From Flammeovirgaceae bacterium (lineage in GTDB: Bacteria; Bacteroidota; Bacteroidia; Cytophagales; Cyclobacteriaceae): DNA of 64,000 bases. This document shows positions 1-64,000 of this stretch, piece by piece; the stretch's first letter is position 1; every line of letters starts with the position of its first letter. The position numbers and the translations under genes were made by a program. Where the stretch lies: the NCBI GenBank assembly GCA_021298015.1, contig JAJTGY010000008.1, forward strand, positions 1 through 64,000. Reading direction: 5' to 3'. Below the pieces are notes generated by a model that did not search any database, was not told where the DNA came from, and saw nothing but the letters and a program-made list of their open reading frames with translations.

Positions 1-88
1 ATTCTAACAAACCGCCCTGTACCAGACCGGTACGCAGGGTGGTGTGAGAGGACAGGTAGCGAAATAATCGCTACCTTCCTACTCGATT
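1..88 (+). mobile_element. Group II intron 3' end (domains V and VI)
   Basis: Positions 11-43 fold as a domain V hairpin: a 9-bp lower stem (11-19 with 35-43, one G-U pair), a two-base bulge (33-34), a short upper stem and a small loop. The linker GTGTGAGAGG is the sequence commonly seen after domain V in bacterial group II introns. Positions 47-84 fold as domain VI: an 8-bp hairpin (55-62 with 68-75) on a basal helix GAG/AGGA against TCCT-A-CTC, leaving A81 unpaired as the expected branch-point adenosine. The 3' splice site should fall 7-8 nt after A81, near 87-88. The ribozyme body and any reverse transcriptase lie left of the window. Confidence 0.82.
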
Positions 89-94
89 ACTACT

Positions 95-574
95 ATGAAC
101 ATCTCTGTCCGAATTGGCATGAAGAAGGATTTGCCAGCCGCGTTGGCGCTGATCCGTGAATTGGCGGTTTTCGAAAAGGCAGGCGACCAGGTGGTGACTA
201 CCGTGGAGCAAATGGAACGCGATGGATTTGGTACCAGGCCGGTGTTCGGCTTTTTTGTGGCGGAAGTTGACGGAGTGATCGTTGGGCTGTCACTGTATTA
301 TTGGCGATACTCCACCTGGAAGGGTAAGCGGCTGTACCTCGAAGACATTATCGTGACGGAAACCTGGCGAGGCAAAGGCCTGGGTAAACGCTTGTTTGAA
401 GCCACCATGGCTAAGTGCCTGGAGGAGGGTTGTACCGGGATGATGTGGCAAGTGTTGGAATGGAATACGCCCGCCATTGATTTTTATAAGCGTTACGACT
501 CGGCTTTTGATGCCGAGTGGGTGAATTGCTCGTTGGAGGCGAATGTTATTCGAAAGAGGTTATCCGGTAGCTAA
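95..574 (+). CDS. GNAT family N-acetyltransferase
   Basis: A 159-residue single-domain acetyltransferase of the GCN5-related fold, expected to move an acetyl group from acetyl-CoA to a small amine or polyamine (the family includes spermidine/spermine acetyltransferase-like enzymes). The acetyl-CoA pyrophosphate-binding motif is visible as RGKGLGKRL near residue 95, preceded by the beta-4 strand LYLEDIIV and followed by the NTPAIDFYKRY element. The length is complete, so the nearby intron has not truncated it. The ATG lies only about 6 nt after the predicted intron end and no Shine-Dalgarno is visible. The gene ends in a 4-bp convergent overlap with the DUF4286 gene. Confidence 0.88.
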   Translation: MNISVRIGMKKDLPAALALIRELAVFEKAGDQVVTTVEQMERDGFGTRPVFGFFVAEVDGVIVGLSLYYWRYSTWKGKRLYLEDIIVTETWRGKGLGKRLFEATMAKCLEEGCTGMMWQVLEWNTPAIDFYKRYDSAFDAEWVNCSLEANVIRKRLSGS

Positions 575-873
575 ACGGCTTCGAGCAACGTTCGAAAGGC
601 TACTTGTTTGTCGCCAAACTTATCCTGACTTTTTTGACGCAGAGCAGGGGCGCTCGTTTGAAAATACTGGTTTACGGCAAAAATCGATTCCGCCAGGTAT
701 TGCACGGCATACGAGACGACATACTCATCTTCCTGGGGTAGAATCCGAAAAAGCCGGTATTCCGAGAAATACCCGGTGGCCACTACTTCATCCATATGCT
801 CCGTTTTCATCCAATTAACCCATTCCTGTTCAATGGCCTTATCCACGGCTACGGTAACGTTATAGATCACCAT
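571..873 (-). CDS. DUF4286 family protein
   Basis: A 100-residue protein recognised as the Bacteroidota DUF4286 family, whose function is unknown. It starts MVIYNVTVAVD and carries the conserved WVNWMKTEHMDEVVATGYF stretch and a YVVSYAVQY strand, consistent with a ferredoxin-like alpha/beta fold (dimeric alpha-beta barrel type). No signal peptide or membrane segment is present, so it should be cytosolic. A perfect promoter -7 box sits four bases before the ATG, implying a leaderless transcript. It is monocistronic as far as can be seen and convergent with the acetyltransferase. Confidence 0.85.
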   Translation of the reverse strand: MVIYNVTVAVDKAIEQEWVNWMKTEHMDEVVATGYFSEYRLFRILPQEDEYVVSYAVQYLAESIFAVNQYFQTSAPALRQKSQDKFGDKQVAFRTLLEAV

Positions 874-877
874 GGGG

Positions 878-885
878 CAAAGGTA
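878..885 (-). promoter_or_regulatory. Bacteroidota -7 box for the DUF4286 gene
   Basis: Reading the minus strand, TACCTTTG matches TAnnTTTG exactly and is followed by CCCC and then the ATG at 873. The start of transcription would fall at or within a base or two of the start codon. No clear -33 TTTG at the usual spacing was found. Confidence 0.55.
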
Positions 886-942
886 TGACCAAAGTCATTC
901 ACAATACCATTTCTCCTGGCTAGTTTTAACTTCAGAATAAGT

Positions 943-1224
943 ATGTCACACTCTTATTACAAAATAATCAACGGCAAGAAACTGGACGGAAACTTGTTGT
1001 CTGTAGCAGAGTTGGCGGTAAGCGGAGTAGGGGATGGCCGGATTTCATTGGAGGATGCGCACGAACTGTTTAAGATTGTGCATGATGCCGGATCATACAC
1101 CGAAATTGAAAAACATACCATGGAGCACATCCGGGATCATTTTAAATGGACCGACACAGCTGACGCCTGGTTCCGCAAAGAAATTGCCAGTTGGACGCAC
1201 CGGCAGCAGAAAATTAGCCAATAA
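943..1224 (+). CDS. Small conserved protein of unknown function
   Basis: A 93-residue soluble protein. It has the layout of a small two-helix-pair domain: YKIINGKKLDGNLL, then a GDGRISLEDAHELF segment that looks like an EF-hand-type loop entering a helix, and a closing TDTADAWFRKEI helix. Similar short domains occur alone or as C-terminal tails of bacterial proteins, but no function is known to me. The GDGRIS loop might bind Ca2+, although only some of the usual acidic ligands are present. It overlaps the convergent dehydrogenase-like gene by 11 bp. The ATG at 943 gives the most natural N-terminus. Confidence 0.7.
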   Translation: MSHSYYKIINGKKLDGNLLSVAELAVSGVGDGRISLEDAHELFKIVHDAGSYTEIEKHTMEHIRDHFKWTDTADAWFRKEIASWTHRQQKISQ

Positions 1225-2419
1225 CGTAGTCCTGCAAGTAGCTGAAGTGGGGCGTTAGTTGGCCATGTTCGGCTATGGTCGCTCTGGCAATAATCTGGTC
1301 GTGATCCTCTTCCAGCAATGGTTTAATGATTCGGTCCAGCATGTCTCGTCCAAATTCTTCGGACGCACTTCGGGGCAATTCACATGGCAGATTATCAATG
1401 GCCATAACGGTTACATGGTGGGCCCCACTAAACGGTGGTAGCGTACTATCGGTGGCCGCATCGTAGTCATACCACGGATCGGCAATGGTGCTGGCTTTTT
1501 TTGTTGACGGAATGGAGCCATTGATATCACAGGTGATGTCCGCGATCACCCGAATGCGGAAATCCGGCTGCAGCATATCGGCCCGGGTGTACAAGGCAGG
1601 TGCTTTGGGGTTCCAAAATGCGCCTGCCAGAAACAGGTCACTGTGCCGGGCGAATTCTACAAAGTGACAGGCATAGCGCTCGGGATGTTGATGAAACTCT
1701 TCACGGTTGAAATGGCCACCCTCCTTCCGCGTATGAAAGTCGGCACTGGAAAGCTGGGTATACACTGGTTCCAAAAATGTTTTGGTCAGATAGTCGTGGG
1801 GTGACACCTTTCGGATACCGGCAGTGTCCAACGTTTCCATGGCACCTTTCGCCACCCGGCCCGCTCCGGTCAGCACAATCTTGATGGCGGGCAGTTTCAC
1901 CTTACGAATCTCAAGCTTGAGCTGATTGACATCAAAGCAGTCCCCGGCTCGCTTTAGGTCAAACAGATGATGGCGTTTTCCGTAAGTCAGTAATCCGTTG
2001 TAGGCGCCCACAAGTCCGGCATATCGGCCAAAAGCAACCAGGCGGTTTCCCTGAAAATCCTTCAGGGCCTCATAGTCGATCAGTCGTATCTTTTTCTCCA
2101 ATATGGCTTTCAGCAAGCCTCGGTTGTACGGTTGCTTCTTAATGGTGTGGGAAAAGAAAAAGTAGGTCTTGTTCGGAATGAGCTGGCTAATCGGCACTTC
2201 CTTGATTCCCATTAAGATGTCGCAGCCCGACATATCTTCCTGCACGAGCACATCCAGGGTGCTATACTCTTCATCCTGAAAGCAACGAATCGGGCTGGTC
2301 TGACAAATCACGCGCACATTGGGATAACGTTGCAGAATCTCCTCTGCTTGAAGAGGGGTAAAGGTGACACGTTTGTCGGGCGGCACTTTGCCTTCACGAA
2401 TCAAGCCGATGGTAATCAT
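1214..2419 (-). CDS. Alanine dehydrogenase / saccharopine dehydrogenase-like oxidoreductase
   Basis: A 401-residue NAD(P)-dependent oxidoreductase related to the AlaDH/PNT and fungal LYS1 families. The N-terminal half has the signature IGLIREGKVPPDKRV, which places the first base of the gene at ATG 2419 rather than at upstream in-frame codons. The second half carries a Rossmann segment IVLTGAGRVAKGAMETLD (GxGxxxxG) and a later DITCDINGSIP motif with the acidic residues of the LYS1-like active site. A role in reversible oxidative deamination of an amino acid is likely, but the substrate (alanine, saccharopine or another) cannot be told from sequence. It is divergent from the methyltransferase gene at 2477. 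Confidence 0.82.
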   Translation of the reverse strand: MITIGLIREGKVPPDKRVTFTPLQAEEILQRYPNVRVICQTSPIRCFQDEEYSTLDVLVQEDMSGCDILMGIKEVPISQLIPNKTYFFFSHTIKKQPYNRGLLKAILEKKIRLIDYEALKDFQGNRLVAFGRYAGLVGAYNGLLTYGKRHHLFDLKRAGDCFDVNQLKLEIRKVKLPAIKIVLTGAGRVAKGAMETLDTAGIRKVSPHDYLTKTFLEPVYTQLSSADFHTRKEGGHFNREEFHQHPERYACHFVEFARHSDLFLAGAFWNPKAPALYTRADMLQPDFRIRVIADITCDINGSIPSTKKASTIADPWYDYDAATDSTLPPFSGAHHVTVMAIDNLPCELPRSASEEFGRDMLDRIIKPLLEEDHDQIIARATIAEHGQLTPHFSYLQDYVIG

Positions 2420-2465
2420 GCCCGAATTTACCAAATAGGTTTGTTTTCGTAGGTCCTTTTGTTGG

Positions 2466-2473
2466 TACCTTTG
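2466..2473 (+). promoter_or_regulatory. Bacteroidota -7 box for the ICMT-like gene
   Basis: TACCTTTG matches TAnnTTTG exactly and is separated from ATG 2477 by only three bases, so transcription should begin at the start codon. A TTTG about 22 bp upstream (in GGTTTGTTTTC) could act as a slightly over-spaced -33 element. Confidence 0.6.
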
Positions 2474-2476
2474 ACT

Positions 2477-3046
2477 ATGCAATACGTACTATTAGTCGCT
2501 GGCTGGGCTCTCTACTTTTTTCTACATAGCTTTTTGGTAACCGATCGCATCAAAAAGCCACTGCTGGTAATCCTGTCGGTCCAACATTTTCGATTGGTTT
2601 ATTCAACTTTTTCTACCGTTGGACTGGTCGTTCTGCTTTTTTACGCGGCCAGTTTGCCCCCTCAGTATTGGCATAGCCCTGAAACCTGGCTTCGATTTTC
2701 GGGCCTTTGTCTGGCTACGTTTGGTGTGTTCATCATTTTTGCTGCCTTTAAGCAATATCGTGTACGTTCATTTTTAGGCCTGGCCACTGACCAAAATGAT
2801 TTTGTTCGGAGTGGTATCCTGACGTATGTGCGACACCCGCTGTATAGCGGTATCATTTTGGTGTCGCTGGGTTATTTGCTGTTTGTTCCTTCCACGGCCT
2901 CTCTGATTTCAGCCGGATGCATTTTTCTGTACCTGCCCATCGGCATATGGCTCGAAGAGCGGAAGCTCCTGCGGCACTTCGGGGACGCGTATCGGCAGTA
3001 CCGGGCTAAGGTGCCCGCCCTGGTGCCGCGCTGGCCCTGGCGTTAA
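2477..3046 (+). CDS. Isoprenylcysteine carboxyl methyltransferase-like membrane protein
   Basis: A 189-residue integral membrane protein with about four to five hydrophobic segments. The C-terminal half has the hallmark of the ICMT/phospholipid methyltransferase/NnrU-like group: a conserved RHPLYSG after YV, followed by a [17 protein letters not shown] stretch that binds S-adenosylmethionine in characterised relatives. It probably methylates a lipid or small hydrophobic substrate in the inner membrane; the substrate is unknown. ATG 2477 is preferred to the in-frame codon at 2459 because the promoter -7 box lies between them. It overlaps the convergent AIM24-like gene by 4 bp. Confidence 0.82.
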
Positions 3047-3816
3047 CGTTCGAGTAGCCCACCGAGCAGTGAACTGGATTCTTTACGACTGTTGCTTCCG
3101 TAGGGTGCCAATGCCTGAACCAATTTGCGAATCGGCATGGACTGTAGCCAAACCTTGCCGCTTCCCCGCAGCGTGGCCAGAAAGATTCCCTCCCCACCAA
3201 AGACCATGGAGCGCAGACTGCCCGTAGTTTCCACATTAAAGTCGATGTGCGATTCAAAGGCCACCACGCACCCGGTGTCAACGCGGAGTGTTTCGTTGTT
3301 CAACGTTCTTTCAATCAGCGTACCACCGGCATGCACAAATGCTTGCCCATCACCTTGAAGTTTCTGCAGAATGAAACCTTCACCACCTACTAATCCAGCG
3401 CCAATTCGTTTATTGAATACAATGCTCAGTTTTGTGCCAAAAGCGGCACATAGAAACCCGTCTTTTTGAACGATCAACTCTTGGCCGCGCATGGTAGCCA
3501 GGTCCACGGGAATGACCGTGCCGGGATACGGAGCTGAGAATCCCACCTTCGCCTTTCGGTTGCCGCGGTTCGTAAAGTGCGTCATAAACAAGGATTCACC
3601 GGTGAGTACGCGGCTTCCGGCCGAGAGCAATTTATCGAACAGGCTTTGATTGGTGTTGGATCCGTCACCCATCTTCGTCTCGAACTGAATCCCTTCTTCC
3701 ATAAACAACATGGCCCCCGCCTCCGCGATCACGGTTTCCATTGGGTCCAGTTCGACTTCTACAATCTGAATGCTTTCGCCTTTAATTTGGTAGTCAATGA
3801 CGTGCGAGTTCATCAA
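3043..3816 (-). CDS. AIM24 / TIGR00266 family protein
   Basis: A 257-residue protein of the AIM24-like (TIGR00266) family, a beta-rich, tryptophan-RNA-binding-attenuator-like fold found across bacteria and in yeast mitochondria. Its molecular role is not established. Family features visible are the N-terminal [21 protein letters not shown], the central [22 protein letters not shown] and the later [22 protein letters not shown], i.e. the repeated G-x-G-x-hydrophobic turns of the fold. There is no signal peptide. It is the last gene of the run gltX - 79-residue protein - this gene, starting directly after the upstream stop. Confidence 0.9.
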
Positions 3817-4056
3817 TCATCGGGTTTTCTTCCTTTTACGGGTTTTCCCTTGCTTGAGTTCGGAATAATCTTCGCGTTCCTCCAACTTCTTATCCTCCAC
3901 GTTGCGATTCAGGAATTCGTTGATTTTTTCGATTTCCAGGTTGGATGAGATTTCACCAAACGAATTTACACGCATCTCAAATCCATCCAGTTCGCGGTGA
4001 ACACGAGGTTTTGCTTTTTTCTTGCCGGGCTTTTGTTGGCTGGGCATATCAGGCAA
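3817..4056 (-). CDS. Small basic protein of unknown function
   Basis: A 79-residue, lysine/arginine-rich protein. Both ends are strongly basic (KPGKKKAKPR and KQGKTRKRKKTR), and a central segment FEMRVNSFGEISSNLEIEKINEFLNRNVEDKKL looks like the folded core. Small proteins of this layout are common next to gltX in Bacteroidota, but I know of no assigned function. Binding to nucleic acid or the ribosome is a guess from charge only. The start overlaps the end of gltX by 8 bp and the gene is followed at once by the AIM24-like gene, so the three are co-transcribed. Confidence 0.7.
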   Translation of the reverse strand: MPDMPSQQKPGKKKAKPRVHRELDGFEMRVNSFGEISSNLEIEKINEFLNRNVEDKKLEEREDYSELKQGKTRKRKKTR

Positions 4057-5581
4057 TCGGTTTTATGGTGTGTAAGGCTGTAGCGAGTCGGTGGGCCACT
4101 TCTTTAGGCCCGAGTATCTCCAGGGTTACCATTAAATCGGGCCCTGAGGCTCCGCCCGTGATAGCTGTGCGCAAGGGCTGCAGTATTTGCCCGGTTTTCG
4201 CTTGAAGACGGGCGCACACCTCGTCCAGTTTTTGTTTGGCGTCCGTATGCGTGAGCGTAGTGAGCGGTTCAATTTCCTGACGATAGGCATCCAACACGGC
4301 CGCAACCGTGGACGTCCACTTTTTTGCGACCACCTGCGGATCGTATTCCGTGGGTGGGTAAAAGAAAAATTTGCCTTGTTCCCAGAAATCGGCCGGGAAC
4401 GTTACACGCTCGCGCAACACCTTGGCAATTGCTACGGCTTTGTCCTGTGGGCAGTTGATTTGATGAGCTTTCAGGGAGGAGAGGAGATAACCGGCCAGCA
4501 CATCATCGGGTTGGGCGCGCAGGTAATGCTGATTGAACCATTGCGCTTTTTGGATATCAAAGCGGGCTCCGGCCTTGTTGATGCGATTGAGGGAGAACAC
4601 CTGAACCAATTCCTCTTTGGAAAACAATTCCTGCTCGGTTCCCGGGTTCCACCCCAGCAACGCCAGGAAATTAATGACGGCCTCGGGCAGGTAGCCCCAT
4701 TCGCGATAGCCACGACTGATTTCACCTGATTTGGGATCCTTCCAGTTGAGCGGAAAGATGGGGAAGCCAAGTTGATCGGCATCCCGCTTACTGAGTTTGC
4801 CGTGTCCATCCGGTTTCAGCAACAGCGGCAAGTGCGCAAACTGCGGCATCTCGTTTTGCCAGCCCAGCAGGCGGTACAAGGTAACGTGCAAGGGTGCCGA
4901 AGGCAACCATTCTTCGCCCCGGATCACGTGCGAAATCTTCATCAGGTAATCGTCCACCACGTTGGCCAGGTGGTACGTAGGCATGCCATCGGATTTCATC
5001 AACACCTTATCATCGACCTGTGCGTTTTGGAACACAACTTCCCCGCGGATCAGGTCATTCAACTTAACTTCACCTTCGGCTGGCATCTTCAAACGGATAA
5101 CGTAAGGTGTATTTTCCCGCAACAGACGATTGACCTCTTCGGGTGCAAGCGCCAACGAGTTGCGCATACTCATGCGCGTTTGGCTACCGTATTGCTGATT
5201 GGCTGCGCCAGTTGATTTTAATCGCTCCCGCATGGCGTCAAGTTCCGCCTCCGTATCGAAAGCGTAGTAGGCGTGGCCGGCTTCAATCAATTGCTGCGCA
5301 TATCGGCCATACAACTCTTTTCGCTCTGACTGTCGGTAGGGCGCGTGGGGCCCACCCACGCCCACACCCTCATCAATTTCAATACCGGCCCATCGGAGGG
5401 AATCCAGGATATACTGTTCGGCACCCGGCACGAAGCGCTCCTGATCCGTATCCTCGATACGCAGAATCATCGTGCCGCCTGTTTGCCGGGCGAGCAAATA
5501 ATTGTAGAGGGCGGTGCGCACGCCACCAATGTGTAGCGCCCCGGTAGGGCTTGGCGCAAAACGAACACGAACGGGTTTCAT
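4049..5581 (-). CDS. gltX: Glutamyl-tRNA synthetase
   Basis: A 510-residue class I aminoacyl-tRNA synthetase that charges tRNA-Glu with glutamate in the cytosol. The HIGH-type signature is PSPTGALHIGG (residues 10-20) and the KMSKS-type loop is KLSKR (262-266). The RIEDTDQER motif (41-49) and the connective-polypeptide region are present, followed by the helical anticodon-binding domain. Length and order agree with bacterial GluRS. It heads the minus-strand run gltX, small basic protein, AIM24-like protein, and may also be read from the upstream ridA pair 36 bp away. Confidence 0.97.
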   Translation of the reverse strand: MKPVRVRFAPSPTGALHIGGVRTALYNYLLARQTGGTMILRIEDTDQERFVPGAEQYILDSLRWAGIEIDEGVGVGGPHAPYRQSERKELYGRYAQQLIEAGHAYYAFDTEAELDAMRERLKSTGAANQQYGSQTRMSMRNSLALAPEEVNRLLRENTPYVIRLKMPAEGEVKLNDLIRGEVVFQNAQVDDKVLMKSDGMPTYHLANVVDDYLMKISHVIRGEEWLPSAPLHVTLYRLLGWQNEMPQFAHLPLLLKPDGHGKLSKRDADQLGFPIFPLNWKDPKSGEISRGYREWGYLPEAVINFLALLGWNPGTEQELFSKEELVQVFSLNRINKAGARFDIQKAQWFNQHYLRAQPDDVLAGYLLSSLKAHQINCPQDKAVAIAKVLRERVTFPADFWEQGKFFFYPPTEYDPQVVAKKWTSTVAAVLDAYRQEIEPLTTLTHTDAKQKLDEVCARLQAKTGQILQPLRTAITGGASGPDLMVTLEILGPKEVAHRLATALHTIKPIA

Positions 5582-5597
5582 CTAACAAATAGCGGCT

Positions 5598-5605
5598 GAA
5601 AGGTA
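5598..5605 (-). promoter_or_regulatory. Probable -7 box for gltX
   Basis: On the minus strand TACCTTTC matches TAnnTTTG at seven of eight positions and would give a leader of roughly 12 nt before the gltX ATG at 5581. It lies in the 36-bp gap after the membrane-protein gene. No -33 element was recognised. Confidence 0.35.
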
Positions 5606-5617
5606 GGGATTTTGGCC

Positions 5618-6079
5618 TTAGTGTTCCTGCAGCACGCGGAGTATATGCGTTTCAAGATCTTGCCGGTGCAATCGGAAATTGAGCCACGCTACAAGACCCA
5701 CAACCAGGGTGGTTCCGGCAATGGCTCCGGCCGCTGCCGGTTGCCCGGCCTGGTAAATAACTGTGGCGGTCAGGACAGCCACAAAGGCTCCTGCGATCAA
5801 TAACCACCGGGTGATCGGCAGCAGGTGGTATTGCAAAACCAAGATGCAGCCCCGGGAGGGAGATTCCAGCCGCCCGTGAGCAACCGGTTGAAAGGGATTA
5901 ATTCGGGTGGCATACCGCATGATCTGAAACCGATCGTTTTGCACCCATCCGGTGAATATGATTTTTCCATTTATGCCTGCCTCACGCGGCACCGTAACCG
6001 GCCTCAGGCTATTGACCACGTCTTCCGCTGCCATCGCGATGACAAACGTTTTGCGGGATTGAGGCCAGGTGATCATCAC
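5618..6079 (-). CDS. Membrane protein of unknown function
   Basis: A 153-residue protein I do not recognise. The first 85 residues are soluble and beta-rich (SLRPVTVPREAGINGKIIFTGWVQNDRFQIMRYATRINPFQPVAHGRLE), and two transmembrane helices follow at about 90-112 and 117-137 (WLLIAGAFVAVLTATVIYQ and AGAIAGTTLVVGLVAWL), ending in a short charged tail. Its start overlaps the ridA stop in an ATGA arrangement, so the two are translationally coupled. The N-terminal stretch may be an effector domain held at the membrane, but nothing in the sequence names a ligand. Confidence 0.6.
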   Translation of the reverse strand: MMITWPQSRKTFVIAMAAEDVVNSLRPVTVPREAGINGKIIFTGWVQNDRFQIMRYATRINPFQPVAHGRLESPSRGCILVLQYHLLPITRWLLIAGAFVAVLTATVIYQAGQPAAAGAIAGTTLVVGLVAWLNFRLHRQDLETHILRVLQEH

Positions 6080-6456
6080 CCCATGGCAATGCAGGAGATT
6101 TCTACATTGACATCTTTGGGCAATCGACTCACCTCTACAGTCTCGCGGGCCGGAGGGTTGTGCGTGAAGTACGATCCATACACTTCATTCACTTTGGGGA
6201 AGTCCGCCATGTTTTTGAGAAAGATGCTACACTTGACTACGTGATGAAAACCCAATCCCGCTGCGGTCAAGATGTGCTCCAGATTTTTCATCACCATCAT
6301 CGTTTCTTCCGCGATGTTCGTGGTTACCAGGTTTCCGGTCTTTCGGTCAATGGCAATTTGGCCAGAAACAAACAACCAGTGGTGGATTTTCACCGCTTGG
6401 CTGTATGGCCCGATGGGCTCGGGTGCTTTATCGGAGTAGATCACTTCTTTTGACAT
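6076..6456 (-). CDS. RidA family reactive intermediate deaminase
   Basis: A 126-residue protein of the RidA/YjgF/UK114 family. Characterised members are trimers that hydrolyse reactive enamine/imine intermediates such as 2-aminoacrylate, protecting PLP enzymes. The family features are all visible: the start MSKEVIYSDKAPEPIGPYSQ, the GQIA(I)D turn, the NLEHIL helix, and the C-terminal VEVSRLPKDVNVEISCIA strand. ATG 6456 gives the normal N-terminus; an in-frame upstream codon would add an unneeded extension. It is co-transcribed with the membrane protein that overlaps its stop. Confidence 0.93.
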   Translation of the reverse strand: MSKEVIYSDKAPEPIGPYSQAVKIHHWLFVSGQIAIDRKTGNLVTTNIAEETMMVMKNLEHILTAAGLGFHHVVKCSIFLKNMADFPKVNEVYGSYFTHNPPARETVEVSRLPKDVNVEISCIAMG

Positions 6457-6495
6457 ATTCGTTACTTTTACAACACTGCAAGATAGCACACGACC

Positions 6496-7101
6496 ATGAA
6501 CATCGGTATACGGGGAGACATAGATCAGTCTCAGGAAATTCGCACGCGGTTGGGGGGTAATTTCCGGTTTATTGACATGGTTACCCCCGATGAGTCAGGG
6601 CTGGATGTCCTTTTCGATTTTCGACCTGACCCTAATCAACCATTTCCGAACGGGCCAATCATTTTTGCAGATGTCATGAGGTATCCGCTGGCAACCTTTG
6701 CGGGCACAGGAGCTACACTTTTTGGTTTTTGCGGGTGGCCGGGCTTTTTTTCACGACCATCGGTTGAGGTTTCCCTGTTGGATCAGGTTCATGCAGCAAC
6801 GCTTGACAGGCTGGCGAAAGAATGGAATGTTTCGTTTTTGACCGTCAACGATCAAATTGGATTGGTTTCACCGCGGGTGTTGGCCATGATCATCAATGAA
6901 GCTCACCTGGCCTTTGACGAGGGCATTGCCACGCGGGATGACATCGATATAGCCATGAAGTTGGGAACCGGCTATCCGTTCGGTCCGTTCGAATGGTGCG
7001 ATAAGATCGGGGCCGCTCGTGTGGTGGATTTGCTTCAGGCGCTCGCTATCACACAACCCAATCGTTACGTAATAGCCCAGGCACTGCTGGCGAAAGCCTA
7101 A
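6496..7101 (+). CDS. 3-hydroxyacyl-CoA dehydrogenase C-terminal domain protein with reduced N-terminus
   Basis: A 201-residue protein. Residues from about 105 on match the 3-hydroxyacyl-CoA dehydrogenase C-terminal helical domain (NDQIGLVSPRVLAMIINEAHLAFDEGIA, then DIDIAMKLGTGYPFGPFEW). The first 90 residues are a shortened alpha/beta segment lacking the GxGxxG NAD-binding turn of a full enzyme. It may act as a non-catalytic or partner subunit, or in a pathway whose NAD domain lies elsewhere. Small stand-alone proteins of this kind occur in Bacteroidota. It is divergent from ridA and lies 46 bp upstream of lepB. Confidence 0.75.
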   Translation: MNIGIRGDIDQSQEIRTRLGGNFRFIDMVTPDESGLDVLFDFRPDPNQPFPNGPIIFADVMRYPLATFAGTGATLFGFCGWPGFFSRPSVEVSLLDQVHAATLDRLAKEWNVSFLTVNDQIGLVSPRVLAMIINEAHLAFDEGIATRDDIDIAMKLGTGYPFGPFEWCDKIGAARVVDLLQALAITQPNRYVIAQALLAKA

Positions 7102-7147
7102 CCTTTCGTTTACGCGAGCCGTATACACGGGATAAACCCCCTGCTTT

Positions 7148-8248
7148 ATGGCGTCAACTGCGAAAATCAAGACCAAACTACGCGAGTGGCGCGATGCCTT
7201 CGTGTTTGCCGTTGTTGTTGCCACCTTGTTCAGGTGGTCGCTGGCGGAAGCTTTTGTGATCCCCACTTCCTCGATGGAGAACAGCTTGTTAGTGGGTGAT
7301 TATCTGGTCGTCAGCAAGATTCACTATGGCAGCCGTACACCGCGAACACCCTTGCAGATACCGTTGACGCATCAGAAAATCTGGGGCACGGAAATTCCGT
7401 CATACCTGGATTGGATTCAGTTACCGTCTTATCGCCTTCCAGGCCTGCAGGGCGTGAGGCGTGGTGAGCCGGTGGTATTCAACGTGCCGCAGGATCTGCT
7501 GGATCCCGCGGTTCGCCCCGTTGATCTCAAGACGTATCTGATCAAACGCTGCGTTGCCATTGGTGGCGATGTGGTGGAGGTTCGAAACCGCCAACTTTTT
7601 ATCAATAACCGGATGGCCGAAAATCCGGAGGGCCTTATGCACAGTTACTGGGTGACTGCGCATGATGAGTTAAGCGCCCGAACACGAGACCGTCTGAATC
7701 TGGGCACTGATGATGTGTCTCTTTTGGGACGGCAGGCAGATCGCAGTGTAATGTATCGTATGCTGCTCACGGAAAGGCAAAAGGCCGAGTTGGAAGCCCT
7801 GCCATTTATACGATCTGTTGAACCCGATCGCGAGGTGTCAAGCCGAATGGGATTCCCACTTTTTCCTATAGGTACCGCTGCCCGATGGGATGGTGACGAG
7901 TATGGCCCGGTAAGAGTGCCTGCGGAAGGTATGACGATCGCAGTGAATGATTCAACGTGGCGAGTCTACGGAGATTACATATCGAAATACGAAGGGCACG
8001 ACCATGTTGTTTTTAGCCAAGGCCGGCTATTGGTGGATGGGAAAGCCATGCCTACTTACACCTTCCAACAAAATTACTATTTCATGATGGGCGACAGCCG
8101 GCACAATTCACTGGACTCCCGCTATTGGGGATTTGTGCCTGAAGATCACATTGTAGGCAAGCCGCTTTTCGTCTGGATGTCGGTGGAAAAAGAAGCGGAC
8201 CTTGTCAACAAGGTCCGCTGGAGCAGATTATTCAAATGGATTGACTGA
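7148..8248 (+). CDS. lepB: Signal peptidase I
   Basis: A 366-residue inner-membrane serine protease that removes signal peptides from exported proteins. One N-terminal transmembrane helix (about 17-35) leads into the catalytic box PTSSMENSL with nucleophile Ser42. The general-base lysine is Lys133 in YLIKRCVAIGGD (box D), and box E is GDSRHNSLDSRYWG. A roughly 130-residue insert between boxes D and E makes it longer than the E. coli enzyme, as is usual in Bacteroidota. The last coding bases contain a long palindrome that works as a terminator for the opposing rho gene. The start fits the short cytoplasmic tail. Confidence 0.96.
   Translation: MASTAKIKTKLREWRDAFVFAVVVATLFRWSLAEAFVIPTSSMENSLLVGDYLVVSKIHYGSRTPRTPLQIPLTHQKIWGTEIPSYLDWIQLPSYRLPGLQGVRRGEPVVFNVPQDLLDPAVRPVDLKTYLIKRCVAIGGDVVEVRNRQLFINNRMAENPEGLMHSYWVTAHDELSARTRDRLNLGTDDVSLLGRQADRSVMYRMLLTERQKAELEALPFIRSVEPDREVSSRMGFPLFPIGTAARWDGDEYGPVRVPAEGMTIAVNDSTWRVYGDYISKYEGHDHVVFSQGRLLVDGKAMPTYTFQQNYYFMMGDSRHNSLDSRYWGFVPEDHIVGKPLFVWMSVEKEADLVNKVRWSRLFKWID
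8187..8219 (-). terminator. Rho-gene terminator lying inside the lepB coding end
   Basis: A 12-bp perfect inverted repeat with a CA centre (arms 8194-8205 and 8208-8219). Read on the minus strand, the hairpin is followed by TCTTTTTCC, a U-rich tail, and lies 31 nt past the rho stop codon. On the plus strand no U tract follows, so it is directional for rho. The same bases encode lepB residues near ADLVNKVRW. Confidence 0.72.
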
Positions 8249-8249
8249 C

Positions 8250-9800
8250 CTATCCGTTCATCGAGATCAGGAACTCTTCGTTGTTTCGTGTTCCTTTCAT
8301 CTTGGATTGCAGGAATTCCATCGCTTCTACGGAATTCATGTCGGCCATGAACTTGCGTAGAATCCACACGCGCTGCATTTCTTCTTCGCGCATCAGCAAA
8401 TCTTCGCGTCTGGTGCCCGAAGCCGGTACATCAATTGACGGATAAATTCTGCGGTTGGCCAGTTTGCGATCGAGTTGCAGTTCCATGTTACCTGTGCCTT
8501 TGAATTCTTCAAAGATCACTTCGTCCATCTTCGAGCCGGTATCGATCAAGGCGGTGGCAATAATGGTGAGCGAACCGCCATTTTCAATTTTACGGGCAGC
8601 GCCAAAAAAGCGTTTTGGTTTGTGCAAGGCATTGGCGTCCACACCACCCGACAAGATCTTGCCGGAGGAAGGAACCACCGTGTTGTGAGCACGTGCCAGG
8701 CGCGTGATGGAATCCAGCAGGATGACCACATCGTGGCCACACTCGACCATGCGTTTGGCTTTCTCCAGCACGATGCCGGCTACTTTTACGTGGCGCTCGG
8801 CCTGTTCGTCAAACGTAGAGGCAATTACTTCGGCACGTACGCTGCGCGCCATGTCGGTAACTTCTTCCGGACGTTCGTCAATTAACAATACGATGAGGTA
8901 AACTTCCGGATGGTTTTCGGCAATGGCGTTGGCAATGTTTTTCAACAAGACCGTTTTACCGGTTTTGGGTTGAGCCACAATCATACCGCGCTGACCCTTA
9001 CCAATTGGAGAGAACAAGTCCAAAATGCGGGTGGACATGTTATCCGGAGTAGTGCTTAGCCTGAGTTTTTCGTTGGGGAAAAGAGGCGTGAGGTATTCAA
9101 ACGCGACCCGGTCACGAATTTCGTCCGTAGTCTTTCCGTTAACCGTATCTACTTTCAATAACGCGAAATACTTTTCACCTTCCTTCGGGGGGCGAATGGT
9201 GCCGCGCACGGTATCCCCCACTTTGAGGCCCAGCATCTTGATTTGAGAAGGCGAGACATAAATGTCATCTGGGCTGGCCAGGTAATTGTAATCGGATGAA
9301 CGGAGGAAACCGTACCCGTCCTGCATAATCTCCAAAACTCCTTCACTGCCTACGGCACCATCAAATTCTTTGATGAACTCGCGTCTGCTGGCGATTTGAG
9401 GATTTACTTGCTGAGGTGGCTGAGGTGCACGTTCTTCGCGCGGCTCGGGTGACGGGGCTTGCGCTGGACGGGCTACCGGGCGCTCGGGCTCAAACGTAGG
9501 CACAGCCGAGCTGAGATCAATATCATCAATCGACTTCGCGATTTCTTCTGCATTGCTTTCTTTGGCGGGCTTGGGGGCCACATTCTCGCGTCTGCGCGGC
9601 CGGATTTTGCGGTCGGTGTCGTTAGCCAAAGGCGGATCGGGCGTTTTGTCCTTGCCTTCGGGGCTAATGGCTTGTTGGTCGAGGATCTTGTAGACGAGTT
9701 CTTGTTTGCCCAGTTTCTTGGCATTTCTTACGCCCATGCCTTCGGCAATCTCTTTCAGCTCAGACAGGAGCCTGACATTCAGGTCGTCAATGGTATACAT
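8250..9800 (-). CDS. rho: Transcription termination factor Rho
   Basis: A 516-residue hexameric RNA helicase that ends transcription at C-rich unstructured RNA. Order of parts: Rho N-terminal helical domain (residues 1-35), a long basic and proline-rich insert with low complexity (about 45-140, typical of Bacteroidota Rho), the cold-shock-like RNA-binding domain ([18 protein letters not shown]), and the RecA-like ATPase with Walker [13 protein letters not shown] and Walker [15 protein letters not shown]. The Q-loop/R-loop region [22 protein letters not shown] is also present. It is divergent from serS and convergent with lepB, the two stops being one base apart. Confidence 0.97.
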
Positions 9801-9928
9801 GCAGAAATTAAAAAGTTAGTTAAAAGGAAAATTCACTGTTTAGGGAGAAACTATCATGGAACGATTCAATACCGGTTAAAGTACAAGTCGAATTTTATTG
9901 CTGAGTCTTTAGATTTTGATGACCTGGG

Positions 9929-9945
9929 AGGGTCTGAAAGACCCT
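9929..9945. repeat. Perfect 7-bp inverted repeat between rho and serS
   Basis: AGGGTCT (9929-9935), GAA, AGACCCT (9939-9945). It lies 13 bp upstream of the serS -7 box and also upstream of rho, so it could be an operator or an RNA hairpin. The wider context GACCTgggAGGGTCTgaaAGACCCTgcaAG resembles the dispersed palindromes found in many Bacteroidota genomes, with decayed outer arms. Confidence 0.5.
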
Positions 9946-9957
9946 GCAAGTATAGGG

Positions 9958-9965
9958 TAAATTTG
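9958..9965 (+). promoter_or_regulatory. -7 box for serS
   Basis: TAAATTTG matches TAnnTTTG exactly and would give a leader of about 55 nt before ATG 10028. The expected -33 position falls in or next to the 9929-9945 palindrome and shows no TTTG, so the promoter may be activator-dependent or weak. Confidence 0.45.
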
Positions 9966-10027
9966 GCGATTATCAAACCGGCCTTGAAAAAAGTAAGTAA
10001 TTTGCGCCCCTTCAAAAATCACAGTTT

Positions 10028-11299
10028 ATGCTGCTATTGAGCTACCTGCGGGAGAGTCGTCAACAGGCCATAGAGGGTTTGCGCAAACGCAACCTGAAAG
10101 ATGCCGAGGGGATGGTAAGCGAAGTAATTCGGTTGGATGATGAGCGTAAGGAAACGCAAACGCAACTGGACAAAATCAAGGCGGACATCAACACCCGTTC
10201 ACGCGAAATCGGGGAGTTGATGAAATCCAAACAAAATGATCAGGCCAACCCCTTGCGCGAAGAAGTGGCCGGCTGGAAAACCGAGGTGAAGACACTTGAG
10301 GATAAACTGGCCTTACTTGAAAGCGACCTGCGCATCAGCCTGTACAAAATCCCCAACGTACCGGCAGCATCGGTTCCTGCCGGCAAGTCAGCGGAAGATA
10401 ACATCGTGGCCTACCAGCACGGTGCCATTCCCGTATTACCTGAGGGGTCGCTGCCGCATTGGGAGCTGATAAAAAAGTACGACATCATCGATTTTGATCT
10501 GGGTGTAAAAATTTCAGGAGCAGGATTTCCGGTGTATAAAGGCAAGGGAGCAAAGTTGCAACGGGCTCTGATCAATTTCTTCCTGGATGAGGCCGCGAAG
10601 GCCGGGTATGCGGAGGTTATGCCGCCCATTGTCGTGAATGAAGCAAGCGGCTATGGCACGGGGCAATTGCCGGATAAGGAGGGGCAGATGTATTTTATTC
10701 CGCAGGATGGCCTCTATCTGATTCCCACAGCGGAGGTGCCGATTACCAACCTTTACCGCGATGTCATTCTTACCGAGGCCGAACTGCCCGTCAAGAATGT
10801 GGGCTACACACCTTGCTTCAGGCGCGAAGCTGGAAGCTGGGGGGCGCACGTACGCGGACTCAATCGCCTTCATCAGTTTGATAAGGTCGAAATTGTTCAG
10901 ATCACGCGCCCCGAGGACTCGTATCGCGTGCTGGATGAAATGTGCGCACACGTGCAAAGTCTGCTGGAAAAACTTGAGCTTCCGTATCGCAAACTACTAC
11001 TCTGCGGGGGCGACATGGGCTTTAACTCGGCCCAGACGTTTGACATGGAGGTGTTTTCGGCAGCGCAACAACGCTGGCTGGAAGTGAGCTCCGTCAGCAA
11101 TTTTGAAACCTACCAGGCAAACCGGCTGAAACTGCGCTACAAGTCGGGCGAGGGTAAAACCCAATTGCTACACACGCTGAATGGCAGTGCGCTGGCTTTG
11201 CCCCGCATTGTGGCGGCCTTATTGGAAAACAATCAGTCTGCCGCTGGCATTCGTATCCCACCTGTGTTGGTGCCGTACACCGGATTTGACAAAATTTAG
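10028..11299 (+). CDS. serS: Seryl-tRNA synthetase
   Basis: A 423-residue class II aminoacyl-tRNA synthetase that charges tRNA-Ser (and tRNA-Sec where present). The N-terminal antiparallel coiled coil that grips the tRNA long arm covers about residues 25-105. The catalytic core has motif 2 TPCFRREAGSWG and motif 3 NGSALALPRIVAALLENNQ, plus the serine-binding TAEVPITNLY. Length and order are normal. The gene ends in a 4-bp convergent overlap with dabB. Confidence 0.97.
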   Translation: MLLLSYLRESRQQAIEGLRKRNLKDAEGMVSEVIRLDDERKETQTQLDKIKADINTRSREIGELMKSKQNDQANPLREEVAGWKTEVKTLEDKLALLESDLRISLYKIPNVPAASVPAGKSAEDNIVAYQHGAIPVLPEGSLPHWELIKKYDIIDFDLGVKISGAGFPVYKGKGAKLQRALINFFLDEAAKAGYAEVMPPIVVNEASGYGTGQLPDKEGQMYFIPQDGLYLIPTAEVPITNLYRDVILTEAELPVKNVGYTPCFRREAGSWGAHVRGLNRLHQFDKVEIVQITRPEDSYRVLDEMCAHVQSLLEKLELPYRKLLLCGGDMGFNSAQTFDMEVFSAAQQRWLEVSSVSNFETYQANRLKLRYKSGEGKTQLLHTLNGSALALPRIVAALLENNQSAAGIRIPPVLVPYTGFDKI

Positions 11300-13164
11300 C
11301 TCGACCGGTAGGCCATTTCGTATACCGATTTGGCGTGTGGCCCCAGGAACACACGCGCGTAAATTCTTACGATGGCCAGACCATCTACGATAAAACTAAG
11401 TGAGGTGAAGAAGGCCAGTACAATCTGATCTTCGTGAATGTGATTGAAGATCAGGTCCTCCCCCACAAAGGTGGGCGAGATGGGAAAGCCCATACAACCC
11501 AGGCAGGCAAGCAGAAAAGCAAGTCCGTATTTCGGGTGCTGATGCGAGTAGCCGTGAAACTGATCAAGATTGATGGTGCCCTCCTGTTGTTTGATTTGGT
11601 ACAAGATGTAGTACCCCACCAGGCCAAACACGGCAACGCCACTGAGGTAGATGTGGATTTCGGTGAAGGTAAAGTTTTCGTTGAACGCCACGGCCAGAGC
11701 TACCCAGAAGTGGTTCATCACCACCATGAGCCAGCTGATGCGGGCATGAATTCGCTCCGTGAATGACTTAAGTACCAACACCAGGCCGATCGTGCTGAAG
11801 ATATACGGAATAGCACTGACCAGACCGGGGGGCACAATTTCTTTGTGATACACGCTGTAGAGCCCCACCAGGTACAGCGGTACAAAAAAGAACAGGATTC
11901 GGTGAGTAGCCAAAAAATTCAATTTGCGCCCGGCCCATTTTATCGGGCTCCAGAAATACCGGTAGAGAAACGCATCCAGGTTCCATTCTTTAAGGCATAA
12001 GATGTAGAAGGAGTACTCGAGCCGTTTGGGCAGCGAATCCTCCACCGTATGCTGACGCGGCTTGAAATTATAGAACTGTTCGCGTATCAGGTAGCTGACT
12101 ACGGAGGGCGATACCAATAACTGATAGGTTCGGAGAAAGGCATTACCGGCAAAGTGAATGAGCGCAAGGGCTTCCAGGCCTGCCGCCACTTCAATAAAAA
12201 TCAATCCGATTTGTGCTATCGAAGAGTACGCGATCTGACTCTTTACCGATGACTGCACGCGGGCAATACCGGTGGCCACAACGCTGGTCGTCAGGCCCAT
12301 CACACCAATGATTATGCGCACCAGCGTTTGATGTTCCCAGAAGGGAAAGGTACGCAGCATGATAAACACCCCGATGTGCACTGATAATGACCCGTAGAAG
12401 ATGGCGGTTGAAGGCGTGGGGCCTTCCATCGCCCGGGGCAACCAGGACGAGAAGGGGAGCTGGGCTGATTTGGCAGCAGCCGAAATCAGGAACATGAGCG
12501 AGATAAAAATGCCACTCCAGTGATGATTTTCGAGGTGCTTACTTACGGATTCAACGTTTTCCAACGCCTCAAACGTGATGTTCTCATGCCAGAAGTGGTG
12601 GAGCAGCCACATGGCCAGTAGTAAGCCAACATCACCAACCCGGTAGATTGAAAATACTTTTACCGCATTCTTGACCGGCAGATACCGATCACGGTAGAAG
12701 GCAATCAGTAAAAAGGATGAGATGCCCAAAATCTCCCACCCGACAAACAAAGTCTCGAGATTGCCAGAGAAAACCACAGCATTGTAACCGAGATAGAAAA
12801 GCAAGATGGTATTGAAAAAACGTTTGTATCCGGTTTCGCGGTGCAGGTAGTAACGGCTGTAGATCGTTACCAGGAACGTGAGCAGCGACCCGACAAACAC
12901 GTAGGTAGCTGTGATTTCATCAAACCTGAAATCCAGGTAGAACTCATAGCCATCGGTTTTGTAGAGGACTATATCCTTTAAATTCAGATCCGGATACCCG
13001 TGCCACAGCCAGTACAGGAGGAAGATCTGGAAGCACACCAGGTGAAGGCCAACCGATACGAAGGCTACTTGTGACATCAGCGTCTCTTGCCGGCCCGGAA
13101 TGACTAAGCTGATCAGGAAGGCGGCCAGCGGAATGAGAATGAATACTTCGAGCAAGGAGGTCAT
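11296..13164 (-). CDS. dabB: DabB-like proton-conducting membrane subunit of the DAB inorganic-carbon pump
   Basis: A 622-residue polytopic membrane protein of the NuoL/MrpA antiporter-like family. The proton-translocating core is recognisable: an IYSRYYLHRETGYKRFF segment, FVGWEILGISSFLLIAFYRDR, AAKSAQLPFSSWLPRAMEGPTPSTA and SSVKSQIAYSSIAQIGL. No other complex I or Mrp gene is nearby. Its partner is the adjacent dabA, 1 bp upstream, so it is better read as DabB, which supplies the proton-motive-force coupling for CO2 hydration by DabA. In many dab loci B comes before A; here A comes first. Confidence 0.88.
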   Translation of the reverse strand: MTSLLEVFILIPLAAFLISLVIPGRQETLMSQVAFVSVGLHLVCFQIFLLYWLWHGYPDLNLKDIVLYKTDGYEFYLDFRFDEITATYVFVGSLLTFLVTIYSRYYLHRETGYKRFFNTILLFYLGYNAVVFSGNLETLFVGWEILGISSFLLIAFYRDRYLPVKNAVKVFSIYRVGDVGLLLAMWLLHHFWHENITFEALENVESVSKHLENHHWSGIFISLMFLISAAAKSAQLPFSSWLPRAMEGPTPSTAIFYGSLSVHIGVFIMLRTFPFWEHQTLVRIIIGVMGLTTSVVATGIARVQSSVKSQIAYSSIAQIGLIFIEVAAGLEALALIHFAGNAFLRTYQLLVSPSVVSYLIREQFYNFKPRQHTVEDSLPKRLEYSFYILCLKEWNLDAFLYRYFWSPIKWAGRKLNFLATHRILFFFVPLYLVGLYSVYHKEIVPPGLVSAIPYIFSTIGLVLVLKSFTERIHARISWLMVVMNHFWVALAVAFNENFTFTEIHIYLSGVAVFGLVGYYILYQIKQQEGTINLDQFHGYSHQHPKYGLAFLLACLGCMGFPISPTFVGEDLIFNHIHEDQIVLAFFTSLSFIVDGLAIVRIYARVFLGPHAKSVYEMAYRSS

Positions 13165-13165
13165 A

Positions 13166-15730
13166 TCACGGGATTAGATAAACCGGAAAATTTTCAGCGT
13201 TGGTCTCCAGCAAAAGATCAAGGTTGTCAATTTGCGGAAGTTTGCCCGCCAGGGGCTCGTACGGATGGAAGCGGCCATCGCTGAACGCATAGCACACGTG
13301 TGTTTCGGGGTCGACTACGACCAGATTAACCCACTCGTTTATGAACCACTCGTATGTTTCTTTTGAGCGTTGAATAGTCTGGAGAACAACAGACGGGAAC
13401 TGCTCCACGATGATCAACAGCCGCACGGGGTCATGAACTTCAATCATCTGGCTGGGTAAGCCGGGCCGGAGGTCACCATCGATGCCGTTGGCCACGCCAA
13501 ACAGGCCCATGACGTTGTGCGGCAGCTTGGTGCCGGCACCGAGCTTCTGGTTATCAACCCGCGAGAAGAAATACTCCAGATTGATACCACCACATACCGG
13601 TGCGGCAGCTTTCAGAATGTTAAAGAGATATTGGCCATCCGGATCTACCTGGTAATCATACGAGTTCATGAATGACCTGCGATCAAGAAATAAGCCGCGT
13701 GTCATACTTCTCCGACCCACAATACAAAGTGCATTGGTGGAGTGATTCAATTCCGGACGCGGCTCAAACAGGGAAACGCTGCGCACGCGAACCCGTTCAT
13801 GAATTTCCGGTCCGGTCAGGCGTGTATTAATCGACTCAAACCTACGCGAGCGCTCTTTTGCATTGGCATTCAGCGCTTGATTAAATGTTTCGATATTAGT
13901 CACATGCAGTTTGAGCTGCTCGGCCGTCAAATGGATTTCGTCAAAAAACTCGATGTCATCGCGCGTGGTATCATGCAAGGCGCCTACAAAGCGTGTCGAA
14001 TCCGGAATAACGATTCCTCGGGTTATCAATAGCGCGCGTACTCCCGGGTGGTTGGCCATCGTGCAGACCACGCGTGCATTAACGGAACCTGGTCGACCGG
14101 AACAAGCTCCGCAATCATAGGCAGCAAAATGCGGATTGTTGACGCTGCTGGAACCGTGCCCTACCACATAAACCAGCGGTGAGAAGTTTTTGACCAAGCC
14201 AATACTCTTCAAAAGGCTTTCCACCCGATTTGCCATTTCATCCAGAGTGTAGCCCACCTGCAGCCCGTGTTCCTTTTCCTGATTTTGGTTGATGACCGAC
14301 AAGTGCGCCAGTTTGTTCATGTGCCTGAACGAACTGGCCGTGGCCGGACCCATGGTGGGCTTGAAAATATTGACGAACAATTTCAGGGCCGACCAAAAAC
14401 CAAGTGTCTGCGATATCAGCCAACCGCGGAAAAGCGAGTGGGTTTTTTTCGTAAAGTGCAGATCCTTTTTGTTGTCAGCTTTTACACCTCCTTCGCGAAT
14501 GAGGTGTTTAGGTGTGACAGGGGCGGGGCATAACTTAGTTAAGAACTTACCATCGGTAGGCTGAAAGAAAAACTCCACGCCAAAAAAACCCGGTGTTCCA
14601 AACGTGGCACAGGCTGGGTCGAATCGCTCCAGATATCTTCGTAGCGAGCACTCGCGGTCATCAATACAAAATAGCCCTTGAAAACTTGGTGTGCCGCGGG
14701 AAGGGTGTTCTGGCCTTGGTGAAGAGATACCGGCCAACACCTGATCATAGTAGCTCCACTCAAAAGCTTCTTGCCAAAGTTCCAGTACAGCGTGCAAATC
14801 GGTTTGTTCCACCTTTTTGAAAAGAGGCTCCGGTTTTTCGGATAAACGACTGGCCAGGGGTTGCCATTGATTATCGAGCCGGTAGTCAAGGCTGTCAATT
14901 TCCAGCAATAACTCAAGGATTATCAGATCGTGCAGGGTTATTTGCCGGGTATCAAGCAACGTTTGCGGAGAGCCTTCAACCGTAGCCACCATACCGGACC
15001 AGCCCTGATGCGCAAATTGCTGGTCAAAAAGATAAGTCTCGTACAATGTCTCATCACCCACGACAACAGCAAGCAGATCTTCCATTTTCAACGAACCATC
15101 GGCCAGTAATTTCTTGGCCCGGGCAGTTCGAAAGAAGCTCGTGAAGCTCCGCTGCTCCATTTCCCGGATGGAGTCCAGAAAGCCTTTATGCCAAACGGGG
15201 AAATTCCAGATGGCGATACCCTGGTCCAGGTAGCTGCAGAGAATGCGAAAAAGTGTAGGGTGAACGAGCGAGTCGAGATCGATTTGGTAAATTTTTTTCC
15301 AATGGGCGCGAAGTGAACCTATTCGGGGCAACGGTCCTTTTTCATAGTGTTTGGTAACAAGACGCTCCTTCCACTCCTGTATCGCCTGCTGGCCATAGCG
15401 CAAAGCGATGCGGTGCTCCAGCACAGCTTCCCGAATCTGGCCACGCCTGAACAGGTCGCGGTATTCCGAAAGTTTCAGCGAAACCTTATATCCAAGAATC
15501 TCCGAAGCATGCCGGGTTCCCTCGAAAAACTTCATCTCCTGGAACGCATGAAGGGTGTTGTGGTGAATGAAATCTTTAAGCGGGGCCTGTGCAGGCAGGT
15601 AGTGTTTTATCTTTTCTAAGGTTGGCTTCTCATGAAAGCCGGAATCGAAATCAGGATTCATAAATTGATACGGTGAATTTTGAAGACTCGAATGCCGGGC
15701 ATCAAATGGCCCGTTGAGTTTCAAAATCAA
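13166..15730 (-). CDS. dabA: DabA (DUF2309), carbonic-anhydrase-like subunit of the DAB inorganic-carbon pump
   Basis: An 854-residue (TTG start) peripheral protein of the DUF2309/DabA family. In Halothiobacillus DabA2 the zinc is bound by Cys351, Asp353, His524 and Cys539. The same pattern is seen here as Cys355 and Asp357 (in FCIDDREC), His525 (in VVGHGSSS) and Cys540 (in AAYDCGAC). It is therefore expected to hydrate CO2 to bicarbonate one-way, driven through DabB. The TTG at 15730 overlaps the upstream stop as TTGA, suggesting coupling; an ATG at 15661 (MNPDFDSG) is the alternative and would give 831 residues. Confidence 0.9.
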   Translation of the reverse strand: MILKLNGPFDARHSSLQNSPYQFMNPDFDSGFHEKPTLEKIKHYLPAQAPLKDFIHHNTLHAFQEMKFFEGTRHASEILGYKVSLKLSEYRDLFRRGQIREAVLEHRIALRYGQQAIQEWKERLVTKHYEKGPLPRIGSLRAHWKKIYQIDLDSLVHPTLFRILCSYLDQGIAIWNFPVWHKGFLDSIREMEQRSFTSFFRTARAKKLLADGSLKMEDLLAVVVGDETLYETYLFDQQFAHQGWSGMVATVEGSPQTLLDTRQITLHDLIILELLLEIDSLDYRLDNQWQPLASRLSEKPEPLFKKVEQTDLHAVLELWQEAFEWSYYDQVLAGISSPRPEHPSRGTPSFQGLFCIDDRECSLRRYLERFDPACATFGTPGFFGVEFFFQPTDGKFLTKLCPAPVTPKHLIREGGVKADNKKDLHFTKKTHSLFRGWLISQTLGFWSALKLFVNIFKPTMGPATASSFRHMNKLAHLSVINQNQEKEHGLQVGYTLDEMANRVESLLKSIGLVKNFSPLVYVVGHGSSSVNNPHFAAYDCGACSGRPGSVNARVVCTMANHPGVRALLITRGIVIPDSTRFVGALHDTTRDDIEFFDEIHLTAEQLKLHVTNIETFNQALNANAKERSRRFESINTRLTGPEIHERVRVRSVSLFEPRPELNHSTNALCIVGRRSMTRGLFLDRRSFMNSYDYQVDPDGQYLFNILKAAAPVCGGINLEYFFSRVDNQKLGAGTKLPHNVMGLFGVANGIDGDLRPGLPSQMIEVHDPVRLLIIVEQFPSVVLQTIQRSKETYEWFINEWVNLVVVDPETHVCYAFSDGRFHPYEPLAGKLPQIDNLDLLLETNAENFPVYLIP

Positions 15731-16140
15731 ATGCGCAGAACCCGATGGTTCAGATGGTGCGCAACAATGCGCAACCCCGCAAGGAAAGAATCTTGAGCAT
15801 ACTTCGCATTGTACAGCCTACTGAGGTTATCTGATTCATGAACCAGAACATCCAGGCCACTGTGTTCTTTCGACTTGCTTTCGGAATTTTCTTCAATTTC
15901 ATCGGCCAGCAGCCAAATATGAGATTGCTTGAAGTCATGGTCACATGCCCGGATGGTTGATTGAGTAGCATCCTGGGCCAGTGTATTTTCCAATACATAG
16001 CCTACCTCAAGAGTAAGGCAAACAACTAGTAGCAAAGATGCCAGCGATCGAATCAAAACCGAACAAGTCACAAGGCAAGGTAACGCAATGTTGTGAACTT
16101 TCGTTTTAATTAGTTGGGTTTTTTCTCGGAAATAGATCAT
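15727..16140 (-). CDS. Small predicted exported protein upstream of dabA
   Basis: A 137-residue protein I do not recognise. A hydrophobic segment at about 22-49 (LVTCSVLIRSLASLLLVVCLTLEVG) would act as an uncleaved anchor or signal peptide; the rest is polar with an acidic patch EIEENSESKSKEHSG and a histidine-containing end HHLNHRVLRI. Its stop overlaps the dabA TTG start, so it is the first gene of the dab operon. Its ATG is only 23 bp from the ATG of the divergent small protein. A role in metal supply or inorganic-carbon handling is only suggested by position. Confidence 0.5.
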   Translation of the reverse strand: MIYFREKTQLIKTKVHNIALPCLVTCSVLIRSLASLLLVVCLTLEVGYVLENTLAQDATQSTIRACDHDFKQSHIWLLADEIEENSESKSKEHSGLDVLVHESDNLSRLYNAKYAQDSFLAGLRIVAHHLNHRVLRI

Positions 16141-16163
16141 GTTTGCTTTCGCATTTCTTTTCG

Positions 16164-16514
16164 ATGAAGCGCAGCAGTAATACTTTTATCTTTCGTAGTA
16201 TAGCTTGCACATTAGCGGCTGCGTGGCTTGTCCCGTTGCTGCTCCTCTGTTTTGGTGAGGCGATGCCGCAGCACGACCAGCCGGGTAGTCGGCTGGAGAG
16301 GTCACAACTTCATGGAGCCGTACAAAGTATTGTTGAGCCCGATGAAGAGGAGCGCGTGCATAAAGAATCGTCCGATGCGCCAACGCTGTATTGCCTCTCC
16401 GGTATTGATTTCGGTTTTGCCTTGGGGACGAGTCGCGTCAAAGCAGGCCTTCTGAATGCCCGGGCTGATTTACACCCGCCATTGTTCCGGCTTCACTGTT
16501 CGTTGATTATTTGA
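16164..16514 (+). CDS. Small predicted secreted protein upstream of the SulP gene
   Basis: A 116-residue protein of unknown function beginning MKRSSNTFIFRSIACTLAAAWLVPLLLLCFGEA, a clear signal-peptide-like N-terminus. The mature part is short and mostly polar (SRLERSQLHGAVQSIVEPDEEERVH) and ends in LHPPLFRLHCSLII, a beta-strand-like tail. ATG 16164 is preferred to an in-frame TTG at 16143, which would almost abut the divergent gene. It lies 87 bp upstream of the SulP transporter and is the plus-strand counterpart of the small protein in front of dabA. Confidence 0.5.
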   Translation: MKRSSNTFIFRSIACTLAAAWLVPLLLLCFGEAMPQHDQPGSRLERSQLHGAVQSIVEPDEEERVHKESSDAPTLYCLSGIDFGFALGTSRVKAGLLNARADLHPPLFRLHCSLII

Positions 16515-16544
16515 ACAAACTGTTTCGGGTTGTTCACCGACCCC

Positions 16545-16567
16545 GTTGAGGGCGTTTTGCGCCCAAC
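16545..16567 (+). other. Stem-loop upstream of the SulP gene
   Basis: GTT-GA-GGGCG, loop TTTTG, CGCCC-AAC: a 5-bp GC stem (16550-16554 with 16560-16564) continued by 3 bp after a two-base bulge. It lies 35 bp before the SulP ATG and is not followed by a T tract, so an operator or leader element is more likely than a terminator. Confidence 0.35.
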
Positions 16568-16601
16568 TCATGTTCAATTTCAGATCAACTAAACGTATTC
16601 T

Positions 16602-18800
16602 ATGGTTTCTCAACAAATCCCATCAGATGGGCTCATCGGACTTAAGCAAAATTGGCGTGCCGATGCAGTCTCCGGTTTTCTCGTTTTCTTATTAGCCTTA
16701 CCGCTCAGCCTGGGTATCGCCAAAGCCAGTGAGTTCCCGCCCGCCATGGGTGTGCTCACCGCGATGGTCGGAGGTATGGTGGTGAGCTGGTTTGCCGGTT
16801 CGCGCCTTACCATTAAAGGCCCGGCAGCCGGATTGATTACTATTTGTGCAGGTGCCGTGGTTGAAATGGGCGGTGGAGCCGAAGGTTGGCATTTTGCATT
16901 GGGTGCCATTGTGGTGGCTGCCGCCATCCAAATCACGTTCGGTTTCCTCAAGTTTGGCACCCTAAGTGATTTTTTCCCACACTCGGCTGTTCACGGTATG
17001 TTGGCCGCCATCGGTCTGATTATTTTTTCGAAGCAGATACACGTTCTGCTGGGCATTGATCCGGCCACGTTAAAAGGCCTGGAGCCATTTGAACTTTACC
17101 AGCGAATTCCCCACTCAATCGCTCATGCCGATCCGCGGGTGACACTGGTGGGCGTAGTAAGCCTGGTTATCATTTTTGGAATGCCTTTTATCAAATCCAA
17201 GTGGGTGAAAAAAGTGCCGGCTCCCATGGTGGTGTTGGGTGTTACCATTCCCATGGCGCTGATTATGGATTTCAAACATACCGAACCAGCCTTTGATCTG
17301 GTGAAGATCGGAGATTTCTGGGGCATGGTGGGGGTCAACGCTGATTTTGGCATGATCGGCACGGCCGTGTTTTGGAAATATGTTTTCATGTTTCTGTTTA
17401 TCAACAGCCTTGAGTCCCTGCTTACGGTAAAAGCCATTGATGGGCTTGATCCCTGGAAACGCGTATCCAATCCGAACAAGGACTTGGTTGCCGTAGGCCT
17501 TGGCAATGCCACCGCAGCGGTTTTGGGAGGCTTGCCGATGATTTCCGAAGTTGCCCGAAGCTCGGCCAATGTTTCGTTTGGAGGGCGAACACGCTGGGCC
17601 AATTTCTTTCACGGCTTTTTCTTACTTCTGGCCATGCTGCTGTTCATCCCGGTAGTTGAAATGATCCCCAACACGGCCCTGGCGGCATTGCTTATTGCTG
17701 TGGGGTATCGGCTGGCCTCACCCAACGAGTTTTTTAAAACATACAAGATCGGATCAGAGCAGTTGGTGATTTTTGTCGTCACCATTTTGATAACCCTGTA
17801 CACCGATTTGCTCCTGGGTGTTGGTGCGGGAATTTTGATGAAGTTCATTTTTCACATCATTAATGGCGCACCTCTGCGCAGTTTGTTTAAGGCGCGCTAC
17901 GAGTACTTCGAAACCGAAACCGAACAGCATGTGAAAGTTAAGGACTCCGCTGTCTTTTCGAATCTGATCGGCTACAAGAGGTTGTTTGCCAGGTTTAAAC
18001 CCGGCAAGAAAGTGATCATCAATTTTTCGGATGCCCGCATTGTTGACCACACCTTTATGGAGGCGTTGCACCATGTGGAGGAGGAGCGACATCAGCGTGG
18101 CGATGAGATCTTAACCGTTGGATTTGACAACTTCAGGGCTCTATCCCATCATCCGCTGGCAGCGCGCAAATACGATCCGGGTATGCAAAGCAAGGTGGAG
18201 ATCCGATTAACACCGCGCCAACTGGAACTACGCAGATATGCCGAACAACAGGATTTTAACTTCTTTCCCCAAAAGGCGCGAACAGCAGCTAAGTACAAGG
18301 ATTTCCCGATAGCCAAGGGCAATCAAATACAGTACGAAGAAAATATCCTGAGCAAGTTCACCGATACCCACAAAATTGAGTTCAGTGATATCACGTTGAT
18401 CGAAGGGGTACGCCAGGAGCGTAAGGAAAGCCAGTTTACGGTCGCTTTCATCACGGACACGGGTTTACCGTTACCGGATTTCGCTCTGGAGCCGGAAAGT
18501 TTTGGAACCCGACTGTCGGATCTTATTCATGGCCATGACATTGATTTCTCAAGCGCTCCCGCGTTTTCGCGCAAATACTACCTGCGAGGATTTGATGAAG
18601 ATAAAATTCGTGACTTCTTCCAGCCGGAAATCATCACGTTCCTGGAAACACATGATGCCATCCACATCGAATGCCATAAGCACAAGTTGTTGATCCACAA
18701 AAAAATGGATACACTCACAGCCGGAAAGGTTGCCGAGTTGGAGCAATGGGCAGCCGCGTTTGTGACGGCCGCCCAACGGAAGGTACGCGTAACCTTATAA
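16602..18800 (+). CDS. SulP family anion transporter, probable bicarbonate importer, with a C-terminal extension
   Basis: A 732-residue SLC26/SulP protein. Residues 1-430 hold the membrane core, opening with the family signature WRADAVSGFLVFLLALPLSLGIAKASEFPP and carrying GLPMISEVARSSANVSFGGRTRWANFFHG. A STAS-like region follows (about 450-540: KVIINFSDARIVDHTFMEALHHV). The last ~170 residues form an extra alpha/beta region (FSDITLIEGVRQERKESQFTVAF ... QPEIITFLETHDAIHIECHKHKLLIHK) not seen in short SulP proteins. SulP proteins move sulfate, bicarbonate or other anions; location beside dabAB argues for bicarbonate (inference). Confidence 0.88.
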   Translation: MVSQQIPSDGLIGLKQNWRADAVSGFLVFLLALPLSLGIAKASEFPPAMGVLTAMVGGMVVSWFAGSRLTIKGPAAGLITICAGAVVEMGGGAEGWHFALGAIVVAAAIQITFGFLKFGTLSDFFPHSAVHGMLAAIGLIIFSKQIHVLLGIDPATLKGLEPFELYQRIPHSIAHADPRVTLVGVVSLVIIFGMPFIKSKWVKKVPAPMVVLGVTIPMALIMDFKHTEPAFDLVKIGDFWGMVGVNADFGMIGTAVFWKYVFMFLFINSLESLLTVKAIDGLDPWKRVSNPNKDLVAVGLGNATAAVLGGLPMISEVARSSANVSFGGRTRWANFFHGFFLLLAMLLFIPVVEMIPNTALAALLIAVGYRLASPNEFFKTYKIGSEQLVIFVVTILITLYTDLLLGVGAGILMKFIFHIINGAPLRSLFKARYEYFETETEQHVKVKDSAVFSNLIGYKRLFARFKPGKKVIINFSDARIVDHTFMEALHHVEEERHQRGDEILTVGFDNFRALSHHPLAARKYDPGMQSKVEIRLTPRQLELRRYAEQQDFNFFPQKARTAAKYKDFPIAKGNQIQYEENILSKFTDTHKIEFSDITLIEGVRQERKESQFTVAFITDTGLPLPDFALEPESFGTRLSDLIHGHDIDFSSAPAFSRKYYLRGFDEDKIRDFFQPEIITFLETHDAIHIECHKHKLLIHKKMDTLTAGKVAELEQWAAAFVTAAQRKVRVTL

Positions 18801-18810
18801 ATTTGCTGTG

Positions 18811-19557
18811 ATGATTTGTGTTCGAGTATTTGTCGTTTTGCTCATTTCCACGTCTGCCCTGGGCCAAAGTGTGCGCCAACACACCACCAATAGCAATGGA
18901 TGGTACATGTATTTTGGCGATCACAAGGTTTCCTCCAAGTGGGGCGTGCATCTCGAGGCCCAGTTCAGGCGTCATGATGTGATCACCTCCTGGCAACAGT
19001 TGCTTTTGCGCACCGGCATCAATTATCATTTGACCGATCAGACATTTCTGACGGCCGGTTACGCCTTTATTCAAACCTACCCATACGGAGAGTTTCCGGT
19101 GGCCGCTGCTTTTCCGGAGCACCGGCTCTGGCAACAGGCACAGATCAAGAGCCAACTGCGCAAGTGGGAAATGATCAGTCGTTTTCGGCTGGAGCAGCGT
19201 TGGCAATATCTTCCCGTTGAGCAAACGGACGGCAGCTTTGCCCCGGGCGAAGCCGTTTATCAGAATCGATTCCGGATTTTTACGAGGTTCTCCATTCCGT
19301 TCACAGGCGAAACGATCGAGGAAAAAAGCTGGTACGTGACCTTTTATGATGAAGTCTTCATCAGCTTTGGCGAGAATGTAAAAATGAATGTGTTTGACCA
19401 GAATCGTGCCTACGTGGCGCTGGGATACCGAATACCGAAGGTTGGCCGGCTGGAGTTTGGGTATCTGAATCAGCTCGTTTTAAAGAGTAATGGCACGCAG
19501 GTAGAAAGCAACCACACGCTGCAGCTCGGATTAATCAGCAACATTCCTTTCTTTTAA
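18811..19557 (+). CDS. DUF2490 family outer-membrane-type protein (copy 1)
   Basis: A 248-residue exported protein with signal peptide ICVRVFVVLLISTSALGQS. The mature part alternates short amphipathic strands rich in Tyr, Trp and Arg (WYMYFGDHKVSSKWGVHLEAQFRRHD, FRLEQRWQYL, YQNRFRIFTRF) as in the DUF2490 family, which is predicted to form a small beta-barrel in the outer membrane. Function is unknown. It follows the SulP gene by 10 bp and is probably co-transcribed, so it might be a pore or assembly partner for anion uptake. The ATG at 18811 is chosen over the GTG just before it. A homologue lies at 24463. Confidence 0.8.
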   Translation: MICVRVFVVLLISTSALGQSVRQHTTNSNGWYMYFGDHKVSSKWGVHLEAQFRRHDVITSWQQLLLRTGINYHLTDQTFLTAGYAFIQTYPYGEFPVAAAFPEHRLWQQAQIKSQLRKWEMISRFRLEQRWQYLPVEQTDGSFAPGEAVYQNRFRIFTRFSIPFTGETIEEKSWYVTFYDEVFISFGENVKMNVFDQNRAYVALGYRIPKVGRLEFGYLNQLVLKSNGTQVESNHTLQLGLISNIPFF

Positions 19558-20320
19558 CAGCCATGAAGACCTTTTTTCCGTGCTTCGCGAAAAAGGCAAT
19601 GGTCTGGCCCGTGAGCAAACCCAGTGCGAACAAACACGCTACAGCAAGGGTAGACTCAGCGGATGATTCCCATCTCCAGTAGATGCCCAGGATAGCCCAA
19701 GCCACCACTACGGTGAACGAAAATGCCCGGTATCTCCAGGTCATACCTGTTGCCAGCAGGGCGGCAATGGCAATCATAATGACTGTCCATACCACACCAC
19801 TGAGCGGGTAGCCCGACCATTCCCAATGAATCAGCAAGCATGAAGTGTTGGCAATGGTAGCTACACAAATCCAGGCGAAGTAAACCGAGAACGTGGTTTG
19901 GAGATAGCGTTGAAGTGACTCGCGTAACTCTACAGCTGCCCGCAGCAACATAAAGATGCGACTGAGTGTGAACCAGAGCACCAGCATCACCACGAGTGAC
20001 CATCCCGGTAGCAGGTAGTGCCACACCAGAATCCAACCGGCATTGGCAAAACAGGATACCAGAAACCATTGGCTCAGTCGGGGAAACCAGATTTGCTGGC
20101 GCAACGCTCCCCATTGAACGATGACGAACCCAAGTAACAACAGGTAGATCACGCTCCAGATGCTGAACGTGATACCGGCCGGTGTAAACAAACTGGGATA
20201 CAGAGACGAAATCTGCCCCGTGTTCATGCCATTAATGGGGAGAATGTTGGCGAGTGCATTCACGGTGATCACCAGGGCAAACCCCAGGGTGTTCAAAATC
20301 GGCCAAAACGCTTTATTCAT
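19535..20320 (-). CDS. TspO/MBR-like tryptophan-rich membrane protein
   Basis: A 261-residue integral membrane protein with about seven hydrophobic segments and high tryptophan content. It starts with a helix followed by ANILPINGMNTGQISSLYPSLFTPAGITFSIWSVIYLLL, the pattern of the longer TspO/MBR-related family in Bacteroidota and actinobacteria, which has two more helices than classical TspO. Classical TspO binds porphyrins and cholesterol; the role of this longer group is not established. A near-consensus -7 box (TACCTTAG on the minus strand) lies about 25 nt upstream. It overlaps the convergent DUF2490 gene by 23 bp. Confidence 0.75.
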   Translation of the reverse strand: MNKAFWPILNTLGFALVITVNALANILPINGMNTGQISSLYPSLFTPAGITFSIWSVIYLLLLGFVIVQWGALRQQIWFPRLSQWFLVSCFANAGWILVWHYLLPGWSLVVMLVLWFTLSRIFMLLRAAVELRESLQRYLQTTFSVYFAWICVATIANTSCLLIHWEWSGYPLSGVVWTVIMIAIAALLATGMTWRYRAFSFTVVVAWAILGIYWRWESSAESTLAVACLFALGLLTGQTIAFFAKHGKKVFMAVKRKECC

Positions 20321-20372
20321 GATATTCGATAAACATCTAAGGTAGTGATTGGTTTTCGTTTATTCCGATCGG

Positions 20373-20404
20373 TTTGCGCATCCCCGAATGTCAATGTACT
20401 TTCG
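20373..20404 (+). promoter_or_regulatory. Promoter of the prolyl oligopeptidase gene
   Basis: TTTG (20373-20376), a 20-bp spacer, then TACTTTCG (20397-20404), which matches TAnnTTTG at seven of eight positions. Spacing fits the Bacteroidota consensus. Transcription would start near 20410, giving a 14-nt leader before ATG 20424 and excluding the upstream in-frame codon at 20349. Confidence 0.68.
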
Positions 20405-20423
20405 CTTCCCTAAACGAAACGAT

Positions 20424-22559
20424 ATGAAGATCATTTTTCCCATCGCACTTCTGGCGCTTCTCGCAGCCGGCTGCCAAAAGCCGGCTCCGGTAAAGCTTAG
20501 CCAATACCCGACTACCGCGAAGGTTGACACGGTAGATACTTACTTTGGCGTGCCAGTAGCCGACCCCTATCGCTGGCTGGAGAACGACACCTCAAAAGAG
20601 ACGGCCGATTGGGTTACTCGGCAAAATGAGGTAACGTTTGGTTATCTAAAAAATATTCCATTTCGCGAGGCCATTAAAGCGCGCTTAAATGAAGTGAACA
20701 ATTACGTAAAACTGAGCGCGCCAATGCGGCATGGCGATTACTTTTATTTTTTTAAGAACGATGGCCTGCAAAATCAAAGCGTGTGCTATCGTAAGAAAAT
20801 AACCGGAGGCGATCCTGAAGCTTTTCTTGATCCCAATACGTTTGCAGCTGATGGCACCACGCGTCTCGCGGGTATGTCTTTCTCTAAAGACGGCTCGCGC
20901 TTGGCGTACCTTATTGCCCCGAGTGGCTCTGACTGGACACACGCCATAATAATTGGCACATCCGACAAAATGCAGCTACAGGACACCATTCGCAATTTAA
21001 AGTTTGCGAGCATCGCCTGGAAAGGCAATGAGGGCTTTTACTACACTTCGTACGGACACCTGAAAGGAACCAGCCGTATTACCGCCAAAGCTGAAAATCA
21101 AAAACTTTACTACCACAAGATTGGTGAAAGCCGTGACCAGGATCAGTTGATTTTTGGAGACGACAAAAACCCAAAAAGATATCTATGGTCGTACCTGACT
21201 GAGGATGAGCGATTCCTTGTTATCGGGGCCACCAACGGCACCTCTGGTCAGGAGGTATACGTCCGCGATTTGAACGATCCGAAAGGCAAGATTGTCACAC
21301 TCGTAGGCAATCAGGAAAATGATCATTCCATAATTGCCAATCAAGGGAGCCTGTTACTCATGCAAACCAACCTGAATGCCCCCAACAACCGGCTGGTGTT
21401 GATTGACCCTGCAAGACCATTACCAGAAAACTGGAAAGATGTTATTGCGGAAGAAAAAAACGTAGCCTCATTTAGTACTGGTGGCGGCAAGATCTTTGCA
21501 GATTACACGGTTGACGTGAAATCACTCATCAAGCAGTTTGATGCCACTGGCAAGTTTGAACGCGAGGTGGAATTACCCGGAATCGGTACCGCGGTCTGGG
21601 GTGGGAGCCGCGAAACTGAAAAAGAGATTTACTACACCTTTACCTCTTTTCTCTACCCAACAACCATTTTCAGTTATTCGATTGAGTCGGGTAAATCTGC
21701 ATTGTATGCCGAGCCAACCCTCGACTTTAACCCAGACGAATACGAGATGAAGCAAGTTTTTTATACAAGCAAGGACAGCACTCGCGTCCCGATGTTTATT
21801 GTGCACAAGAAGGGCCTTGTCATGAACGGAAAAAATGCTACGCTACTTTATGGATATGGAGGCTTTAACTCGGTTATGCTTCCGAGTTTCAGCGCTTCTC
21901 GTCTGGTTTGGCTGGAGAATGGTGGTGTTTACGCCATGGCCAATTTACGAGGCGGTGGCGAATATGGTGAAGAGTGGCACAAAGCAGGCATCAAAATGAA
22001 AAAGCAAAATGTGTTTGATGACTTCATTGCTGCAGCAGAATACCTCATCGCTGAGAAATACACGTCTTCTGACTATCTCGCAATTCAGGGTGGCTCGAAT
22101 GGTGGCTTGTTAGTTGGCGCCTGCATGACCCAACGCCCCGAGTTGTTTAAAGTAGCCTTGCCGGCCGTGGGCGTAATGGACATGCTTCGGTACCACCGAT
22201 TCTCAGCTGGCCCCGGTTGGGCACCCGATTATGGTACTGCAGATGACTCAAAGGAGATGTTTGAATATTTGAAAGGTTATTCACCGCTGCACAATATCAA
22301 ACCGGGCGTGAGCTATCCGGCTACACTCGTGACAACTTCCGACCATGATGATCGTGTGGTGCCCGCTCACTCGTATAAGTTTGCCGCCACATTGCAGGAG
22401 AATCATAAAGGTAATCACCCTGTGTTGATCCGTATTGAGACCAATTCAGCACATGGTGCCTCTAACCTTACCAAGAACATCGAGGGCACAGCCGATGCCT
22501 TCGCTTTTGCCTGGTATAACATGGGCGTGTTGCCGCCCATTGCGAAGGAGAAAATGTAG
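20424..22559 (+). CDS. Prolyl oligopeptidase family (S9) lipoprotein
   Basis: A 711-residue serine peptidase that cleaves short peptides after proline. The N-terminus is a lipoprotein signal (MKIIFPIALLALLAAGC), so it is anchored on the periplasmic side or in the outer membrane. A seven-bladed propeller spans about residues 60-440, and the alpha/beta hydrolase domain carries the nucleophile in QGGSNGGLL, the acid in TTSDHDDRV and the histidine in NSAHGAS. Length matches bacterial prolyl endopeptidases. A promoter just upstream and a strong terminator just downstream make it a single-gene transcript. Confidence 0.94.
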   Translation: MKIIFPIALLALLAAGCQKPAPVKLSQYPTTAKVDTVDTYFGVPVADPYRWLENDTSKETADWVTRQNEVTFGYLKNIPFREAIKARLNEVNNYVKLSAPMRHGDYFYFFKNDGLQNQSVCYRKKITGGDPEAFLDPNTFAADGTTRLAGMSFSKDGSRLAYLIAPSGSDWTHAIIIGTSDKMQLQDTIRNLKFASIAWKGNEGFYYTSYGHLKGTSRITAKAENQKLYYHKIGESRDQDQLIFGDDKNPKRYLWSYLTEDERFLVIGATNGTSGQEVYVRDLNDPKGKIVTLVGNQENDHSIIANQGSLLLMQTNLNAPNNRLVLIDPARPLPENWKDVIAEEKNVASFSTGGGKIFADYTVDVKSLIKQFDATGKFEREVELPGIGTAVWGGSRETEKEIYYTFTSFLYPTTIFSYSIESGKSALYAEPTLDFNPDEYEMKQVFYTSKDSTRVPMFIVHKKGLVMNGKNATLLYGYGGFNSVMLPSFSASRLVWLENGGVYAMANLRGGGEYGEEWHKAGIKMKKQNVFDDFIAAAEYLIAEKYTSSDYLAIQGGSNGGLLVGACMTQRPELFKVALPAVGVMDMLRYHRFSAGPGWAPDYGTADDSKEMFEYLKGYSPLHNIKPGVSYPATLVTTSDHDDRVVPAHSYKFAATLQENHKGNHPVLIRIETNSAHGASNLTKNIEGTADAFAFAWYNMGVLPPIAKEKM

Positions 22560-22572
22560 GCATGATCAAATG

Positions 22573-22625
22573 CCGGATTCCTGGTGCTGAATGCAGAGCA
22601 TTCACGATTGGGAATCCGGTTTTTG
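22573..22625 (+). terminator. Intrinsic terminator of the prolyl oligopeptidase gene
   Basis: A 9-bp outer stem (CCGGATTCC 22573-22581 with GGAATCCGG 22611-22619) encloses a second 6-bp hairpin (GAATGC 22589-22594 with GCATTC 22598-22603), followed by TTTTTG. It lies 14 nt after the stop codon. The opposite strand has no T tract, so it does not serve uvrC. Confidence 0.82.
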
Positions 22626-22630
22626 TTTCT

Positions 22631-24406
22631 TTACCCCAGTATTTTCCGCGCTGTCTTTTCGCCCACCAAAGAGGTGAGTTCCTCCAGACTTGCCTCTTTT
22701 ATTTTTTTCACGGATTTGAAATGAGCCAGGAGTTTGTCCGTTGTTTTCTTTCCAATACCGGGTATGCCTTCCAATTCCGTTACAAACGTGGCTGAGCTGC
22801 GCTTTTGACGGTGAAACGTAATGGCAAACCGATGGGCCTCATCCCGAATGCGCTGCAACAACAACAAGCCGGGTGATTTTTTACTGATGTGTAGCGGTAA
22901 CGGATCCTCTGGGTAATAGATCTCCTCCAGCTTTTTGGCAATCCCCACGATGGGAATTTTTCCGTAGAGCCCCAATGCCTGCATAGCCTCGCACGCGCTG
23001 CTGAGTTGACCTTTGCCCCCGTCCACTACAATCAGGTTGGGAAACTCACCTTGTTCTTCCATAATGCGCTTGTACCTGCGGGTAACAATTTCTTTCATCG
23101 AAGCAAAGTCATCGGGGCCTTCCACCGTTTTGATGTTGAAGTGCCGGTAACCGCCTTTGTTCGGTTGGCCATCCACAAAGCGAACCATTGCGGCAACGGG
23201 CGTGGTCCCCTGAAAATTGGAATTGTCGAAGCACTCAATGACTTTCGGAAAGGTGGTGAGGCGAAGGTCTTTCTGGAGGATGTGCAGTACCTCATTCTTC
23301 TTTGACTGCTTTTCTTCTTTTTCGGTTTGCTTTTTTTGTTTGGCAAACAACGCGTTTTTGAGCGAGAGCGCAACCAACTTTCGCTTATCGCCAATCTGGG
23401 GCACCACAATTTCCAAATCGCTCATCTCCACAGCCAACGCCACGTTGCTGAAGACCACGGGGTTCGAGCTCCGGCACTCTGCCCGCAGGTTCACGAGCAC
23501 CAGGCTGGCCAGGTCGTTGTCCGGTTCATCCAGTTTCTTTTTCACTTCAACATTCTTGGAGAACACGATGGCACCTTCCTTCACCATCATGTAATTGAGA
23601 AATGCCTCGGTTTCGGAACTGGCGATGCTGATCACATCAATATCGGTGAGTTTCCGGTTAACGACCAGCGACTTTGTCTGGAATTTTTCCAACAGATCAA
23701 GCTTATGTTTAAAGCGTGCGGCAATTTCATATTCGAATTTTTCGGCTGCGGCCTGCATGCGCGCGGCAAAGGTCTCTTCCACAATACTCAAGTCGCCTTT
23801 CAAGACATTGCGGGCCTGCGCAATGTCCTCCAGGTAACTGGTTTCTTCCTGCAAGCCTTCGCAGGGTCCGCGACAGTTTCCGATGTGATACTCCAGGCAG
23901 ACTTTTAACTTTTTTTGTTGAATACTCTCTTCTGAGAGCAGCAGGCTGCACGTGCGAATAGAGTAGAGTTGGCGAACCAATTCCAGAACGGCTTTCATGG
24001 AGGCCACACTGGTGTAGGGCCCGAAGTACTCGCCTTGTTTGGGTAGATATTTTCGGGTGTAGATAATTCGGGGGAATCGTTCTTTTAAGATGCAGAGGTA
24101 GGGAAAGGTCTTGTCGTCCTTGAGCAGGATGTTGTACTTCGGCTGGTTTTCTTTAATCAGGTTGTTTTCCAGCAGGAGGGAGTCAAACTCCGAATGGGTG
24201 ATGGTAAATTCAAGGCGATCGATTTCGGAAACCAGTTTTTCGGTTTTGCGGTTGTACTGGCTTTGCTTGTTGAAATAGGAGCTGACGCGCTTCTTCAGAC
24301 TTTTGGCCTTACCAACGTAAATCAATTTGGCTTCGCGGTCATAAAAGCGATACACCCCGGGCTGGTCGGGCAATGACGTTACCTGAGCGCGCAACTCTTC
24401 TTTCAT
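22631..24406 (-). CDS. uvrC: Excinuclease ABC subunit C
   Basis: A 591-residue nuclease that makes the two incisions in nucleotide excision repair. The N-terminal GIY-YIG domain (about 13-95) shows GVYRFYDREAKLIYVGKAKSLKKRVSSYF. The UVR motif that contacts UvrB is near residues 200-235. The C-terminal RNase H-like nuclease has ECFDNSNFQGTTPVAAMV and VVDGGKGQLSSA, and the protein ends in a helix-hairpin-helix pair (LEGIPGIGKKTTDKLLAHF). Length is normal. A consensus -7 box lies four bases before the ATG. Confidence 0.97.
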   Translation of the reverse strand: MKEELRAQVTSLPDQPGVYRFYDREAKLIYVGKAKSLKKRVSSYFNKQSQYNRKTEKLVSEIDRLEFTITHSEFDSLLLENNLIKENQPKYNILLKDDKTFPYLCILKERFPRIIYTRKYLPKQGEYFGPYTSVASMKAVLELVRQLYSIRTCSLLLSEESIQQKKLKVCLEYHIGNCRGPCEGLQEETSYLEDIAQARNVLKGDLSIVEETFAARMQAAAEKFEYEIAARFKHKLDLLEKFQTKSLVVNRKLTDIDVISIASSETEAFLNYMMVKEGAIVFSKNVEVKKKLDEPDNDLASLVLVNLRAECRSSNPVVFSNVALAVEMSDLEIVVPQIGDKRKLVALSLKNALFAKQKKQTEKEEKQSKKNEVLHILQKDLRLTTFPKVIECFDNSNFQGTTPVAAMVRFVDGQPNKGGYRHFNIKTVEGPDDFASMKEIVTRRYKRIMEEQGEFPNLIVVDGGKGQLSSACEAMQALGLYGKIPIVGIAKKLEEIYYPEDPLPLHISKKSPGLLLLQRIRDEAHRFAITFHRQKRSSATFVTELEGIPGIGKKTTDKLLAHFKSVKKIKEASLEELTSLVGEKTARKILG

Positions 24407-24410
24407 CGTT

Positions 24411-24418
24411 CAAAAATA
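24411..24418 (-). promoter_or_regulatory. -7 box for uvrC
   Basis: Minus-strand TATTTTTG matches TAnnTTTG exactly and is followed by AACG and then the uvrC ATG, so the transcript should start at or very near the start codon. No -33 TTTG at normal spacing was seen. Confidence 0.5.
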
Positions 24419-24439
24419 GCGGAATATCACCCATTTGCT

Positions 24440-24447
24440 TACTTTCG
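24440..24447 (+). promoter_or_regulatory. Probable -7 box for the second DUF2490 gene
   Basis: TACTTTCG matches TAnnTTTG at seven of eight positions, followed 15 bp later by GTG 24463. A short hairpin CGGCC-TACT-GGCCG (24446-24459) overlaps its end and the expected transcription start. Confidence 0.4.
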
Positions 24448-24462
24448 GCCTACTGGCCGCAC

Positions 24463-25185
24463 GTGAAACGCAACTACCTTTTGCTATTTCTTCTTTGGTC
24501 TTTGGATGCCCCAGCCCAATCAAATCAGTTCAGCGATTTGGGGAGTTGGAATATCCTGAACGCCTCGGTTAAGGTGAACGATAAGTGGGCGGTATTTGCA
24601 GAAGGGCAGATTCGTTCGCTAAAGTTTTACCAGGATTTTCACTACTACGAAGTAAAAGGAGGAATTCAATACAGCCTCGATAAGAACTTCTCCGTGGCCG
24701 TGGCGGGCGGCAGCTACAATACCTATAGCCCGGGCGGTTCGTTTGAAGATCCCAAATTGAGTGATGAAGAGCGTTTGTGGGAACAGCTGACGATGAAGCA
24801 GTACTACCAACGGGTGAAATTTGAACATCGGTACCGGGCGGAGCAGCGGTGGACACAAACGGGCTTTCGGCATCGCTTTCGGTATCGGATCAATGCCGTT
24901 ATTCCGCTGGGTAAACAGCAACAGGTGGTGCCGGGCGTATGGTATTTGAATTTTTCAAACGAGCTCTTTTTCACCAACCAGGCGCCTTACTTTGAGCGCA
25001 ATCGTTTCTTCATGGGAGTGGGACGTAAAATGACCGAAAGCCTGACGTTGCAAACGGGATACATGCAGCAGTTTGATTACCGCTTAGTCGATGAAATCGG
25101 CCGAAACTTTTTTCAGATTTCTTTTTTGTTTGACCTGCGCTGGAGAGAAAACAGCACCGAGAAACTTCCTACTCACGTAGATTAG
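24463..25185 (+). CDS. DUF2490 family outer-membrane-type protein (copy 2)
   Basis: A 240-residue exported protein starting at GTG 24463 with signal peptide KRNYLLLFLLWSLDAPAQS. It shares with the gene at 18811 the strand order and motifs of DUF2490: WAVFAEGQIRSLKFYQDF, FEHRYRAEQRW, HRFRYRINAVIPL and TLQTGYMQQFDYR. A small outer-membrane beta-barrel of unknown function is expected. Upstream in-frame codons lie inside uvrC and before the promoter box, so they are rejected. It overlaps the convergent PBP1A gene by 4 bp. Confidence 0.8.
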   Translation: MKRNYLLLFLLWSLDAPAQSNQFSDLGSWNILNASVKVNDKWAVFAEGQIRSLKFYQDFHYYEVKGGIQYSLDKNFSVAVAGGSYNTYSPGGSFEDPKLSDEERLWEQLTMKQYYQRVKFEHRYRAEQRWTQTGFRHRFRYRINAVIPLGKQQQVVPGVWYLNFSNELFFTNQAPYFERNRFFMGVGRKMTESLTLQTGYMQQFDYRLVDEIGRNFFQISFLFDLRWRENSTEKLPTHVD

Positions 25186-27521
25186 TTGTCGATATCCCAC
25201 GGTTCTTCGTCCACTTTTACGGTGTCCGAAGGAATGATCAGACGGCTGCAGTCGAGGGACATATCCACGCCACTACTCGGGCGTTTGAACTGGCCTTTCA
25301 CCAGTCCGGAGTTCGGGTCGGCATAGGCTTTTAACATGAATTTGCTCCAAATGGGGCGCGCTGATTTTGCCCCCGAGCCTAAACCCCATGTGGGGAAGTG
25401 AACGGAGCGTTCATCGCCACCTACCCATACACCCGATACCAGGTCGTGTGTGCATCCAACGTACCAACCATCGCTGGCATCATTGGTTGTGCCGGTTTTG
25501 CCACCCAACTCATTGTCTACCTTCAGTTCATACGGTAGTCCACCTGAGGTTCCTCCTTCTTCCTCAACACCACCCTTCAGCATGTAAATCATTTTGAAGG
25601 CCGTTTGCTCGTCAATTGCTTGCCGCGTTTTGGGAACAAAGTTCTCGATCACATTTCCATTTTTATCTTCAATGCGCGTGATAAAAAAAGGTTCGGTATA
25701 AATGCCCGAGTTGACAAATGTGCAGTAGGCAGCCGTCAGCTCAAACAAGGAAACATCGCTGGTGCCCAGGCACAGCGAAGGCACCGCAGCCAGTTCACTT
25801 TCAATACCTACATCATGCGCAAAGCGGACCACATTTTGCATGCCCAACTCCTGCATGAGTTGCGCAGTTATGGAGTTAACGGAACGGGCCATAGCCTGGC
25901 GCAGGGTCATCTTCGACCCGTCACCATACGCCCCGTCAAAGTTTTTGGGTTGCCAGGTGCCCCCTTCGGGTAGTGAAAAGGGCGGTGAAATATCCGTCTT
26001 GATTTCGCAGGGCGAGATTCCGGACTCCATCGCCAGTCCGTAAACAAAAGGCTTGAACGTAGAACCCGGTTGCCGCTTGCCTAACTTCACGTGGTCGAAT
26101 TTGAAGAATTTGTGGTTAAAGCCGCCCACCCAGACTTTGATATGACCGGTGTTGGGGTCCATGGCCATCATACCACTTTGAAGAAAACGCTTATAGTAAT
26201 TTAGCGAATCCATGCTGCTGAACAAGGTATCGCGCTCGCCCTTCCAGGTGAAAATGGTCATCGGCTTTTTCAGATTGAGCATGATTTTGACTGAATCATG
26301 GCCCTCCCCGTATTTGGCAACCAGGCTTTTGTAGGTGTCAGTCTGCTTGATCCGGGTTTGAAGAAAGGTTTTGATCTCCTGGCCGTCTTCGTTTACCCAC
26401 GGATTACGTTTGCGTTTCGCCCACTCGTCAAAAAATTGCTGTTGCAGCGCGGCCATGTGTTCGTTCATGGCCTCTTCGGCATAGCGCTGCAACTTACTGT
26501 CAATGGTGGTGTAGATTTTTAACCCCGAGTTCCACAGGTCAATTCCCTTTTCTTTGCAATAGGCCATCAGGTAGCTGCTGGCAACGGTGCGAAAGTAGGT
26601 GGCGAGGCCTTCGTTTTGGTTTTGCACGTTGTAGTCTAATTCAATCGGCAACGCGGTGATCGAATCGTATTGCTCGCGTGTTTTTATTTTATAGCCGTGG
26701 CGGTACACTTTGCTGAGCACTTCGTTGCGCACTTTTAGTGCATTGTTCGGGTTTCGATAGGGATTAAACTTGGAAGGCGCCTGCAGCATGCCCACCAGAA
26801 TGGCCGACTCCTGCAGGTTGAGGCTGTCTTGCGGTTTATTGAAGTAAGTCTCCGAGGCCACCTTGATGCCAAACGCGTTGCTGCTGAAATCGCAGGTGTT
26901 CAGATACAAAGCAATGATTTCTTCTTTGGTGAAGTTGCGCTCCAGCGATACGGAGATAATCCACTCTTTGCTTTTCTGAATGAGTCGTCTCGGGTAACTC
27001 CCCAGGCTAGCCAGGTGTCCGTCCAGGCTTTTGTCGGGGTTCATGGTAAACAGGTTTTTGGCCAGTTGTTGGGTAATGGTGCTTCCCCCACCCTGCGGAT
27101 TGAACGTCAGCAATCCATAGATCACCCGGAGGTAAGCTGGAAAATCCAGACCTGAATGTTGATGAAACCGGTGGTCTTCCGAGATCAGCAGCGTGTTGAT
27201 CAGATCCGGGGAGAGTTGGTTGTACGTAACCTGACTGCGGTTGTAGCGGAAGTAACGCCCAAGGGATACTCCGTCTGCGGAAATCAATTCAGACGAGAGA
27301 TCGTTTTCCGGGTTTTCGATTTCTTTCAGGCTGGGCATGCCGCCATACAACCCGAACAGATCAATGCTAACGGTATATAAGTAGAGGGGAAGACCGAGTA
27401 GGAAGCAGAGAAAAACAATCCAGATGTACTTGATAACCGGGGGTACCCAGCTTTTGCGAGCATTCAAAAGTTTACGGAGTTTGGTTTTGATAGTTCCGGT
27501 CGAAGAAGGTGAGGTACTCAT
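25182..27521 (-). CDS. Penicillin-binding protein 1A (bifunctional transglycosylase/transpeptidase)
   Basis: A 779-residue class A PBP that polymerises and cross-links peptidoglycan in the periplasm. After a short cytoplasmic tail and one transmembrane helix (YIWIVFLCFLLGLPLYLY), the GT51 glycosyltransferase domain has SEDHRFHQHSGLDFPA and GGGSTITQQLAKNL. The transpeptidase domain has the active Ser in PGSTFKPF, SVN, and KTGTT. ATG 27521 is preferred because residues further upstream are an out-of-place extension over the preceding gene. It starts 50 bp before the stop of the upstream sprE-like gene, so the two are coupled. Confidence 0.92.
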   Translation of the reverse strand: MSTSPSSTGTIKTKLRKLLNARKSWVPPVIKYIWIVFLCFLLGLPLYLYTVSIDLFGLYGGMPSLKEIENPENDLSSELISADGVSLGRYFRYNRSQVTYNQLSPDLINTLLISEDHRFHQHSGLDFPAYLRVIYGLLTFNPQGGGSTITQQLAKNLFTMNPDKSLDGHLASLGSYPRRLIQKSKEWIISVSLERNFTKEEIIALYLNTCDFSSNAFGIKVASETYFNKPQDSLNLQESAILVGMLQAPSKFNPYRNPNNALKVRNEVLSKVYRHGYKIKTREQYDSITALPIELDYNVQNQNEGLATYFRTVASSYLMAYCKEKGIDLWNSGLKIYTTIDSKLQRYAEEAMNEHMAALQQQFFDEWAKRKRNPWVNEDGQEIKTFLQTRIKQTDTYKSLVAKYGEGHDSVKIMLNLKKPMTIFTWKGERDTLFSSMDSLNYYKRFLQSGMMAMDPNTGHIKVWVGGFNHKFFKFDHVKLGKRQPGSTFKPFVYGLAMESGISPCEIKTDISPPFSLPEGGTWQPKNFDGAYGDGSKMTLRQAMARSVNSITAQLMQELGMQNVVRFAHDVGIESELAAVPSLCLGTSDVSLFELTAAYCTFVNSGIYTEPFFITRIEDKNGNVIENFVPKTRQAIDEQTAFKMIYMLKGGVEEEGGTSGGLPYELKVDNELGGKTGTTNDASDGWYVGCTHDLVSGVWVGGDERSVHFPTWGLGSGAKSARPIWSKFMLKAYADPNSGLVKGQFKRPSSGVDMSLDCSRLIIPSDTVKVDEEPWDIDN

Positions 27522-30066
27522 CCAGCGCCTTGTTTTTATAAAAAATCTGGAAGTTGTCTTTGGTAATAACAAAGGTATTGAATTTATACATCGAAAAGGG
27601 CGGCTGCTTTTCGATCTGGCTGCGAAACTTATCGAAATACGCCAGAGCTTCTTGTTGGTCGGCCAACGGTTGTACCAGGGTGAGCACCCGTTCATCGCTC
27701 AGCACGAGGCTGCTTGTTTGCAGATTTTTTTCCTTCCACTGGGCGGAATTGAATCGGTCAAGTGCCGTGGCTACAGCATTCGTCAGCCGGTCGGCTTTTT
27801 TATAGATGACCACAAAGTAGTGCGGTTCGTTGAACGATTCAATGAACTTAATGCCCTTGGCTCTCTCCAGCCGTTCGGTTAACACCCGCGAAGTGGCCAA
27901 TAACTGTCCGGCATAACGACCCAAATCGGTTTCGGCATATTTCTTTTCAAACTCGCTCAGCTCATACTGGTAGCGGGCAATGTCCTCCGTTTTGCCGGTG
28001 AGTAATATCCCCAAAAGTTCCAGTTGGGGCGAAAAGAAGGTTTCGCCCAGCGCGGTTGCCTCTTCGAGGCGTGCACGTGCCAGGCGCAAGTTATTCTCCT
28101 GGTAATACGTATAGGCCTCCTTGTAAATCATCTTCTGCTTCTCGGCCGCCACGCTGGTTTCTTTCAGGTAATCCGGATTAATCAGAATGCGTGTAAAGGT
28201 TGAGGTGGGATATTGATCTTTCAGCCGTTGTGCGTACAGCTCGACTTTATCACTACCTTTTTCTTTTTCGATCAGGTAAAGTTTGTATAGCGTTTCGGGT
28301 ACGCGCGCGGATTGCGGATACCGGTTGAGCAGTTTCTCATACGACTCGGCAGCGTTTTCTTTCTCCAGCAACTCAAAATAGTATAAGTCGCCCAGCCGGA
28401 AATAGGCTTCTTCGATTTTGCCGTTCGCCTCTTTAATCCTCTTGTCCGTTCGGGGCAGTTGCGCGAAAACCATACCCACTTCGTCAACCGCTGTGGTTTC
28501 TGTTTTGGCTATCTCCGCTACGGAGTCTTTCGCCACGGGCTGTGTGTCGGCTACCTGTGGGCCGCTTAATTGTTCGGCTGCCTTGTTGGAGCGTCTCCAG
28601 TTGTCCTCCAATGTAATGTTGCCCCAGATGCGCTGGAACTCCGACTGACCCAGCGCTACCGCACTGGGGTTCCCGAAATACCAGTCGGCAACCGTAGTGT
28701 TGTCATCTTGATTCAATTGACGGAAGAATTCGCTTTGGGGACCGGCTGCGGCTGGCCGGCCCGTATTTCGTCTTCGCTTTTTCTTCGAAGCAACAACCGG
28801 TTTTTGGCGGGCAGCTACCACGGAGTCTAGCACGTGACGAAGCGACAGCGAATCCATAGCGGCCATGGTCAGCAGGCTGTCGTTCCAGATTATGGTTTCG
28901 GTGTGCAGGGCAAATTCACCCAAAATCTCCTGTCGCTTTTTTATCGCGTCAAGGTTTTCGAAATCGCGCGGCAGCGCCTGAACCGCACTGTCGTAGTAAT
29001 TCTTGGCGAGCGTATAGCGTTGGAGCGAATCAAAATAGATTTGCCCCATGCGCAGGAAGGATTGACCTTGAACCCGCTTGTTGGTGCCGCTGTGGGCCGC
29101 CAATTCAAAGTCATCGAGCGCTTGCGGCAGGTTGCCCTGCTTCCGTTCAAATTCACCCAACTCGTAATAGATCTTATCCACGAATTCGGCATTCTTGGAG
29201 TCGGTTAGCATTTTTTCGAACTGCTTTCTAACGGTGCGCACACTCCGGGAGTCATTGAGTTGGGCAACCTGTGCCATATTGAGACGAGCATAGAAGTCAA
29301 TCTCGTAATCGGGGTGGGCGGACAGGCACTTGCGGTAATAATTGTACGCCAGCGAGCTGAATCCAAGTTGCTGGTAAATCTGGCCAATGAGGAAATAAAT
29401 TCGTCCCTTTCGGTCGGTGCGGCTGAGCAACGAATCGGCCTGGGTCAGGCTGCGCACCATGTAGTCGTAATTGTTGCGTACCTGGAAGTAGTACGCTTTC
29501 GTCAGATAGAAATTCTTCTGCGTTTCGCGCTCCAGCTTTTGCTTCTCCAGAAAAGCACCGACTTCCTCTGCCTTATCGTACTCACCCATTTCGGTGAAGG
29601 TGCGCAGCAAGTGTACAAGCGCCTTATGGCGAACAGCTGCATCGTTGCTTTTGGTGTTTACGTACTTGAACGTTTGAATGGCGTTTTCCCAATCGCACGC
29701 GTAAAGCCGTGCCAGGCCCACCAGCACATAATTATCGTCAACCCACTTGCTGTTGGGATGCCGCTGGATGGAGATGGAAGCCATTTTAATGATTTCCTCC
29801 GTGTCTTTGGCGTAAGTCTTGGCCAAAACGGTATCCAGTTTTGGATAAAGTCGCAGAATCTGGTTAGGATCATCGTCCAGGCTTTTCTGAATTAACCGTT
29901 CAACTTCTACCGTTTTTTCGCGGGCGTAGAAATAGCCGTTGTAGTGAGCCGTGGAGTTGTGGAACAAGTCGGCCGTGATGGTATTTTGATTGGAGGAACA
30001 CGAGGCTGCGATAAGCCATGCGAAGCACGCTGCCAGTGAACCTAAACCTGCCCAAAACCTGCTCAT
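27472..30066 (-). CDS. sprE: SprE/PorW-type type IX secretion lipoprotein with TPR repeats
   Basis: An 864-residue lipoprotein. The signal peptide ends in the lipobox LIAASC, placing the start at ATG 30066 next to a consensus promoter box. Residues from about 40 onward are helical TPR-like repeats (EKTVEVERLIQKSLDDDP, DYEIDFYARLNMAQV, FELAAHSGTNKRVQGQSFLRMGQIYFDSLQRY, EEAYFRLGDLYYFELLEKENAAESYEKLLNRYP). This fits the SprE/PorW lipoprotein needed for type IX secretion and gliding in Bacteroidota, which joins the membrane ring to the outer-membrane complex. It is followed by an overlapping PBP1A gene. Confidence 0.83.
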   Translation of the reverse strand: MSRFWAGLGSLAACFAWLIAASCSSNQNTITADLFHNSTAHYNGYFYAREKTVEVERLIQKSLDDDPNQILRLYPKLDTVLAKTYAKDTEEIIKMASISIQRHPNSKWVDDNYVLVGLARLYACDWENAIQTFKYVNTKSNDAAVRHKALVHLLRTFTEMGEYDKAEEVGAFLEKQKLERETQKNFYLTKAYYFQVRNNYDYMVRSLTQADSLLSRTDRKGRIYFLIGQIYQQLGFSSLAYNYYRKCLSAHPDYEIDFYARLNMAQVAQLNDSRSVRTVRKQFEKMLTDSKNAEFVDKIYYELGEFERKQGNLPQALDDFELAAHSGTNKRVQGQSFLRMGQIYFDSLQRYTLAKNYYDSAVQALPRDFENLDAIKKRQEILGEFALHTETIIWNDSLLTMAAMDSLSLRHVLDSVVAARQKPVVASKKKRRRNTGRPAAAGPQSEFFRQLNQDDNTTVADWYFGNPSAVALGQSEFQRIWGNITLEDNWRRSNKAAEQLSGPQVADTQPVAKDSVAEIAKTETTAVDEVGMVFAQLPRTDKRIKEANGKIEEAYFRLGDLYYFELLEKENAAESYEKLLNRYPQSARVPETLYKLYLIEKEKGSDKVELYAQRLKDQYPTSTFTRILINPDYLKETSVAAEKQKMIYKEAYTYYQENNLRLARARLEEATALGETFFSPQLELLGILLTGKTEDIARYQYELSEFEKKYAETDLGRYAGQLLATSRVLTERLERAKGIKFIESFNEPHYFVVIYKKADRLTNAVATALDRFNSAQWKEKNLQTSSLVLSDERVLTLVQPLADQQEALAYFDKFRSQIEKQPPFSMYKFNTFVITKDNFQIFYKNKALDEYLTFFDRNYQNQTP

Positions 30067-30082
30067 AGAATAATACGACTTA

Positions 30083-30090
30083 CAAACGTA
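30083..30090 (-). promoter_or_regulatory. -7 box for sprE
   Basis: Minus-strand TACGTTTG matches TAnnTTTG exactly and gives a leader of about 10 nt before ATG 30066. It excludes the longer reading that would begin at 30237. Confidence 0.55.
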
Positions 30091-30140
30091 AAAAAAGGGA
30101 AGGGCAATACTAACGCCCGGCCAAAAACCAGCCAAATCTG

Positions 30141-30148
30141 TACCTTTG
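30141..30148 (+). promoter_or_regulatory. -7 box for the M23 peptidase gene
   Basis: TACCTTTG matches TAnnTTTG exactly. Transcription would begin near 30154, just before the TTG codons at 30156 and 30165. It is back to back with the sprE box at 30083-30090. Confidence 0.55.
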
Positions 30149-30164
30149 CCAAAATTTGCCCTTT

Positions 30165-31031
30165 TTGAAGCCGAAAAAGACACTTTCCGAGCGCCTGACG
30201 GAGCGGCACCAACTGGTGATTCGCCATGAAGATTCATTGGCTGAGACCCGTGCCATCGGCTTCACCTATGCCAAGGTGCTTGTGATTGTCGTCATCGTTT
30301 TTCTGGCTACGTTTATCGGCAGCCTTTTTCTGTCGCAGACTTTGCTCGCCCGCTGGTTCGATCCGCGCCATGCGCAAATGGAGGCCAACAAGAAATTATA
30401 TTTGCTCGCACTCAAAGTCGATTCCCTCGCGTTGGAGGTCGACCGCAAGGACAAGTTCATAGCTAACTTTCAACGAATCTTAAGTGGCGATACGACCGGC
30501 TCCTTCCGCGACCCGGTGCAGGAGTTGAACGTCACCACGCGCCCCGTTTCAGCCATCGGCAACCTTAAGCTCAATCCATCCGACTCGCAGTTTCGGGCAG
30601 AATTCGAGCAGTCCGAACAAGGGCGCATTGCGCTCACCAGCAATAAGTATAGCGAGTTGCAAGAAACATTTTTCTTTTCCCCGATCACCGGCTTCGTTTC
30701 GGATCGTTACGATGTGCAAAAGGGCCACTATGGAATTGACATCGTGGCGAAGACCAACGAGTCGGTGAAGTGCATTGCCGAAGGCACCGTTGTTATGGCC
30801 TCGTGGACGCAGGACTCCGGGTATGTCATCGCCATTCAACACCGGGGAAACCTGATATCGGTATACAAGCACAATGCCCAGCTATTGAAAAAAGTTGGTA
30901 GCTTTGTCAATGCCGGAGAAATCATTGCCATTGTTGGCAACAGTGGCGAGCTCACCGATGGGCCGCACCTGCATTTTGAACTTTGGTATAATGGGAACTC
31001 CTTAAACCCCGAGGAGTTCGTAACTTTTTAA
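30165..31031 (+). CDS. M23 family metallopeptidase (LytM-like), membrane anchored
   Basis: A 288-residue peptidoglycan peptidase. A basic cytoplasmic tail leads to one transmembrane helix (about 37-57), a short coiled-coil region, and a C-terminal LytM domain. All zinc ligands and the catalytic histidine are present: HYGID (His188, Asp192), YKHN (His236) and HLHF (His268, His270), so it should be active. The start is TTG; codon 30165 (LKPKKTLSERLTERHQLV) is favoured over TTG 30156. It overlaps the bactofilin start by one base, a pairing known to shape cells in other bacteria. Confidence 0.88.
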   Translation: MKPKKTLSERLTERHQLVIRHEDSLAETRAIGFTYAKVLVIVVIVFLATFIGSLFLSQTLLARWFDPRHAQMEANKKLYLLALKVDSLALEVDRKDKFIANFQRILSGDTTGSFRDPVQELNVTTRPVSAIGNLKLNPSDSQFRAEFEQSEQGRIALTSNKYSELQETFFFSPITGFVSDRYDVQKGHYGIDIVAKTNESVKCIAEGTVVMASWTQDSGYVIAIQHRGNLISVYKHNAQLLKKVGSFVNAGEIIAIVGNSGELTDGPHLHFELWYNGNSLNPEEFVTF

Positions 31032-31471
31032 TGGAAGAACCTATGATCACCACAAAAGAACAAAAGAGAGCAGCCGAAGAAATCAGTAACTCCAGCAACG
31101 TTATTGGAAAAGGTACCGTGCTGGAAGGTAATATTGAGACGCACGGCAACATGCGCATTGAAGGAAAAATCATTGGTAATGTTCGGTCGCGCTCGAAGAT
31201 TGCATTAGGCAGCACCAGCCACGTAGAGGGAAACATAGCCGCGCAGAATGCCGACATCGAAGGTGAAGTTCGCGGCCGAGTGGAAGTGGCCGAGATGCTG
31301 GTGTTAAAGGCAACAGCCATCATTCATGGGGATATTCTCACCGGCAAACTGGTTGTGGAACCAGGAGCCGTCTTTAACGGAAGCTGCAAGATGGGCGCTG
31401 CGATCAAGGACATTAAACTGGGCGAGAATGGGAACCGGGCCTACCGAACCGAAGAAGCCCGCGCCATTTAA
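31031..31471 (+). CDS. Bactofilin (polymer-forming cytoskeletal protein)
   Basis: A 146-residue bactofilin, a self-assembling right-handed beta-helix scaffold often held at the inner membrane. The core spans about residues 24-115 with short strand repeats (GKGTVLEGNIETHGNMRIEGKIIGNVRSR, SHVEGNIAAQNADIEGEVRGRVEVAEMLVLKATAIIHGDI). Its ATG overlaps the stop of the M23 peptidase gene (TAATG), and bactofilins are known to position such peptidases. Its own 3' end overlaps the start of the AtpI/AtpZ-like gene, linking this pair to the ATP synthase genes. Confidence 0.92.
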   Translation: MEEPMITTKEQKRAAEEISNSSNVIGKGTVLEGNIETHGNMRIEGKIIGNVRSRSKIALGSTSHVEGNIAAQNADIEGEVRGRVEVAEMLVLKATAIIHGDILTGKLVVEPGAVFNGSCKMGAAIKDIKLGENGNRAYRTEEARAI

Positions 31472-31658
31472 TCAAGCCATTAAGTACAGTGCGTTAGGGC
31501 TGCAACTGGTAGTGGCCATTGGCTTGGCTGCCTGGTTGGGGCATTGGCTCGACCAAAAAGCCGGATTCACGTTTCCGGTTTTCCTCCTCACTTTTGTTTT
31601 GCTGATGTTTGGCGGCCAGATGTATTCACTCTACCGCTCGGTCAATAAGAATTCATGA
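31428..31658 (+). CDS. AtpI/AtpZ-like ATP synthase accessory membrane protein
   Basis: A 76-residue membrane protein with two transmembrane helices (about 16-35 and 43-63). It has the pattern of the AtpZ/AtpI accessory subunits that lie in front of F-type ATP synthase genes: FNQAIKYSALGLQLVVAIGLAAWLGHWLDQKAG. These are thought to help assemble the c-ring or supply Mg2+. It begins at ATG 31428 inside the end of the bactofilin gene and ends in a 4-bp overlap with the next small gene. Confidence 0.82.
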   Translation: MGTGPTEPKKPAPFNQAIKYSALGLQLVVAIGLAAWLGHWLDQKAGFTFPVFLLTFVLLMFGGQMYSLYRSVNKNS

Positions 31659-31939
31659 TATTTCCCGGATACGGTTGGTTCTCCATTCTATTCTTGCTGG
31701 CGCTCACGGGCGCCCTGGTGTTCATGATGGTTCGCCTGCGCAGCCGGCAGCCCGATCTTTTTCCCCTGGCCTACCTGGGGTCCATTGCCGTTAAAATGCT
31801 GCTGAGCCTGACCTATCTGGTGGTGATTGTCATAGACAACCCGACCGAGGCCATGGCCAATGCGGTGGTGTTTTTGTTGGCCTACCTCTCGTTTACCGGG
31901 CTTGAGTTGTGGTGGTTGTTGCGGGCCACGCCCCGATAA
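31655..31939 (+). CDS. Small three-helix membrane protein upstream of atpB
   Basis: A 94-residue, very hydrophobic protein with three predicted transmembrane helices (about 6-26, 36-59 and 65-88). I cannot assign it by motif. Position between the AtpI/AtpZ-like gene and atpB, with an overlapping start, makes it the likely counterpart of the second AtpI-like/AtpR-type subunit found in this place in other Bacteroidota. It lacks the charged c-ring-binding residues of AtpR that I would need to name it. Confidence 0.6.
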   Translation: MIFPGYGWFSILFLLALTGALVFMMVRLRSRQPDLFPLAYLGSIAVKMLLSLTYLVVIVIDNPTEAMANAVVFLLAYLSFTGLELWWLLRATPR

Positions 31940-31971
31940 GAACCGGGTGCTGCGGCAAGGCCTAAAAACTT

Positions 31972-31993
31972 GGTCAAACGTTTCCTTTTGACC
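31972..31993. repeat. 7-bp inverted repeat just upstream of the atp promoter
   Basis: GGTCAAA (31972-31978), 8-bp spacer, TTTGACC (31987-31993). It lies 10 bp upstream of the -7 box at 32004, over the place where a -33 element would be, so it has the position of an operator. No T tract follows the right arm in a way that makes a good terminator. Confidence 0.45.
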
Positions 31994-32003
31994 GATTAAT
32001 CAA

Positions 32004-32011
32004 TACTTTTG
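32004..32011 (+). promoter_or_regulatory. -7 box of the atp operon
   Basis: TACTTTTG matches TAnnTTTG exactly. Transcription would start near 32017, giving a leader of about 26 nt before the atpB ATG. A TTTTG lies 13 bp upstream, shorter than the usual spacing of about 19-21. Confidence 0.58.
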
Positions 32012-32043
32012 CACTCGATTTTTGCAGACCCTCTCGTTTCCGG

Positions 32044-33093
32044 ATGAAAAAGCCATTTCTGACCTCAAAAACAATGTTTCTGCCCCTCTTTTTAGGTTGC
32101 TTTTTGATGACTTTTTCTGGGGTTTTTGCCCAGGAAGCCACTCAGGCTGATAATGTCCATACCGAAGCTCACGCTGAGGGCGCGTTCAATGCCAACGATG
32201 TCATTATTCATCACGTCCTAGACGACCATGTTTGGCATTTCTTTGATGGCCACTATGGTACGTTGTACCTGCCGGTCATTGTCTATTCCGAAGCCCGTGG
32301 CCTGGAGATGTTTTCATCATCACGCTTTTATGATGATCACCACCAAACCGTGGAGTACAACGGTTACCGGTTAGAGCATAACCACATTACATTGAATGGC
32401 CAGCCGGTTCTGGATGTTTCCATTACAAAGAACGTGGGCATGCTGTTGATCAACTCCACCCTTCTGCTCGTGGTGCTGGTGGCGGCCGCGCGCGGGTACA
32501 AACGCAATGCCGGCCGGGCGCCCAGCGGAGTTCAGTCATTTATTGAACCGATCGTGGTTTTTGTGCGCGATGAAGTGGTGAAACCGAATATTGGCCATCG
32601 TTATGAGCGCTACCTGCCTTACTTGCTCACCCTCTTTTTCTTCATCTTGTTTGGTAACTTGTTGGGTTTGTTGCCGGGTGCCGGTAACCTCACGGGTAAT
32701 ATTGCAGTTACCGCCACGCTCGCCTTCTTCACGTTCATCATTACCAATGTCAGTGGAAACAAAAGCTACTGGGGCCACATTTTCTGGACTCCGGGTGTGC
32801 CGCTGCCTCTTCGTTTGGTGATTCTGCCGGTGGAAATCATCGGTATATTCACGAAGCCGATTTCACTGACCATTCGTTTGTTTGTGGCGATCACAGCCGG
32901 GCACATTGTCCTACTGGCGTTGATTTCACTGGCCTTTATTTTTCAAAGTATCACGGTGGGGTTGATGTCGAGTGTGATTGTTTTGTTTATCGATTTGATT
33001 GAATTATTGGTGGCCGGAATTCAGGCCTATGTGTTTACGCTGTTTACGTCACTGTATATCGGCATGGCCGTAGAGGAACACGACCACCATTAA
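32044..33093 (+). CDS. atpB: F-type ATP synthase subunit a
   Basis: A 349-residue membrane subunit forming the proton half-channels of FO. It begins with a cleavable signal peptide (FLPLFLGCFLMTFSGVFAQ) and a histidine-rich periplasmic extension of about 90 residues, a form usual in Bacteroidota. The conserved arginine helix is PISLTIRLFVAITAGH, and the last helices include IQAYVFTLFTSLYIGMA. It is the first gene after the promoter at 32004, followed by atpE. Confidence 0.96.
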   Translation: MKKPFLTSKTMFLPLFLGCFLMTFSGVFAQEATQADNVHTEAHAEGAFNANDVIIHHVLDDHVWHFFDGHYGTLYLPVIVYSEARGLEMFSSSRFYDDHHQTVEYNGYRLEHNHITLNGQPVLDVSITKNVGMLLINSTLLLVVLVAAARGYKRNAGRAPSGVQSFIEPIVVFVRDEVVKPNIGHRYERYLPYLLTLFFFILFGNLLGLLPGAGNLTGNIAVTATLAFFTFIITNVSGNKSYWGHIFWTPGVPLPLRLVILPVEIIGIFTKPISLTIRLFVAITAGHIVLLALISLAFIFQSITVGLMSSVIVLFIDLIELLVAGIQAYVFTLFTSLYIGMAVEEHDHH

Positions 33094-33138
33094 AGATATC
33101 CCTGCGGGTAGCACCACAGGGCGTTTTGTTTCACTTAA

Positions 33139-33396
<258 letters not shown>

Positions 33397-33402
33397 GAAA
33401 AG

Positions 33403-33446
33403 AAACGGAGAGCGCTCCGGCACTGGGCCGGGGCACTCCGTTTTTT
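33403..33446 (+). terminator. Terminator-like hairpin between atpE and atpF
   Basis: Outer stem AAACGGAG (33403-33410) with CTCCGTTT (33436-33443) and inner stem GCTCCGGC (33414-33421) with GCCGGGGC (33427-33434), loop ACTGG, then a run of six T (33441-33446). It starts 6 nt after the atpE stop. The downstream genes have no obvious promoter of their own, so it probably works as a partial terminator or as an mRNA-stabilising 3' end for the atpE part. Confidence 0.75.
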
Positions 33447-33473
33447 GGCTAACTGCATAAAACCCGAAACACT

Positions 33474-33968
33474 ATGGAACTACTAACCCCTGGAACCGGC
33501 CTCATCATTTGGCAGGCATTTGTTTTTTTGTTGCTTGTTATACTACTGGCATTTTTGGCTTGGAAGCCAATTCTGGCTGGCTTGAAGGAGCGGGAGACCT
33601 CCATTCAGCAAGCGTTGGACTCGGCAGAAAAGGCAAAAGCGGAGATGGCTTCGCTCAAGTCGGATAACGAAAAGCTGCTGAAAGAGGCGCGTGAGGAGCG
33701 CGATAAGATATTGCGCGAAGCCCGCGACGCGGCCTCCCGCCTGCACGACCAGGCCCAGAACGATGCCCGTAAAAACGCGGACAAAATCATTGAGGACGCC
33801 AAAGCTGTTATTCAGACCGAAAAGATGGCGGCCCTGAAAGAAGTGAAACTTCAGGTGGCCAATTTCTCGCTGGAAGTAGCCGAGCGACTGATGAAGAAGA
33901 ATCTGGCCTCGGATAGCGCCCAGCGCGAGTTAGTTAACTCCATCATCAAAGATCTGAAGCTGAACTAA
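33474..33968 (+). CDS. atpF: F-type ATP synthase subunit b
   Basis: A 164-residue peripheral-stalk subunit. One N-terminal transmembrane helix (about 9-27, LIIWQAFVFLLLVILLAFLAW) is followed by a long, charged, heptad-like helix up to residue ~125 (EKAKAEMASLKSDNEKLLKEAREERDKILREA) and a short C-terminal region that binds delta. It is the first gene after the intra-operon hairpin and ends 3 bp before atpH. Confidence 0.95.
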   Translation: MELLTPGTGLIIWQAFVFLLLVILLAFLAWKPILAGLKERETSIQQALDSAEKAKAEMASLKSDNEKLLKEAREERDKILREARDAASRLHDQAQNDARKNADKIIEDAKAVIQTEKMAALKEVKLQVANFSLEVAERLMKKNLASDSAQRELVNSIIKDLKLN

Positions 33969-33971
33969 GAT

Positions 33972-34532
33972 ATGAACGACTCACGCGTTGCCGCACGATA
34001 CGTCAAGTCACTCCTCAGTCTGGCTGTTGAAAGGGGAGCGTTGGAGCAGGTGCATGCCGATATGCAGTTGTTCACCACCACCGTGACCAAAAGTCGTGAG
34101 TTGCTGTTAATGCTGCGCAGCCCGATCGTTCGGCATGAGATCAAGCGAAAGGTACTGCACCAGGTGTTTGCTGGAAAGGTGCATGAACTCACGTTTGCCA
34201 TCATTAACATACTTACCCAAAAAAATCGTGAGCCGTTGTTGCCTTCCATAGCGCGCGAGTTTCACGAGGCTTACAACGAATATAAGGGCATTGGCAAGGC
34301 CGAGGTGATTACAACCCTGGCCATGGATGCTACACTGCGTGCGGAGATTGACCGGATGGCCCGCGAATTGAGCCAGAAAAAGACAGTAGAACTACACGAA
34401 AAGGTAGACCCTGAGTTGATCGGTGGCTTTATTCTCAATGTAGGCGATCAGCAGATTGATGCGTCCATCAAGAGCAAGCTCAAGACACTCAAGGTGAAGT
34501 TCAACGAGAACCCCTACGTAAAACAGTTTTGA
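33972..34532 (+). CDS. atpH: F-type ATP synthase subunit delta
   Basis: A 186-residue subunit that ties the b stalk to the top of F1. The N-terminal helical bundle is VAARYVKSLLSLAVERGALEQV, and the conserved C-terminal segment is VDPELIGGFILNVGDQQIDASIKSKLKTLK, both typical of OSCP/delta. Length is normal. It sits between atpF and atpA. Confidence 0.95.
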   Translation: MNDSRVAARYVKSLLSLAVERGALEQVHADMQLFTTTVTKSRELLLMLRSPIVRHEIKRKVLHQVFAGKVHELTFAIINILTQKNREPLLPSIAREFHEAYNEYKGIGKAEVITTLAMDATLRAEIDRMARELSQKKTVELHEKVDPELIGGFILNVGDQQIDASIKSKLKTLKVKFNENPYVKQF

Positions 34533-34561
34533 ACGAAATTCAATTTTTGAAGTAACGAATT

Positions 34562-36136
34562 ATGGCAGAGATCAGACCCGAAGAAGTATCCGCAATCCTG
34601 CGTGAGCAGTTGTCGCAGGCGCGTACCACCGCCCAACTGGAAGAAATTGGCACCGTGTTAACCATCGGTGATGGAGTGGCGCGCATCTACGGCCTTACCA
34701 AGGCCCAGGCTGGAGAGTTGATCCAGTTTGAAAATGGATTGCGTGCACTCGTACTCAACCTGGAAGAAGATAACGTGGGAGCCGTGCTTTTGGGTGACCC
34801 CAAAGGCATCAAGGAAGGGGCTACCGTGAAGCGTACCGGGCAAATTGGTTCGGTTCAAGTAGGCGAGGGCGTATTGGGTCGTGTGGTAAATACATTGGCG
34901 CAGCCTATCGATGGAAAAGGTCCGCTGACAGGCGAACTGTACGAAATGCCGCTGGAGCGCAAAGCGCCCGGAGTTATTTTCCGTCAGCCGGTGAACGAGC
35001 CGCTGCAAACCGGTATCAAGGCCATTGATGCCATGATTCCGATCGGCCGCGGTCAACGCGAATTGATCATCGGTGACCGCCAGACTGGCAAGACGGCTGT
35101 GGCCTTGGATACGATCATCAATCAAAAGGAATTTTACGACAAGGGTCAACCCGTATACTGCATTTATGTAGCCATTGGCCAAAAGGCGTCAACTGTTGCT
35201 CAGGTAGCGGCCACCCTGGAAAAAGCCGGTGCTTTGTCCTACACCGTGATCGTGTCTGCATCAGCATCTGACCCTGCCCCGATGCAGTTCTTTGCTCCGT
35301 TTACCGGTGCATCCATTGGCGAATTTTTCCGCGACACCGGCCGTCCTGCCCTGGTTATCTACGATGACCTGTCGAAACAGGCGGTGGCCTACCGCGAAGT
35401 ATCCCTGCTGTTGCGCAGACCTCCCGGACGCGAGGCGTATCCCGGTGATGTATTCTACTTGCACTCGCGCTTGCTGGAGCGTGCCGCTAAAGTGATCAAC
35501 AACGATGACATAGCCCGCAACATGAACGACCTGCCTCATTCCATCAAGCATCTGGTGAAAGGTGGCGGATCGCTGACGGCTTTGCCGATCATTGAAACGC
35601 AGGCCAACGATGTGTCCGCTTATATCCCGACCAACGTGATCTCGATTACGGATGGTCAGATATTCCTGGAGACGAACCTGTTCAACTCGGGTATCCGTCC
35701 GGCCATCAACGTAGGTATTTCGGTATCGCGCGTGGGTGGGTCCGCTCAGATCAAATCGATGAAGAAAGTGGCCGGTACGCTGAAACTTGACCAGGCGCAA
35801 TTCCGCGAACTGGAGGCCTTTGCCAAGTTTGGTTCTGATTTGGATGCTGCGACCAAGCTAACGATTGAGCGCGGCCGCAGGAATACGGAAGTATTAAAGC
35901 AACCTCAATATGCACCCGTGCCGGTGGAAGAACAGGTAGCCATTATTCTGGCGTCTACGAAAGGATACATCGACAAAGTGCCGGTTGCCAAAGTAAAGGA
36001 GTTTGAGAAGGATTTCATCTCTTTGTTACGCCTCCAGCACAAAGCCGTTCTGGACAATTTCAGGGCGGGTAAATTCGAGGATAATGACGTAGACGTGATC
36101 AAGCGTGTGGCGCTCGAGATGGCTGGAAAGTATTGA
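34562..36136 (+). CDS. atpA: F-type ATP synthase subunit alpha
   Basis: A 524-residue F1 subunit carrying the regulatory (non-catalytic) nucleotide sites. Visible are the N-terminal beta-barrel with the family opening [13 protein letters not shown], the P-loop [11 protein letters not shown], and the later [21 protein letters not shown]. Length is in the usual range for bacteria. Its catalytic partner, beta (atpD), is not in this window. Confidence 0.97.
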
Positions 36137-36166
36137 CGACTAGACGATTTCAGACAGGTTACCCGT

Positions 36167-37045
36167 ATGCCGAGTTTAAAGGAAGTAAAGAGCAGAATTT
36201 CTTCGGTGGTCTCCACGCAGCAGATCACCAAAGCCATGAAGATGGTGGCCGCTGCCAAGTTGCGGAAGTCCCAGGACCGCATTATGCAAATGCGCCCGTT
36301 TGCTCAGAAGTTAAACTCAGTAATTCAGAATTTATCCGCAGCTGGTGCTGACGGAGACAACTGGTACGGACAAGTTCGTGAGGAAAAGAAAATCCTGATC
36401 ATATGCATCAGCTCCGATCGTGGTCTTTGCGGATCGTTTAATGGCACGGTGATTAAGGCCAGTGTTCGCCTGGCGATGGAGAAATACGAGAAGCAGTTTA
36501 AAGCGGGCAACGTTGCTTTTCTTCCGCTTGGCAAAAAAGTGTATGAATACCTGAGCAAGCGCAACTACCAGGTGGTTGATCAGTATTGGGGTCTCATCAA
36601 CAGCCTGAGTTTCGAAAAGGCTGCCGAGGTAGCCGAGTACGTGATGAAATCATTTCAGCTAGGCGAATATGACAAGGTGGAGATCGTTTACAACGAGTTC
36701 AAGAATGTAGCCACGCAGATCTTGCGTACGGAGCAATACCTGCCAGTGTTGCCCCCCAGGCAGGAGAAGAAGACACAGGAAGTTGACTATATCTACCAGC
36801 CTACCCGGGAGGAGATTATTACCGGTATCATTCCCAAGTCGCTGAAGGTTCAGCTGTTCAAGGCGGCCCTTGATTCGAACGCGGCCGAGAACGGAGCCCG
36901 GATGACGGCCATGGATAAGGCAACCGACAATGCAGGCGAACTGCTTAAGGATTTGCGGTTGACCTACAATCGTACCCGCCAGGCCGCCATCACCAAAGAG
37001 ATTTTGGAGATCGTGGCTGGTGCAGAGGCGCTGAAGTCTGCGTAG
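36167..37045 (+). CDS. atpG: F-type ATP synthase subunit gamma
   Basis: A 292-residue central-shaft subunit. The N-terminal helix is KEVKSRISSVVSTQQITKAMKMVAAAKL, and the C-terminal helix is ENGARMTAMDKATDNAGELLKDLRLTYNRTRQAAITKE, the two arms of the coiled-coil shaft. The Rossmann-like centre has ISSDRGLCGSFNG. It is the last gene of the operon and is followed by a strong terminator; atpD and atpC are absent here. Confidence 0.97.
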   Translation: MPSLKEVKSRISSVVSTQQITKAMKMVAAAKLRKSQDRIMQMRPFAQKLNSVIQNLSAAGADGDNWYGQVREEKKILIICISSDRGLCGSFNGTVIKASVRLAMEKYEKQFKAGNVAFLPLGKKVYEYLSKRNYQVVDQYWGLINSLSFEKAAEVAEYVMKSFQLGEYDKVEIVYNEFKNVATQILRTEQYLPVLPPRQEKKTQEVDYIYQPTREEIITGIIPKSLKVQLFKAALDSNAAENGARMTAMDKATDNAGELLKDLRLTYNRTRQAAITKEILEIVAGAEALKSA

Positions 37046-37068
37046 AGAACGAAATAGAAACATAGAAG

Positions 37069-37094
37069 AAGCAGTGAGCAATCACTGCTTTTTT
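37069..37094 (+). terminator. Terminator of the atp operon
   Basis: AAGCAGTGA (37069-37077), GCAA tetraloop of the GNRA kind, TCACTGCTT (37082-37090), then more T to 37094. The stem starts 23 nt after the atpG stop. Confidence 0.9.
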
Positions 37095-37117
37095 GTTGCG
37101 ATAAACGCTAAACGGAA

Positions 37118-37834
37118 ATGAAACCAGGGGTGCTGATTCTGTTGTTGCTGGCGATGAGTTGCTCACGTTCAGATCAACCCGCCATAGCCGAGGTACCGGT
37201 TTTGCCCGACCGCCAGCTGAACGCAGCGTTTGTGATTGTTGACGGTACCTACAATACGGAACTGGTAGCGCCAATGGATGTGCTCCAACACACGGCCTTT
37301 CATACCCCTCATGGGATCAAGGTGTTTACCGTGGCACCTACACGCGATACGGTTACCACGTTTGAGGGGCTGCGGCTGCTGCCGGACTTTGCCATGGCAA
37401 CGGATTCACTTCCCGCAATTGACCTTTTGGTTGTGCCCAGCGCCCAGCATAGCATGGATACCGACCTGACCAATCCGGCATTGATTGAATTCGTGCGCAC
37501 ACATGGCCGCCAGGCCCTTTACGTGATGTCTCTTTGTGATGGAGCATTTGTATTGGCCAAGGCGGGTTTGCTGGATGCGCATGTTTGCACCACCTTCCCG
37601 GCTGACATCGTCCGGTTTCGCGAAGCTTTCCCCCAGTTGGCCGAGGTTCGGGAACAGGTGAGTTTTGTCCACGATCGATCAGCCATTTCTTCGGCCGGAG
37701 GTGCCCGATCGTATGAGGCGGCTTTGTACCTGGTGGAGGCCCTCTACGGCCGAGACGTTGCCCGTAATGTTAGCTCGGGGCTTGTGATTGACTGGGATTT
37801 GGCCTCAGTGCCTCACTATCGCACGCCTTTTTAA
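37118..37834 (+). CDS. DJ-1/PfpI family lipoprotein
   Basis: A 238-residue protein with a lipoprotein signal (LLLLAMSC, Cys15) and a DJ-1/PfpI-type class I glutamine-amidotransferase-like fold. The nucleophile-elbow cysteine is Cys140 in YVMSLCDGAFVLA, and the flanking CTTFPADI and SSAGGARSYEAALYLVE motifs resemble the sensor domains of AraC regulators of the GATase1 type. The export signal is unusual for the superfamily, which is mostly cytosolic. Substrate is unknown; glyoxalase, deglycase or amidase activity would all be guesses. Confidence 0.8.
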   Translation: MKPGVLILLLLAMSCSRSDQPAIAEVPVLPDRQLNAAFVIVDGTYNTELVAPMDVLQHTAFHTPHGIKVFTVAPTRDTVTTFEGLRLLPDFAMATDSLPAIDLLVVPSAQHSMDTDLTNPALIEFVRTHGRQALYVMSLCDGAFVLAKAGLLDAHVCTTFPADIVRFREAFPQLAEVREQVSFVHDRSAISSAGGARSYEAALYLVEALYGRDVARNVSSGLVIDWDLASVPHYRTPF

Positions 37835-37896
37835 GCCGCTTTTTGCCTGTTTTATTGATTTTATTACACGAGCCCAAAGGAATAGCTCGCCTGATT

Positions 37897-37904
37897 TATG
37901 TTTG
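37897..37904 (+). promoter_or_regulatory. -7 box for the histidine kinase gene
   Basis: TATGTTTG matches TAnnTTTG exactly and gives a leader of about 25 nt before ATG 37934. A short inverted repeat CGAGC/GCTCG (37869-37889) lies upstream over the expected -33 position. Confidence 0.5.
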
Positions 37905-37933
37905 CGTTAACTCGAATTCATAGTTGAGTTTAC

Positions 37934-40174
37934 ATGAGCGTAGATAGTGAAACAAAAGCAGCACGGGTGACACATAAGGAAGAAGCGCAGCGAATTTTGG
38001 ATCGTTTGCCGGTGGTTGTTTTTGAGTACACCCTGCAACCTAATGGCAATCGCGATTTCAGTTACATCAACCCCAAGTGCGAGGAGGTTTTGGGTTATAC
38101 ACAAGCTGAGCTACTGAGTGGTGTGCATCCCATGGTGAGTTTTATTCACCCGGAAGACCGGGCATCCTTTGAGTTATTTTTGAATGAGGTGATGACATCG
38201 AAAACTTCATTTCGATGGGAGGGCCGGATTTTAGGAAAACACCGAACGGTATGGGTTGAGTCAGTGGGTGTGCCCCGCCATGACGATGAGGGGAATTGCA
38301 TTTGGAACGGAGTCATTACTGACATCTCGCATCGAAAGTCGCTGGAACGCGCCCGGTTAGAAATTGAACAGCGACTCGAACTGGGCCTGCGAAGCGCTGA
38401 TCTTGGTCTTTGGGACTATGATTTTCGGACCAATACTACTGTTGTCAACGAACGCTGGGCCCAACTCATGGGCTATGAGCGAACGGAGTTGGAGCAGATG
38501 TTTTGCCACTGCGAAGACTTCATACACCCGGCCGACCGACCGACTTACGAAAAGAAAATACAAGAGCACTTACAGGGGCAAACCGATGCCTACGAGGTCG
38601 TCTACCGGTTTCAGTTAAAAGACAAATCCTGGCGTTGGATTTTGGAAAAAGGTCAGGCCGTGGAGCGGGATGCTCACGGCAATGCCTTGCGAACGGTAGG
38701 TATTCTTCAGGATTTTCATGCGCGTAAACTGGAAGAAGAGAGCATCAACGAAAGCGAGGAGCGTTATCGCACACTGATCGAGTTTCTGCCCATCGGTATT
38801 GGTGTCCACTGTGAAGGAAAGTTAGTTTTTGTCAACTCGGCAGCCTGTCGCATTATGGGTGCTGAGGCACCCGAGCAACTCCTTGGGCTCAACGTGCTTG
38901 ACTTTGTGGCCCCCGAGTTTCAAAAGAGTGTGGTCAATCGGATTGGGCGCATGATGAAAGGTGAGCGGGTGCCCCGCCTGGAGGAGAAGTTTGTGAGGCT
39001 TGACGGGCAACTGATTGATGTTGAGGTTTACGGCTACCCGTACGAGTACAAGGGCAAGCCGGCTGTACAAATTATCGTTCGCGATATCACCGGCCAAAAG
39101 ATGGCGGAAGAAGCGGTTTTAAAGAACGAGGTTTTGTTCACGCAGTTATTCGAAAGCTCACCACTGGCCGTGGTCATGCTGGATAACAAAGGCAAGGTGG
39201 TGAAGGTAAATAAAGGATTCGAAGCGCTCTTTGGCTTCAGTCAGCCCGAGTTACGAGGAAAAGGCTTGAACAAATTTATTGTACCGGATAACCTGGAGCA
39301 GGAAGGCAACGAACTGAATCAACTGATATCAGGCAAGCAAACGATTCGGCTTCAGACCAAACGATTGCGCAAGGATGGTGCCGAGCTATCCGTCATCCTG
39401 CTGGGCGTACCGGTTAGCCTGGCTGATGAAACGATCGGCATCTTTGGTGTATATGTGGACATCACCGAACAAAAGAAACTCGAGGACGAGTTAAAGATCC
39501 GAAATACGGAGTTGGATAACTTCGTCTACAAAGTTTCTCACGATTTACGCGCCCCGTTATCATCTATTTTGGGTCTGGTCAATCTTGCCAGGCTTCCCGG
39601 CAATCAGGATAACCCGGTGGAGTACCTCAACCTGGTGGGCGATCGGGTGAAGAAATTGGATGGGTTTATCAATGATGTGCTCAGCCACTCGAAAAATCTG
39701 AAAATGGATATTAAGCTCGCCTCGGTTGACCTAAAGGCGATTATCGATAAACATTTTCAGGACCTCAGTTACATGCCGCAGGCTGCGCGGGTTTCCTACA
39801 ATGTAAACGTTGAAGGTGACGTATTCTTTAGCGACCCCTGGCGGATTTCAGAAGTTTTCCGGAATCTGATTTCAAATGCGATCAAATACCTGGATCTGTA
39901 CAAGGCGCAACCTCATGTCGATATTCAGGTCAAGATTACGCGGCAGTCCGCACGCATCCAATTTCGTGACAATGGTGTGGGCATTGCGGAAAAAGATCAG
40001 GCCCGCGTTTTTGAGATGTTTTACCGGGCCAGCGACCGGTCGGCCGGGTCGGGATTGGGACTGTATATTGTCAAGAACGCAGTGGAAAAACTGGGCGGAG
40101 AAATCAAAATCAAGAGTATCTTTGGCGAAGGAACCACGTTTGCCATCTCCTTGCCCAACTATCCGCAGCCGTAG
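37934..40174 (+). CDS. Multi-PAS sensor histidine kinase
   Basis: A 746-residue soluble sensor kinase without signal peptide or transmembrane helix. Four PAS/PAC domains fill about residues 20-510 (SYINPKCEEVLGYTQAELL; RWAQLMGYERTELEQMF; FVNSAACRIMGAEAPEQLL; KVNKGFEALFGFSQPEL). The phosphoacceptor is His536 in SHDLRAPLSSI; the ATPase domain has the N box EVFRNLISNAIKY, DNGVGI and GSGLGLYIVKN. No receiver domain or response regulator is adjacent, so its partner is elsewhere. It is followed 6 bp later by a GNAT-like gene. Confidence 0.93.
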   Translation: MSVDSETKAARVTHKEEAQRILDRLPVVVFEYTLQPNGNRDFSYINPKCEEVLGYTQAELLSGVHPMVSFIHPEDRASFELFLNEVMTSKTSFRWEGRILGKHRTVWVESVGVPRHDDEGNCIWNGVITDISHRKSLERARLEIEQRLELGLRSADLGLWDYDFRTNTTVVNERWAQLMGYERTELEQMFCHCEDFIHPADRPTYEKKIQEHLQGQTDAYEVVYRFQLKDKSWRWILEKGQAVERDAHGNALRTVGILQDFHARKLEEESINESEERYRTLIEFLPIGIGVHCEGKLVFVNSAACRIMGAEAPEQLLGLNVLDFVAPEFQKSVVNRIGRMMKGERVPRLEEKFVRLDGQLIDVEVYGYPYEYKGKPAVQIIVRDITGQKMAEEAVLKNEVLFTQLFESSPLAVVMLDNKGKVVKVNKGFEALFGFSQPELRGKGLNKFIVPDNLEQEGNELNQLISGKQTIRLQTKRLRKDGAELSVILLGVPVSLADETIGIFGVYVDITEQKKLEDELKIRNTELDNFVYKVSHDLRAPLSSILGLVNLARLPGNQDNPVEYLNLVGDRVKKLDGFINDVLSHSKNLKMDIKLASVDLKAIIDKHFQDLSYMPQAARVSYNVNVEGDVFFSDPWRISEVFRNLISNAIKYLDLYKAQPHVDIQVKITRQSARIQFRDNGVGIAEKDQARVFEMFYRASDRSAGSGLGLYIVKNAVEKLGGEIKIKSIFGEGTTFAISLPNYPQP

Positions 40175-40180
40175 AATAGC

Positions 40181-41353
40181 ATGACCCTTGTTGAAGTTAC
40201 TACACCGGCTCTTGCCCGGCAGTTTTTATTGCTGCCTGTCCGGCTCTACCAACACACACCCAACTGGATTCGCCCGCTGGACGCGGACGTGGAGTCTGTA
40301 TTTGACCGGGAGAAAAACAAAACATTCCGTCATGGTCAGTGCATCCGCTGGATTTTGAAAGACACGGCCGGTGTGGCCATTGGCCGGGTGGCCGCTTTCA
40401 TCAACGACAAAAATGTGTTAAAGGGAAATAAGCAACCCACAGGCGGAATGGGTTTTTTTGAGTGTATCCAAGATCAGGCTGCGGCTTTTCTTTTGTTTGA
40501 TGCGTGTCGCGATTGGCTGGCGGAACGCGGCATGCAGGCAATGGACGGCCCGATTAATTTCGGAAACCGCGACCGTTGGTGGGGGCTGCTGGTGGAGGGA
40601 TTTCATTTTGAACCAAATTACCAGACTAATTATAACTTCCCTTACTACCAGCAATTCTTCGAGGCTTATGGTTTTCAGTTGTACTTCAATCAGCTCACCT
40701 ACCTACGCAAGATTAAAGACCCGCTTCATCCACGCCTGGCCGAGAAGGCCGATTTATTGTCGCACGATCCCGACTATTCGTTTCACTACCTGAAAAAGTC
40801 GGAATTTCATTTACTGGCGGGCTACTTGCGCAGCGTGTATAACCGGGCGTGGGCGAACCGGGCCGAAAATCCTGAACTTTCGCAGGCGCAGGCCGACCAG
40901 ATTGTAAAACAAATGAAACCGATTTTGGACGAACGTCTGATTTATTTCGGTTTCTACAAGAATGATCCTATCGCTTTTTTTATCTCCCTGCCCGAACTGA
41001 ATCAGATCTTTAAACATGTGAATGGAAAAATGAACTGGTGGGGCAAAATCAAATTTGCCTACCATTTGTTTATAGCTAAAACAAATACCAAAGCGTTCGG
41101 CATACTCTTCGGTGTTGTGCCGGAGCACCAGGGCAAAGGAGCCGATGGTGCTATAATTATGGCCGCTCGTAAAGTTTTGCAAGACGAATACAAACGATAT
41201 GAGGATTATGAAATGAATTGGATTGGTGATTTTAACCCTAAGATGATTAACGTGGTGGAGCAGGTGGGTGGTTTTATTTCAAAAAAACACATTACTTACC
41301 GGAAACTTTTTGATCCTAATCAGCCTTTCGAGCGGCACCCCATTCTTAAGTAA
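40181..41353 (+). CDS. GNAT-fold protein of the long (390-residue) type
   Basis: A 390-residue protein with an acetyltransferase-like C-terminal half: FGVVPEHQGKGADGAIIMAARK has the QGKGADG acetyl-CoA-binding turn, and NWIGDFNPKMINVVEQVGG matches the end of the fold. The N-terminal half contains MQAMDGPINFGNRDRWWGLLVEGF, conserved in a family of long GNAT-like proteins of unknown substrate that resemble peptidoglycan or amino-acid acyltransferases. No membrane segment is seen. It lies between the histidine kinase and a VTT-domain membrane protein in one transcription unit (gaps of 6 and 3 bp). Confidence 0.75.
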   Translation: MTLVEVTTPALARQFLLLPVRLYQHTPNWIRPLDADVESVFDREKNKTFRHGQCIRWILKDTAGVAIGRVAAFINDKNVLKGNKQPTGGMGFFECIQDQAAAFLLFDACRDWLAERGMQAMDGPINFGNRDRWWGLLVEGFHFEPNYQTNYNFPYYQQFFEAYGFQLYFNQLTYLRKIKDPLHPRLAEKADLLSHDPDYSFHYLKKSEFHLLAGYLRSVYNRAWANRAENPELSQAQADQIVKQMKPILDERLIYFGFYKNDPIAFFISLPELNQIFKHVNGKMNWWGKIKFAYHLFIAKTNTKAFGILFGVVPEHQGKGADGAIIMAARKVLQDEYKRYEDYEMNWIGDFNPKMINVVEQVGGFISKKHITYRKLFDPNQPFERHPILK

Positions 41354-41356
41354 GCC

Positions 41357-41944
41357 ATGCAAACAGCCCCCCAGGAAGAAACCAAATCCGGATTTTTATT
41401 GCGCAACCTCTTGAAGGGCTTGGTATGGTTTGCTGTTATCATCACGGCATACATTCTGCTACAAAACGAGATTGAAGTTTACGAACATGAGATAGCACGC
41501 CTGGGCAATAAGCTGGGCCTGCTGTTGAGTATCTTCACCTTGTCTGAAATTGTCTTTGGCATTATCCCCCCGGAGGTTTTCATGTTTATCTGGAGAGGAG
41601 GGGAAATGAGCCAGTACATCATTAATCTGTCCTTGCTCACCTTTATCAGTTATGGGGCTGGTGTGCTGGGTTATTATATTGGCTACACATTTTCAAAAAC
41701 GGGTTTTTACCAAAAGATCCATGCCCGTTACCTCCAGCAATATGACCGGCAACTAAAAAAGTATGGTGGCTATCTCGTTCTGGTAGGTGCCGTTACACCC
41801 GTGCCGTTCTCGGCCACGTGCATGATGGCTGGTTCTGTACATCTGAATTTTAAGAATTTCCTTTTGATTTGCATCAGCCGCATTTTGCGTTTCGCGGTTT
41901 ATGGCTGGATGGTGTGGCAGTTTCCGAACTGGTTTATGGCCTGA
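41357..41944 (+). CDS. VTT (DedA/SNARE-associated) domain membrane protein
   Basis: A 195-residue membrane protein with four to five hydrophobic segments. The VTT/DedA-type core is seen in SEIVFGIIPPEVFMFIW, ISYGAGVLGYYIGYTFSKTGFYQ and, most tellingly, KYGGYLVLVGAVTPVPFSATCMMAGSVHLNF with the conserved proline of the re-entrant loop. Characterised DedA proteins help recycle undecaprenyl phosphate or other lipids across the membrane; this one is assigned by fold only. It is the last gene of the unit headed by the histidine kinase. Confidence 0.82.
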   Translation: MQTAPQEETKSGFLLRNLLKGLVWFAVIITAYILLQNEIEVYEHEIARLGNKLGLLLSIFTLSEIVFGIIPPEVFMFIWRGGEMSQYIINLSLLTFISYGAGVLGYYIGYTFSKTGFYQKIHARYLQQYDRQLKKYGGYLVLVGAVTPVPFSATCMMAGSVHLNFKNFLLICISRILRFAVYGWMVWQFPNWFMA

Positions 41945-42327
41945 TAAGCCTTCCCGAGGTCGTGCTCATTCAAACAAAAAGACCGGAAATTTTGATTCAT
42001 CCCAACGCAAGGCTCTTTTTCCGTTGAATTCTGAAAAACTCATCGCAGTTTAGGAGCAGAACAAGTCGGAGCAAGGCGCGCTCCGGTTTGGTTACTGCCC
42101 CGATTAACGACAAATGAGAAAGGAATTTTCGTCTGGGGTGATGGAGAGTAATCCGTTTGACAGCATTGTCAGGTTGTTCTGTCTTTTTTCCCGCAGAATG
42201 AGTTGCTTCGGGAAATCAAACTGGAGGGATGTTAGCTTAACCTGTCTTCAGGACGATATCGGAAGCTTTTCGCGAGAAAACTGCGTGAAGCGGGTGAGCA
42301 AGATGCACGGAAACGACAGAGACCCAC
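41945..42327. other. 383-bp intergenic region, no supported gene
   Basis: No RNA gene, terminator or consensus promoter was recognised. Two short readable stretches on the plus strand (an 82-codon reading from 42114, and in another frame LSSGRYRKLFARKL followed by an end at 42330) look like coding remnants but share no motif with a known family. A 6-bp hairpin CGGAGC/GCTCCG lies at about 42067-42092. The region may hold a decayed gene. Confidence 0.4.
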
Positions 42328-43617
42328 CTAGGCTGCTGCTATTTTCAAAACAGCCTCAATAAACCGATCCAGATCGCGGGTGGTGGTGTAGATGTGGGGT
42401 GTTACCCGCACGGCATTTACATTTTCCCACTTGATGGATACGGTGTGAATCTGATACTCACTAAAGAGCTTGGAGGCCACATCGCCCACATCCATACCCT
42501 CAATACAAAATGTGCCCAGCGCACACGAATACTCGGGCTTCAACGAGATATGCAGCTTCACCCGCGGATTTTTACTCACTGCTTCGCACCAGTATTTTTT
42601 CAGGTAATGCAGTCGTTCTTGTTTGCGTCTGGCTCCGATGGCGAGATGGAAATCAACGGCCTGCCCAATGGCCTGCTCGGGTGCAAAGGAACGGGTGCCC
42701 AGTGCCTCGAACTTGCGTATGTCCCCACTTTGGGGTTTGTCGGTGGGAAACAGGGGCCAGGTTTTGCTGATGTGCTCCGGCCTAATGTGCATTAACCCCG
42801 TACCAAACGGAGCGCACAGCCATTTGTGCAAACTGGTGCCGAAGTAGTCGGAGTTGAGGTCCGGAATTTTGAAATCCAAATGGGCAAAGGAGTGGGCCGC
42901 ATCCACTATACTGATGATCCCCCGTCTGCGGGCTTCTGCACAAAGTTTGGCCGCGGGTAGAATCTGGCCCGTCCAGGTAATGAGATGTGTAATATGCCAG
43001 ATTTTGGTGCGGGGCGTGGTTGCCGCCACATACGCTTTTACGATAGCGTCATCATCTTCAATCGGCAGCGCCAGGTTAATCCAGTTGATTTTCACTCCGT
43101 GGCGAAGCTCGCGCTGCTTCCACGCATGGATCATGTTCGGATAATCCTGCCGGGTCATGACGATCTCATCGCCTTTGGCCAGATCAATACCTCAGGTGAA
43201 CGTGCCGAGTGCCTCGGTTGTGTTGCGGTTGATCGCCAGTTCGTCAGGGCTTACACCAGCCAAATGCCCCAGTTTTCTGCGCAAGGGTTCGCGGCCCTTG
43301 TCCAGAATCTGCCACATGTAGTAGGTGGGTCCTTCATTGCTCAGGTGATAGTAACGATCAACAGCCTCTTGCACCACTCTTGGCTGCGGGCTCACCCCGC
43401 CATTGTTTAAGTTCAGGATATTGGTGGTAACCGTGAAAGACTGAGCCATGCGCGCCCAAAGATCTTCTTCCTCAGCCGCGGCTTCAGGGGTCAATTGGTT
43501 TAGGGCCAGCAACGCATCGGACACATCTTCGGCCAGCGCTGCGGAGGAAATGCCCGTGAGCGAGGCAGCGCCCGCCAGGGTGGCCGATTTTCGAAAAAAT
43601 GATCTGCGCGAAACCAT
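42328..43617 (-). pseudogene. Tat-exported class V aminotransferase-fold protein interrupted by an in-frame TGA
   Basis: A PLP-dependent, class V aminotransferase/cysteine-desulfurase-fold protein read as 429 codons. The N-terminus is a twin-arginine signal (SRRSFFRKSATLAGAASLTG), so the folded enzyme would be exported. The reading is broken by TGA at codon 142 (43192-43194), between TEALGTFT and GIDLAKGDEI; both sides are in the same frame and match the family without loss. The PLP lysine is in SLHKWL (about codon 265) and the cofactor aspartate in IVDAAH. It is a recent pseudogene, a sequencing error or a read-through site; the downstream part keeps good codon use. Confidence 0.78.
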
Positions 43618-43692
43618 AGGTGACGGATTTAGCTCACCCAATGTACTCAAAAGGAAATTTGCGGTGTTTGTTTTTTGTGACGACCGTTGGCG

Positions 43693-44088
43693 CTAGTCCT
43701 CCATATCGCGCAATTCGATCTCCAGTGCGCGTGTGCTGATGTAAATCTCGTTTAGCGACAGCACCAGCGACAGCATCAGAAAGGCCAGGCTTAGGCCGAA
43801 GGTGGTGTAGGCCCAGCCTTCATGCTGAATGTAAATGAAAAGCATACTGAGTACGCACAGGAAGAAACTCAAAATACTACCGGCCTGCATTTGCTTGATC
43901 AGGGTTAGGCGCCTGCGCAGGTTTCGAATCTGTTCTTTAATGAGTTCGCGCCTGGATTCGTGCTCTTTATAATCGAGGTTTAGTTTTCGGATCAGGGTGG
44001 CCAACCCGAGAAAGCGATTGGTGTACGCCAGCATCATAAGTGTGATGGCCGGGAACAACAGAGCGGGTGTGTTAATGGATATCATCAT
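43693..44088 (-). CDS. DUF2721 family membrane protein
   Basis: A 131-residue membrane protein of the DUF2721 family, function unknown. A first hydrophobic segment (NTPALLFPAITLMMLAYTNRF) is followed by a charged helical hairpin (RELIKEQIRNLRRRLTLIKQM) and two more transmembrane helices (AGSILSFFLCVLSMLFIYI and FGLSLAFLMLSLVLSLNEIY). It starts within the stop of the HAD gene (4-bp overlap) and so shares its transcript. Confidence 0.85.
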   Translation of the reverse strand: MMISINTPALLFPAITLMMLAYTNRFLGLATLIRKLNLDYKEHESRRELIKEQIRNLRRRLTLIKQMQAGSILSFFLCVLSMLFIYIQHEGWAYTTFGLSLAFLMLSLVLSLNEIYISTRALEIELRDMED

Positions 44089-44708
44089 AGCAGCAGGCGA
44101 TGAGTCAATTCTTGTCGAAGATATTCCGGTGATGTAAAGTGTATGGTGTGCAGGCCCAGGGACTTTGCCGTTTGGATGTTGGCGTGGTTGTCGTCAATGA
44201 AAAGGGTTTGGGCAGGCACTACCTGGTAACGGTCAAACAAAATTTGATAAATGTCCGGGAAGGGTTTCCGCGTTTTTTCAACCCCGGAGACCACAATCCC
44301 TTCAAACCAGTGAAGGAAGGGGAAATGCTGAAGAGCCCACGGGAAAGTCTCGGCCGACCAGTTGGTGAGCGCATACAGGCGATGCTGATTTTTTTTCTTC
44401 AGCGTTTCCAGCACGTCCACGGTTTCGGGTATGGGGCCACGAATGGTTTCCTGCCAGCGGTCGTACCAGGCGCGGATGGCCGATTCGTGCCCGGGAAAAC
44501 GGGCCACCAATTCCTCTGTGGCGGCTGCAAACGATCGGCCCGCGTCCTGCTGTTCGTTCCACTCGGTGGTGCACACATGGGTTAAAAACCATTCCACCTC
44601 TTCTTCCGTGCGGAAAATCGTTCGGTACAAGTAGCGTGGGTTCCAGTCAATTAAGACGCCTCCTAAATCAAAAATGACAGTATTGATTGGTTTCGAATTG
44701 GATTCCAT
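44085..44708 (-). CDS. HAD family hydrolase
   Basis: A 207-residue haloacid-dehalogenase-like hydrolase of the HAD-IA group (YihX / epoxide-hydrolase-N-terminal-like). Motif I is FDLGGVLIDW with nucleophile Asp14; motif II includes YALTNWSAET; motif III lysine is VEKTRKPFPDIY; motif IV is TLFIDDNHANIQTAKSLG. It is probably a sugar-phosphate or nucleotide phosphatase of the cytosol, but the substrate is not evident. ATG 44708 gives the usual short N-terminus before motif I. It is coupled to the downstream DUF2721 gene. Confidence 0.9.
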   Translation of the reverse strand: MESNSKPINTVIFDLGGVLIDWNPRYLYRTIFRTEEEVEWFLTHVCTTEWNEQQDAGRSFAAATEELVARFPGHESAIRAWYDRWQETIRGPIPETVDVLETLKKKNQHRLYALTNWSAETFPWALQHFPFLHWFEGIVVSGVEKTRKPFPDIYQILFDRYQVVPAQTLFIDDNHANIQTAKSLGLHTIHFTSPEYLRQELTHRLLL

Positions 44709-44781
44709 CGCGAGAGAAAAGAGCCCCAAAGGTAAGCACTGGGAGGAGGCTTTTGGGGAAACTTACCTCGGTATGCTTGGG

Positions 44782-45648
44782 TTAATGAGCCGGTTTCTTG
44801 CCAAACGCCCATTTTAGAAAATGAGGCATGGCTTCCGCCCAGGTTTTGTGGTTGTGTTCTCCGCCCTCAATTTCCAGATATTGAATGTCGCGGAACGGCC
44901 GGTAGCCGCGTTTGGTCAACTCAGCAATAAGATCAAGTGTGTCATCAATCGAGTCAATGATTCCGTTGTGGTTGCGATCACCGGGTTCATCGCGCGTACC
45001 CGTTTGGAACCAAAATTTCATGTCCGGTTTGAACTTGCCTTTTCGAATAGCCAGGTGCATAATCCGATCGCGATCATCGGCATAGAAGCGGCTGTGGGCA
45101 TCGCGCTTGCGCCACCAAAGAGAGCCGCTGAATACCCCTACTTTCCCAAACATCTCCGGATGTTCCCACGCCATATCCAGGGCCGAAAGCCCGCCCATGG
45201 AGTATCCGGCAACGGCCCGCAGCGAAGGGGAAGGATCAATCGGGTAGCGATAGACCAGGTAAGGTATGAGCTCGCTGGTTACAAATTTGGCGTACGCTTT
45301 TGCTTTTCGGCCACGCCCGCGGTAATCGGCCCGGCTGCTTACCCCATACTCTTGTATCCGGTCTCCGGCCACTATGCCCGCGACAATCACCGGCTCAATG
45401 GCCTGCTCGGCCTCCAGTCGGTCCAGCGTCTCAATTAAACGAACTGCGGTGTTATCCTGCCCGTCATTTAAAATCAGTAGTGGATATTTGCGACCGGGCT
45501 CAAATTGAATGGGACGAACCACTTCCACCTCCACAATGCGATCCAGCAGTTTAGTGTGCGTATCGCGGTAAAAGTCCGATTGGTAAAAAGAGGGGTGATT
45601 TTCCGTCTTCTCGCCTGGCTCGGGATTGGTAAATTCTACAGTTTCCAA
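44782..45648 (-). CDS. Alpha/beta hydrolase-fold esterase (esterase D-like)
   Basis: A 288-residue serine hydrolase of the putative-esterase (antigen 85 / esterase D) type, with the nucleophile in GYSMGGLSAL, the acid near the GTRDEPGDRNHNG region and the histidine in GGEHNHKTW. The start codon is TTG. No signal peptide is visible. The loop DRNHNGIIDSIDDT resembles an EF-hand calcium loop (D-x-N-x-N-G-x-x-D). It is divergent from the next esterase gene, separated by 37 bp in which the two would share a control region. Substrate is unknown. Confidence 0.82.
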   Translation of the reverse strand: METVEFTNPEPGEKTENHPSFYQSDFYRDTHTKLLDRIVEVEVVRPIQFEPGRKYPLLILNDGQDNTAVRLIETLDRLEAEQAIEPVIVAGIVAGDRIQEYGVSSRADYRGRGRKAKAYAKFVTSELIPYLVYRYPIDPSPSLRAVAGYSMGGLSALDMAWEHPEMFGKVGVFSGSLWWRKRDAHSRFYADDRDRIMHLAIRKGKFKPDMKFWFQTGTRDEPGDRNHNGIIDSIDDTLDLIAELTKRGYRPFRDIQYLEIEGGEHNHKTWAEAMPHFLKWAFGKKPAH

Positions 45649-45685
45649 GTACTTTTAGACTTGTAAAAATAGACAAAGCTGAGTT

Positions 45686-46393
45686 ATGTACGAGCATCAT
45701 CACCGTTGGTATTCGCCACGTTTGGGCCGGGATATTGACGTATTGGCATTTGGCACGCGGGGCTACCCGGTCATTCTTTTTCCCACTTCTATGGGTCGCT
45801 ACTATGAGAACAAGGACTTCAAGTTGCTCGATAGTGTAGCCTGGTTTGTCGATAATGGGCTGGTTAAAATTTATTGCCCGGATGGAGTAGACGAGGCCAG
45901 CTGGTATAACCGGAATATCCACCCGGCTGACCGGGTGCGCAATCACATCTGGTATGACCAAATGATTCGTCATGAGCTCGTGCCGCTGGCCCAACGCGAA
46001 ACCGGGGTTGGCCGTGTGGCCACAGCCGGTTGCAGCTTTGGCGGCTATCACGCCAGTAACTTCGGCTTTCGGCACCCCGAAGTAGTGAAGTATGTTTTTA
46101 ATATGGGCGCTGCATTTGACATTCGCGATCAGGTTGATGGTCACTACAACGATGACATCTATTTCAACAACCCACCCGACTTTTTGCCGAGTGCGGACAA
46201 TCCGCATTTTTATGACATGTTCGTTGTGTTGGGTACCGGCACGCATGATATGTGCTGGGATGCCAACGAAAAAATGGCGACCATTCTCCGTAACAAGGGG
46301 ATTCCCCATTGGCTGGATGTTCGACAAAATGCTCCGCACGATTGGCCAGCCTGGCGGGAGATGTTTCCTCACTACCTTTCGCTGATCAAGTAA
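45686..46393 (+). CDS. Esterase family protein (alpha/beta hydrolase fold)
   Basis: A 235-residue alpha/beta hydrolase-like protein starting MYEHHHRWYSPRLGRDIDVLAFG. The elbow GCSFGGYHASN holds the nucleophile serine, with GTGTHDMCWD and NAPHDWPAW supplying the acid and histidine. This form, without signal peptide, is often found beside ATP-grasp/GCS2 amidoligase clusters in Bacteroidota as far as I recall. A near-consensus -7 box (TAGACTTG, 45656-45663) lies upstream. The next hydrolase starts one base after its stop. Confidence 0.82.
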   Translation: MYEHHHRWYSPRLGRDIDVLAFGTRGYPVILFPTSMGRYYENKDFKLLDSVAWFVDNGLVKIYCPDGVDEASWYNRNIHPADRVRNHIWYDQMIRHELVPLAQRETGVGRVATAGCSFGGYHASNFGFRHPEVVKYVFNMGAAFDIRDQVDGHYNDDIYFNNPPDFLPSADNPHFYDMFVVLGTGTHDMCWDANEKMATILRNKGIPHWLDVRQNAPHDWPAWREMFPHYLSLIK

Positions 46394-46394
46394 G

Positions 46395-47333
46395 TTGATC
46401 ACCCGGTCATTCAGCTTCGTTTTTGCCCTGCTGGCATGCCCGACTGCACTTGCCTTTTCTTCGGTACAGATCTCCGAAGCGGTAGTCATAGGGGGAATTC
46501 AGCAATACATCGAGGTGCGCGGGCCCGCTGAACAAAGCCCCATCCTGCTTTTATTGCATGGCGGCCCCGGCAATTCGGTCACCAAACGAGCAGCCTCGTT
46601 TACATCCGAACTTCAAAAACATTTTCTGGTGGTGTTGTGGGACCAGCGCAATAGTGGCAAGACGCGTGAGTTGAATACCTCTCCGCAGGCCGACCTAGGA
46701 ACCTTCGAATCGGATGCAGCCGAAATGATTCAGTATTTGCTGACGCGATTCGGGCAGACCAAGTTGTTTCTGTTTGGCCATTCGTGGGGAGGGTTTCTGG
46801 CTTTGCGGGTGGCGAAGCAACAACCCGATCGGGTAATGGCCTGCCTGGCGGTGAGCCCGATGATTTTCCAGCAAGAAAGCGAGCGATTGTCTCTGGAGTG
46901 GATGCTCCAGCGGGCAAGGGAAACCAACGATTCACGAGCGCAAACCGATCTGGAAAAGGTAAAAATACCCTTTGAAAATGGAGATCAGTTGTATTGGCAT
47001 CGCTACTGGCTGGCCAGGTTCTCTGGAAACCGGCCCCCCGACAGGAGTTTTGTTCAACGTTGGGCCATTGATTGGCTGGACGTGCTGAATGAGGCTTCGC
47101 GCGTCAATTTATTAGCTGATTCGGCCCATTGGCCCGTGCCGCTGTTTCTTTTTGTTGGTGGACGCGATTTTCAGACTCATTTCAGTCTTGCTCAGAAATA
47201 TGTTACCCATGTAAAAGCCGGAAAAAAGGACTTATTTTGGTTTCCGAATTCGGGGCATAACCTGTTGTTTACTGATTCGCACGAGGTGCAGCAGCAGGTT
47301 ATCTCAATTCTGAACGATTACAAAAGTCAGTAA
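46395..47333 (+). CDS. Exported alpha/beta hydrolase, prolyl aminopeptidase-like
   Basis: A 312-residue alpha/beta hydrolase with an N-terminal signal-peptide-like segment (SFSFVFALLACPTALAFS), so it should act in the periplasm. The oxyanion-hole motif is HGGPG, the nucleophile elbow GHSWGGF, the acid in VGGRDFQTH and the histidine in SGHNLL, a pattern seen in S33 proline iminopeptidases. Substrate could be a peptide or another small amide or ester. It begins with TTG just after the previous stop and ends 26 bp before the ATP-grasp gene, so the two hydrolases and the amidoligase genes are probably one unit. Confidence 0.82.
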   Translation: MITRSFSFVFALLACPTALAFSSVQISEAVVIGGIQQYIEVRGPAEQSPILLLLHGGPGNSVTKRAASFTSELQKHFLVVLWDQRNSGKTRELNTSPQADLGTFESDAAEMIQYLLTRFGQTKLFLFGHSWGGFLALRVAKQQPDRVMACLAVSPMIFQQESERLSLEWMLQRARETNDSRAQTDLEKVKIPFENGDQLYWHRYWLARFSGNRPPDRSFVQRWAIDWLDVLNEASRVNLLADSAHWPVPLFLFVGGRDFQTHFSLAQKYVTHVKAGKKDLFWFPNSGHNLLFTDSHEVQQQVISILNDYKSQ

Positions 47334-47359
47334 CACAAGTCAGCACAAACTATTAACCG

Positions 47360-48325
47360 ATGAAAAAGATTGGAGTCCTTCATGGCATGGAACGTTCGTT
47401 TCCGATGGCCTTTGTCGATCGCGTAAACCGGATGGGATTGAAGAATGTTAAAGCCGAGCATCTTGAGATTGACAAGGTGCAGCAAGGCGAGCCTTGCGGC
47501 TTCGATGTGATCATCGACCGGATTTCCCAGGATGTGCCGTTTTATCGCGCTGTTTTGAAAAATGCGGCCAGCACCGGAACAGCCGTTATCAACAATCCTT
47601 TTTGGTGGAGCGCAGATGAGAAATTCTTTAACAACGCACTGGCGGTGAAAATCGGAGTGCCCGTGCCCAAGACGGTGCTCTTGCCTTCACACGACAAACC
47701 GACCGATACACAGGACTCTTCGTTCAGCAATCTGAGGTTCCCGCTAAGTTGGGATCAAATCTTCAGTCATATCGGCTTCCCCGCCTATATGAAGCCGCAC
47801 GCTGGCGGTGGTTGGAAGAGCGTATACAAACTGCGTGACCCGGCCGACTTCTTTGAGAAATTCAAAGAGACCGGACAGTTGGTGATGATGCTTCAGGAAG
47901 AAATTGTCTTTCAGGAATATTTCCGCTGCTACTGCCTGGGGCGCAAGTATGTGCGTATTATGGAGTACGAACCACGCAATCCGCATCACCTGCGCTATGT
48001 GGTTAACCGCGGGCCCGCCTCAGAGAAGTTGCTGAAGACGGTACACGACTATGTCTTGAAATTAAACGAGGCGTTGGGGTACGATTTCAACACGGTGGAG
48101 TTTGCCGTGCGCGATGGCGTGCCGTATGCCATCGATTTTTGCAATCCGGCACCAGATGCTGACGTGAACTCGGTGGGACAGGAAAATTTCGAGTGGGTAG
48201 TGGAGCACGCGGCCCGCATGGCAGTGGAGCGTGCCGAAGCACACCAGCCCGGTAAGGACAATCTCACCTGGGGCACGTACGTAGCTGATGGTGTGGCCAA
48301 TTTTCTGAAATCAAATAAGAAGTAA
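47360..48325 (+). CDS. ATP-grasp amidoligase of the RimK/glutathione-synthetase-like type
   Basis: A 321-residue ATP-grasp enzyme expected to join an amine to a carboxylate through an acyl phosphate. The N-terminal alpha/beta domain (to about residue 95) is followed by the ATP-grasp fold: FPAYMKPHAGGGWKSVYKL holds the ATP-binding lysine and glycine loop; MMLQEEIVFQEYFRCYCLG lies at the adenine hinge; and YDFNTVEFAVRDG...PYAIDFCNPAPDADVN contains the metal-binding Glu and Asp/Asn. First gene of a run with a GCS2 ligase, a glutamine amidotransferase and a second ATP-grasp-like protein. Confidence 0.85.
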   Translation: MKKIGVLHGMERSFPMAFVDRVNRMGLKNVKAEHLEIDKVQQGEPCGFDVIIDRISQDVPFYRAVLKNAASTGTAVINNPFWWSADEKFFNNALAVKIGVPVPKTVLLPSHDKPTDTQDSSFSNLRFPLSWDQIFSHIGFPAYMKPHAGGGWKSVYKLRDPADFFEKFKETGQLVMMLQEEIVFQEYFRCYCLGRKYVRIMEYEPRNPHHLRYVVNRGPASEKLLKTVHDYVLKLNEALGYDFNTVEFAVRDGVPYAIDFCNPAPDADVNSVGQENFEWVVEHAARMAVERAEAHQPGKDNLTWGTYVADGVANFLKSNKK

Positions 48326-48357
48326 TTACCTGGTTTAAAACGGGCGCAGCCCTGAGT

Positions 48358-49458
48358 ATGGAAAAATTTACCCTCGGAGTGGAGGAGGAATACATGGTGA
48401 TCGATCCGCATACGCGCGAGTTAAAGTCGCATGACCAGCGGATAGTGGAGATCGCGGCCGGCAGCCCCTTGAAAGATGCTGTGAAGGCGGAGATGCATCA
48501 GGCGGTAGTGGAGGTGGGCACCGGTGTTTGCGAAAATATTCAACAGGCTTACGATGAGATTAAATTTCTGCGCAAGTCGGTGTCCGACATCGCCAGAAGT
48601 CTTGACTTGCGCATAGGGGCCAGCGGCACGCACCCGTTTTCGCATTGGTCGCAGCAGCTGATTACGCCTAACCCCCGCTACGATGCCATTGTTAACGAAA
48701 TGCAGGAGGCTGCGCGCTCTAATCTGATCTTCGGCCTGCATGTGCACGTAGGCATTAAGGATAAGAACCTGGCCATCCACATCATGAACACCGTGCGGTA
48801 CTTTTTACCCCACGTGTACGCGCTATCGTGTAACTCACCCTTTTGGGAGGGGCGTAACACCGGCTTCAAGTCGTTTCGTACCAAGGTGTTCGACAAATTT
48901 CCGCGCACCGGGTTGCCGGATTACTTCAGCGACTGGGATGATTTTAAAAACTACGTCAACCTCCTGATTAAGACCGGATGTATCGACAACGCAAAGAAAA
49001 TCTGGTGGGATGTGCGGGTGCATCCGTTCTTTGATACGATTGAGTTCAGAATTTGTGACGTGCCCATGCGTGTGGAAGAGTCCATTGCTATTGCTGCGTT
49101 GTTCCAGGCCCTTGTAGCCAAGTTGTACAAGCTGCGGCAGCAGAACATGAGTTTCATCCTTTACAATCGCGCATTGATCAATGAGAACAAATGGCGCGCG
49201 TCACGCTACGGTATTGATGGTAAGCTTATAGATTTTGGTAAGCAATCCGAAGTGGATGCCCGCTCACTGGTGTTGGAATTGTTAGATTTTGTTGATGACG
49301 TTGTCGATGGGTTAGGCAGTCGGCCAGCGATTCAATATGTACACGAGATTTTGAAGGTTGGCACCGGGGCCAACCGGCAGTTAGCCGTGTACAAAGAGAC
49401 TGGTAAACTGGAGCGTGTGGTGGATTACATCACCGAGCAAACGATAGCGGGCACCTGA
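48358..49458 (+). CDS. Carboxylate-amine ligase (glutamate-cysteine ligase type 2, YbdK-like)
   Basis: A 366-residue member of the GCS2 family, whose E. coli member YbdK has weak glutamate-cysteine ligase activity. The ATP/metal-binding opening is FTLGVEEEYMVIDPHTREL; the fold continues with RIGASGTHPFSHW, NLIFGLHVHVGI and FRICDVPMRVEESIAIAALFQALVAKLY. Length equals the family norm. It lies 32 bp after the ATP-grasp gene. The neighbouring genes suggest a product other than glutathione. Confidence 0.92.
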   Translation: MEKFTLGVEEEYMVIDPHTRELKSHDQRIVEIAAGSPLKDAVKAEMHQAVVEVGTGVCENIQQAYDEIKFLRKSVSDIARSLDLRIGASGTHPFSHWSQQLITPNPRYDAIVNEMQEAARSNLIFGLHVHVGIKDKNLAIHIMNTVRYFLPHVYALSCNSPFWEGRNTGFKSFRTKVFDKFPRTGLPDYFSDWDDFKNYVNLLIKTGCIDNAKKIWWDVRVHPFFDTIEFRICDVPMRVEESIAIAALFQALVAKLYKLRQQNMSFILYNRALINENKWRASRYGIDGKLIDFGKQSEVDARSLVLELLDFVDDVVDGLGSRPAIQYVHEILKVGTGANRQLAVYKETGKLERVVDYITEQTIAGT

Positions 49459-49468
49459 CTTTAGTCAG
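49455..49468. repeat. 6-bp palindrome at the expected -33 position of the amidotransferase promoter
   Basis: CTGACT (49455-49460), TT, AGTCAG (49463-49468), a perfect inverted repeat that includes the stop codon of the ligase gene. Its right arm ends 21 bp upstream of the -7 box at 49490, where the -33 element is expected, so a regulator binding there could control the next two genes. Confidence 0.5.
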
Positions 49469-49489
49469 GAGTTGCATGTTCAAATTTGG

Positions 49490-49497
49490 TACTTTTG
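49490..49497 (+). promoter_or_regulatory. -7 box for the amidotransferase gene
   Basis: TACTTTTG matches TAnnTTTG exactly; transcription would start near 49503, about 9 nt before GTG 49512. This would give the last two genes of the cluster their own promoter. Confidence 0.55.
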
Positions 49498-49511
49498 TCT
49501 GAAGTTTTGTT

Positions 49512-50351
49512 GTGAGTCAGTCGTCAAACATACGAATTGCCGTACTGGATATGTACGAGGGTATGCCCAATGAAGGCATGCGGGGTATTCGCCAGCTGAT
49601 TGAGGAGTTTGAGGCTGATTGTCACATGCCGGTTAAGTATGATGTATTCGATGTGCGGCTGAAATGCGAAGTGCCCGGAGCCGACTACGATATTTATATC
49701 AGCAGCGGGGGCCCGGGCAGCCCGCTTGAAAGTGAGGGATCATTGTGGGAGCGGAAATTTTTTTCGCTCATGGATGAAATCCAGGTATTTAATCGTTCCA
49801 CCAAGGGTCCGCGAAAGCATGTACTGCTGATTTGTCATTCGTTCCAGGTGTATTGCCGTTATTATGGGTACGGGGTGGTGAGCAAGCGCAAGAGCACCTC
49901 GTTTGGTGTGATGCCGGTACACCATACTTTTGAAGGAATGCACGAGCCCTTGTTTCGAAGTCTGGGCGACCCTTTTTATGTTGTCGATTCCAGGGATTAT
50001 CAGATCACACAACCGAACCAGGAAAGAATCCGGGAGCGCGGGGGCTCAGTATTGTGCCTGGAAAAATTCCGGCCGCATGTCGACCTGGAGCGAGCCGTGA
50101 TGTCCATCCGGTTTGATGACGCGTTTATCGGGATGCAGTTTCACCCCGAAGCGGATGCCCCCGGTATGCGCATGTACCTGTTGCGCGAAGACAAGAAGGA
50201 AATTGTGATTGAAAAGCACGGTGAGAAAAAATATTGGGACATGCTGGACCACCTCAACGACCCGGACAAAATTATGGCCACCTACCATGCCGTGGTACCT
50301 CGGTTTCTCATGCAGGGTTTAAAAACTAACCTGGTTGCCGCCCTCTCATGA
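49512..50351 (+). CDS. Class I glutamine amidotransferase
   Basis: A 279-residue GATase1 that releases ammonia from glutamine. The nucleophile is Cys108 in LICHSFQVYC (the usual second glycine of GxCxG is replaced), and the His-Glu pair is His211 and Glu213 in MQFHPEAD. The opening ISSGGPGSP is the oxyanion side. It starts at GTG 49512 and ends in a 4-bp overlap with the last gene of the cluster. No synthetase domain is fused, so the ammonia is probably passed to one of the neighbouring ligases. Confidence 0.88.
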   Translation: MSQSSNIRIAVLDMYEGMPNEGMRGIRQLIEEFEADCHMPVKYDVFDVRLKCEVPGADYDIYISSGGPGSPLESEGSLWERKFFSLMDEIQVFNRSTKGPRKHVLLICHSFQVYCRYYGYGVVSKRKSTSFGVMPVHHTFEGMHEPLFRSLGDPFYVVDSRDYQITQPNQERIRERGGSVLCLEKFRPHVDLERAVMSIRFDDAFIGMQFHPEADAPGMRMYLLREDKKEIVIEKHGEKKYWDMLDHLNDPDKIMATYHAVVPRFLMQGLKTNLVAALS

Positions 50352-51541
50352 TTGCTGCTGCACGCGCCCGCTTCAACCGGTCCTTCTCCGAGGAGAAATA
50401 TCAGCGGTTTCTTGATGATTTGAACACGAGCTACGGTCAGAAAGTTACATTTCGTGTAGCCGAGACACCGGTATTCGTTTCGCGCCATCTGCGTGAAAAA
50501 CTGATGAAGGCCTCCAACGACATCATCGATGTGATCATTCGCGATGATTACCCGAAGTTGGTGGAGAAGGCAATACCCAGCCACCTGGTCGTTCCCCGCG
50601 AAACACCTCACACCCTTTTTCTGGCGCTCGACTATGCCGTGGTGCTGGGCTCAGATGGGTCATTGGAACCTCAGCTTATCGAAATGCAGGGCTTTCCCTC
50701 GTTGTTCGGTTGGCAGGATTTTGTTGCACTGAAGTACCGCGAGCATTTCGATGTGCCCGCGCAGTTCTTCAATCATTTCAATCTCACGGAAGCCGGCTAT
50801 CGCCAACGCTTTACACAGGCTGTGCTCAACGGCCACGCACCGGAAAATGTAGTGTTGCTGGAGATTGAGCCGATGAAACAGAACACGGCTATTGATTTTA
50901 CCATTACGCAGCACATGACAGGCATTGCGCCCGTGCACATTGGTGATGTGGAGCGCGAGGGTCGGCAGTTGTTTTACCGCCAGGCCGGCAAGCGCATTCC
51001 GATTCACCGGATTTATAATCGGGTGATCTTTGATGAATTGGTTAAGCGCAACGACTTAAAACTACAGTTTAACCTGACGGAAGATGTGGATGTGGAATGG
51101 GCCGGTCACCCGAATTGGTTCTTCCGCATCAGCAAATACACGATGCCGTTTATTCAAAGTCCATTTGTGCCAGAGTGTCGCTTCCTCCATCAATACACCT
51201 CATTCCCGGAAGATCTCGAGCATTATGTGCTGAAGCCGCTGTTTTCGTTTTCGGGCACAGGTGTGATTTTTCACGTAACCCAGGCGGACATTGAGGCTAT
51301 TCCCGCAGAACATCGGCATGAGTACCTGCTGCAGCGGAAAGTGAAATACGAACCGGTGGTGCAAGCACCTGATGGTCAGGTGAAGGTGGAGATTCGGATG
51401 TTGTTTTTGTGGGAAGAGGGTAAGCCCAGACCCGAACCGGTCACCAACCTGGCCCGCCTCAGCCGCGGTGATATGATTGGGGTGAAATACAACAAAGACA
51501 AAACCTGGGTTGGCGGATCGGTTTGCTTTTTTGAGCCGTAG
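50348..51541 (+). CDS. ATP-grasp-like protein (probable circularly permuted/glutathionylspermidine-synthase-like ligase)
   Basis: A 397-residue soluble protein that I do not recognise by name. The second half has features of an ATP-grasp ligase: HYVLKPLFSFSGTGVIF (lysine plus small-residue loop), a hydrophobic hinge EYLLQRKVKYEPVV and a metal-site-like QVKVEIRMLFLWEEG, ending in GVKYNKDKTWVGGSVCFFE. The first half contains LIEMQGFPSLFGWQDF and LEIEPMKQNTAIDF. The order suggests a permuted ATP-grasp as in glutathionylspermidine synthase relatives, but this is inference. Its start overlaps the amidotransferase stop, so the two act together. Confidence 0.65.
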   Translation: MIAAARARFNRSFSEEKYQRFLDDLNTSYGQKVTFRVAETPVFVSRHLREKLMKASNDIIDVIIRDDYPKLVEKAIPSHLVVPRETPHTLFLALDYAVVLGSDGSLEPQLIEMQGFPSLFGWQDFVALKYREHFDVPAQFFNHFNLTEAGYRQRFTQAVLNGHAPENVVLLEIEPMKQNTAIDFTITQHMTGIAPVHIGDVEREGRQLFYRQAGKRIPIHRIYNRVIFDELVKRNDLKLQFNLTEDVDVEWAGHPNWFFRISKYTMPFIQSPFVPECRFLHQYTSFPEDLEHYVLKPLFSFSGTGVIFHVTQADIEAIPAEHRHEYLLQRKVKYEPVVQAPDGQVKVEIRMLFLWEEGKPRPEPVTNLARLSRGDMIGVKYNKDKTWVGGSVCFFEP

Positions 51542-51542
51542 G

Positions 51543-52394
51543 CTACGCGCTTGTTGCCGTTACCATTCGATCCTTTCCGGCAAGGTCTTTTTTGATCTGA
51601 ACATCGCTTAAGCCCATTTCAGTATATAGCGTGGCGACCTGGCCCGCGAGCTTTTCATGAACTTCGGTTACGAGCCGCCCTGCCGTAGTGAGATGTTCCC
51701 GTGCATGCGCAGCCAGGGCCCGGTAAAAAACCAGCGGATCGCGATCCGGTACAAAAAGGGCGAGTCCCGGCTCATATCGGGTTACGTTTTCCGCCATTTG
51801 CTCTTTCTCCGAGGCTGGAATGTAAGGTGGGTTACTGACCAGCAAGTCGATCGGCCCGGGAAGTTTCTCCGTAAGCACATTCAATTTCGCCCAATGCACA
51901 GGAGTTTGCAGCCGTTGCGCGTTGAAGCGGGCTACCTGCAAGGCCTCATCGCTGACATCAACACCGGTGACGTGCGCTTTGGGCAAGTGGTGCCGCAACG
52001 CTATCGCGATGCATCCGCTGCCGGTACAGGCATCCACGATTTTGGGGTGGTCAAGCGTGGCTACATGGCGCATCCCTTCGTCAACCAGCATTTCGGTCTC
52101 CGGCCGTGGTATTAGCACGGACGGGTTGACATAAAACGAAAGACCAAAAAAATACGCTTCACCCAATACATATTGAACCGGCTCATGCCGCGCCACCCGA
52201 TTGAGGGCACGTTCGAATGATTCGGTCACGCGCAGGTTGACAGGCGTGGAGGCCAGGATCTGCGTTCGGTTTTGACGGGTTGTTTTTTCAACGATAAGAA
52301 AAGCAATCGCTTCGGCTTCATCGGGCCCATAGATTGGCCTGAGTTGCCGCACGGCTGTATCGAACAGAACTTTGGAATTCGTGGCGTTCTCCAC
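51543..52394 (-). CDS. prmC: Peptide chain release factor N5-glutamine methyltransferase
   Basis: A 283-residue SAM-dependent methyltransferase that methylates the GGQ glutamine of release factors. SAM-binding motif I is DACTGSGC (121-128) and the substrate-binding motif NPPY is at 188-191. The N-terminal helical domain has EPVQYVLGEAYFFG and the conserved LIPRPETEMLV. A GTG at 52394 (ENATNSKVLF) is preferred to a TTG at 52421: a GAGGAAC ribosome-binding site and a near-consensus -7 box TATCTTTC lie just before it. It is divergent from ribD. Confidence 0.93.
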   Translation of the reverse strand: MENATNSKVLFDTAVRQLRPIYGPDEAEAIAFLIVEKTTRQNRTQILASTPVNLRVTESFERALNRVARHEPVQYVLGEAYFFGLSFYVNPSVLIPRPETEMLVDEGMRHVATLDHPKIVDACTGSGCIAIALRHHLPKAHVTGVDVSDEALQVARFNAQRLQTPVHWAKLNVLTEKLPGPIDLLVSNPPYIPASEKEQMAENVTRYEPGLALFVPDRDPLVFYRALAAHAREHLTTAGRLVTEVHEKLAGQVATLYTEMGLSDVQIKKDLAGKDRMVTATSA

Positions 52395-52420
52395 AATATT
52401 TGTTCCTCGAAAGATAACCA

Positions 52421-53452
52421 ATGACGGACGAACACTACATGCAACGCGCGTTGGAATTGGCGCTGGGGGGCGAGGGATCTGTTAGCCCTAACCCACTCGT
52501 AGGTTGCGTGTTGGTGCAGCAAGGCGCCATTATTGGTGAGGGTTGGCATCGGCAATATGGCCACGAACATGCCGAGGTAAACGCTATGGAGTCGGTTGCC
52601 GATAAGCAGCTGTTGGCAGGTGCAACAGCCTATGTGAATCTGGAACCCTGCTCGCATTTTGGAAAGACACCTCCTTGTGCAGATCGCTTGATAAAAGAAA
52701 AAGTCGCGCGGGTGGTTATTGCAAATGAAGACCCGAACCCGCTGGTGAATGGCGGAGGGATAAAAAAATTGCGCGAGGCCGGCATTGAGGTGGTTACCGG
52801 AGTGCTGGAAGGCCGTGGCCGGGAACTGAATCGAAGATTCTTCGTTTTCCACGAGAAGCAGAGGCCGTACATTATGCTGAAGTGGGCGCAGACCTTCGAT
52901 CGGCTACTGGCCCATCCAAATGGTGATTCAAAATGGATCAGCAACGAGTACGCCCGCCAATGGGTACATCGCTGGCGCGCCACCGAAGATGCTGTACTGG
53001 TGGGCACCAAAACGGCTGCCCACGATAATCCGCAACTTACGGTACGCGATTGGACCGGTCGCCACCCCGTGCGTATCGTGTTTGATCGGTTTCTGCGGTT
53101 GCCCGAAAACCTTCATGTCTTTGATCGAAAACAGTTAACGATTTGCTACAACGTGCTCCGGCACGAAGAACATCCGCAACTGGTGTTAGCTCGCGTAAGT
53201 GAGGAAAATTTTCTGGCGGACGTGCTTCACGACTTATACCAGCGCAGAATCCAGTCCGTGATTGTGGAGGGCGGAGCCATGACACTTAGTTTGTTTGTCG
53301 AGGCCGGATGTTGGGACGAAGCGGGAGTTTTCACTTCGCCCCGCACCTTTGGCAAAGGTACAGCCGCGCCCGCAGTGCCGGGTCGCAGAATCGCCACGCA
53401 CGACATTCAGGGTGACCGCCTGGACATCATCAAAAACGAATCACCATCTTAA
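52421..53452 (+). CDS. ribD: Bifunctional riboflavin deaminase/reductase RibD
   Basis: A 343-residue enzyme performing the second and third steps of riboflavin synthesis. The N-terminal deaminase has the zinc ligands His50 (HAEV, with Glu52 catalytic), Cys77 and Cys86 in PCSHFGKTPPC. The C-terminal reductase has KWISNEYARQWVHRWRATEDAVLVGTKTA and VIVEGGAMTLSLF. Both domains are complete. No riboswitch was seen in the short divergent region shared with prmC, and no other rib gene is adjacent. The end overlaps a convergent gene by 23 bp. Confidence 0.96.
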   Translation: MTDEHYMQRALELALGGEGSVSPNPLVGCVLVQQGAIIGEGWHRQYGHEHAEVNAMESVADKQLLAGATAYVNLEPCSHFGKTPPCADRLIKEKVARVVIANEDPNPLVNGGGIKKLREAGIEVVTGVLEGRGRELNRRFFVFHEKQRPYIMLKWAQTFDRLLAHPNGDSKWISNEYARQWVHRWRATEDAVLVGTKTAAHDNPQLTVRDWTGRHPVRIVFDRFLRLPENLHVFDRKQLTICYNVLRHEEHPQLVLARVSEENFLADVLHDLYQRRIQSVIVEGGAMTLSLFVEAGCWDEAGVFTSPRTFGKGTAAPAVPGRRIATHDIQGDRLDIIKNESPS

Positions 53453-53888
53453 GCCAAGTGCCCGCCAAATAGAATTCGGGCTTGCGCAAATGCAGGGCGT
53501 GTTTGCTGTTGTACAGGTTGAGTGATTCCTCGGACTGCCGGTACGATTTGCGCTGAAGGGGTATGCCAGCCACGATTAACGCGGCTCCACCGGCAGCAAT
53601 GGCCCAGTCGGGCTCACCGCCACCAATCAACGTCCCGATCTGAAAGCCAATCAGGAACCCACCGGTTGCACCCAAAATAGAGGCGAAGGTTTGGTTGGTT
53701 CTCGCTTTCTTGAATGTTTCTAAAGCCATGGGCTCCTTAGCCAGCACTTCGCGAAGTTGGCGAACGACCAGTTCGGTCGAGTCGAGATAAAAGCGAACAG
53801 AGCCAAAGCCACGCTCCATCCGGAGCTGCTGGGCGTTACCGCACGTGACCAGGCAGACAAACAAGGCAACGAGTACTGTTGGTTTCAT
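53430..53888 (-). CDS. Exported protein with a glycine-zipper-like segment
   Basis: A 152-residue protein of unknown function. A signal peptide (MKPTVLVALFVCLVTCGNAQ) leads to a mature part with a coiled region (LDSTELVVRQLREVLAKEPMALETFKKA), then a glycine-rich hydrophobic stretch ILGATGGFLIGFQIGTLIGGG...AIAAGGAALIVAGI that could cross the membrane twice as a glycine zipper, and a conserved-looking tail SLNLYNSKH. It is the last gene of the RDD / b5-like unit, overlapping the b5-like gene by 4 bp. Confidence 0.65.
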   Translation of the reverse strand: MKPTVLVALFVCLVTCGNAQQLRMERGFGSVRFYLDSTELVVRQLREVLAKEPMALETFKKARTNQTFASILGATGGFLIGFQIGTLIGGGEPDWAIAAGGAALIVAGIPLQRKSYRQSEESLNLYNSKHALHLRKPEFYLAGTWLKMVIRF

Positions 53889-54124
53889 AGGTCGGTCAGT
53901 TTTCCAATCATCTTAAATTTCCGAAACACCTCATCGGTGTGCGGGGCATCGGGCAACTCGTGGGTCAGGTCCTGTCCGGCCCAATGCTCATAGTGTTTTC
54001 CGGTTTTCCACAACCGCGATTCCGTTACATCGTACACGTCTCCTTTATAGGCTACCCAAACCTGGGGTTTATCCTGCCCATTGCGCAAAGCCAGTTGGGC
54101 ACGTGTCAGGTAAAGAAGATCCAT
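53885..54124 (-). CDS. Cytochrome b5-like heme-binding domain protein (COG4892 type)
   Basis: A 79-residue single-domain protein. The pattern VWVAYKGDVYDVTESRLW...GKHYEHWAGQDLTHELPDAPHTDEV...GKL follows the COG4892 predicted heme- or steroid-binding domain, with candidate axial histidines in GKHYEHWAGQ and DAPHTDEV. It lacks the HPGG of classical cytochrome b5. There is no signal peptide. It starts at ATG 54124, sharing bases with the stop of the RDD gene (ATGA), so the two are coupled and may work at the same membrane. Confidence 0.82.
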   Translation of the reverse strand: MDLLYLTRAQLALRNGQDKPQVWVAYKGDVYDVTESRLWKTGKHYEHWAGQDLTHELPDAPHTDEVFRKFKMIGKLTDL

Positions 54125-54831
54125 CACGTACGCGAGGTGAGGTGATGGTAATCTTTGAGCACGGTATACAGGAATTTTACGGGAGGCAGATCGGTTTCAA
54201 TGCCATGCAGTTGTTTCAATTTGTCCGTCAGGTGCAACACCGGCTGAATGCTGCCCATCTGCCGATTCATCTCCAGTGCATCTTTGATCAGTTTGATATC
54301 CGAAGCCTGCAGCTGAATGACCATGGGAAACGTTACGGTGTGATCCTCCTGCAGCGCTTGAATAATTTCCTGGCTGGTGCGCACGGCCGGGCGCTCCATT
54401 TTAACCACGGTGGTACCGGCCGCGAGGTCGCCCAGCCGCTGGCCATTTTTGGATAGCAAGATGCAACTGATGGCTACCGATCCGGAGATCAGAACATCGA
54501 TCGGCCACAGAATCCAACGCAGTAGATAGTTCCCGATGGTAGGGGAATCACCATCAAGCCGTACCACCTTCAGGTTTAACGCGCGTTTGCCGGGGCTCTG
54601 GCCGTTCATCGAGATCTCAAAAATCAAATGGTAGAAGAAAATGGGCAGATAAATGGCCACCATAAGCCACTCGCTCATAAACTGGGCTTCCACCAAGACC
54701 CAAAACAACAGGATCAGATAGGCCACCATCACGAGGCTGTCAATGATGAAGGCCAAGATCCGGTCAAACACACCCGCCACCGGGTATTCGATCAGTACAT
54801 GTTGGGCCGTTCGTACCTGAATGGTGGGCAT
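54124..54831 (-). CDS. RDD family membrane protein
   Basis: A 235-residue inner-membrane protein of the RDD family, named for a conserved Arg-Asp-Asp. The N-terminal PTIQVRTAQHVLIEYPVAGVFDRILAFIIDSLVMV shows the RDD-type first helix (R...D...D), followed by two or three more helices (LMVAIYLPIFFYHLIFEI; WILWPIDVLISGSVAISCILL) and the NGQSPGKRALNLKVV motif. The role is unclear; RDD proteins often lie beside SpoIIM/MoxR sets. It heads a three-gene minus-strand unit and is divergent from the dipeptidase that separates it from such a set. Confidence 0.87.
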   Translation of the reverse strand: MPTIQVRTAQHVLIEYPVAGVFDRILAFIIDSLVMVAYLILLFWVLVEAQFMSEWLMVAIYLPIFFYHLIFEISMNGQSPGKRALNLKVVRLDGDSPTIGNYLLRWILWPIDVLISGSVAISCILLSKNGQRLGDLAAGTTVVKMERPAVRTSQEIIQALQEDHTVTFPMVIQLQASDIKLIKDALEMNRQMGSIQPVLHLTDKLKQLHGIETDLPPVKFLYTVLKDYHHLTSRT

Positions 54832-54868
54832 AGTGAAAAATTCTACTCGGTGCTTTCGGTTTTCAAGT

Positions 54869-54876
54869 TATATTTC
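54869..54876 (+). promoter_or_regulatory. Probable -7 box for the dipeptidase gene
   Basis: TATATTTC matches TAnnTTTG at seven of eight positions and would give a leader of about 15 nt before ATG 54899. Confidence 0.35.
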
Positions 54877-54898
54877 CAACCGTAAAACCCCAAAACGC

Positions 54899-56155
54899 AT
54901 GTGTCGGATATCCAATAAACTAAGCCTGTCTCTTTTGCTGATGGCCCTGATGGCCTGGTCGTGTGGGGACAAACGGCCTGTTGATCGCATGACAGACGAG
55001 CAACTGCAGGCTTTTGCCGATGAGTTGGCTCACCGCTACCTGCTCACTGATGGGCATGTGGACCTGCCTTACCGGCTGAAGATGCGCAACTTTCAACTCG
55101 AGCGCGAGTATTTGGGGATTCCCATCAGCACAACAGAAGGCGATTTTGATTACGAACGGGCGAAGAAGGGTGGACTGGATGCGCCCTTTATGTCCATCTA
55201 TATTCCATCTTCCTATCAGTTGCAACCCGACAAAGGCAAAGCATTAGCCGATTCACTCATCAATATGGTGCGGGGTATCGCGGAGGCCCACCCCGATAAA
55301 TTTGCTTTGGCCAATTCCGTTGCCGAACTGCAGACCAACTTTCAGCAAGGAAAAATTTCACTGCCGATGGGCATGGAAAACGGAGCCCCCGTGGGCGATG
55401 ATGTAGCCAATGTAAAGTACTTCTTTGATCGGGGCATCCGATACATCACCCTCACCCACGGCAAAGACAATCAGATTTGCGATTCCAGTTACGATACCAC
55501 TCACACGTGGAATGGGCTCAGTCCGTTTGGCGAGGAAGTGGTGAAAGAAATGAACCGCGTGGGCATTATGGTTGATATCTCGCATGTTGACGATAGCACC
55601 TTTTATGACGTGTTGAAAATTACGCGTGCACCGCTGATTGCCTCTCACTCTTCGTGCCGTGCCTTTACCCCCGGCTTTTGGCGCAACATGAGCGATGATA
55701 TGATCGTGGCGCTGGGAAAAAACGGTGGTGTCATTCAGATCAATTTCGGCTCAACCTTTCTGGATTCGGCTGTGCGGGCCGGCAACGAAGAGAGCCGCCA
55801 GATGCTGCAGGCCATACTGGCAGAAAAGAATTTGTCCTTCCGCGATTCATTGGCCCGCCCCATCGTGGATGAATTCCGAAAGAACAACCCCAACCTGTAT
55901 GCGGACGTCAAGACCGTGGCCGATCACATCGACCATGTGGTGAAGTTGGCGGGTATTGACCATGTTGGCCTGGGTTCCGACTTTGACGGGGTGGGCGACT
56001 CGTTGCCCACAGGCTTGAAAGATGTGAGTCAATATCCTAACCTGATTTATGAATTACTCAAGCGGGGTTATACCGAGAGCGACATCGAGAAGATCTGCGG
56101 GGCTAACGTGGTGCGGGTATGGAGCAAGGTTGAACAAGTCGCGGCTGGCAACTGA
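54899..56155 (+). CDS. Membrane dipeptidase (M19) lipoprotein
   Basis: A 418-residue zinc dipeptidase of the renal dipeptidase family, likely held on the periplasmic face by a lipid (signal SLLLMALMAWSC). Metal and active-site segments are visible: DGHVDLPYRL (His and Asp), GAPVGDDVANVKYFFDRGIRYITLTHG, MVDISHVDDSTFYDVL, SHSSCRAF and GLGSDFDGVGD. It would hydrolyse dipeptides, possibly with D-residues from cell-wall turnover. ATG 54899 is favoured as the start because the codon at 54821 lies inside the opposing gene. It interrupts the RDD-SpoIIM neighbourhood. Confidence 0.9.
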   Translation: MCRISNKLSLSLLLMALMAWSCGDKRPVDRMTDEQLQAFADELAHRYLLTDGHVDLPYRLKMRNFQLEREYLGIPISTTEGDFDYERAKKGGLDAPFMSIYIPSSYQLQPDKGKALADSLINMVRGIAEAHPDKFALANSVAELQTNFQQGKISLPMGMENGAPVGDDVANVKYFFDRGIRYITLTHGKDNQICDSSYDTTHTWNGLSPFGEEVVKEMNRVGIMVDISHVDDSTFYDVLKITRAPLIASHSSCRAFTPGFWRNMSDDMIVALGKNGGVIQINFGSTFLDSAVRAGNEESRQMLQAILAEKNLSFRDSLARPIVDEFRKNNPNLYADVKTVADHIDHVVKLAGIDHVGLGSDFDGVGDSLPTGLKDVSQYPNLIYELLKRGYTESDIEKICGANVVRVWSKVEQVAAGN

Positions 56156-56191
56156 TTAACCGGTTGATTCCATGCGAAACCACCGCCCGAT

Positions 56192-56223
56192 GGCCGATTG
56201 GTAATTTTTTTGCCAAATCGGCC
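56192..56223 (+). other. Stem-loop before the SpoIIM gene
   Basis: GGCCGATT (56192-56199) pairs with AATCGGCC (56216-56223), extended by two G-C pairs with one bulged A, around a loop holding seven T. It lies 37 nt past the dipeptidase stop. No T tract follows the right arm, so a classical terminator is doubtful; it may be a leader structure or a regulator site. Confidence 0.4.
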
Positions 56224-56253
56224 GTCATCCTCTAATTTCCGACTTTTGGAGGT

Positions 56254-57213
56254 ATGCGCGAGGCGGCATTTGTGAAGCAGAACATGGCCCGGTGGCAGGA
56301 GTACGAAAAACTGCTCAATTCCGGTGTTCCGGTGTTGCCCGATAAACGGGCAGAAATATTCATTCAACTCACAGACGATCTTTCGTTCGCCCGCACACAG
56401 TATGCGGATAGTGAAACCGCACACTATCTCAATCACCTCAGTGCGAAGATTCATGCTAACATCTACCGCAACAAAAAGGAGGATCGCAGCCGATTTATCA
56501 CCTTCTGGACCCGCGAGCTGCCCGAGTTGCTCAATACGCTTCGCAGGCCCATGTTGTATGCCTTTTTAATTTTTGGGCTGGCTGCGGCCATTGGAAGTAT
56601 TTCGGTACTCAACGATGACACCTTTATTCGGCTGATCGTGGGTGATGGTTATGTGAACATGACGCTGGAGAACATAGAGAAAGGCCAGCCGTTGGGTGTC
56701 TATGCGGACTCGGGAGAGTTGGACATGTTTTTTGCGATCACGTTCAATAACATTCGCGTTTCGTTCACGGCTTTTGCTGCTGGTATTTTGTTGTCGGTGG
56801 GCACTGGCTTTGTGCTTTTTCAAAACGGAATAATGGTCGGAGCCTTTTTTACTTTTTTTTACCAGAAAAATCTCTTGGTTGACTCCATTTTTGTTGTTAT
56901 GCTCCACGGCACAATCGAGCTATCGGCCATCGTACTGGCTGGTGCGGCCGGGCTTCATATGGGCAACGCTATTCTCTTCCCTAAAACATACAGCCGGTAT
57001 GATTCCTTTCGCCAGGGTGCGAAAGACGGACTCAAACTCGTGATGGGCCTCATACCCTTTTTTATCATAGCCGGATTTATTGAATCATTTGTGACCCGCT
57101 ACGCCAGCATGGCGTTTTTCATCAAGGCCGTGATTGTGGTCGGATCCATGTGGCTCATCATTTTCTATTTCTTTGTTTACCCCTTACGCTTTCGACATGG
57201 AACAAAAAATTGA
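56254..57213 (+). CDS. Stage II sporulation protein M-like membrane protein
   Basis: A 319-residue membrane protein of the SpoIIM/DUF95 family. About 100 N-terminal residues are soluble (AAFVKQNMARWQEYEKLLNSG), then five to six helices follow, with the family elements LDMFFAITFNNIRVSFTAFAAGILLSVGTGFVLFQNGIMVGAFFTFF and LHGTIELSAIVLAGAAGLHMG. The organism should not sporulate; in Bacteroidota this gene belongs to the MoxR/DUF58 set. It overlaps the next gene by 17 bp. A GACTTTTG lying just before the GGAGG ribosome-binding site is a weak promoter candidate. Confidence 0.9.
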   Translation: MREAAFVKQNMARWQEYEKLLNSGVPVLPDKRAEIFIQLTDDLSFARTQYADSETAHYLNHLSAKIHANIYRNKKEDRSRFITFWTRELPELLNTLRRPMLYAFLIFGLAAAIGSISVLNDDTFIRLIVGDGYVNMTLENIEKGQPLGVYADSGELDMFFAITFNNIRVSFTAFAAGILLSVGTGFVLFQNGIMVGAFFTFFYQKNLLVDSIFVVMLHGTIELSAIVLAGAAGLHMGNAILFPKTYSRYDSFRQGAKDGLKLVMGLIPFFIIAGFIESFVTRYASMAFFIKAVIVVGSMWLIIFYFFVYPLRFRHGTKN

Positions 57214-58108
57214 AATGCGCAAAATGCGCGACTTCAGCGCCAAGATTAACGCTACGTTCGAATTTCTGCGGCAGAATTTTAAGCCGTTGATCAAGGCTAT
57301 CGCCTATATCGCGGGGCCAGCCATTCTAGTTCAGGGAGTGGTATATGGATACTACAACCGTTCTGTTGTCAATCTTACCTCCGCAGGGCGGCAGGCCACC
57401 GATGGTTTCGCTTCTTTCTTAGGTGAGTTTTCACTTTGGCTGGGGCTCACCATTTTGCTTGGAGGTATTGCTTATGTGATACTGGTGGCTGTGGTAGGTG
57501 AATACGTGCGTATCTATAATTCCAAACCTTTTCGGTCCACAATTGAAGTGACCGAGGTATGGGATGGAGTGAAGGGATACCTGTTCTCCCTAACCGGAGC
57601 CCTGATTGTGAGTGCTATCGTGATCATCGTGGGCATTGTGCTTCTGATTTTACCGGGAGTGTACGTTATGATTGTGCTTTCCCTGATGGCGCCTATCATC
57701 ATCATTGAACGCAAATCACTGGGTGATTCATTCACCCGGTCATTCTCGCTAATTACTGACAAGTGGTGGAGTACGTTTGGATTACTGTTGGTCACGGGCT
57801 TGATCAGCGGATTTATGGGTTATATGTTCGCAATCCCTCAGGTAATTTTTACATTTTTAATCACCTTCAATTCGGTTTCTGAAAACCCGACCGCTCTACC
57901 CTTGTGGTATGAGGTAGGGTTAATTCTCTCCAGTATGTTTTATATGATAGGGGCAACCTTTTTACGTGCTATCCCTATTCTGGCTATCATGTTTCAGTAT
58001 TTCAATTTGGTTGAACGAAAAGAGGCCGCTGGTTTGATGGCGAAGCTGGATACGTTTGGCCAAACCCCACAACCCAACAGCGCGGCAGACGCTCATGAGA
58101 GCTATTAG
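57197..58108 (+). CDS. Membrane protein of the SpoIIM/MoxR gene set, function unknown
   Basis: A 303-residue membrane protein with about five transmembrane helices (AIAYIAGPAILVQGVVYGYY; LWLGLTILLGGIAYVILVAVVGEYV; ALIVSAIVIIVGIVLLILPGVYVMIVLSL; FGLLLVTGLISGFMGYMFAI; VGLILSSMFYMIGATFLRAIPILAIMF). The PGVYVMIVLSLMAPIIIIERKSLGDSFTRSFSLI segment is like the glycerophosphoryl-diester-phosphodiesterase membrane-domain (DUF975-like) proteins. It starts at ATG 57197 within the SpoIIM end and overlaps the DUF4129 gene start by 14 bp, so translation is coupled. Confidence 0.8.
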   Translation: MEQKIEMRKMRDFSAKINATFEFLRQNFKPLIKAIAYIAGPAILVQGVVYGYYNRSVVNLTSAGRQATDGFASFLGEFSLWLGLTILLGGIAYVILVAVVGEYVRIYNSKPFRSTIEVTEVWDGVKGYLFSLTGALIVSAIVIIVGIVLLILPGVYVMIVLSLMAPIIIIERKSLGDSFTRSFSLITDKWWSTFGLLLVTGLISGFMGYMFAIPQVIFTFLITFNSVSENPTALPLWYEVGLILSSMFYMIGATFLRAIPILAIMFQYFNLVERKEAAGLMAKLDTFGQTPQPNSAADAHESY

Positions 58109-58787
58109 TCTTTGTCTTCTTCTGTTGCTCTCGTGCCCGGCTGTAATTGCGCAAGCACCGTTAGCGGATACCACTACCGTTGTGTGGCGCCAAATGGACG
58201 CGGCTGAGCGGCAGGCCTATTTCGATGATTCGGACTATCAGTATGGCCGCCCGCAAGAGGGACTGACTGCGTGGCAGCGATTTTGGATGTGGTTTTTCAA
58301 CCTGCTTACCGAACTGTATCGGTTTGCCACTGAAACACTGTTGGGGCAAATACTCACCTATACGTTATGCTTCATCTTTGTTGTCTGGGTAATCATGCGC
58401 CTGCTGAACGTGGAAGTAAAAAATCTTTTCTATCCGCAGACCAAGGCTGGCGGCCAGGTGGAGCAGGCCGTGGCGGGAGATATTCAGGAAATTGATTTTG
58501 AGCGGGCGATCGGCAAGGCCGTGCACGAGGGTGATTTTCGCGAGGCTATCCGCCTTACGTTTTTGTTCGCCTTGCGCAAACTGGCCGACCAGGGCCGCAT
58601 TAAGCTCGTAGCGGGCAAAACGAATGATGAATACCTGATGGAGTTGGGGCAACACCCGGCCCGGCTGGCCACTCAAACCCTTCGTTATTATTTTGACTAC
58701 ACGTGGTACGGTGACTTCAAGGCTAATGAGGAGGTCTACCGGCACGTGAGCCAAACTTTTCGTGATTTCAACAGCCGGCTATCATGA
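58095..58787 (+). CDS. DUF4129 domain membrane protein
   Basis: A 230-residue protein with a signal peptide (MRAISLCLLLLLSCPAVIAQ), a periplasmic stretch, one transmembrane helix (about 93-115, ILTYTLCFIFVVWVIMRLL) and a C-terminal DUF4129 domain (DFERAIGKAVHEGDFREAIRLTFLFALRKLADQGRIKL, then FDYTWYGDFKANEEVYRHVSQTF). DUF4129 proteins accompany transglutaminase or MoxR/DUF58 genes; the role is unknown. ATG 58095 is chosen because upstream in-frame codons lie within the preceding gene. Confidence 0.87.
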   Translation: MRAISLCLLLLLSCPAVIAQAPLADTTTVVWRQMDAAERQAYFDDSDYQYGRPQEGLTAWQRFWMWFFNLLTELYRFATETLLGQILTYTLCFIFVVWVIMRLLNVEVKNLFYPQTKAGGQVEQAVAGDIQEIDFERAIGKAVHEGDFREAIRLTFLFALRKLADQGRIKLVAGKTNDEYLMELGQHPARLATQTLRYYFDYTWYGDFKANEEVYRHVSQTFRDFNSRLS

Positions 58788-59968
58788 AGCGCGAAACACG
58801 TTATATCGCCATTCTGCTTTTTGTGGTGGCCCTTTTTGTTGTCGTGCAACTGGTGGCGCACAAGCCGGTGAACTGGATTCCCACCTACGATCCAAACGAT
58901 AAGAATCCGTTTGGCGCCTATGTTGTGAAGGATTTGATGGGCCGCTTGTTTCCTGCCCAGGCGATTGATGTCAATAACCTTACGATCTACGAGTTGCAAC
59001 ACTCGATCGACACAGGTGCCAATTTTTTCAGCCTCAGCACCAAATTTGAACCTGACCGCGAGTCGGTTAAGGTATTGTTGAATAAGGTCGATAGCGGGGC
59101 CCATGCCTTCCTCTCGGCTTACTACTTTTATGATGTGTTTGCCGATACGCTGAACTTGCACGTGCGCGATATTTTGTCGGAAGAGTTGGACCAGGCCGTC
59201 AACCTCAACGACACCGTTAGCCTCAAGTTTCTAAATCGTCAGTGGGAAAAAACGAATTATTACTACAAGCTGGAGAATGTGACAAACTATTTCACCCACC
59301 TTGACTCCATTCGTTACCCGGTGGCGGTTATTGCCACTAACGATTGGAATTATCCGGTAACCATCAAGATCAGTATTGGACAGGGCTATCTGATTCTCAA
59401 CAGCACACCGCTGGCGTTCACCAACAACTATGTTCTGACATCGAGGAATCATGAATTTCTTGAGAAGACGTTTTCGTATCTGCCCGTGGCACCAGTTGTC
59501 TGGACCAACTACTATCAAACCGGGCGTCAGGAACCCCAAACACCCCTGCGTTACATTCTCAGCCAGGAACCGCTGCGGTGGGCCTATTACCTGTTAATCG
59601 GGGGCGTGTTATTCTATGTGCTGATCGAGGCGAAGCGAAGGCAGCGGTACATCCCCATCATCCGGCCGTTGCGAAACTCTACTCTCGAGTTTGTGCGCAC
59701 CATTGGAAACATGTACTGGCAAGCGCGCGATTACAAAGCGGTGGCGGATAAAAAGATTCTGTACTTTATGGAACGGGTACGCACGCATTTTTTTCTGGCC
59801 AGCGAGGCGCCCGATACATTTGCACAAGCCTTGGCCAGCAAGTCGGGTAACAGCCTGGAGGAAACCGAACACCTGATGGCGTTAATTCATGTCATTCAAT
59901 CTGCCCCGGTGGTAACGCCCCAGATGCTGACGGACCTTAACCATCGAATGGAGAAGTTTAAATTCTAA
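58784..59968 (+). CDS. DUF4350 domain protein
   Basis: A 394-residue membrane-anchored protein. An N-terminal helix (YIAILLFVVALFVVVQLVA) is followed by the DUF4350 periplasmic domain (NPFGAYVVKDLMGRLFP, then a Rossmann-like core with AHAFLSAYYFYD and GQGYLILNSTPLAFTNNYV), a second transmembrane helix (about 266-286, AYYLLIGGVLFYVLIEA) and a cytoplasmic tail. The function is unknown; it is always found with MoxR and DUF4129 partners. Overlaps the DUF4129 stop by 4 bp. Confidence 0.86.
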   Translation: MKRETRYIAILLFVVALFVVVQLVAHKPVNWIPTYDPNDKNPFGAYVVKDLMGRLFPAQAIDVNNLTIYELQHSIDTGANFFSLSTKFEPDRESVKVLLNKVDSGAHAFLSAYYFYDVFADTLNLHVRDILSEELDQAVNLNDTVSLKFLNRQWEKTNYYYKLENVTNYFTHLDSIRYPVAVIATNDWNYPVTIKISIGQGYLILNSTPLAFTNNYVLTSRNHEFLEKTFSYLPVAPVVWTNYYQTGRQEPQTPLRYILSQEPLRWAYYLLIGGVLFYVLIEAKRRQRYIPIIRPLRNSTLEFVRTIGNMYWQARDYKAVADKKILYFMERVRTHFFLASEAPDTFAQALASKSGNSLEETEHLMALIHVIQSAPVVTPQMLTDLNHRMEKFKF

Positions 59969-59978
59969 TCTTGTAAAC

Positions 59979-60953
59979 ATGGAAGACGTTTTCAAAAATC
60001 GCATTGACCTCAGCCGCCTCCACGACCGGGTTCAGCAAATCAAAGCCGAGATCGGTAAAGTGATCGTGGGGCAGGAGGCCATGGTTGAATTGATGATCAC
60101 GGCCATTTTCGCGCGCGGGCATGTGCTGATTGAAGGTGTGCCGGGAGTAGCCAAAACACTGGCCGCCAAACTACTCGCCAAAACCATTGACGCCCGGTTT
60201 TCGCGCATTCAGTTTACGCCCGACCTCATGCCTTCGGATGTTCTGGGAACGTCAGTGTTCAATCCGCGCAACACCGAATTTGAGTTTCGGCCGGGCCCTG
60301 TGTTTGCCAATGTGGTGTTGATTGATGAGATCAACCGTTCGCCCGCTAAAACCCAGGCCGCGTTGTTTGAGGTGATGGAGGAGCGGCAGATATCGATTGA
60401 TGGCAAGACGTACAACATGGGCGAACCGTTTTTGGTGTTGGCTACGCAGAATCCGATCGAACAGGAAGGTACCTACCGGCTGCCGGAGGCACAACTCGAT
60501 CGCTTCCTGTTCAAGATTGCCGTGGGGTATCCAACGCTTGAGGAAGAGATCCGCATACTGGCAGAGAACGGACAGCAAGACCAACGTGAGCAACTGGCTC
60601 GGGTGGGTAGCGTGTTGACGGCCCAGGAGATTCAGGAATGCCGCGAGCTTATTCGACAAATTCACGTGGAGGAGAAATTACTGGGCTATGTTGCCCGCAT
60701 TGCGCAGGAGACCCGCGCCAACGCGTCTCTTTACCTGGGGGCGTCACCCCGCGCGTCTGTGGCTTTGCTCAATTCATCTCGGGCTTTGGCCGGCATTCGC
60801 GGCCGCGATTTTGTCACTCCGGAAGATGTGAAGATGCTGGCGGTTCCCGTGTTGCGGCACCGCGTTATGCTTACACCCGATAAGGAGATGGAAGGATTAC
60901 AGGTGGATGAAGTTATTCGTCAGATCGTGAACAAAGTGGAAGTGCCGCGGTGA
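59979..60953 (+). CDS. MoxR family AAA+ ATPase
   Basis: A 324-residue AAA+ ATPase of the MoxR group, which act as chaperone-like activators of partner proteins with von Willebrand or DUF58 domains. Walker A is EGVPGVAKTLAAKLL, Walker B VVLIDEINRSP, sensor 1 LATQNPIEQEGTY, and sensor 2 lies in GASPRASVALLNSSRALA. It is followed with a 4-bp overlap by the DUF58 gene, its usual partner. Confidence 0.95.
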   Translation: MEDVFKNRIDLSRLHDRVQQIKAEIGKVIVGQEAMVELMITAIFARGHVLIEGVPGVAKTLAAKLLAKTIDARFSRIQFTPDLMPSDVLGTSVFNPRNTEFEFRPGPVFANVVLIDEINRSPAKTQAALFEVMEERQISIDGKTYNMGEPFLVLATQNPIEQEGTYRLPEAQLDRFLFKIAVGYPTLEEEIRILAENGQQDQREQLARVGSVLTAQEIQECRELIRQIHVEEKLLGYVARIAQETRANASLYLGASPRASVALLNSSRALAGIRGRDFVTPEDVKMLAVPVLRHRVMLTPDKEMEGLQVDEVIRQIVNKVEVPR

Positions 60954-62281
60954 GGTTTATCAGATCGATATTCTTCTCATCGCTGTTTTTTCAGGTGCTG
61001 GGTGGCCTGGCGGTTCTGGCACTGTTGGCCTATTGGTTTGGCTGGCTAATGCCCGTGGTCAAAGTGTCGTTCTTGTTTTTTGCACTCCTCACTCTTATTG
61101 ACACCATCATCTTGTTTGTAAAACCACTCGGGGTAAAGGCCATCCGGCACCTGCCCGAACGCTTGTCCAATGGCGATGTCAATACGATTCATCTGGATGT
61201 GAGCAACGGCTATGCGTTTACCGTGGCGGTTGAGGTGTTTGATGAAATTCCGGCCCAGTTTCAGGAACGATCTTTTTCACTGAAGATACAGTTGAAGGCA
61301 GGCGAGGCCCGGCATTTGACATATACGCTGCGCCCGGTGAAAAGGGGTGAGTATCACTTTGGCGTGGTGAACGTACTCGCCCAGTCACCGCTTCGGTTAG
61401 CGTGCCGGAAAACGCAGCAGGAACGCCCACAGATGGTGCCGGTTTATCCGTCCTTTATTCAGATGCGTAAATATGAGTTGCTGGCCATCTCCAATCGGCT
61501 GGTCGATTCCGGCATCAAACGCATTCGCAGAATTGGCAACAACCGGGAGTTCGAGCAGATCAAACATTATGTTGCGGGCGATGATTTTCGGACGGTGAAC
61601 TGGAAAGCCACGGCCCGCAGGGCCGACCTGATGGTAAACAGCTACCAGGAAGAGCGTTCGCAGCAGGTGTACATGATCATCGACAAAGGGCGCCCCATGC
61701 AAATGCCGTTCGAAGGCATGACGCTGCTTGACTATGCCATCAACGCGAGCCTGGCCATAGCGAACATTGCCATGAAAAAATCGGACAAGGCCGGGTTAAT
61801 CACGTTTCAAGATAAGGTAAACACCGTGTTGCCGGCCAGCCGCATCAACAACCAGTTGATGCACTTGATGGAGGCCTTGTATAATCAAAAAACGTCCTTT
61901 CGCGAGCCCGATTTCTCCGCGTTGTACTCGGTGGTGCGCAGAAAGGTTACGCAACGTAGCCTCTTGTTGTTGTTTACCAATTTCGAGACGGAGTATGGGG
62001 TTAAACGCCAGTTATCCTACCTCAGCAGCCTGGCCCGCCAGCATGTGGTGGTAGTCATATTCTTTGAAAACACGGAAATGCGGCAATTGCTGGACGAGCC
62101 GGCCACCACGCTGGAGCAAATTTTCCATAAGGCTGTGGCCGAAAAATTCAGCTTCGAGAAGCGACTGATTGTTCGCGAACTGCAGAAAAATGGCGTTTAC
62201 GCCCTGCTTACCACACCTGCCAAACTCACCATAAATACCATTAACACATACCTGGAATTGAAAGCGAGAGGGGTGATTTGA
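60950..62281 (+). CDS. DUF58 domain protein
   Basis: A 443-residue protein with two N-terminal transmembrane helices (about 8-26 and 32-57) and the DUF58 (von Willebrand A-like) domain in the C-terminal half. The signature is AGDDFRTVNWKATARR, followed by QQVYMIIDKGRPM, and a MIDAS-like acidic pattern around DYAINASLAIANIA. It is the usual partner of MoxR. The start is GTG, sharing bases with the MoxR stop (GTGA). It is the last gene of the SpoIIM-to-DUF58 operon. Confidence 0.93.
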   Translation: MRFIRSIFFSSLFFQVLGGLAVLALLAYWFGWLMPVVKVSFLFFALLTLIDTIILFVKPLGVKAIRHLPERLSNGDVNTIHLDVSNGYAFTVAVEVFDEIPAQFQERSFSLKIQLKAGEARHLTYTLRPVKRGEYHFGVVNVLAQSPLRLACRKTQQERPQMVPVYPSFIQMRKYELLAISNRLVDSGIKRIRRIGNNREFEQIKHYVAGDDFRTVNWKATARRADLMVNSYQEERSQQVYMIIDKGRPMQMPFEGMTLLDYAINASLAIANIAMKKSDKAGLITFQDKVNTVLPASRINNQLMHLMEALYNQKTSFREPDFSALYSVVRRKVTQRSLLLLFTNFETEYGVKRQLSYLSSLARQHVVVVIFFENTEMRQLLDEPATTLEQIFHKAVAEKFSFEKRLIVRELQKNGVYALLTTPAKLTINTINTYLELKARGVI

Positions 62282-62286
62282 TTTCG

Positions 62287-62294
62287 TATTTTTG
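62287..62294 (+). promoter_or_regulatory. -7 box for the secreted metalloprotease gene
   Basis: TATTTTTG matches TAnnTTTG exactly; transcription would begin near 62300, about 11 nt before ATG 62311. A TTG lies 26 bp upstream, longer than the usual spacing. Confidence 0.5.
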
Positions 62295-62310
62295 TAAAAA
62301 AAGGTGCCCC

Positions 62311-64000
62311 ATGGAGTTCAGAAGTTCATCGATTCAAAAAGTTTTTGTTGCTGTCTGTTTCGCGGTTGCCTCGGTAAACGCAATAGCTCAGTCGATTAAA
62401 GCCGGGGACTACCCGGTGCGAACACTCAAGCCAGGCAAACCGGTCGTTTGCTATCACAGCGGTGTTAGCGTTCCATCCTTTATCGGTATTGCGGAAGACG
62501 TGCAACGGAAGTTATCGTCTGGCGCCCGAACTAAGAGCGCAAATATTGAAGTGACCTATGTGGGATTCCCATCAGAAGCCCAAGCGGCATTTCAACGCGC
62601 GGTCGACATTTGGGAGGGGATTTTGCAGTCAGACGTTACAGTGAATGTACATGCAGTCTGGTCAACACAGTTGGCATCTAACGTGTTGGGATCTGCCATT
62701 TATGGTACCGCGTATGCCAATTTTCCTGGCGCACCGAAGCTTAACATATTCTACCCGGTTGCTTTAGCCGAAAAATTGACCGGTGTACCATTAAACGAGG
62801 ATCCGAATCCGGTTACGGCTGCTAACTATGACATCTATGCGAGCTTTAACGCCAATTTGGGGCAATGGAGTTTTGATGCCAATTCCGCTCCCAATCAGTA
62901 CCACCTGACGACCGTGGTCTTACATGAACTTTGCCACGGACTTGGGTTTGCCGATTCATTTGAATTAGAAGGCGGATTGGGTGACTTTGGGGTACAATCG
63001 ACACCGGTGCCGATCATTTTTGATTTAGGAGTAGAAAATTCAACCAACACCAGATTGTTGAATATCGCCAATACCTCAGAGGCTATGGCGGGATTTCTGA
63101 CGAGTAATAGTATTAACCATAACCCTGGACTTTCTGTGGTGGGCGGTGTGGGCACACGAGCAAAGTTGTTTGCCCCTGCAAGCTGGCAACCCGGCTCCAG
63201 CATCGCCCATTTAGATGAAACTGCAACGGGTGAAAATTTGCTTATGCGCCCCTCGCTCAATCGTGATCAAATCAATCTTGACCCCGGCCCGCTTACCAAA
63301 AATCTGTTTGCCGACATGGGATGGGTTGCCCCGTATATCCGGCACACCGCGCTGCGCGATACCGATACCGATACCGTTGGGAGTCCGATTACGATTACCG
63401 CAAACATTGGCTCGGATGGCACACCCGGTTCGGGTATCACCGCAATCAAACTTCGCTACCGCGCCAATGGAGGCCCCGAGGTTGAAACCGACATGACATT
63501 AACCGGTGGTGATACCTACACCGCACAATTACCAGCGCCTGCGGTGCTCCCCACTGAGTACACCTATTACATGGTGGTACGCGATAACTACAGAGTAAGC
63601 ATAGACTTCCCCAACCAGAATCGCGAGTTCACAAACCCCGGAAAATTGATCCGCCCCGGGCAATCCGATATCCAGGTTGTTAATCAGTTTATTGCTGGCC
63701 CGGATAGGCGCGGTCCCTTCTTTCAACACACACCTGTTCCATTTGCAAATGCCTCCACGGGCCCGCTGGTTATAGAAGCTGAAGTTGCCGATAACATTGG
63801 CGTAGCGAGTGTTCAGCTGGAGTACCGGATTACACAGGGAGGAATACTTGGATCAAACCAAACGCTACCGATGAATAAAGTGGCGGGGACAGATTCAACC
63901 TATCGTGCCTCGGTTAACCTTGCCGGCCTGAGCAATGGTGATAAAATCGAATACCGGATCAAAGCAACTGATCAGGCTTCTTTATCCAATACGCGGGCAG
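62311..64000 (+). CDS. Secreted zinc metalloprotease (HExxHxxGxxD), partial at the right edge
   Basis: An open reading frame of 563 codons that continues past the window. The N-terminus is a signal peptide (VFVAVCFAVASVNAIAQ). The catalytic zincin motif is HELCHGLGFAD at residues 205-215, giving zinc ligands His205, His209 and Asp215 with Glu206 as catalyst, the pattern of the snapalysin-like group. From about residue 350 the protein changes to repeated Ig-like/fibronectin-like beta domains (GSPITITANIGSDGTPGSGITAIKLRYR and FANASTGPLVIEAEVADNIGVASVQLEYR). A C-terminal type IX sorting domain is expected beyond the window (inference). Confidence 0.85.
   Translation, partial: MEFRSSSIQKVFVAVCFAVASVNAIAQSIKAGDYPVRTLKPGKPVVCYHSGVSVPSFIGIAEDVQRKLSSGARTKSANIEVTYVGFPSEAQAAFQRAVDIWEGILQSDVTVNVHAVWSTQLASNVLGSAIYGTAYANFPGAPKLNIFYPVALAEKLTGVPLNEDPNPVTAANYDIYASFNANLGQWSFDANSAPNQYHLTTVVLHELCHGLGFADSFELEGGLGDFGVQSTPVPIIFDLGVENSTNTRLLNIANTSEAMAGFLTSNSINHNPGLSVVGGVGTRAKLFAPASWQPGSSIAHLDETATGENLLMRPSLNRDQINLDPGPLTKNLFADMGWVAPYIRHTALRDTDTDTVGSPITITANIGSDGTPGSGITAIKLRYRANGGPEVETDMTLTGGDTYTAQLPAPAVLPTEYTYYMVVRDNYRVSIDFPNQNREFTNPGKLIRPGQSDIQVVNQFIAGPDRRGPFFQHTPVPFANASTGPLVIEAEVADNIGVASVQLEYRITQGGILGSNQTLPMNKVAGTDSTYRASVNLAGLSNGDKIEYRIKATDQASLSNTRA

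Follow-up and report, generated by a model that had tools for sequence, protein, structure and literature searches.

A conserved gene set of Bacteroidota resembling an assembly line of the glutathione type for a small, peptide-like compound

Introduction

What would a bacterium assemble with two ATP-grasp-like ligases, a carboxylate-amine ligase and a class I glutamine amidotransferase encoded side by side, and where does such a gene set end? The question is raised by a 64,000-nucleotide stretch of DNA from a Flammeovirgaceae bacterium (contig JAJTGY010000008.1), called the window here. A sequence-only reading had reported four such genes and considered a small thiol or peptide tagging among the possible outcomes. 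Amidoligase gene neighbourhoods described by Iyer et al. in 2009 reportedly hold the same enzyme classes, and a literature search, with most subscription papers outside its coverage, found no description of this gene set. Many Bacteroidota hold a small enzyme set which, by its looks, assembles a small peptide-like molecule in the manner of glutathione synthesis; the window encodes it as follows.

44782–45648, minus strand: EstD, PF00756 serine esterase, cytosolic-looking (112 bits, cut-off 22; TTG start uncertain)
45686–46393, plus strand: EstE, serine esterase at the head of the row (PF00756, 27.6 bits, cut-off 22)
46395–47333, plus strand: ABH, alpha/beta hydrolase, a passenger (PF00561, 85.4 bits)
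47360–48325, plus strand: RimK-like ATP-grasp ligase, 321 aa (TIGR00768, 39.6 bits, under the cut-off of 143.4)
48358–49458, plus strand: GCS2, predicted YbdK-type carboxylate-amine ligase, 366 aa (PRK13515, 538 bits, cut-off 371; PF04107, 227.4 bits)
49512–50351, plus strand: GAT, standalone class I glutamine amidotransferase-like protein, 279 aa, GTG start (PF00117, 36.8 bits, cut-off 22.8)
50348–51541, plus strand: P397, 397 aa, glutathione synthetase/glutathionylspermidine synthetase fold according to its structure model

Results and Discussion

The four ORFs from the RimK-like ligase to P397 are present in the window's ORF list, placed as first reported and intact, and the tight spacing and overlap ascribed to them were measured as 32 nt between the RimK-like ligase and GCS2, 53 nt between GCS2 and GAT, and a 4-nt overlap between GAT and P397. 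We likewise saw no transporter or product-defining neighbour beside the set. While the four genes stand, the cluster limit drawn around them does not: the cluster is larger, with EstE heading the row and EstD diverging from it, and the conserved set comprises at least five to six genes when both esterases are counted. ABH, found in only 11 of 80 loci, is a passenger that is not conserved with the set. Searches for regulatory signals returned background levels, with three sigma-70 promoters against 6.1 in shuffled sequence, eight terminators against 7.7, and one match to the Bacteroidota promoter pattern against 0.83 expected.

A search for the gene order in other Bacteroidota showed that it recurs across the phylum; the amidoligase set is coherent and conserved. 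Our locus sample consisted of the best 80 of at least 588 related loci and is therefore dominated by near relatives. Gene order was counted in 66 of them; 13 loci with P397 within 5 kb of their left end were left out, as was L072, where ORF picking missed P397. All five genes in the order EstE, RimK-like ligase, GCS2, GAT, P397 occur in 42 of these 66 loci with enough upstream DNA, whereas P397 stands without the other row members in 12. Gaps are typically short (medians of 36–38 nt), and the GAT–P397 overlap measures exactly 4 nt in 32 of 61 loci; this overlap and the recurrence of the order across the phylum argue that the cluster is more than chance. All five genes are carried by Flavobacterium aquatile LMG 4008 and Algoriphagus pacificus YJ13C.

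We then turned to joint presence and absence in 218 genomes of the phylum, dropping matches below 95 bits, which kept 66 of 66 matches for P397, 69 of 69 for GCS2, 78 of 79 for the RimK-like ligase, 53 of 54 for GAT, 45 of 53 for F19 (a third ATP-grasp protein) and 85 of 94 for EstE, the last including remote esterases. About one third of the sampled genomes keep the gene set, P397 occurring in 66 and the RimK-like ligase in 78; 64 genomes hold both, two P397 alone and 14 the RimK-like ligase alone, in statistics that ignore phylogeny. Within the genus of the window, 35 of 36 genomes either have both ligases (26) or lack both (9), the remaining one, 79% complete, showing a RimK-like fragment only. 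The nine members lacking both may form one clade with a single loss. Among the 22 genomes of the same taxonomic order outside the genus, six hold both ligases and 16 neither. Of the 78 genomes with the RimK-like ligase, 15 lack GCS2 and 26 lack GAT, so neither step is universal.

Sets in other families add F19, an M17 aminopeptidase (beside the set in Flavobacterium) or a different ligase-like ORF between the RimK-like ligase and GAT. An ORF of 451–507 aa takes this last position in four of five examined genomes that hold both of these genes and no P397 match, and one of three such ORFs scanned exceeds the cut-off for circularly permuted ATP-grasp proteins. Alignment by hhalign of P397 with the ORF standing in its stead at one locus (L113) gave a probability of 0.9% (E 0.062); the only hint of kinship is that both lead to 3n6x, P397 by fold and the ORF by sequence.

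The 321-aa ligase is called RimK-like only, because it scores under the cut-off of the RimK alpha-L-glutamate ligase family. Its ATP-grasp lysine and acidic residues are intact, as had been claimed for both ligases, and K145, E180, E247, D259 and N262 are invariant in 25 of 25 alignment rows. No relative of it was found in a plasmid collection. GCS2, on the other hand, scores above the curated cut-off for YbdK-type carboxylate-amine ligases and matches the ybdK structure with E 1.5e-50; we predict this function from its sequence. It falls below all three glutamate-cysteine ligase cut-offs (TIGR02048, 70.1 of 249.05 bits; TIGR01436, 29.8 of 463.15; TIGR03444, 11.8 of 370.8), and glutathione synthesis was rejected on these scores, making glutathione an unlikely product.

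By sequence, P397 is elusive: the window protein had no Pfam match above cut-off, NCBIfam gave no assignment either, and PF03738 glutathionylspermidine synthase was not matched by the window protein at E ≤ 1 and only weakly by 11 of 50 homologues (best E 0.0083), while a profile search of PDB sequences returned YgiC as best match with E 0.16, not significant alone. Its predicted structure (pLDDT 94.1) bears out the initial ATP-grasp-like assignment. The whole chain adopts the glutathione synthetase/glutathionylspermidine synthetase fold, with Foldseek matching 1m0w (E 7.3e-15, TM 0.62) and Z scores of 25.0 for YgiC (343 residues, 3.6 Å), 23.8 for Gsp synthetase and 23.6 for human GSS, and the model thus points to a ligase of this fold. 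D95, E112, Q114, K263, K296, E348 and R370 are invariant in 50 of 50 rows. Enzymes with this fold phosphorylate a C-terminal carboxylate and then add an amine (PMC10979984). In glutathione synthetase, an arginine two residues before the Mg-binding Asp (Arg125 in human, Arg128 in yeast) contacts the cysteine carbonyl (PMC2845819). This arginine is absent at position 93 of P397 in all 50 rows, by motif comparison rather than superposition, the residue being A in 38, Q in six, and G, S or V in two each.

These data bear on a small thiol as product. A low-molecular-weight thiol that is neither glutathione nor bacillithiol, served by ligases, peptidases and S-acyl hydrolases, would suit an inventory resembling that of glutathione metabolism, with GCS2, a glutathione-synthetase fold and a GAT like gamma-glutamyl peptidase, as well as the weak match of EstD to S-formylglutathione hydrolase (24.3 bits, cut-off 281.7) and the aminopeptidase in Flavobacterium. 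Yet besides the missing cysteine-carbonyl arginine, the bacillithiol gene bshC was matched in 216 of 218 genomes (212 over the cut-off), whether the set is present or not. As bshC is so widespread, the main cellular thiol is an unlikely product, which weakens the small-thiol option of the sequence-only reading, and we regard any such thiol as quite improbable.

GAT scores above the PF00117 cut-off, and the catalytic triad noted earlier (Cys108, His211, Glu213) is intact, and none of the 34 aligned rows departs from it. Its model (pLDDT 92.8) resembles TM1158 (Z 22.9), MetA (Z 22.0), DnfC (Z 21.8) and Arabidopsis gamma-glutamyl peptidase 1 (GGP1; Z 21.6, Foldseek E 1.4e-12), with gamma-glutamyl hydrolase 1l9x at Z 19.4, and these fold scores do not separate an ammonia-feeding glutaminase from GGP1. 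Because plant GGP1, DnfC and TM1158 score about equally and 24 of the 66 P397 genomes have no GAT match, GAT may be a gamma-glutamyl peptidase instead of an ammonia donor. Its likeness to GGP1 and gamma-glutamyl hydrolase, together with a carboxylate-amine ligase recognised by cut-off, would also suit amine use or detoxification, in which GCS2 adds glutamate to an amine and GAT, as a PuuD- or GGP1-like hydrolase, removes it after processing. We consider this unlikely, however, as it leaves P397 and the RimK-like ligase unexplained, no oxidase, dehydrogenase or transporter lies beside the set in the locus maps read, and 27 of 69 GCS2 genomes lack GAT.

EstE carries S117, D188, D211 and H218 in 25 of 25 rows. 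It was overlooked in the sequence-only reading, and a longer, spurious minus-strand ORF (45551–46489) covers it; the divergent EstD was overlooked as well. An EstD-related ORF is found in 42 of 80 loci; in those close to the window it adjoins EstE, and in Flavobacterium it lies beyond P397. A mobile element was rejected, the neighbours being housekeeping-like (for example ATP synthase subunits, prmC and ribD, named mostly by eye), and so was a known anti-phage defence system, no PADLOC family matching the six proteins at E ≤ 0.01.

RimK-like ligases can target peptide C-termini or side chains. The same holds for ligases with the glutathione-synthetase fold (PMC10979984), so the set could modify a protein or ribosomal peptide by tagging or in a graspetide-like or RimK-like manner. 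Against this, the RimK cut-off is not reached, and the gaps in the window (32, 53 and −4 nt) are too short to fit a precursor gene, as are those in most loci. A graspetide or other ribosomal peptide with its precursor inside the row was rejected on these gaps, a result that concerns the row only, and peptide tagging as first proposed lacks an adjacent carrier or precursor gene; we give this explanation only a slim chance.

Taken together, the intact and conserved amidoligase set of the first interpretation holds, while its extent, the role of GAT and the small-thiol option have changed. In our best reading the genes probably encode a cytosolic, ribosome-independent pathway that yields a gamma-glutamyl-type peptide or amide and includes hydrolytic steps of its own, akin to glutathione/glutathionylspermidine metabolism operating on another compound. 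Our observations are of protein families, predicted folds, conserved residues, gene order and joint presence and absence. We infer the step order, the substrates, the roles of GAT and the esterases, and the cytosolic location (no signal peptide by eye). GCS2 would couple glutamate, through its gamma-carboxylate, to an amino acid or amine, and the RimK-like ligase would append another residue. P397 may then phosphorylate a free carboxylate and link it to an amine-bearing acceptor. By way of a Cys thioester, GAT could act on a gamma-glutamyl or glutamine amide, with either ammonia release or removal of the gamma-glutamyl group as the outcome, and EstE and EstD would take an ester or thioester group off an intermediate or conjugate.

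Ligases linked in this way, in a pathway whose product has no name, point to a metabolite that has been overlooked. We tentatively put forward, as possible, that it is an undescribed, carboxylate-capped gamma-glutamyl-type peptide served by dedicated ligases, a peptidase and esterases, which about one third of Bacteroidota might keep beside bacillithiol as a core metabolite, serving as conjugating agent, osmolyte or storage compound. If so, an overlooked compound would be made inside the cells of about one third of the phylum. With a fold assigned to P397 and five-gene strains named, the product is directly testable.

Comparison with Known Systems

A glutathione-synthetase fold for a small-molecule amide is described for the fungal E-64 ligase Cp1B (PMC12568646), and the P397 model matches its comparison structure 9cjn with Z 22.1. 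The passages considered describe a fungal pathway from epoxysuccinate and no GCS2 or GATase partner, whereas P397 has both. GCS2 belongs to the YbdK-type ligases by curated cut-off and is here co-inherited with two ATP-grasp ligases. GAT shares its predicted fold and Cys-His-Glu triad with TM1158, DnfC, Arabidopsis GGP1 and MetA at 13–18% identity, and has P397 as a row partner. P397 itself has the fold of eukaryotic-type glutathione synthetase, glutathionylspermidine synthetase and YgiC/YjfC over its whole length at 9–15% identity; D95 and E112 keep nearly the spacing of yeast glutathione synthetase, and two lysines align with those of YgiC in that sequence alignment, which at E 0.16 lacks significance by itself. 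It differs from glutathione synthetase-type ligases in having no Arg two residues before D95 and an invariant E-x-Q-G motif, and, unlike them, it shares its row with a RimK-like ligase, GCS2, GAT and esterases.

Layout of the gene row in the window

According to the ORF list of the window, the four genes that the sequence-only reading had described as an amidoligase cluster lie at the positions it had assigned and belong together; its row start did not hold, since the row (a same-strand gene series) begins earlier, with the esterase gene EstE.

42328-43650, minus strand: aminotransferase-like gene (named by eye) interrupted by a single in-frame stop
44782-45648, minus strand: EstD, serine esterase (PF00756), pointing away from the row
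45686-46393, plus strand: EstE, serine esterase (PF00756)
46395-47333, plus strand: ABH, alpha/beta hydrolase, a passenger after EstE
47360-48325, plus strand: RimK-like ATP-grasp (RimK)
48358-49458, plus strand: GCS2, carboxylate-amine ligase
49512-50351, plus strand: GAT, class I glutamine amidotransferase-like
50348-51541, plus strand: P397, 397-aa protein

RimK and GCS2 are separated by 32 nt and GCS2 and GAT by 53 nt, while GAT overlaps P397 by 4 nt and prmC converges on P397 with 1 nt between their ends. These gaps leave no room for a precursor gene next to the enzymes, which makes a ribosomal peptide of that kind improbable; a known defence system is also improbable, the row proteins having no PADLOC match. 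A longer minus-strand ORF (45551-46489) overlies EstE. The split aminotransferase-like gene, which has a twin-arginine-like start, is either a pseudogene or an assembly error. At 49490-49497, 14 nt upstream of the GAT start, lies TACTTTTG, a possible Bacteroidota -7 element. This candidate -7 element would fit GAT-P397 as a possible separate transcription unit; matches to the full Bacteroidota promoter pattern were not above chance.

Family assignments and conserved residues

At 538 bits, GCS2 exceeds the carboxylate-amine ligase cut-off of PRK13515 (371 bits); GAT passes that of PF00117, and both EstD and EstE pass that of PF00756. The RimK-like protein, at 39.6 bits, falls short of the RimK cut-off of 143.4 bits, and P397 passed no Pfam family. 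The GAT triad is invariant in 34/34 aligned rows and the expected ATP-grasp residues in 25/25 rows for the RimK-like protein and 50/50 for P397, bearing out the earlier claim that these sites are intact. Ser117, Asp188, Asp211 and His218 of EstE are likewise invariant (25/25 rows).

Gene order among relatives

At least 588 relatives were retrieved with P397 as query, and the best 80 loci were analysed; ABH occurs in 11 of these. Gene order was tallied for the 66 loci in which P397 is 5 kb or more away from the left end. EstE, RimK, GCS2 and GAT all accompany P397 in 42 of them, with only GCS2 missing in three and only EstE in two; P397 is partnered by RimK and GAT in two loci, by GCS2 and GAT in one and by GAT alone in four, and has none of the four in 12. 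The GAT-P397 overlap is exactly 4 nt in 32/61 loci. Pairwise distances of the five proteins correlate at 0.90-0.95 (40 complete loci, no control protein for comparison), as common descent would lead one to expect.

The row is not always continuous from GCS2 to GAT: three loci (L032, L033, L037) hold GAT-P397 without RimK and GCS2, and genome G205 has RimK and GCS2 on contig C6 but GAT-P397 on C2. In genome G001, P397 is on C6, with RimK and GCS2 located on C10. The GAT-P397 pairing is not strict, the genes being separate in G089 and G181.

Several ORFs were observed besides. F27, a protein of about 130 aa, lies directly upstream of EstE in six loci (L097, 5224-5619; L089, L099, L101, L106, L107), its L097 copy passing no Pfam cut-off. 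F66, a 121-aa ORF, separates GAT from P397 in two loci of Flavobacterium (L098, 9590-9955; L106, 9597-9962). A P397 homologue (49%; L091, 3396-4613) on a contig labelled candidate division KSB1 reflects either transfer or a binning error.

Joint presence across genomes

Strong matches were counted in 218 Bacteroidota genomes (requested completeness at least 95%): P397 in 66, RimK in 78, GAT in 53, GCS2 in 69, EstE in 85 and F19, a third ATP-grasp from other families' loci, in 45, always alongside RimK (45/45). P397 and RimK occur together in 64 genomes, P397 alone in two, RimK alone in 14 and neither in 138; the p values for joint presence ignore phylogeny. All five proteins of the row (P397, RimK, GAT, GCS2, EstE) are found in 37/218. 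Among the 78 RimK genomes, P397 is present in 64 and an EstE-type esterase in 75, while GCS2 is absent from 15 and GAT from 26; the steadiest parts are therefore the RimK-like ligase, P397 and the EstE-type esterase.

Within the window's genus (n=36), 26 genomes have P397 and RimK, nine have neither (seven of them at least 92% complete) and one, 79% complete, contains just a RimK fragment. In the rest of the order (n=22) both occur in six and neither in 16. GCS2 is strongly matched in 26/36 and 4/22, respectively, leaving out two weak matches (G028, G051).

Eleven of the 218 genomes have RimK and GAT without a P397 match, and five of their loci were examined (L111-L115). In L111-L114, RimK and GAT flank an ORF of 451-507 aa; none was picked in L115. 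Of three such intervening ORFs scanned against the CP_ATPgrasp_2 cut-off of 32 bits, one passes (37.3) and two stay below (20.9, 23.7). The L111 protein matches 3n6x (E 9.9e-10), an entry to which the fold search with P397 led as well. Aligning the profiles of P397 and the L113 protein directly gave no solid match. Downstream of GAT, L111 and L114 each have an EstD-like ORF, and L111 has an F19 ORF as well. In Flavobacterium loci the opposite strand past P397 holds F19, an M17 aminopeptidase and EstD; F19 is absent from the window genome. In L122 (6747-9231, G115), an ORF resembling histidine ammonia-lyase (named by eye) follows the RimK-like gene.

Proposed pathway

Both the classes of enzyme and the concept of amidoligase neighbourhoods like this one are already known; no description of this gene set was found in the literature searched. 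We file it as a widespread amidoligase pathway, with a predicted fold newly assigned to its unnamed member P397. The set fits a glutathione-style sequence of steps, of which we infer order, substrates and product: a GCS2-type gamma-glutamyl ligase would be one part, the RimK-like ATP-grasp would act as extender, a ligase would join carboxylate to amine, a Cys-triad enzyme would act on gamma-glutamyl or glutamine amides, and serine esterases would form a further part. Inspection by eye picked out neither a signal peptide nor a transporter among the row ORFs, so the work seems cytosolic. Synthesis of the main cellular thiol is probably not the function, the bacillithiol synthase gene bshC (TIGR03998) being matched in 216/218 genomes, 212 over cut-off, by a search whose control was positive in 3/14 known genomes.

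The GAT model (pLDDT 92.8) aligns with TM1158 (Z 22.9), MetA (22.0), DnfC (21.8) and Arabidopsis gamma-glutamyl peptidase 1 (GGP1; 21.6). These scores span 1.3, too little to tell ammonia donors from peptidases. GGP1 removes gamma-Glu from glutathione conjugates (PMC6243137).

Comparison of P397 with glutathione synthetases

The predicted P397 model (mean pLDDT 94.1) retrieved with Foldseek yeast glutathione synthetase (E 7.3e-15), the putative glutathionylspermidine synthase 3n6x (E 2.3e-13) and human glutathione synthetase (E 4.5e-12); a second structural aligner gave YgiC (Z 25.0; 343 residues, 3.6 Å), Gsp synthetase (Z 23.8) and human glutathione synthetase (Z 23.6). Glutathione synthesis itself is improbable, GCS2 reaching no glutamate-cysteine ligase cut-off. 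Enzymes with this fold phosphorylate a C-terminal carboxylate, which an amine then attacks (PMC10979984). P397 K263 and K296 align with YgiC lysines in an underlying match that is weak (E 0.16). The Mg ligands of the yeast enzyme are Asp130 and Glu146 (PMC2845819), 16 apart, to which the invariant D95 and E112 of P397, 17 apart, likely correspond by motif rather than spatial comparison. Compared in the same way, glutathione synthetase has an Arg two residues before the Mg-binding Asp, whereas P397 has A, Q, G, S or V there in 50/50 rows.
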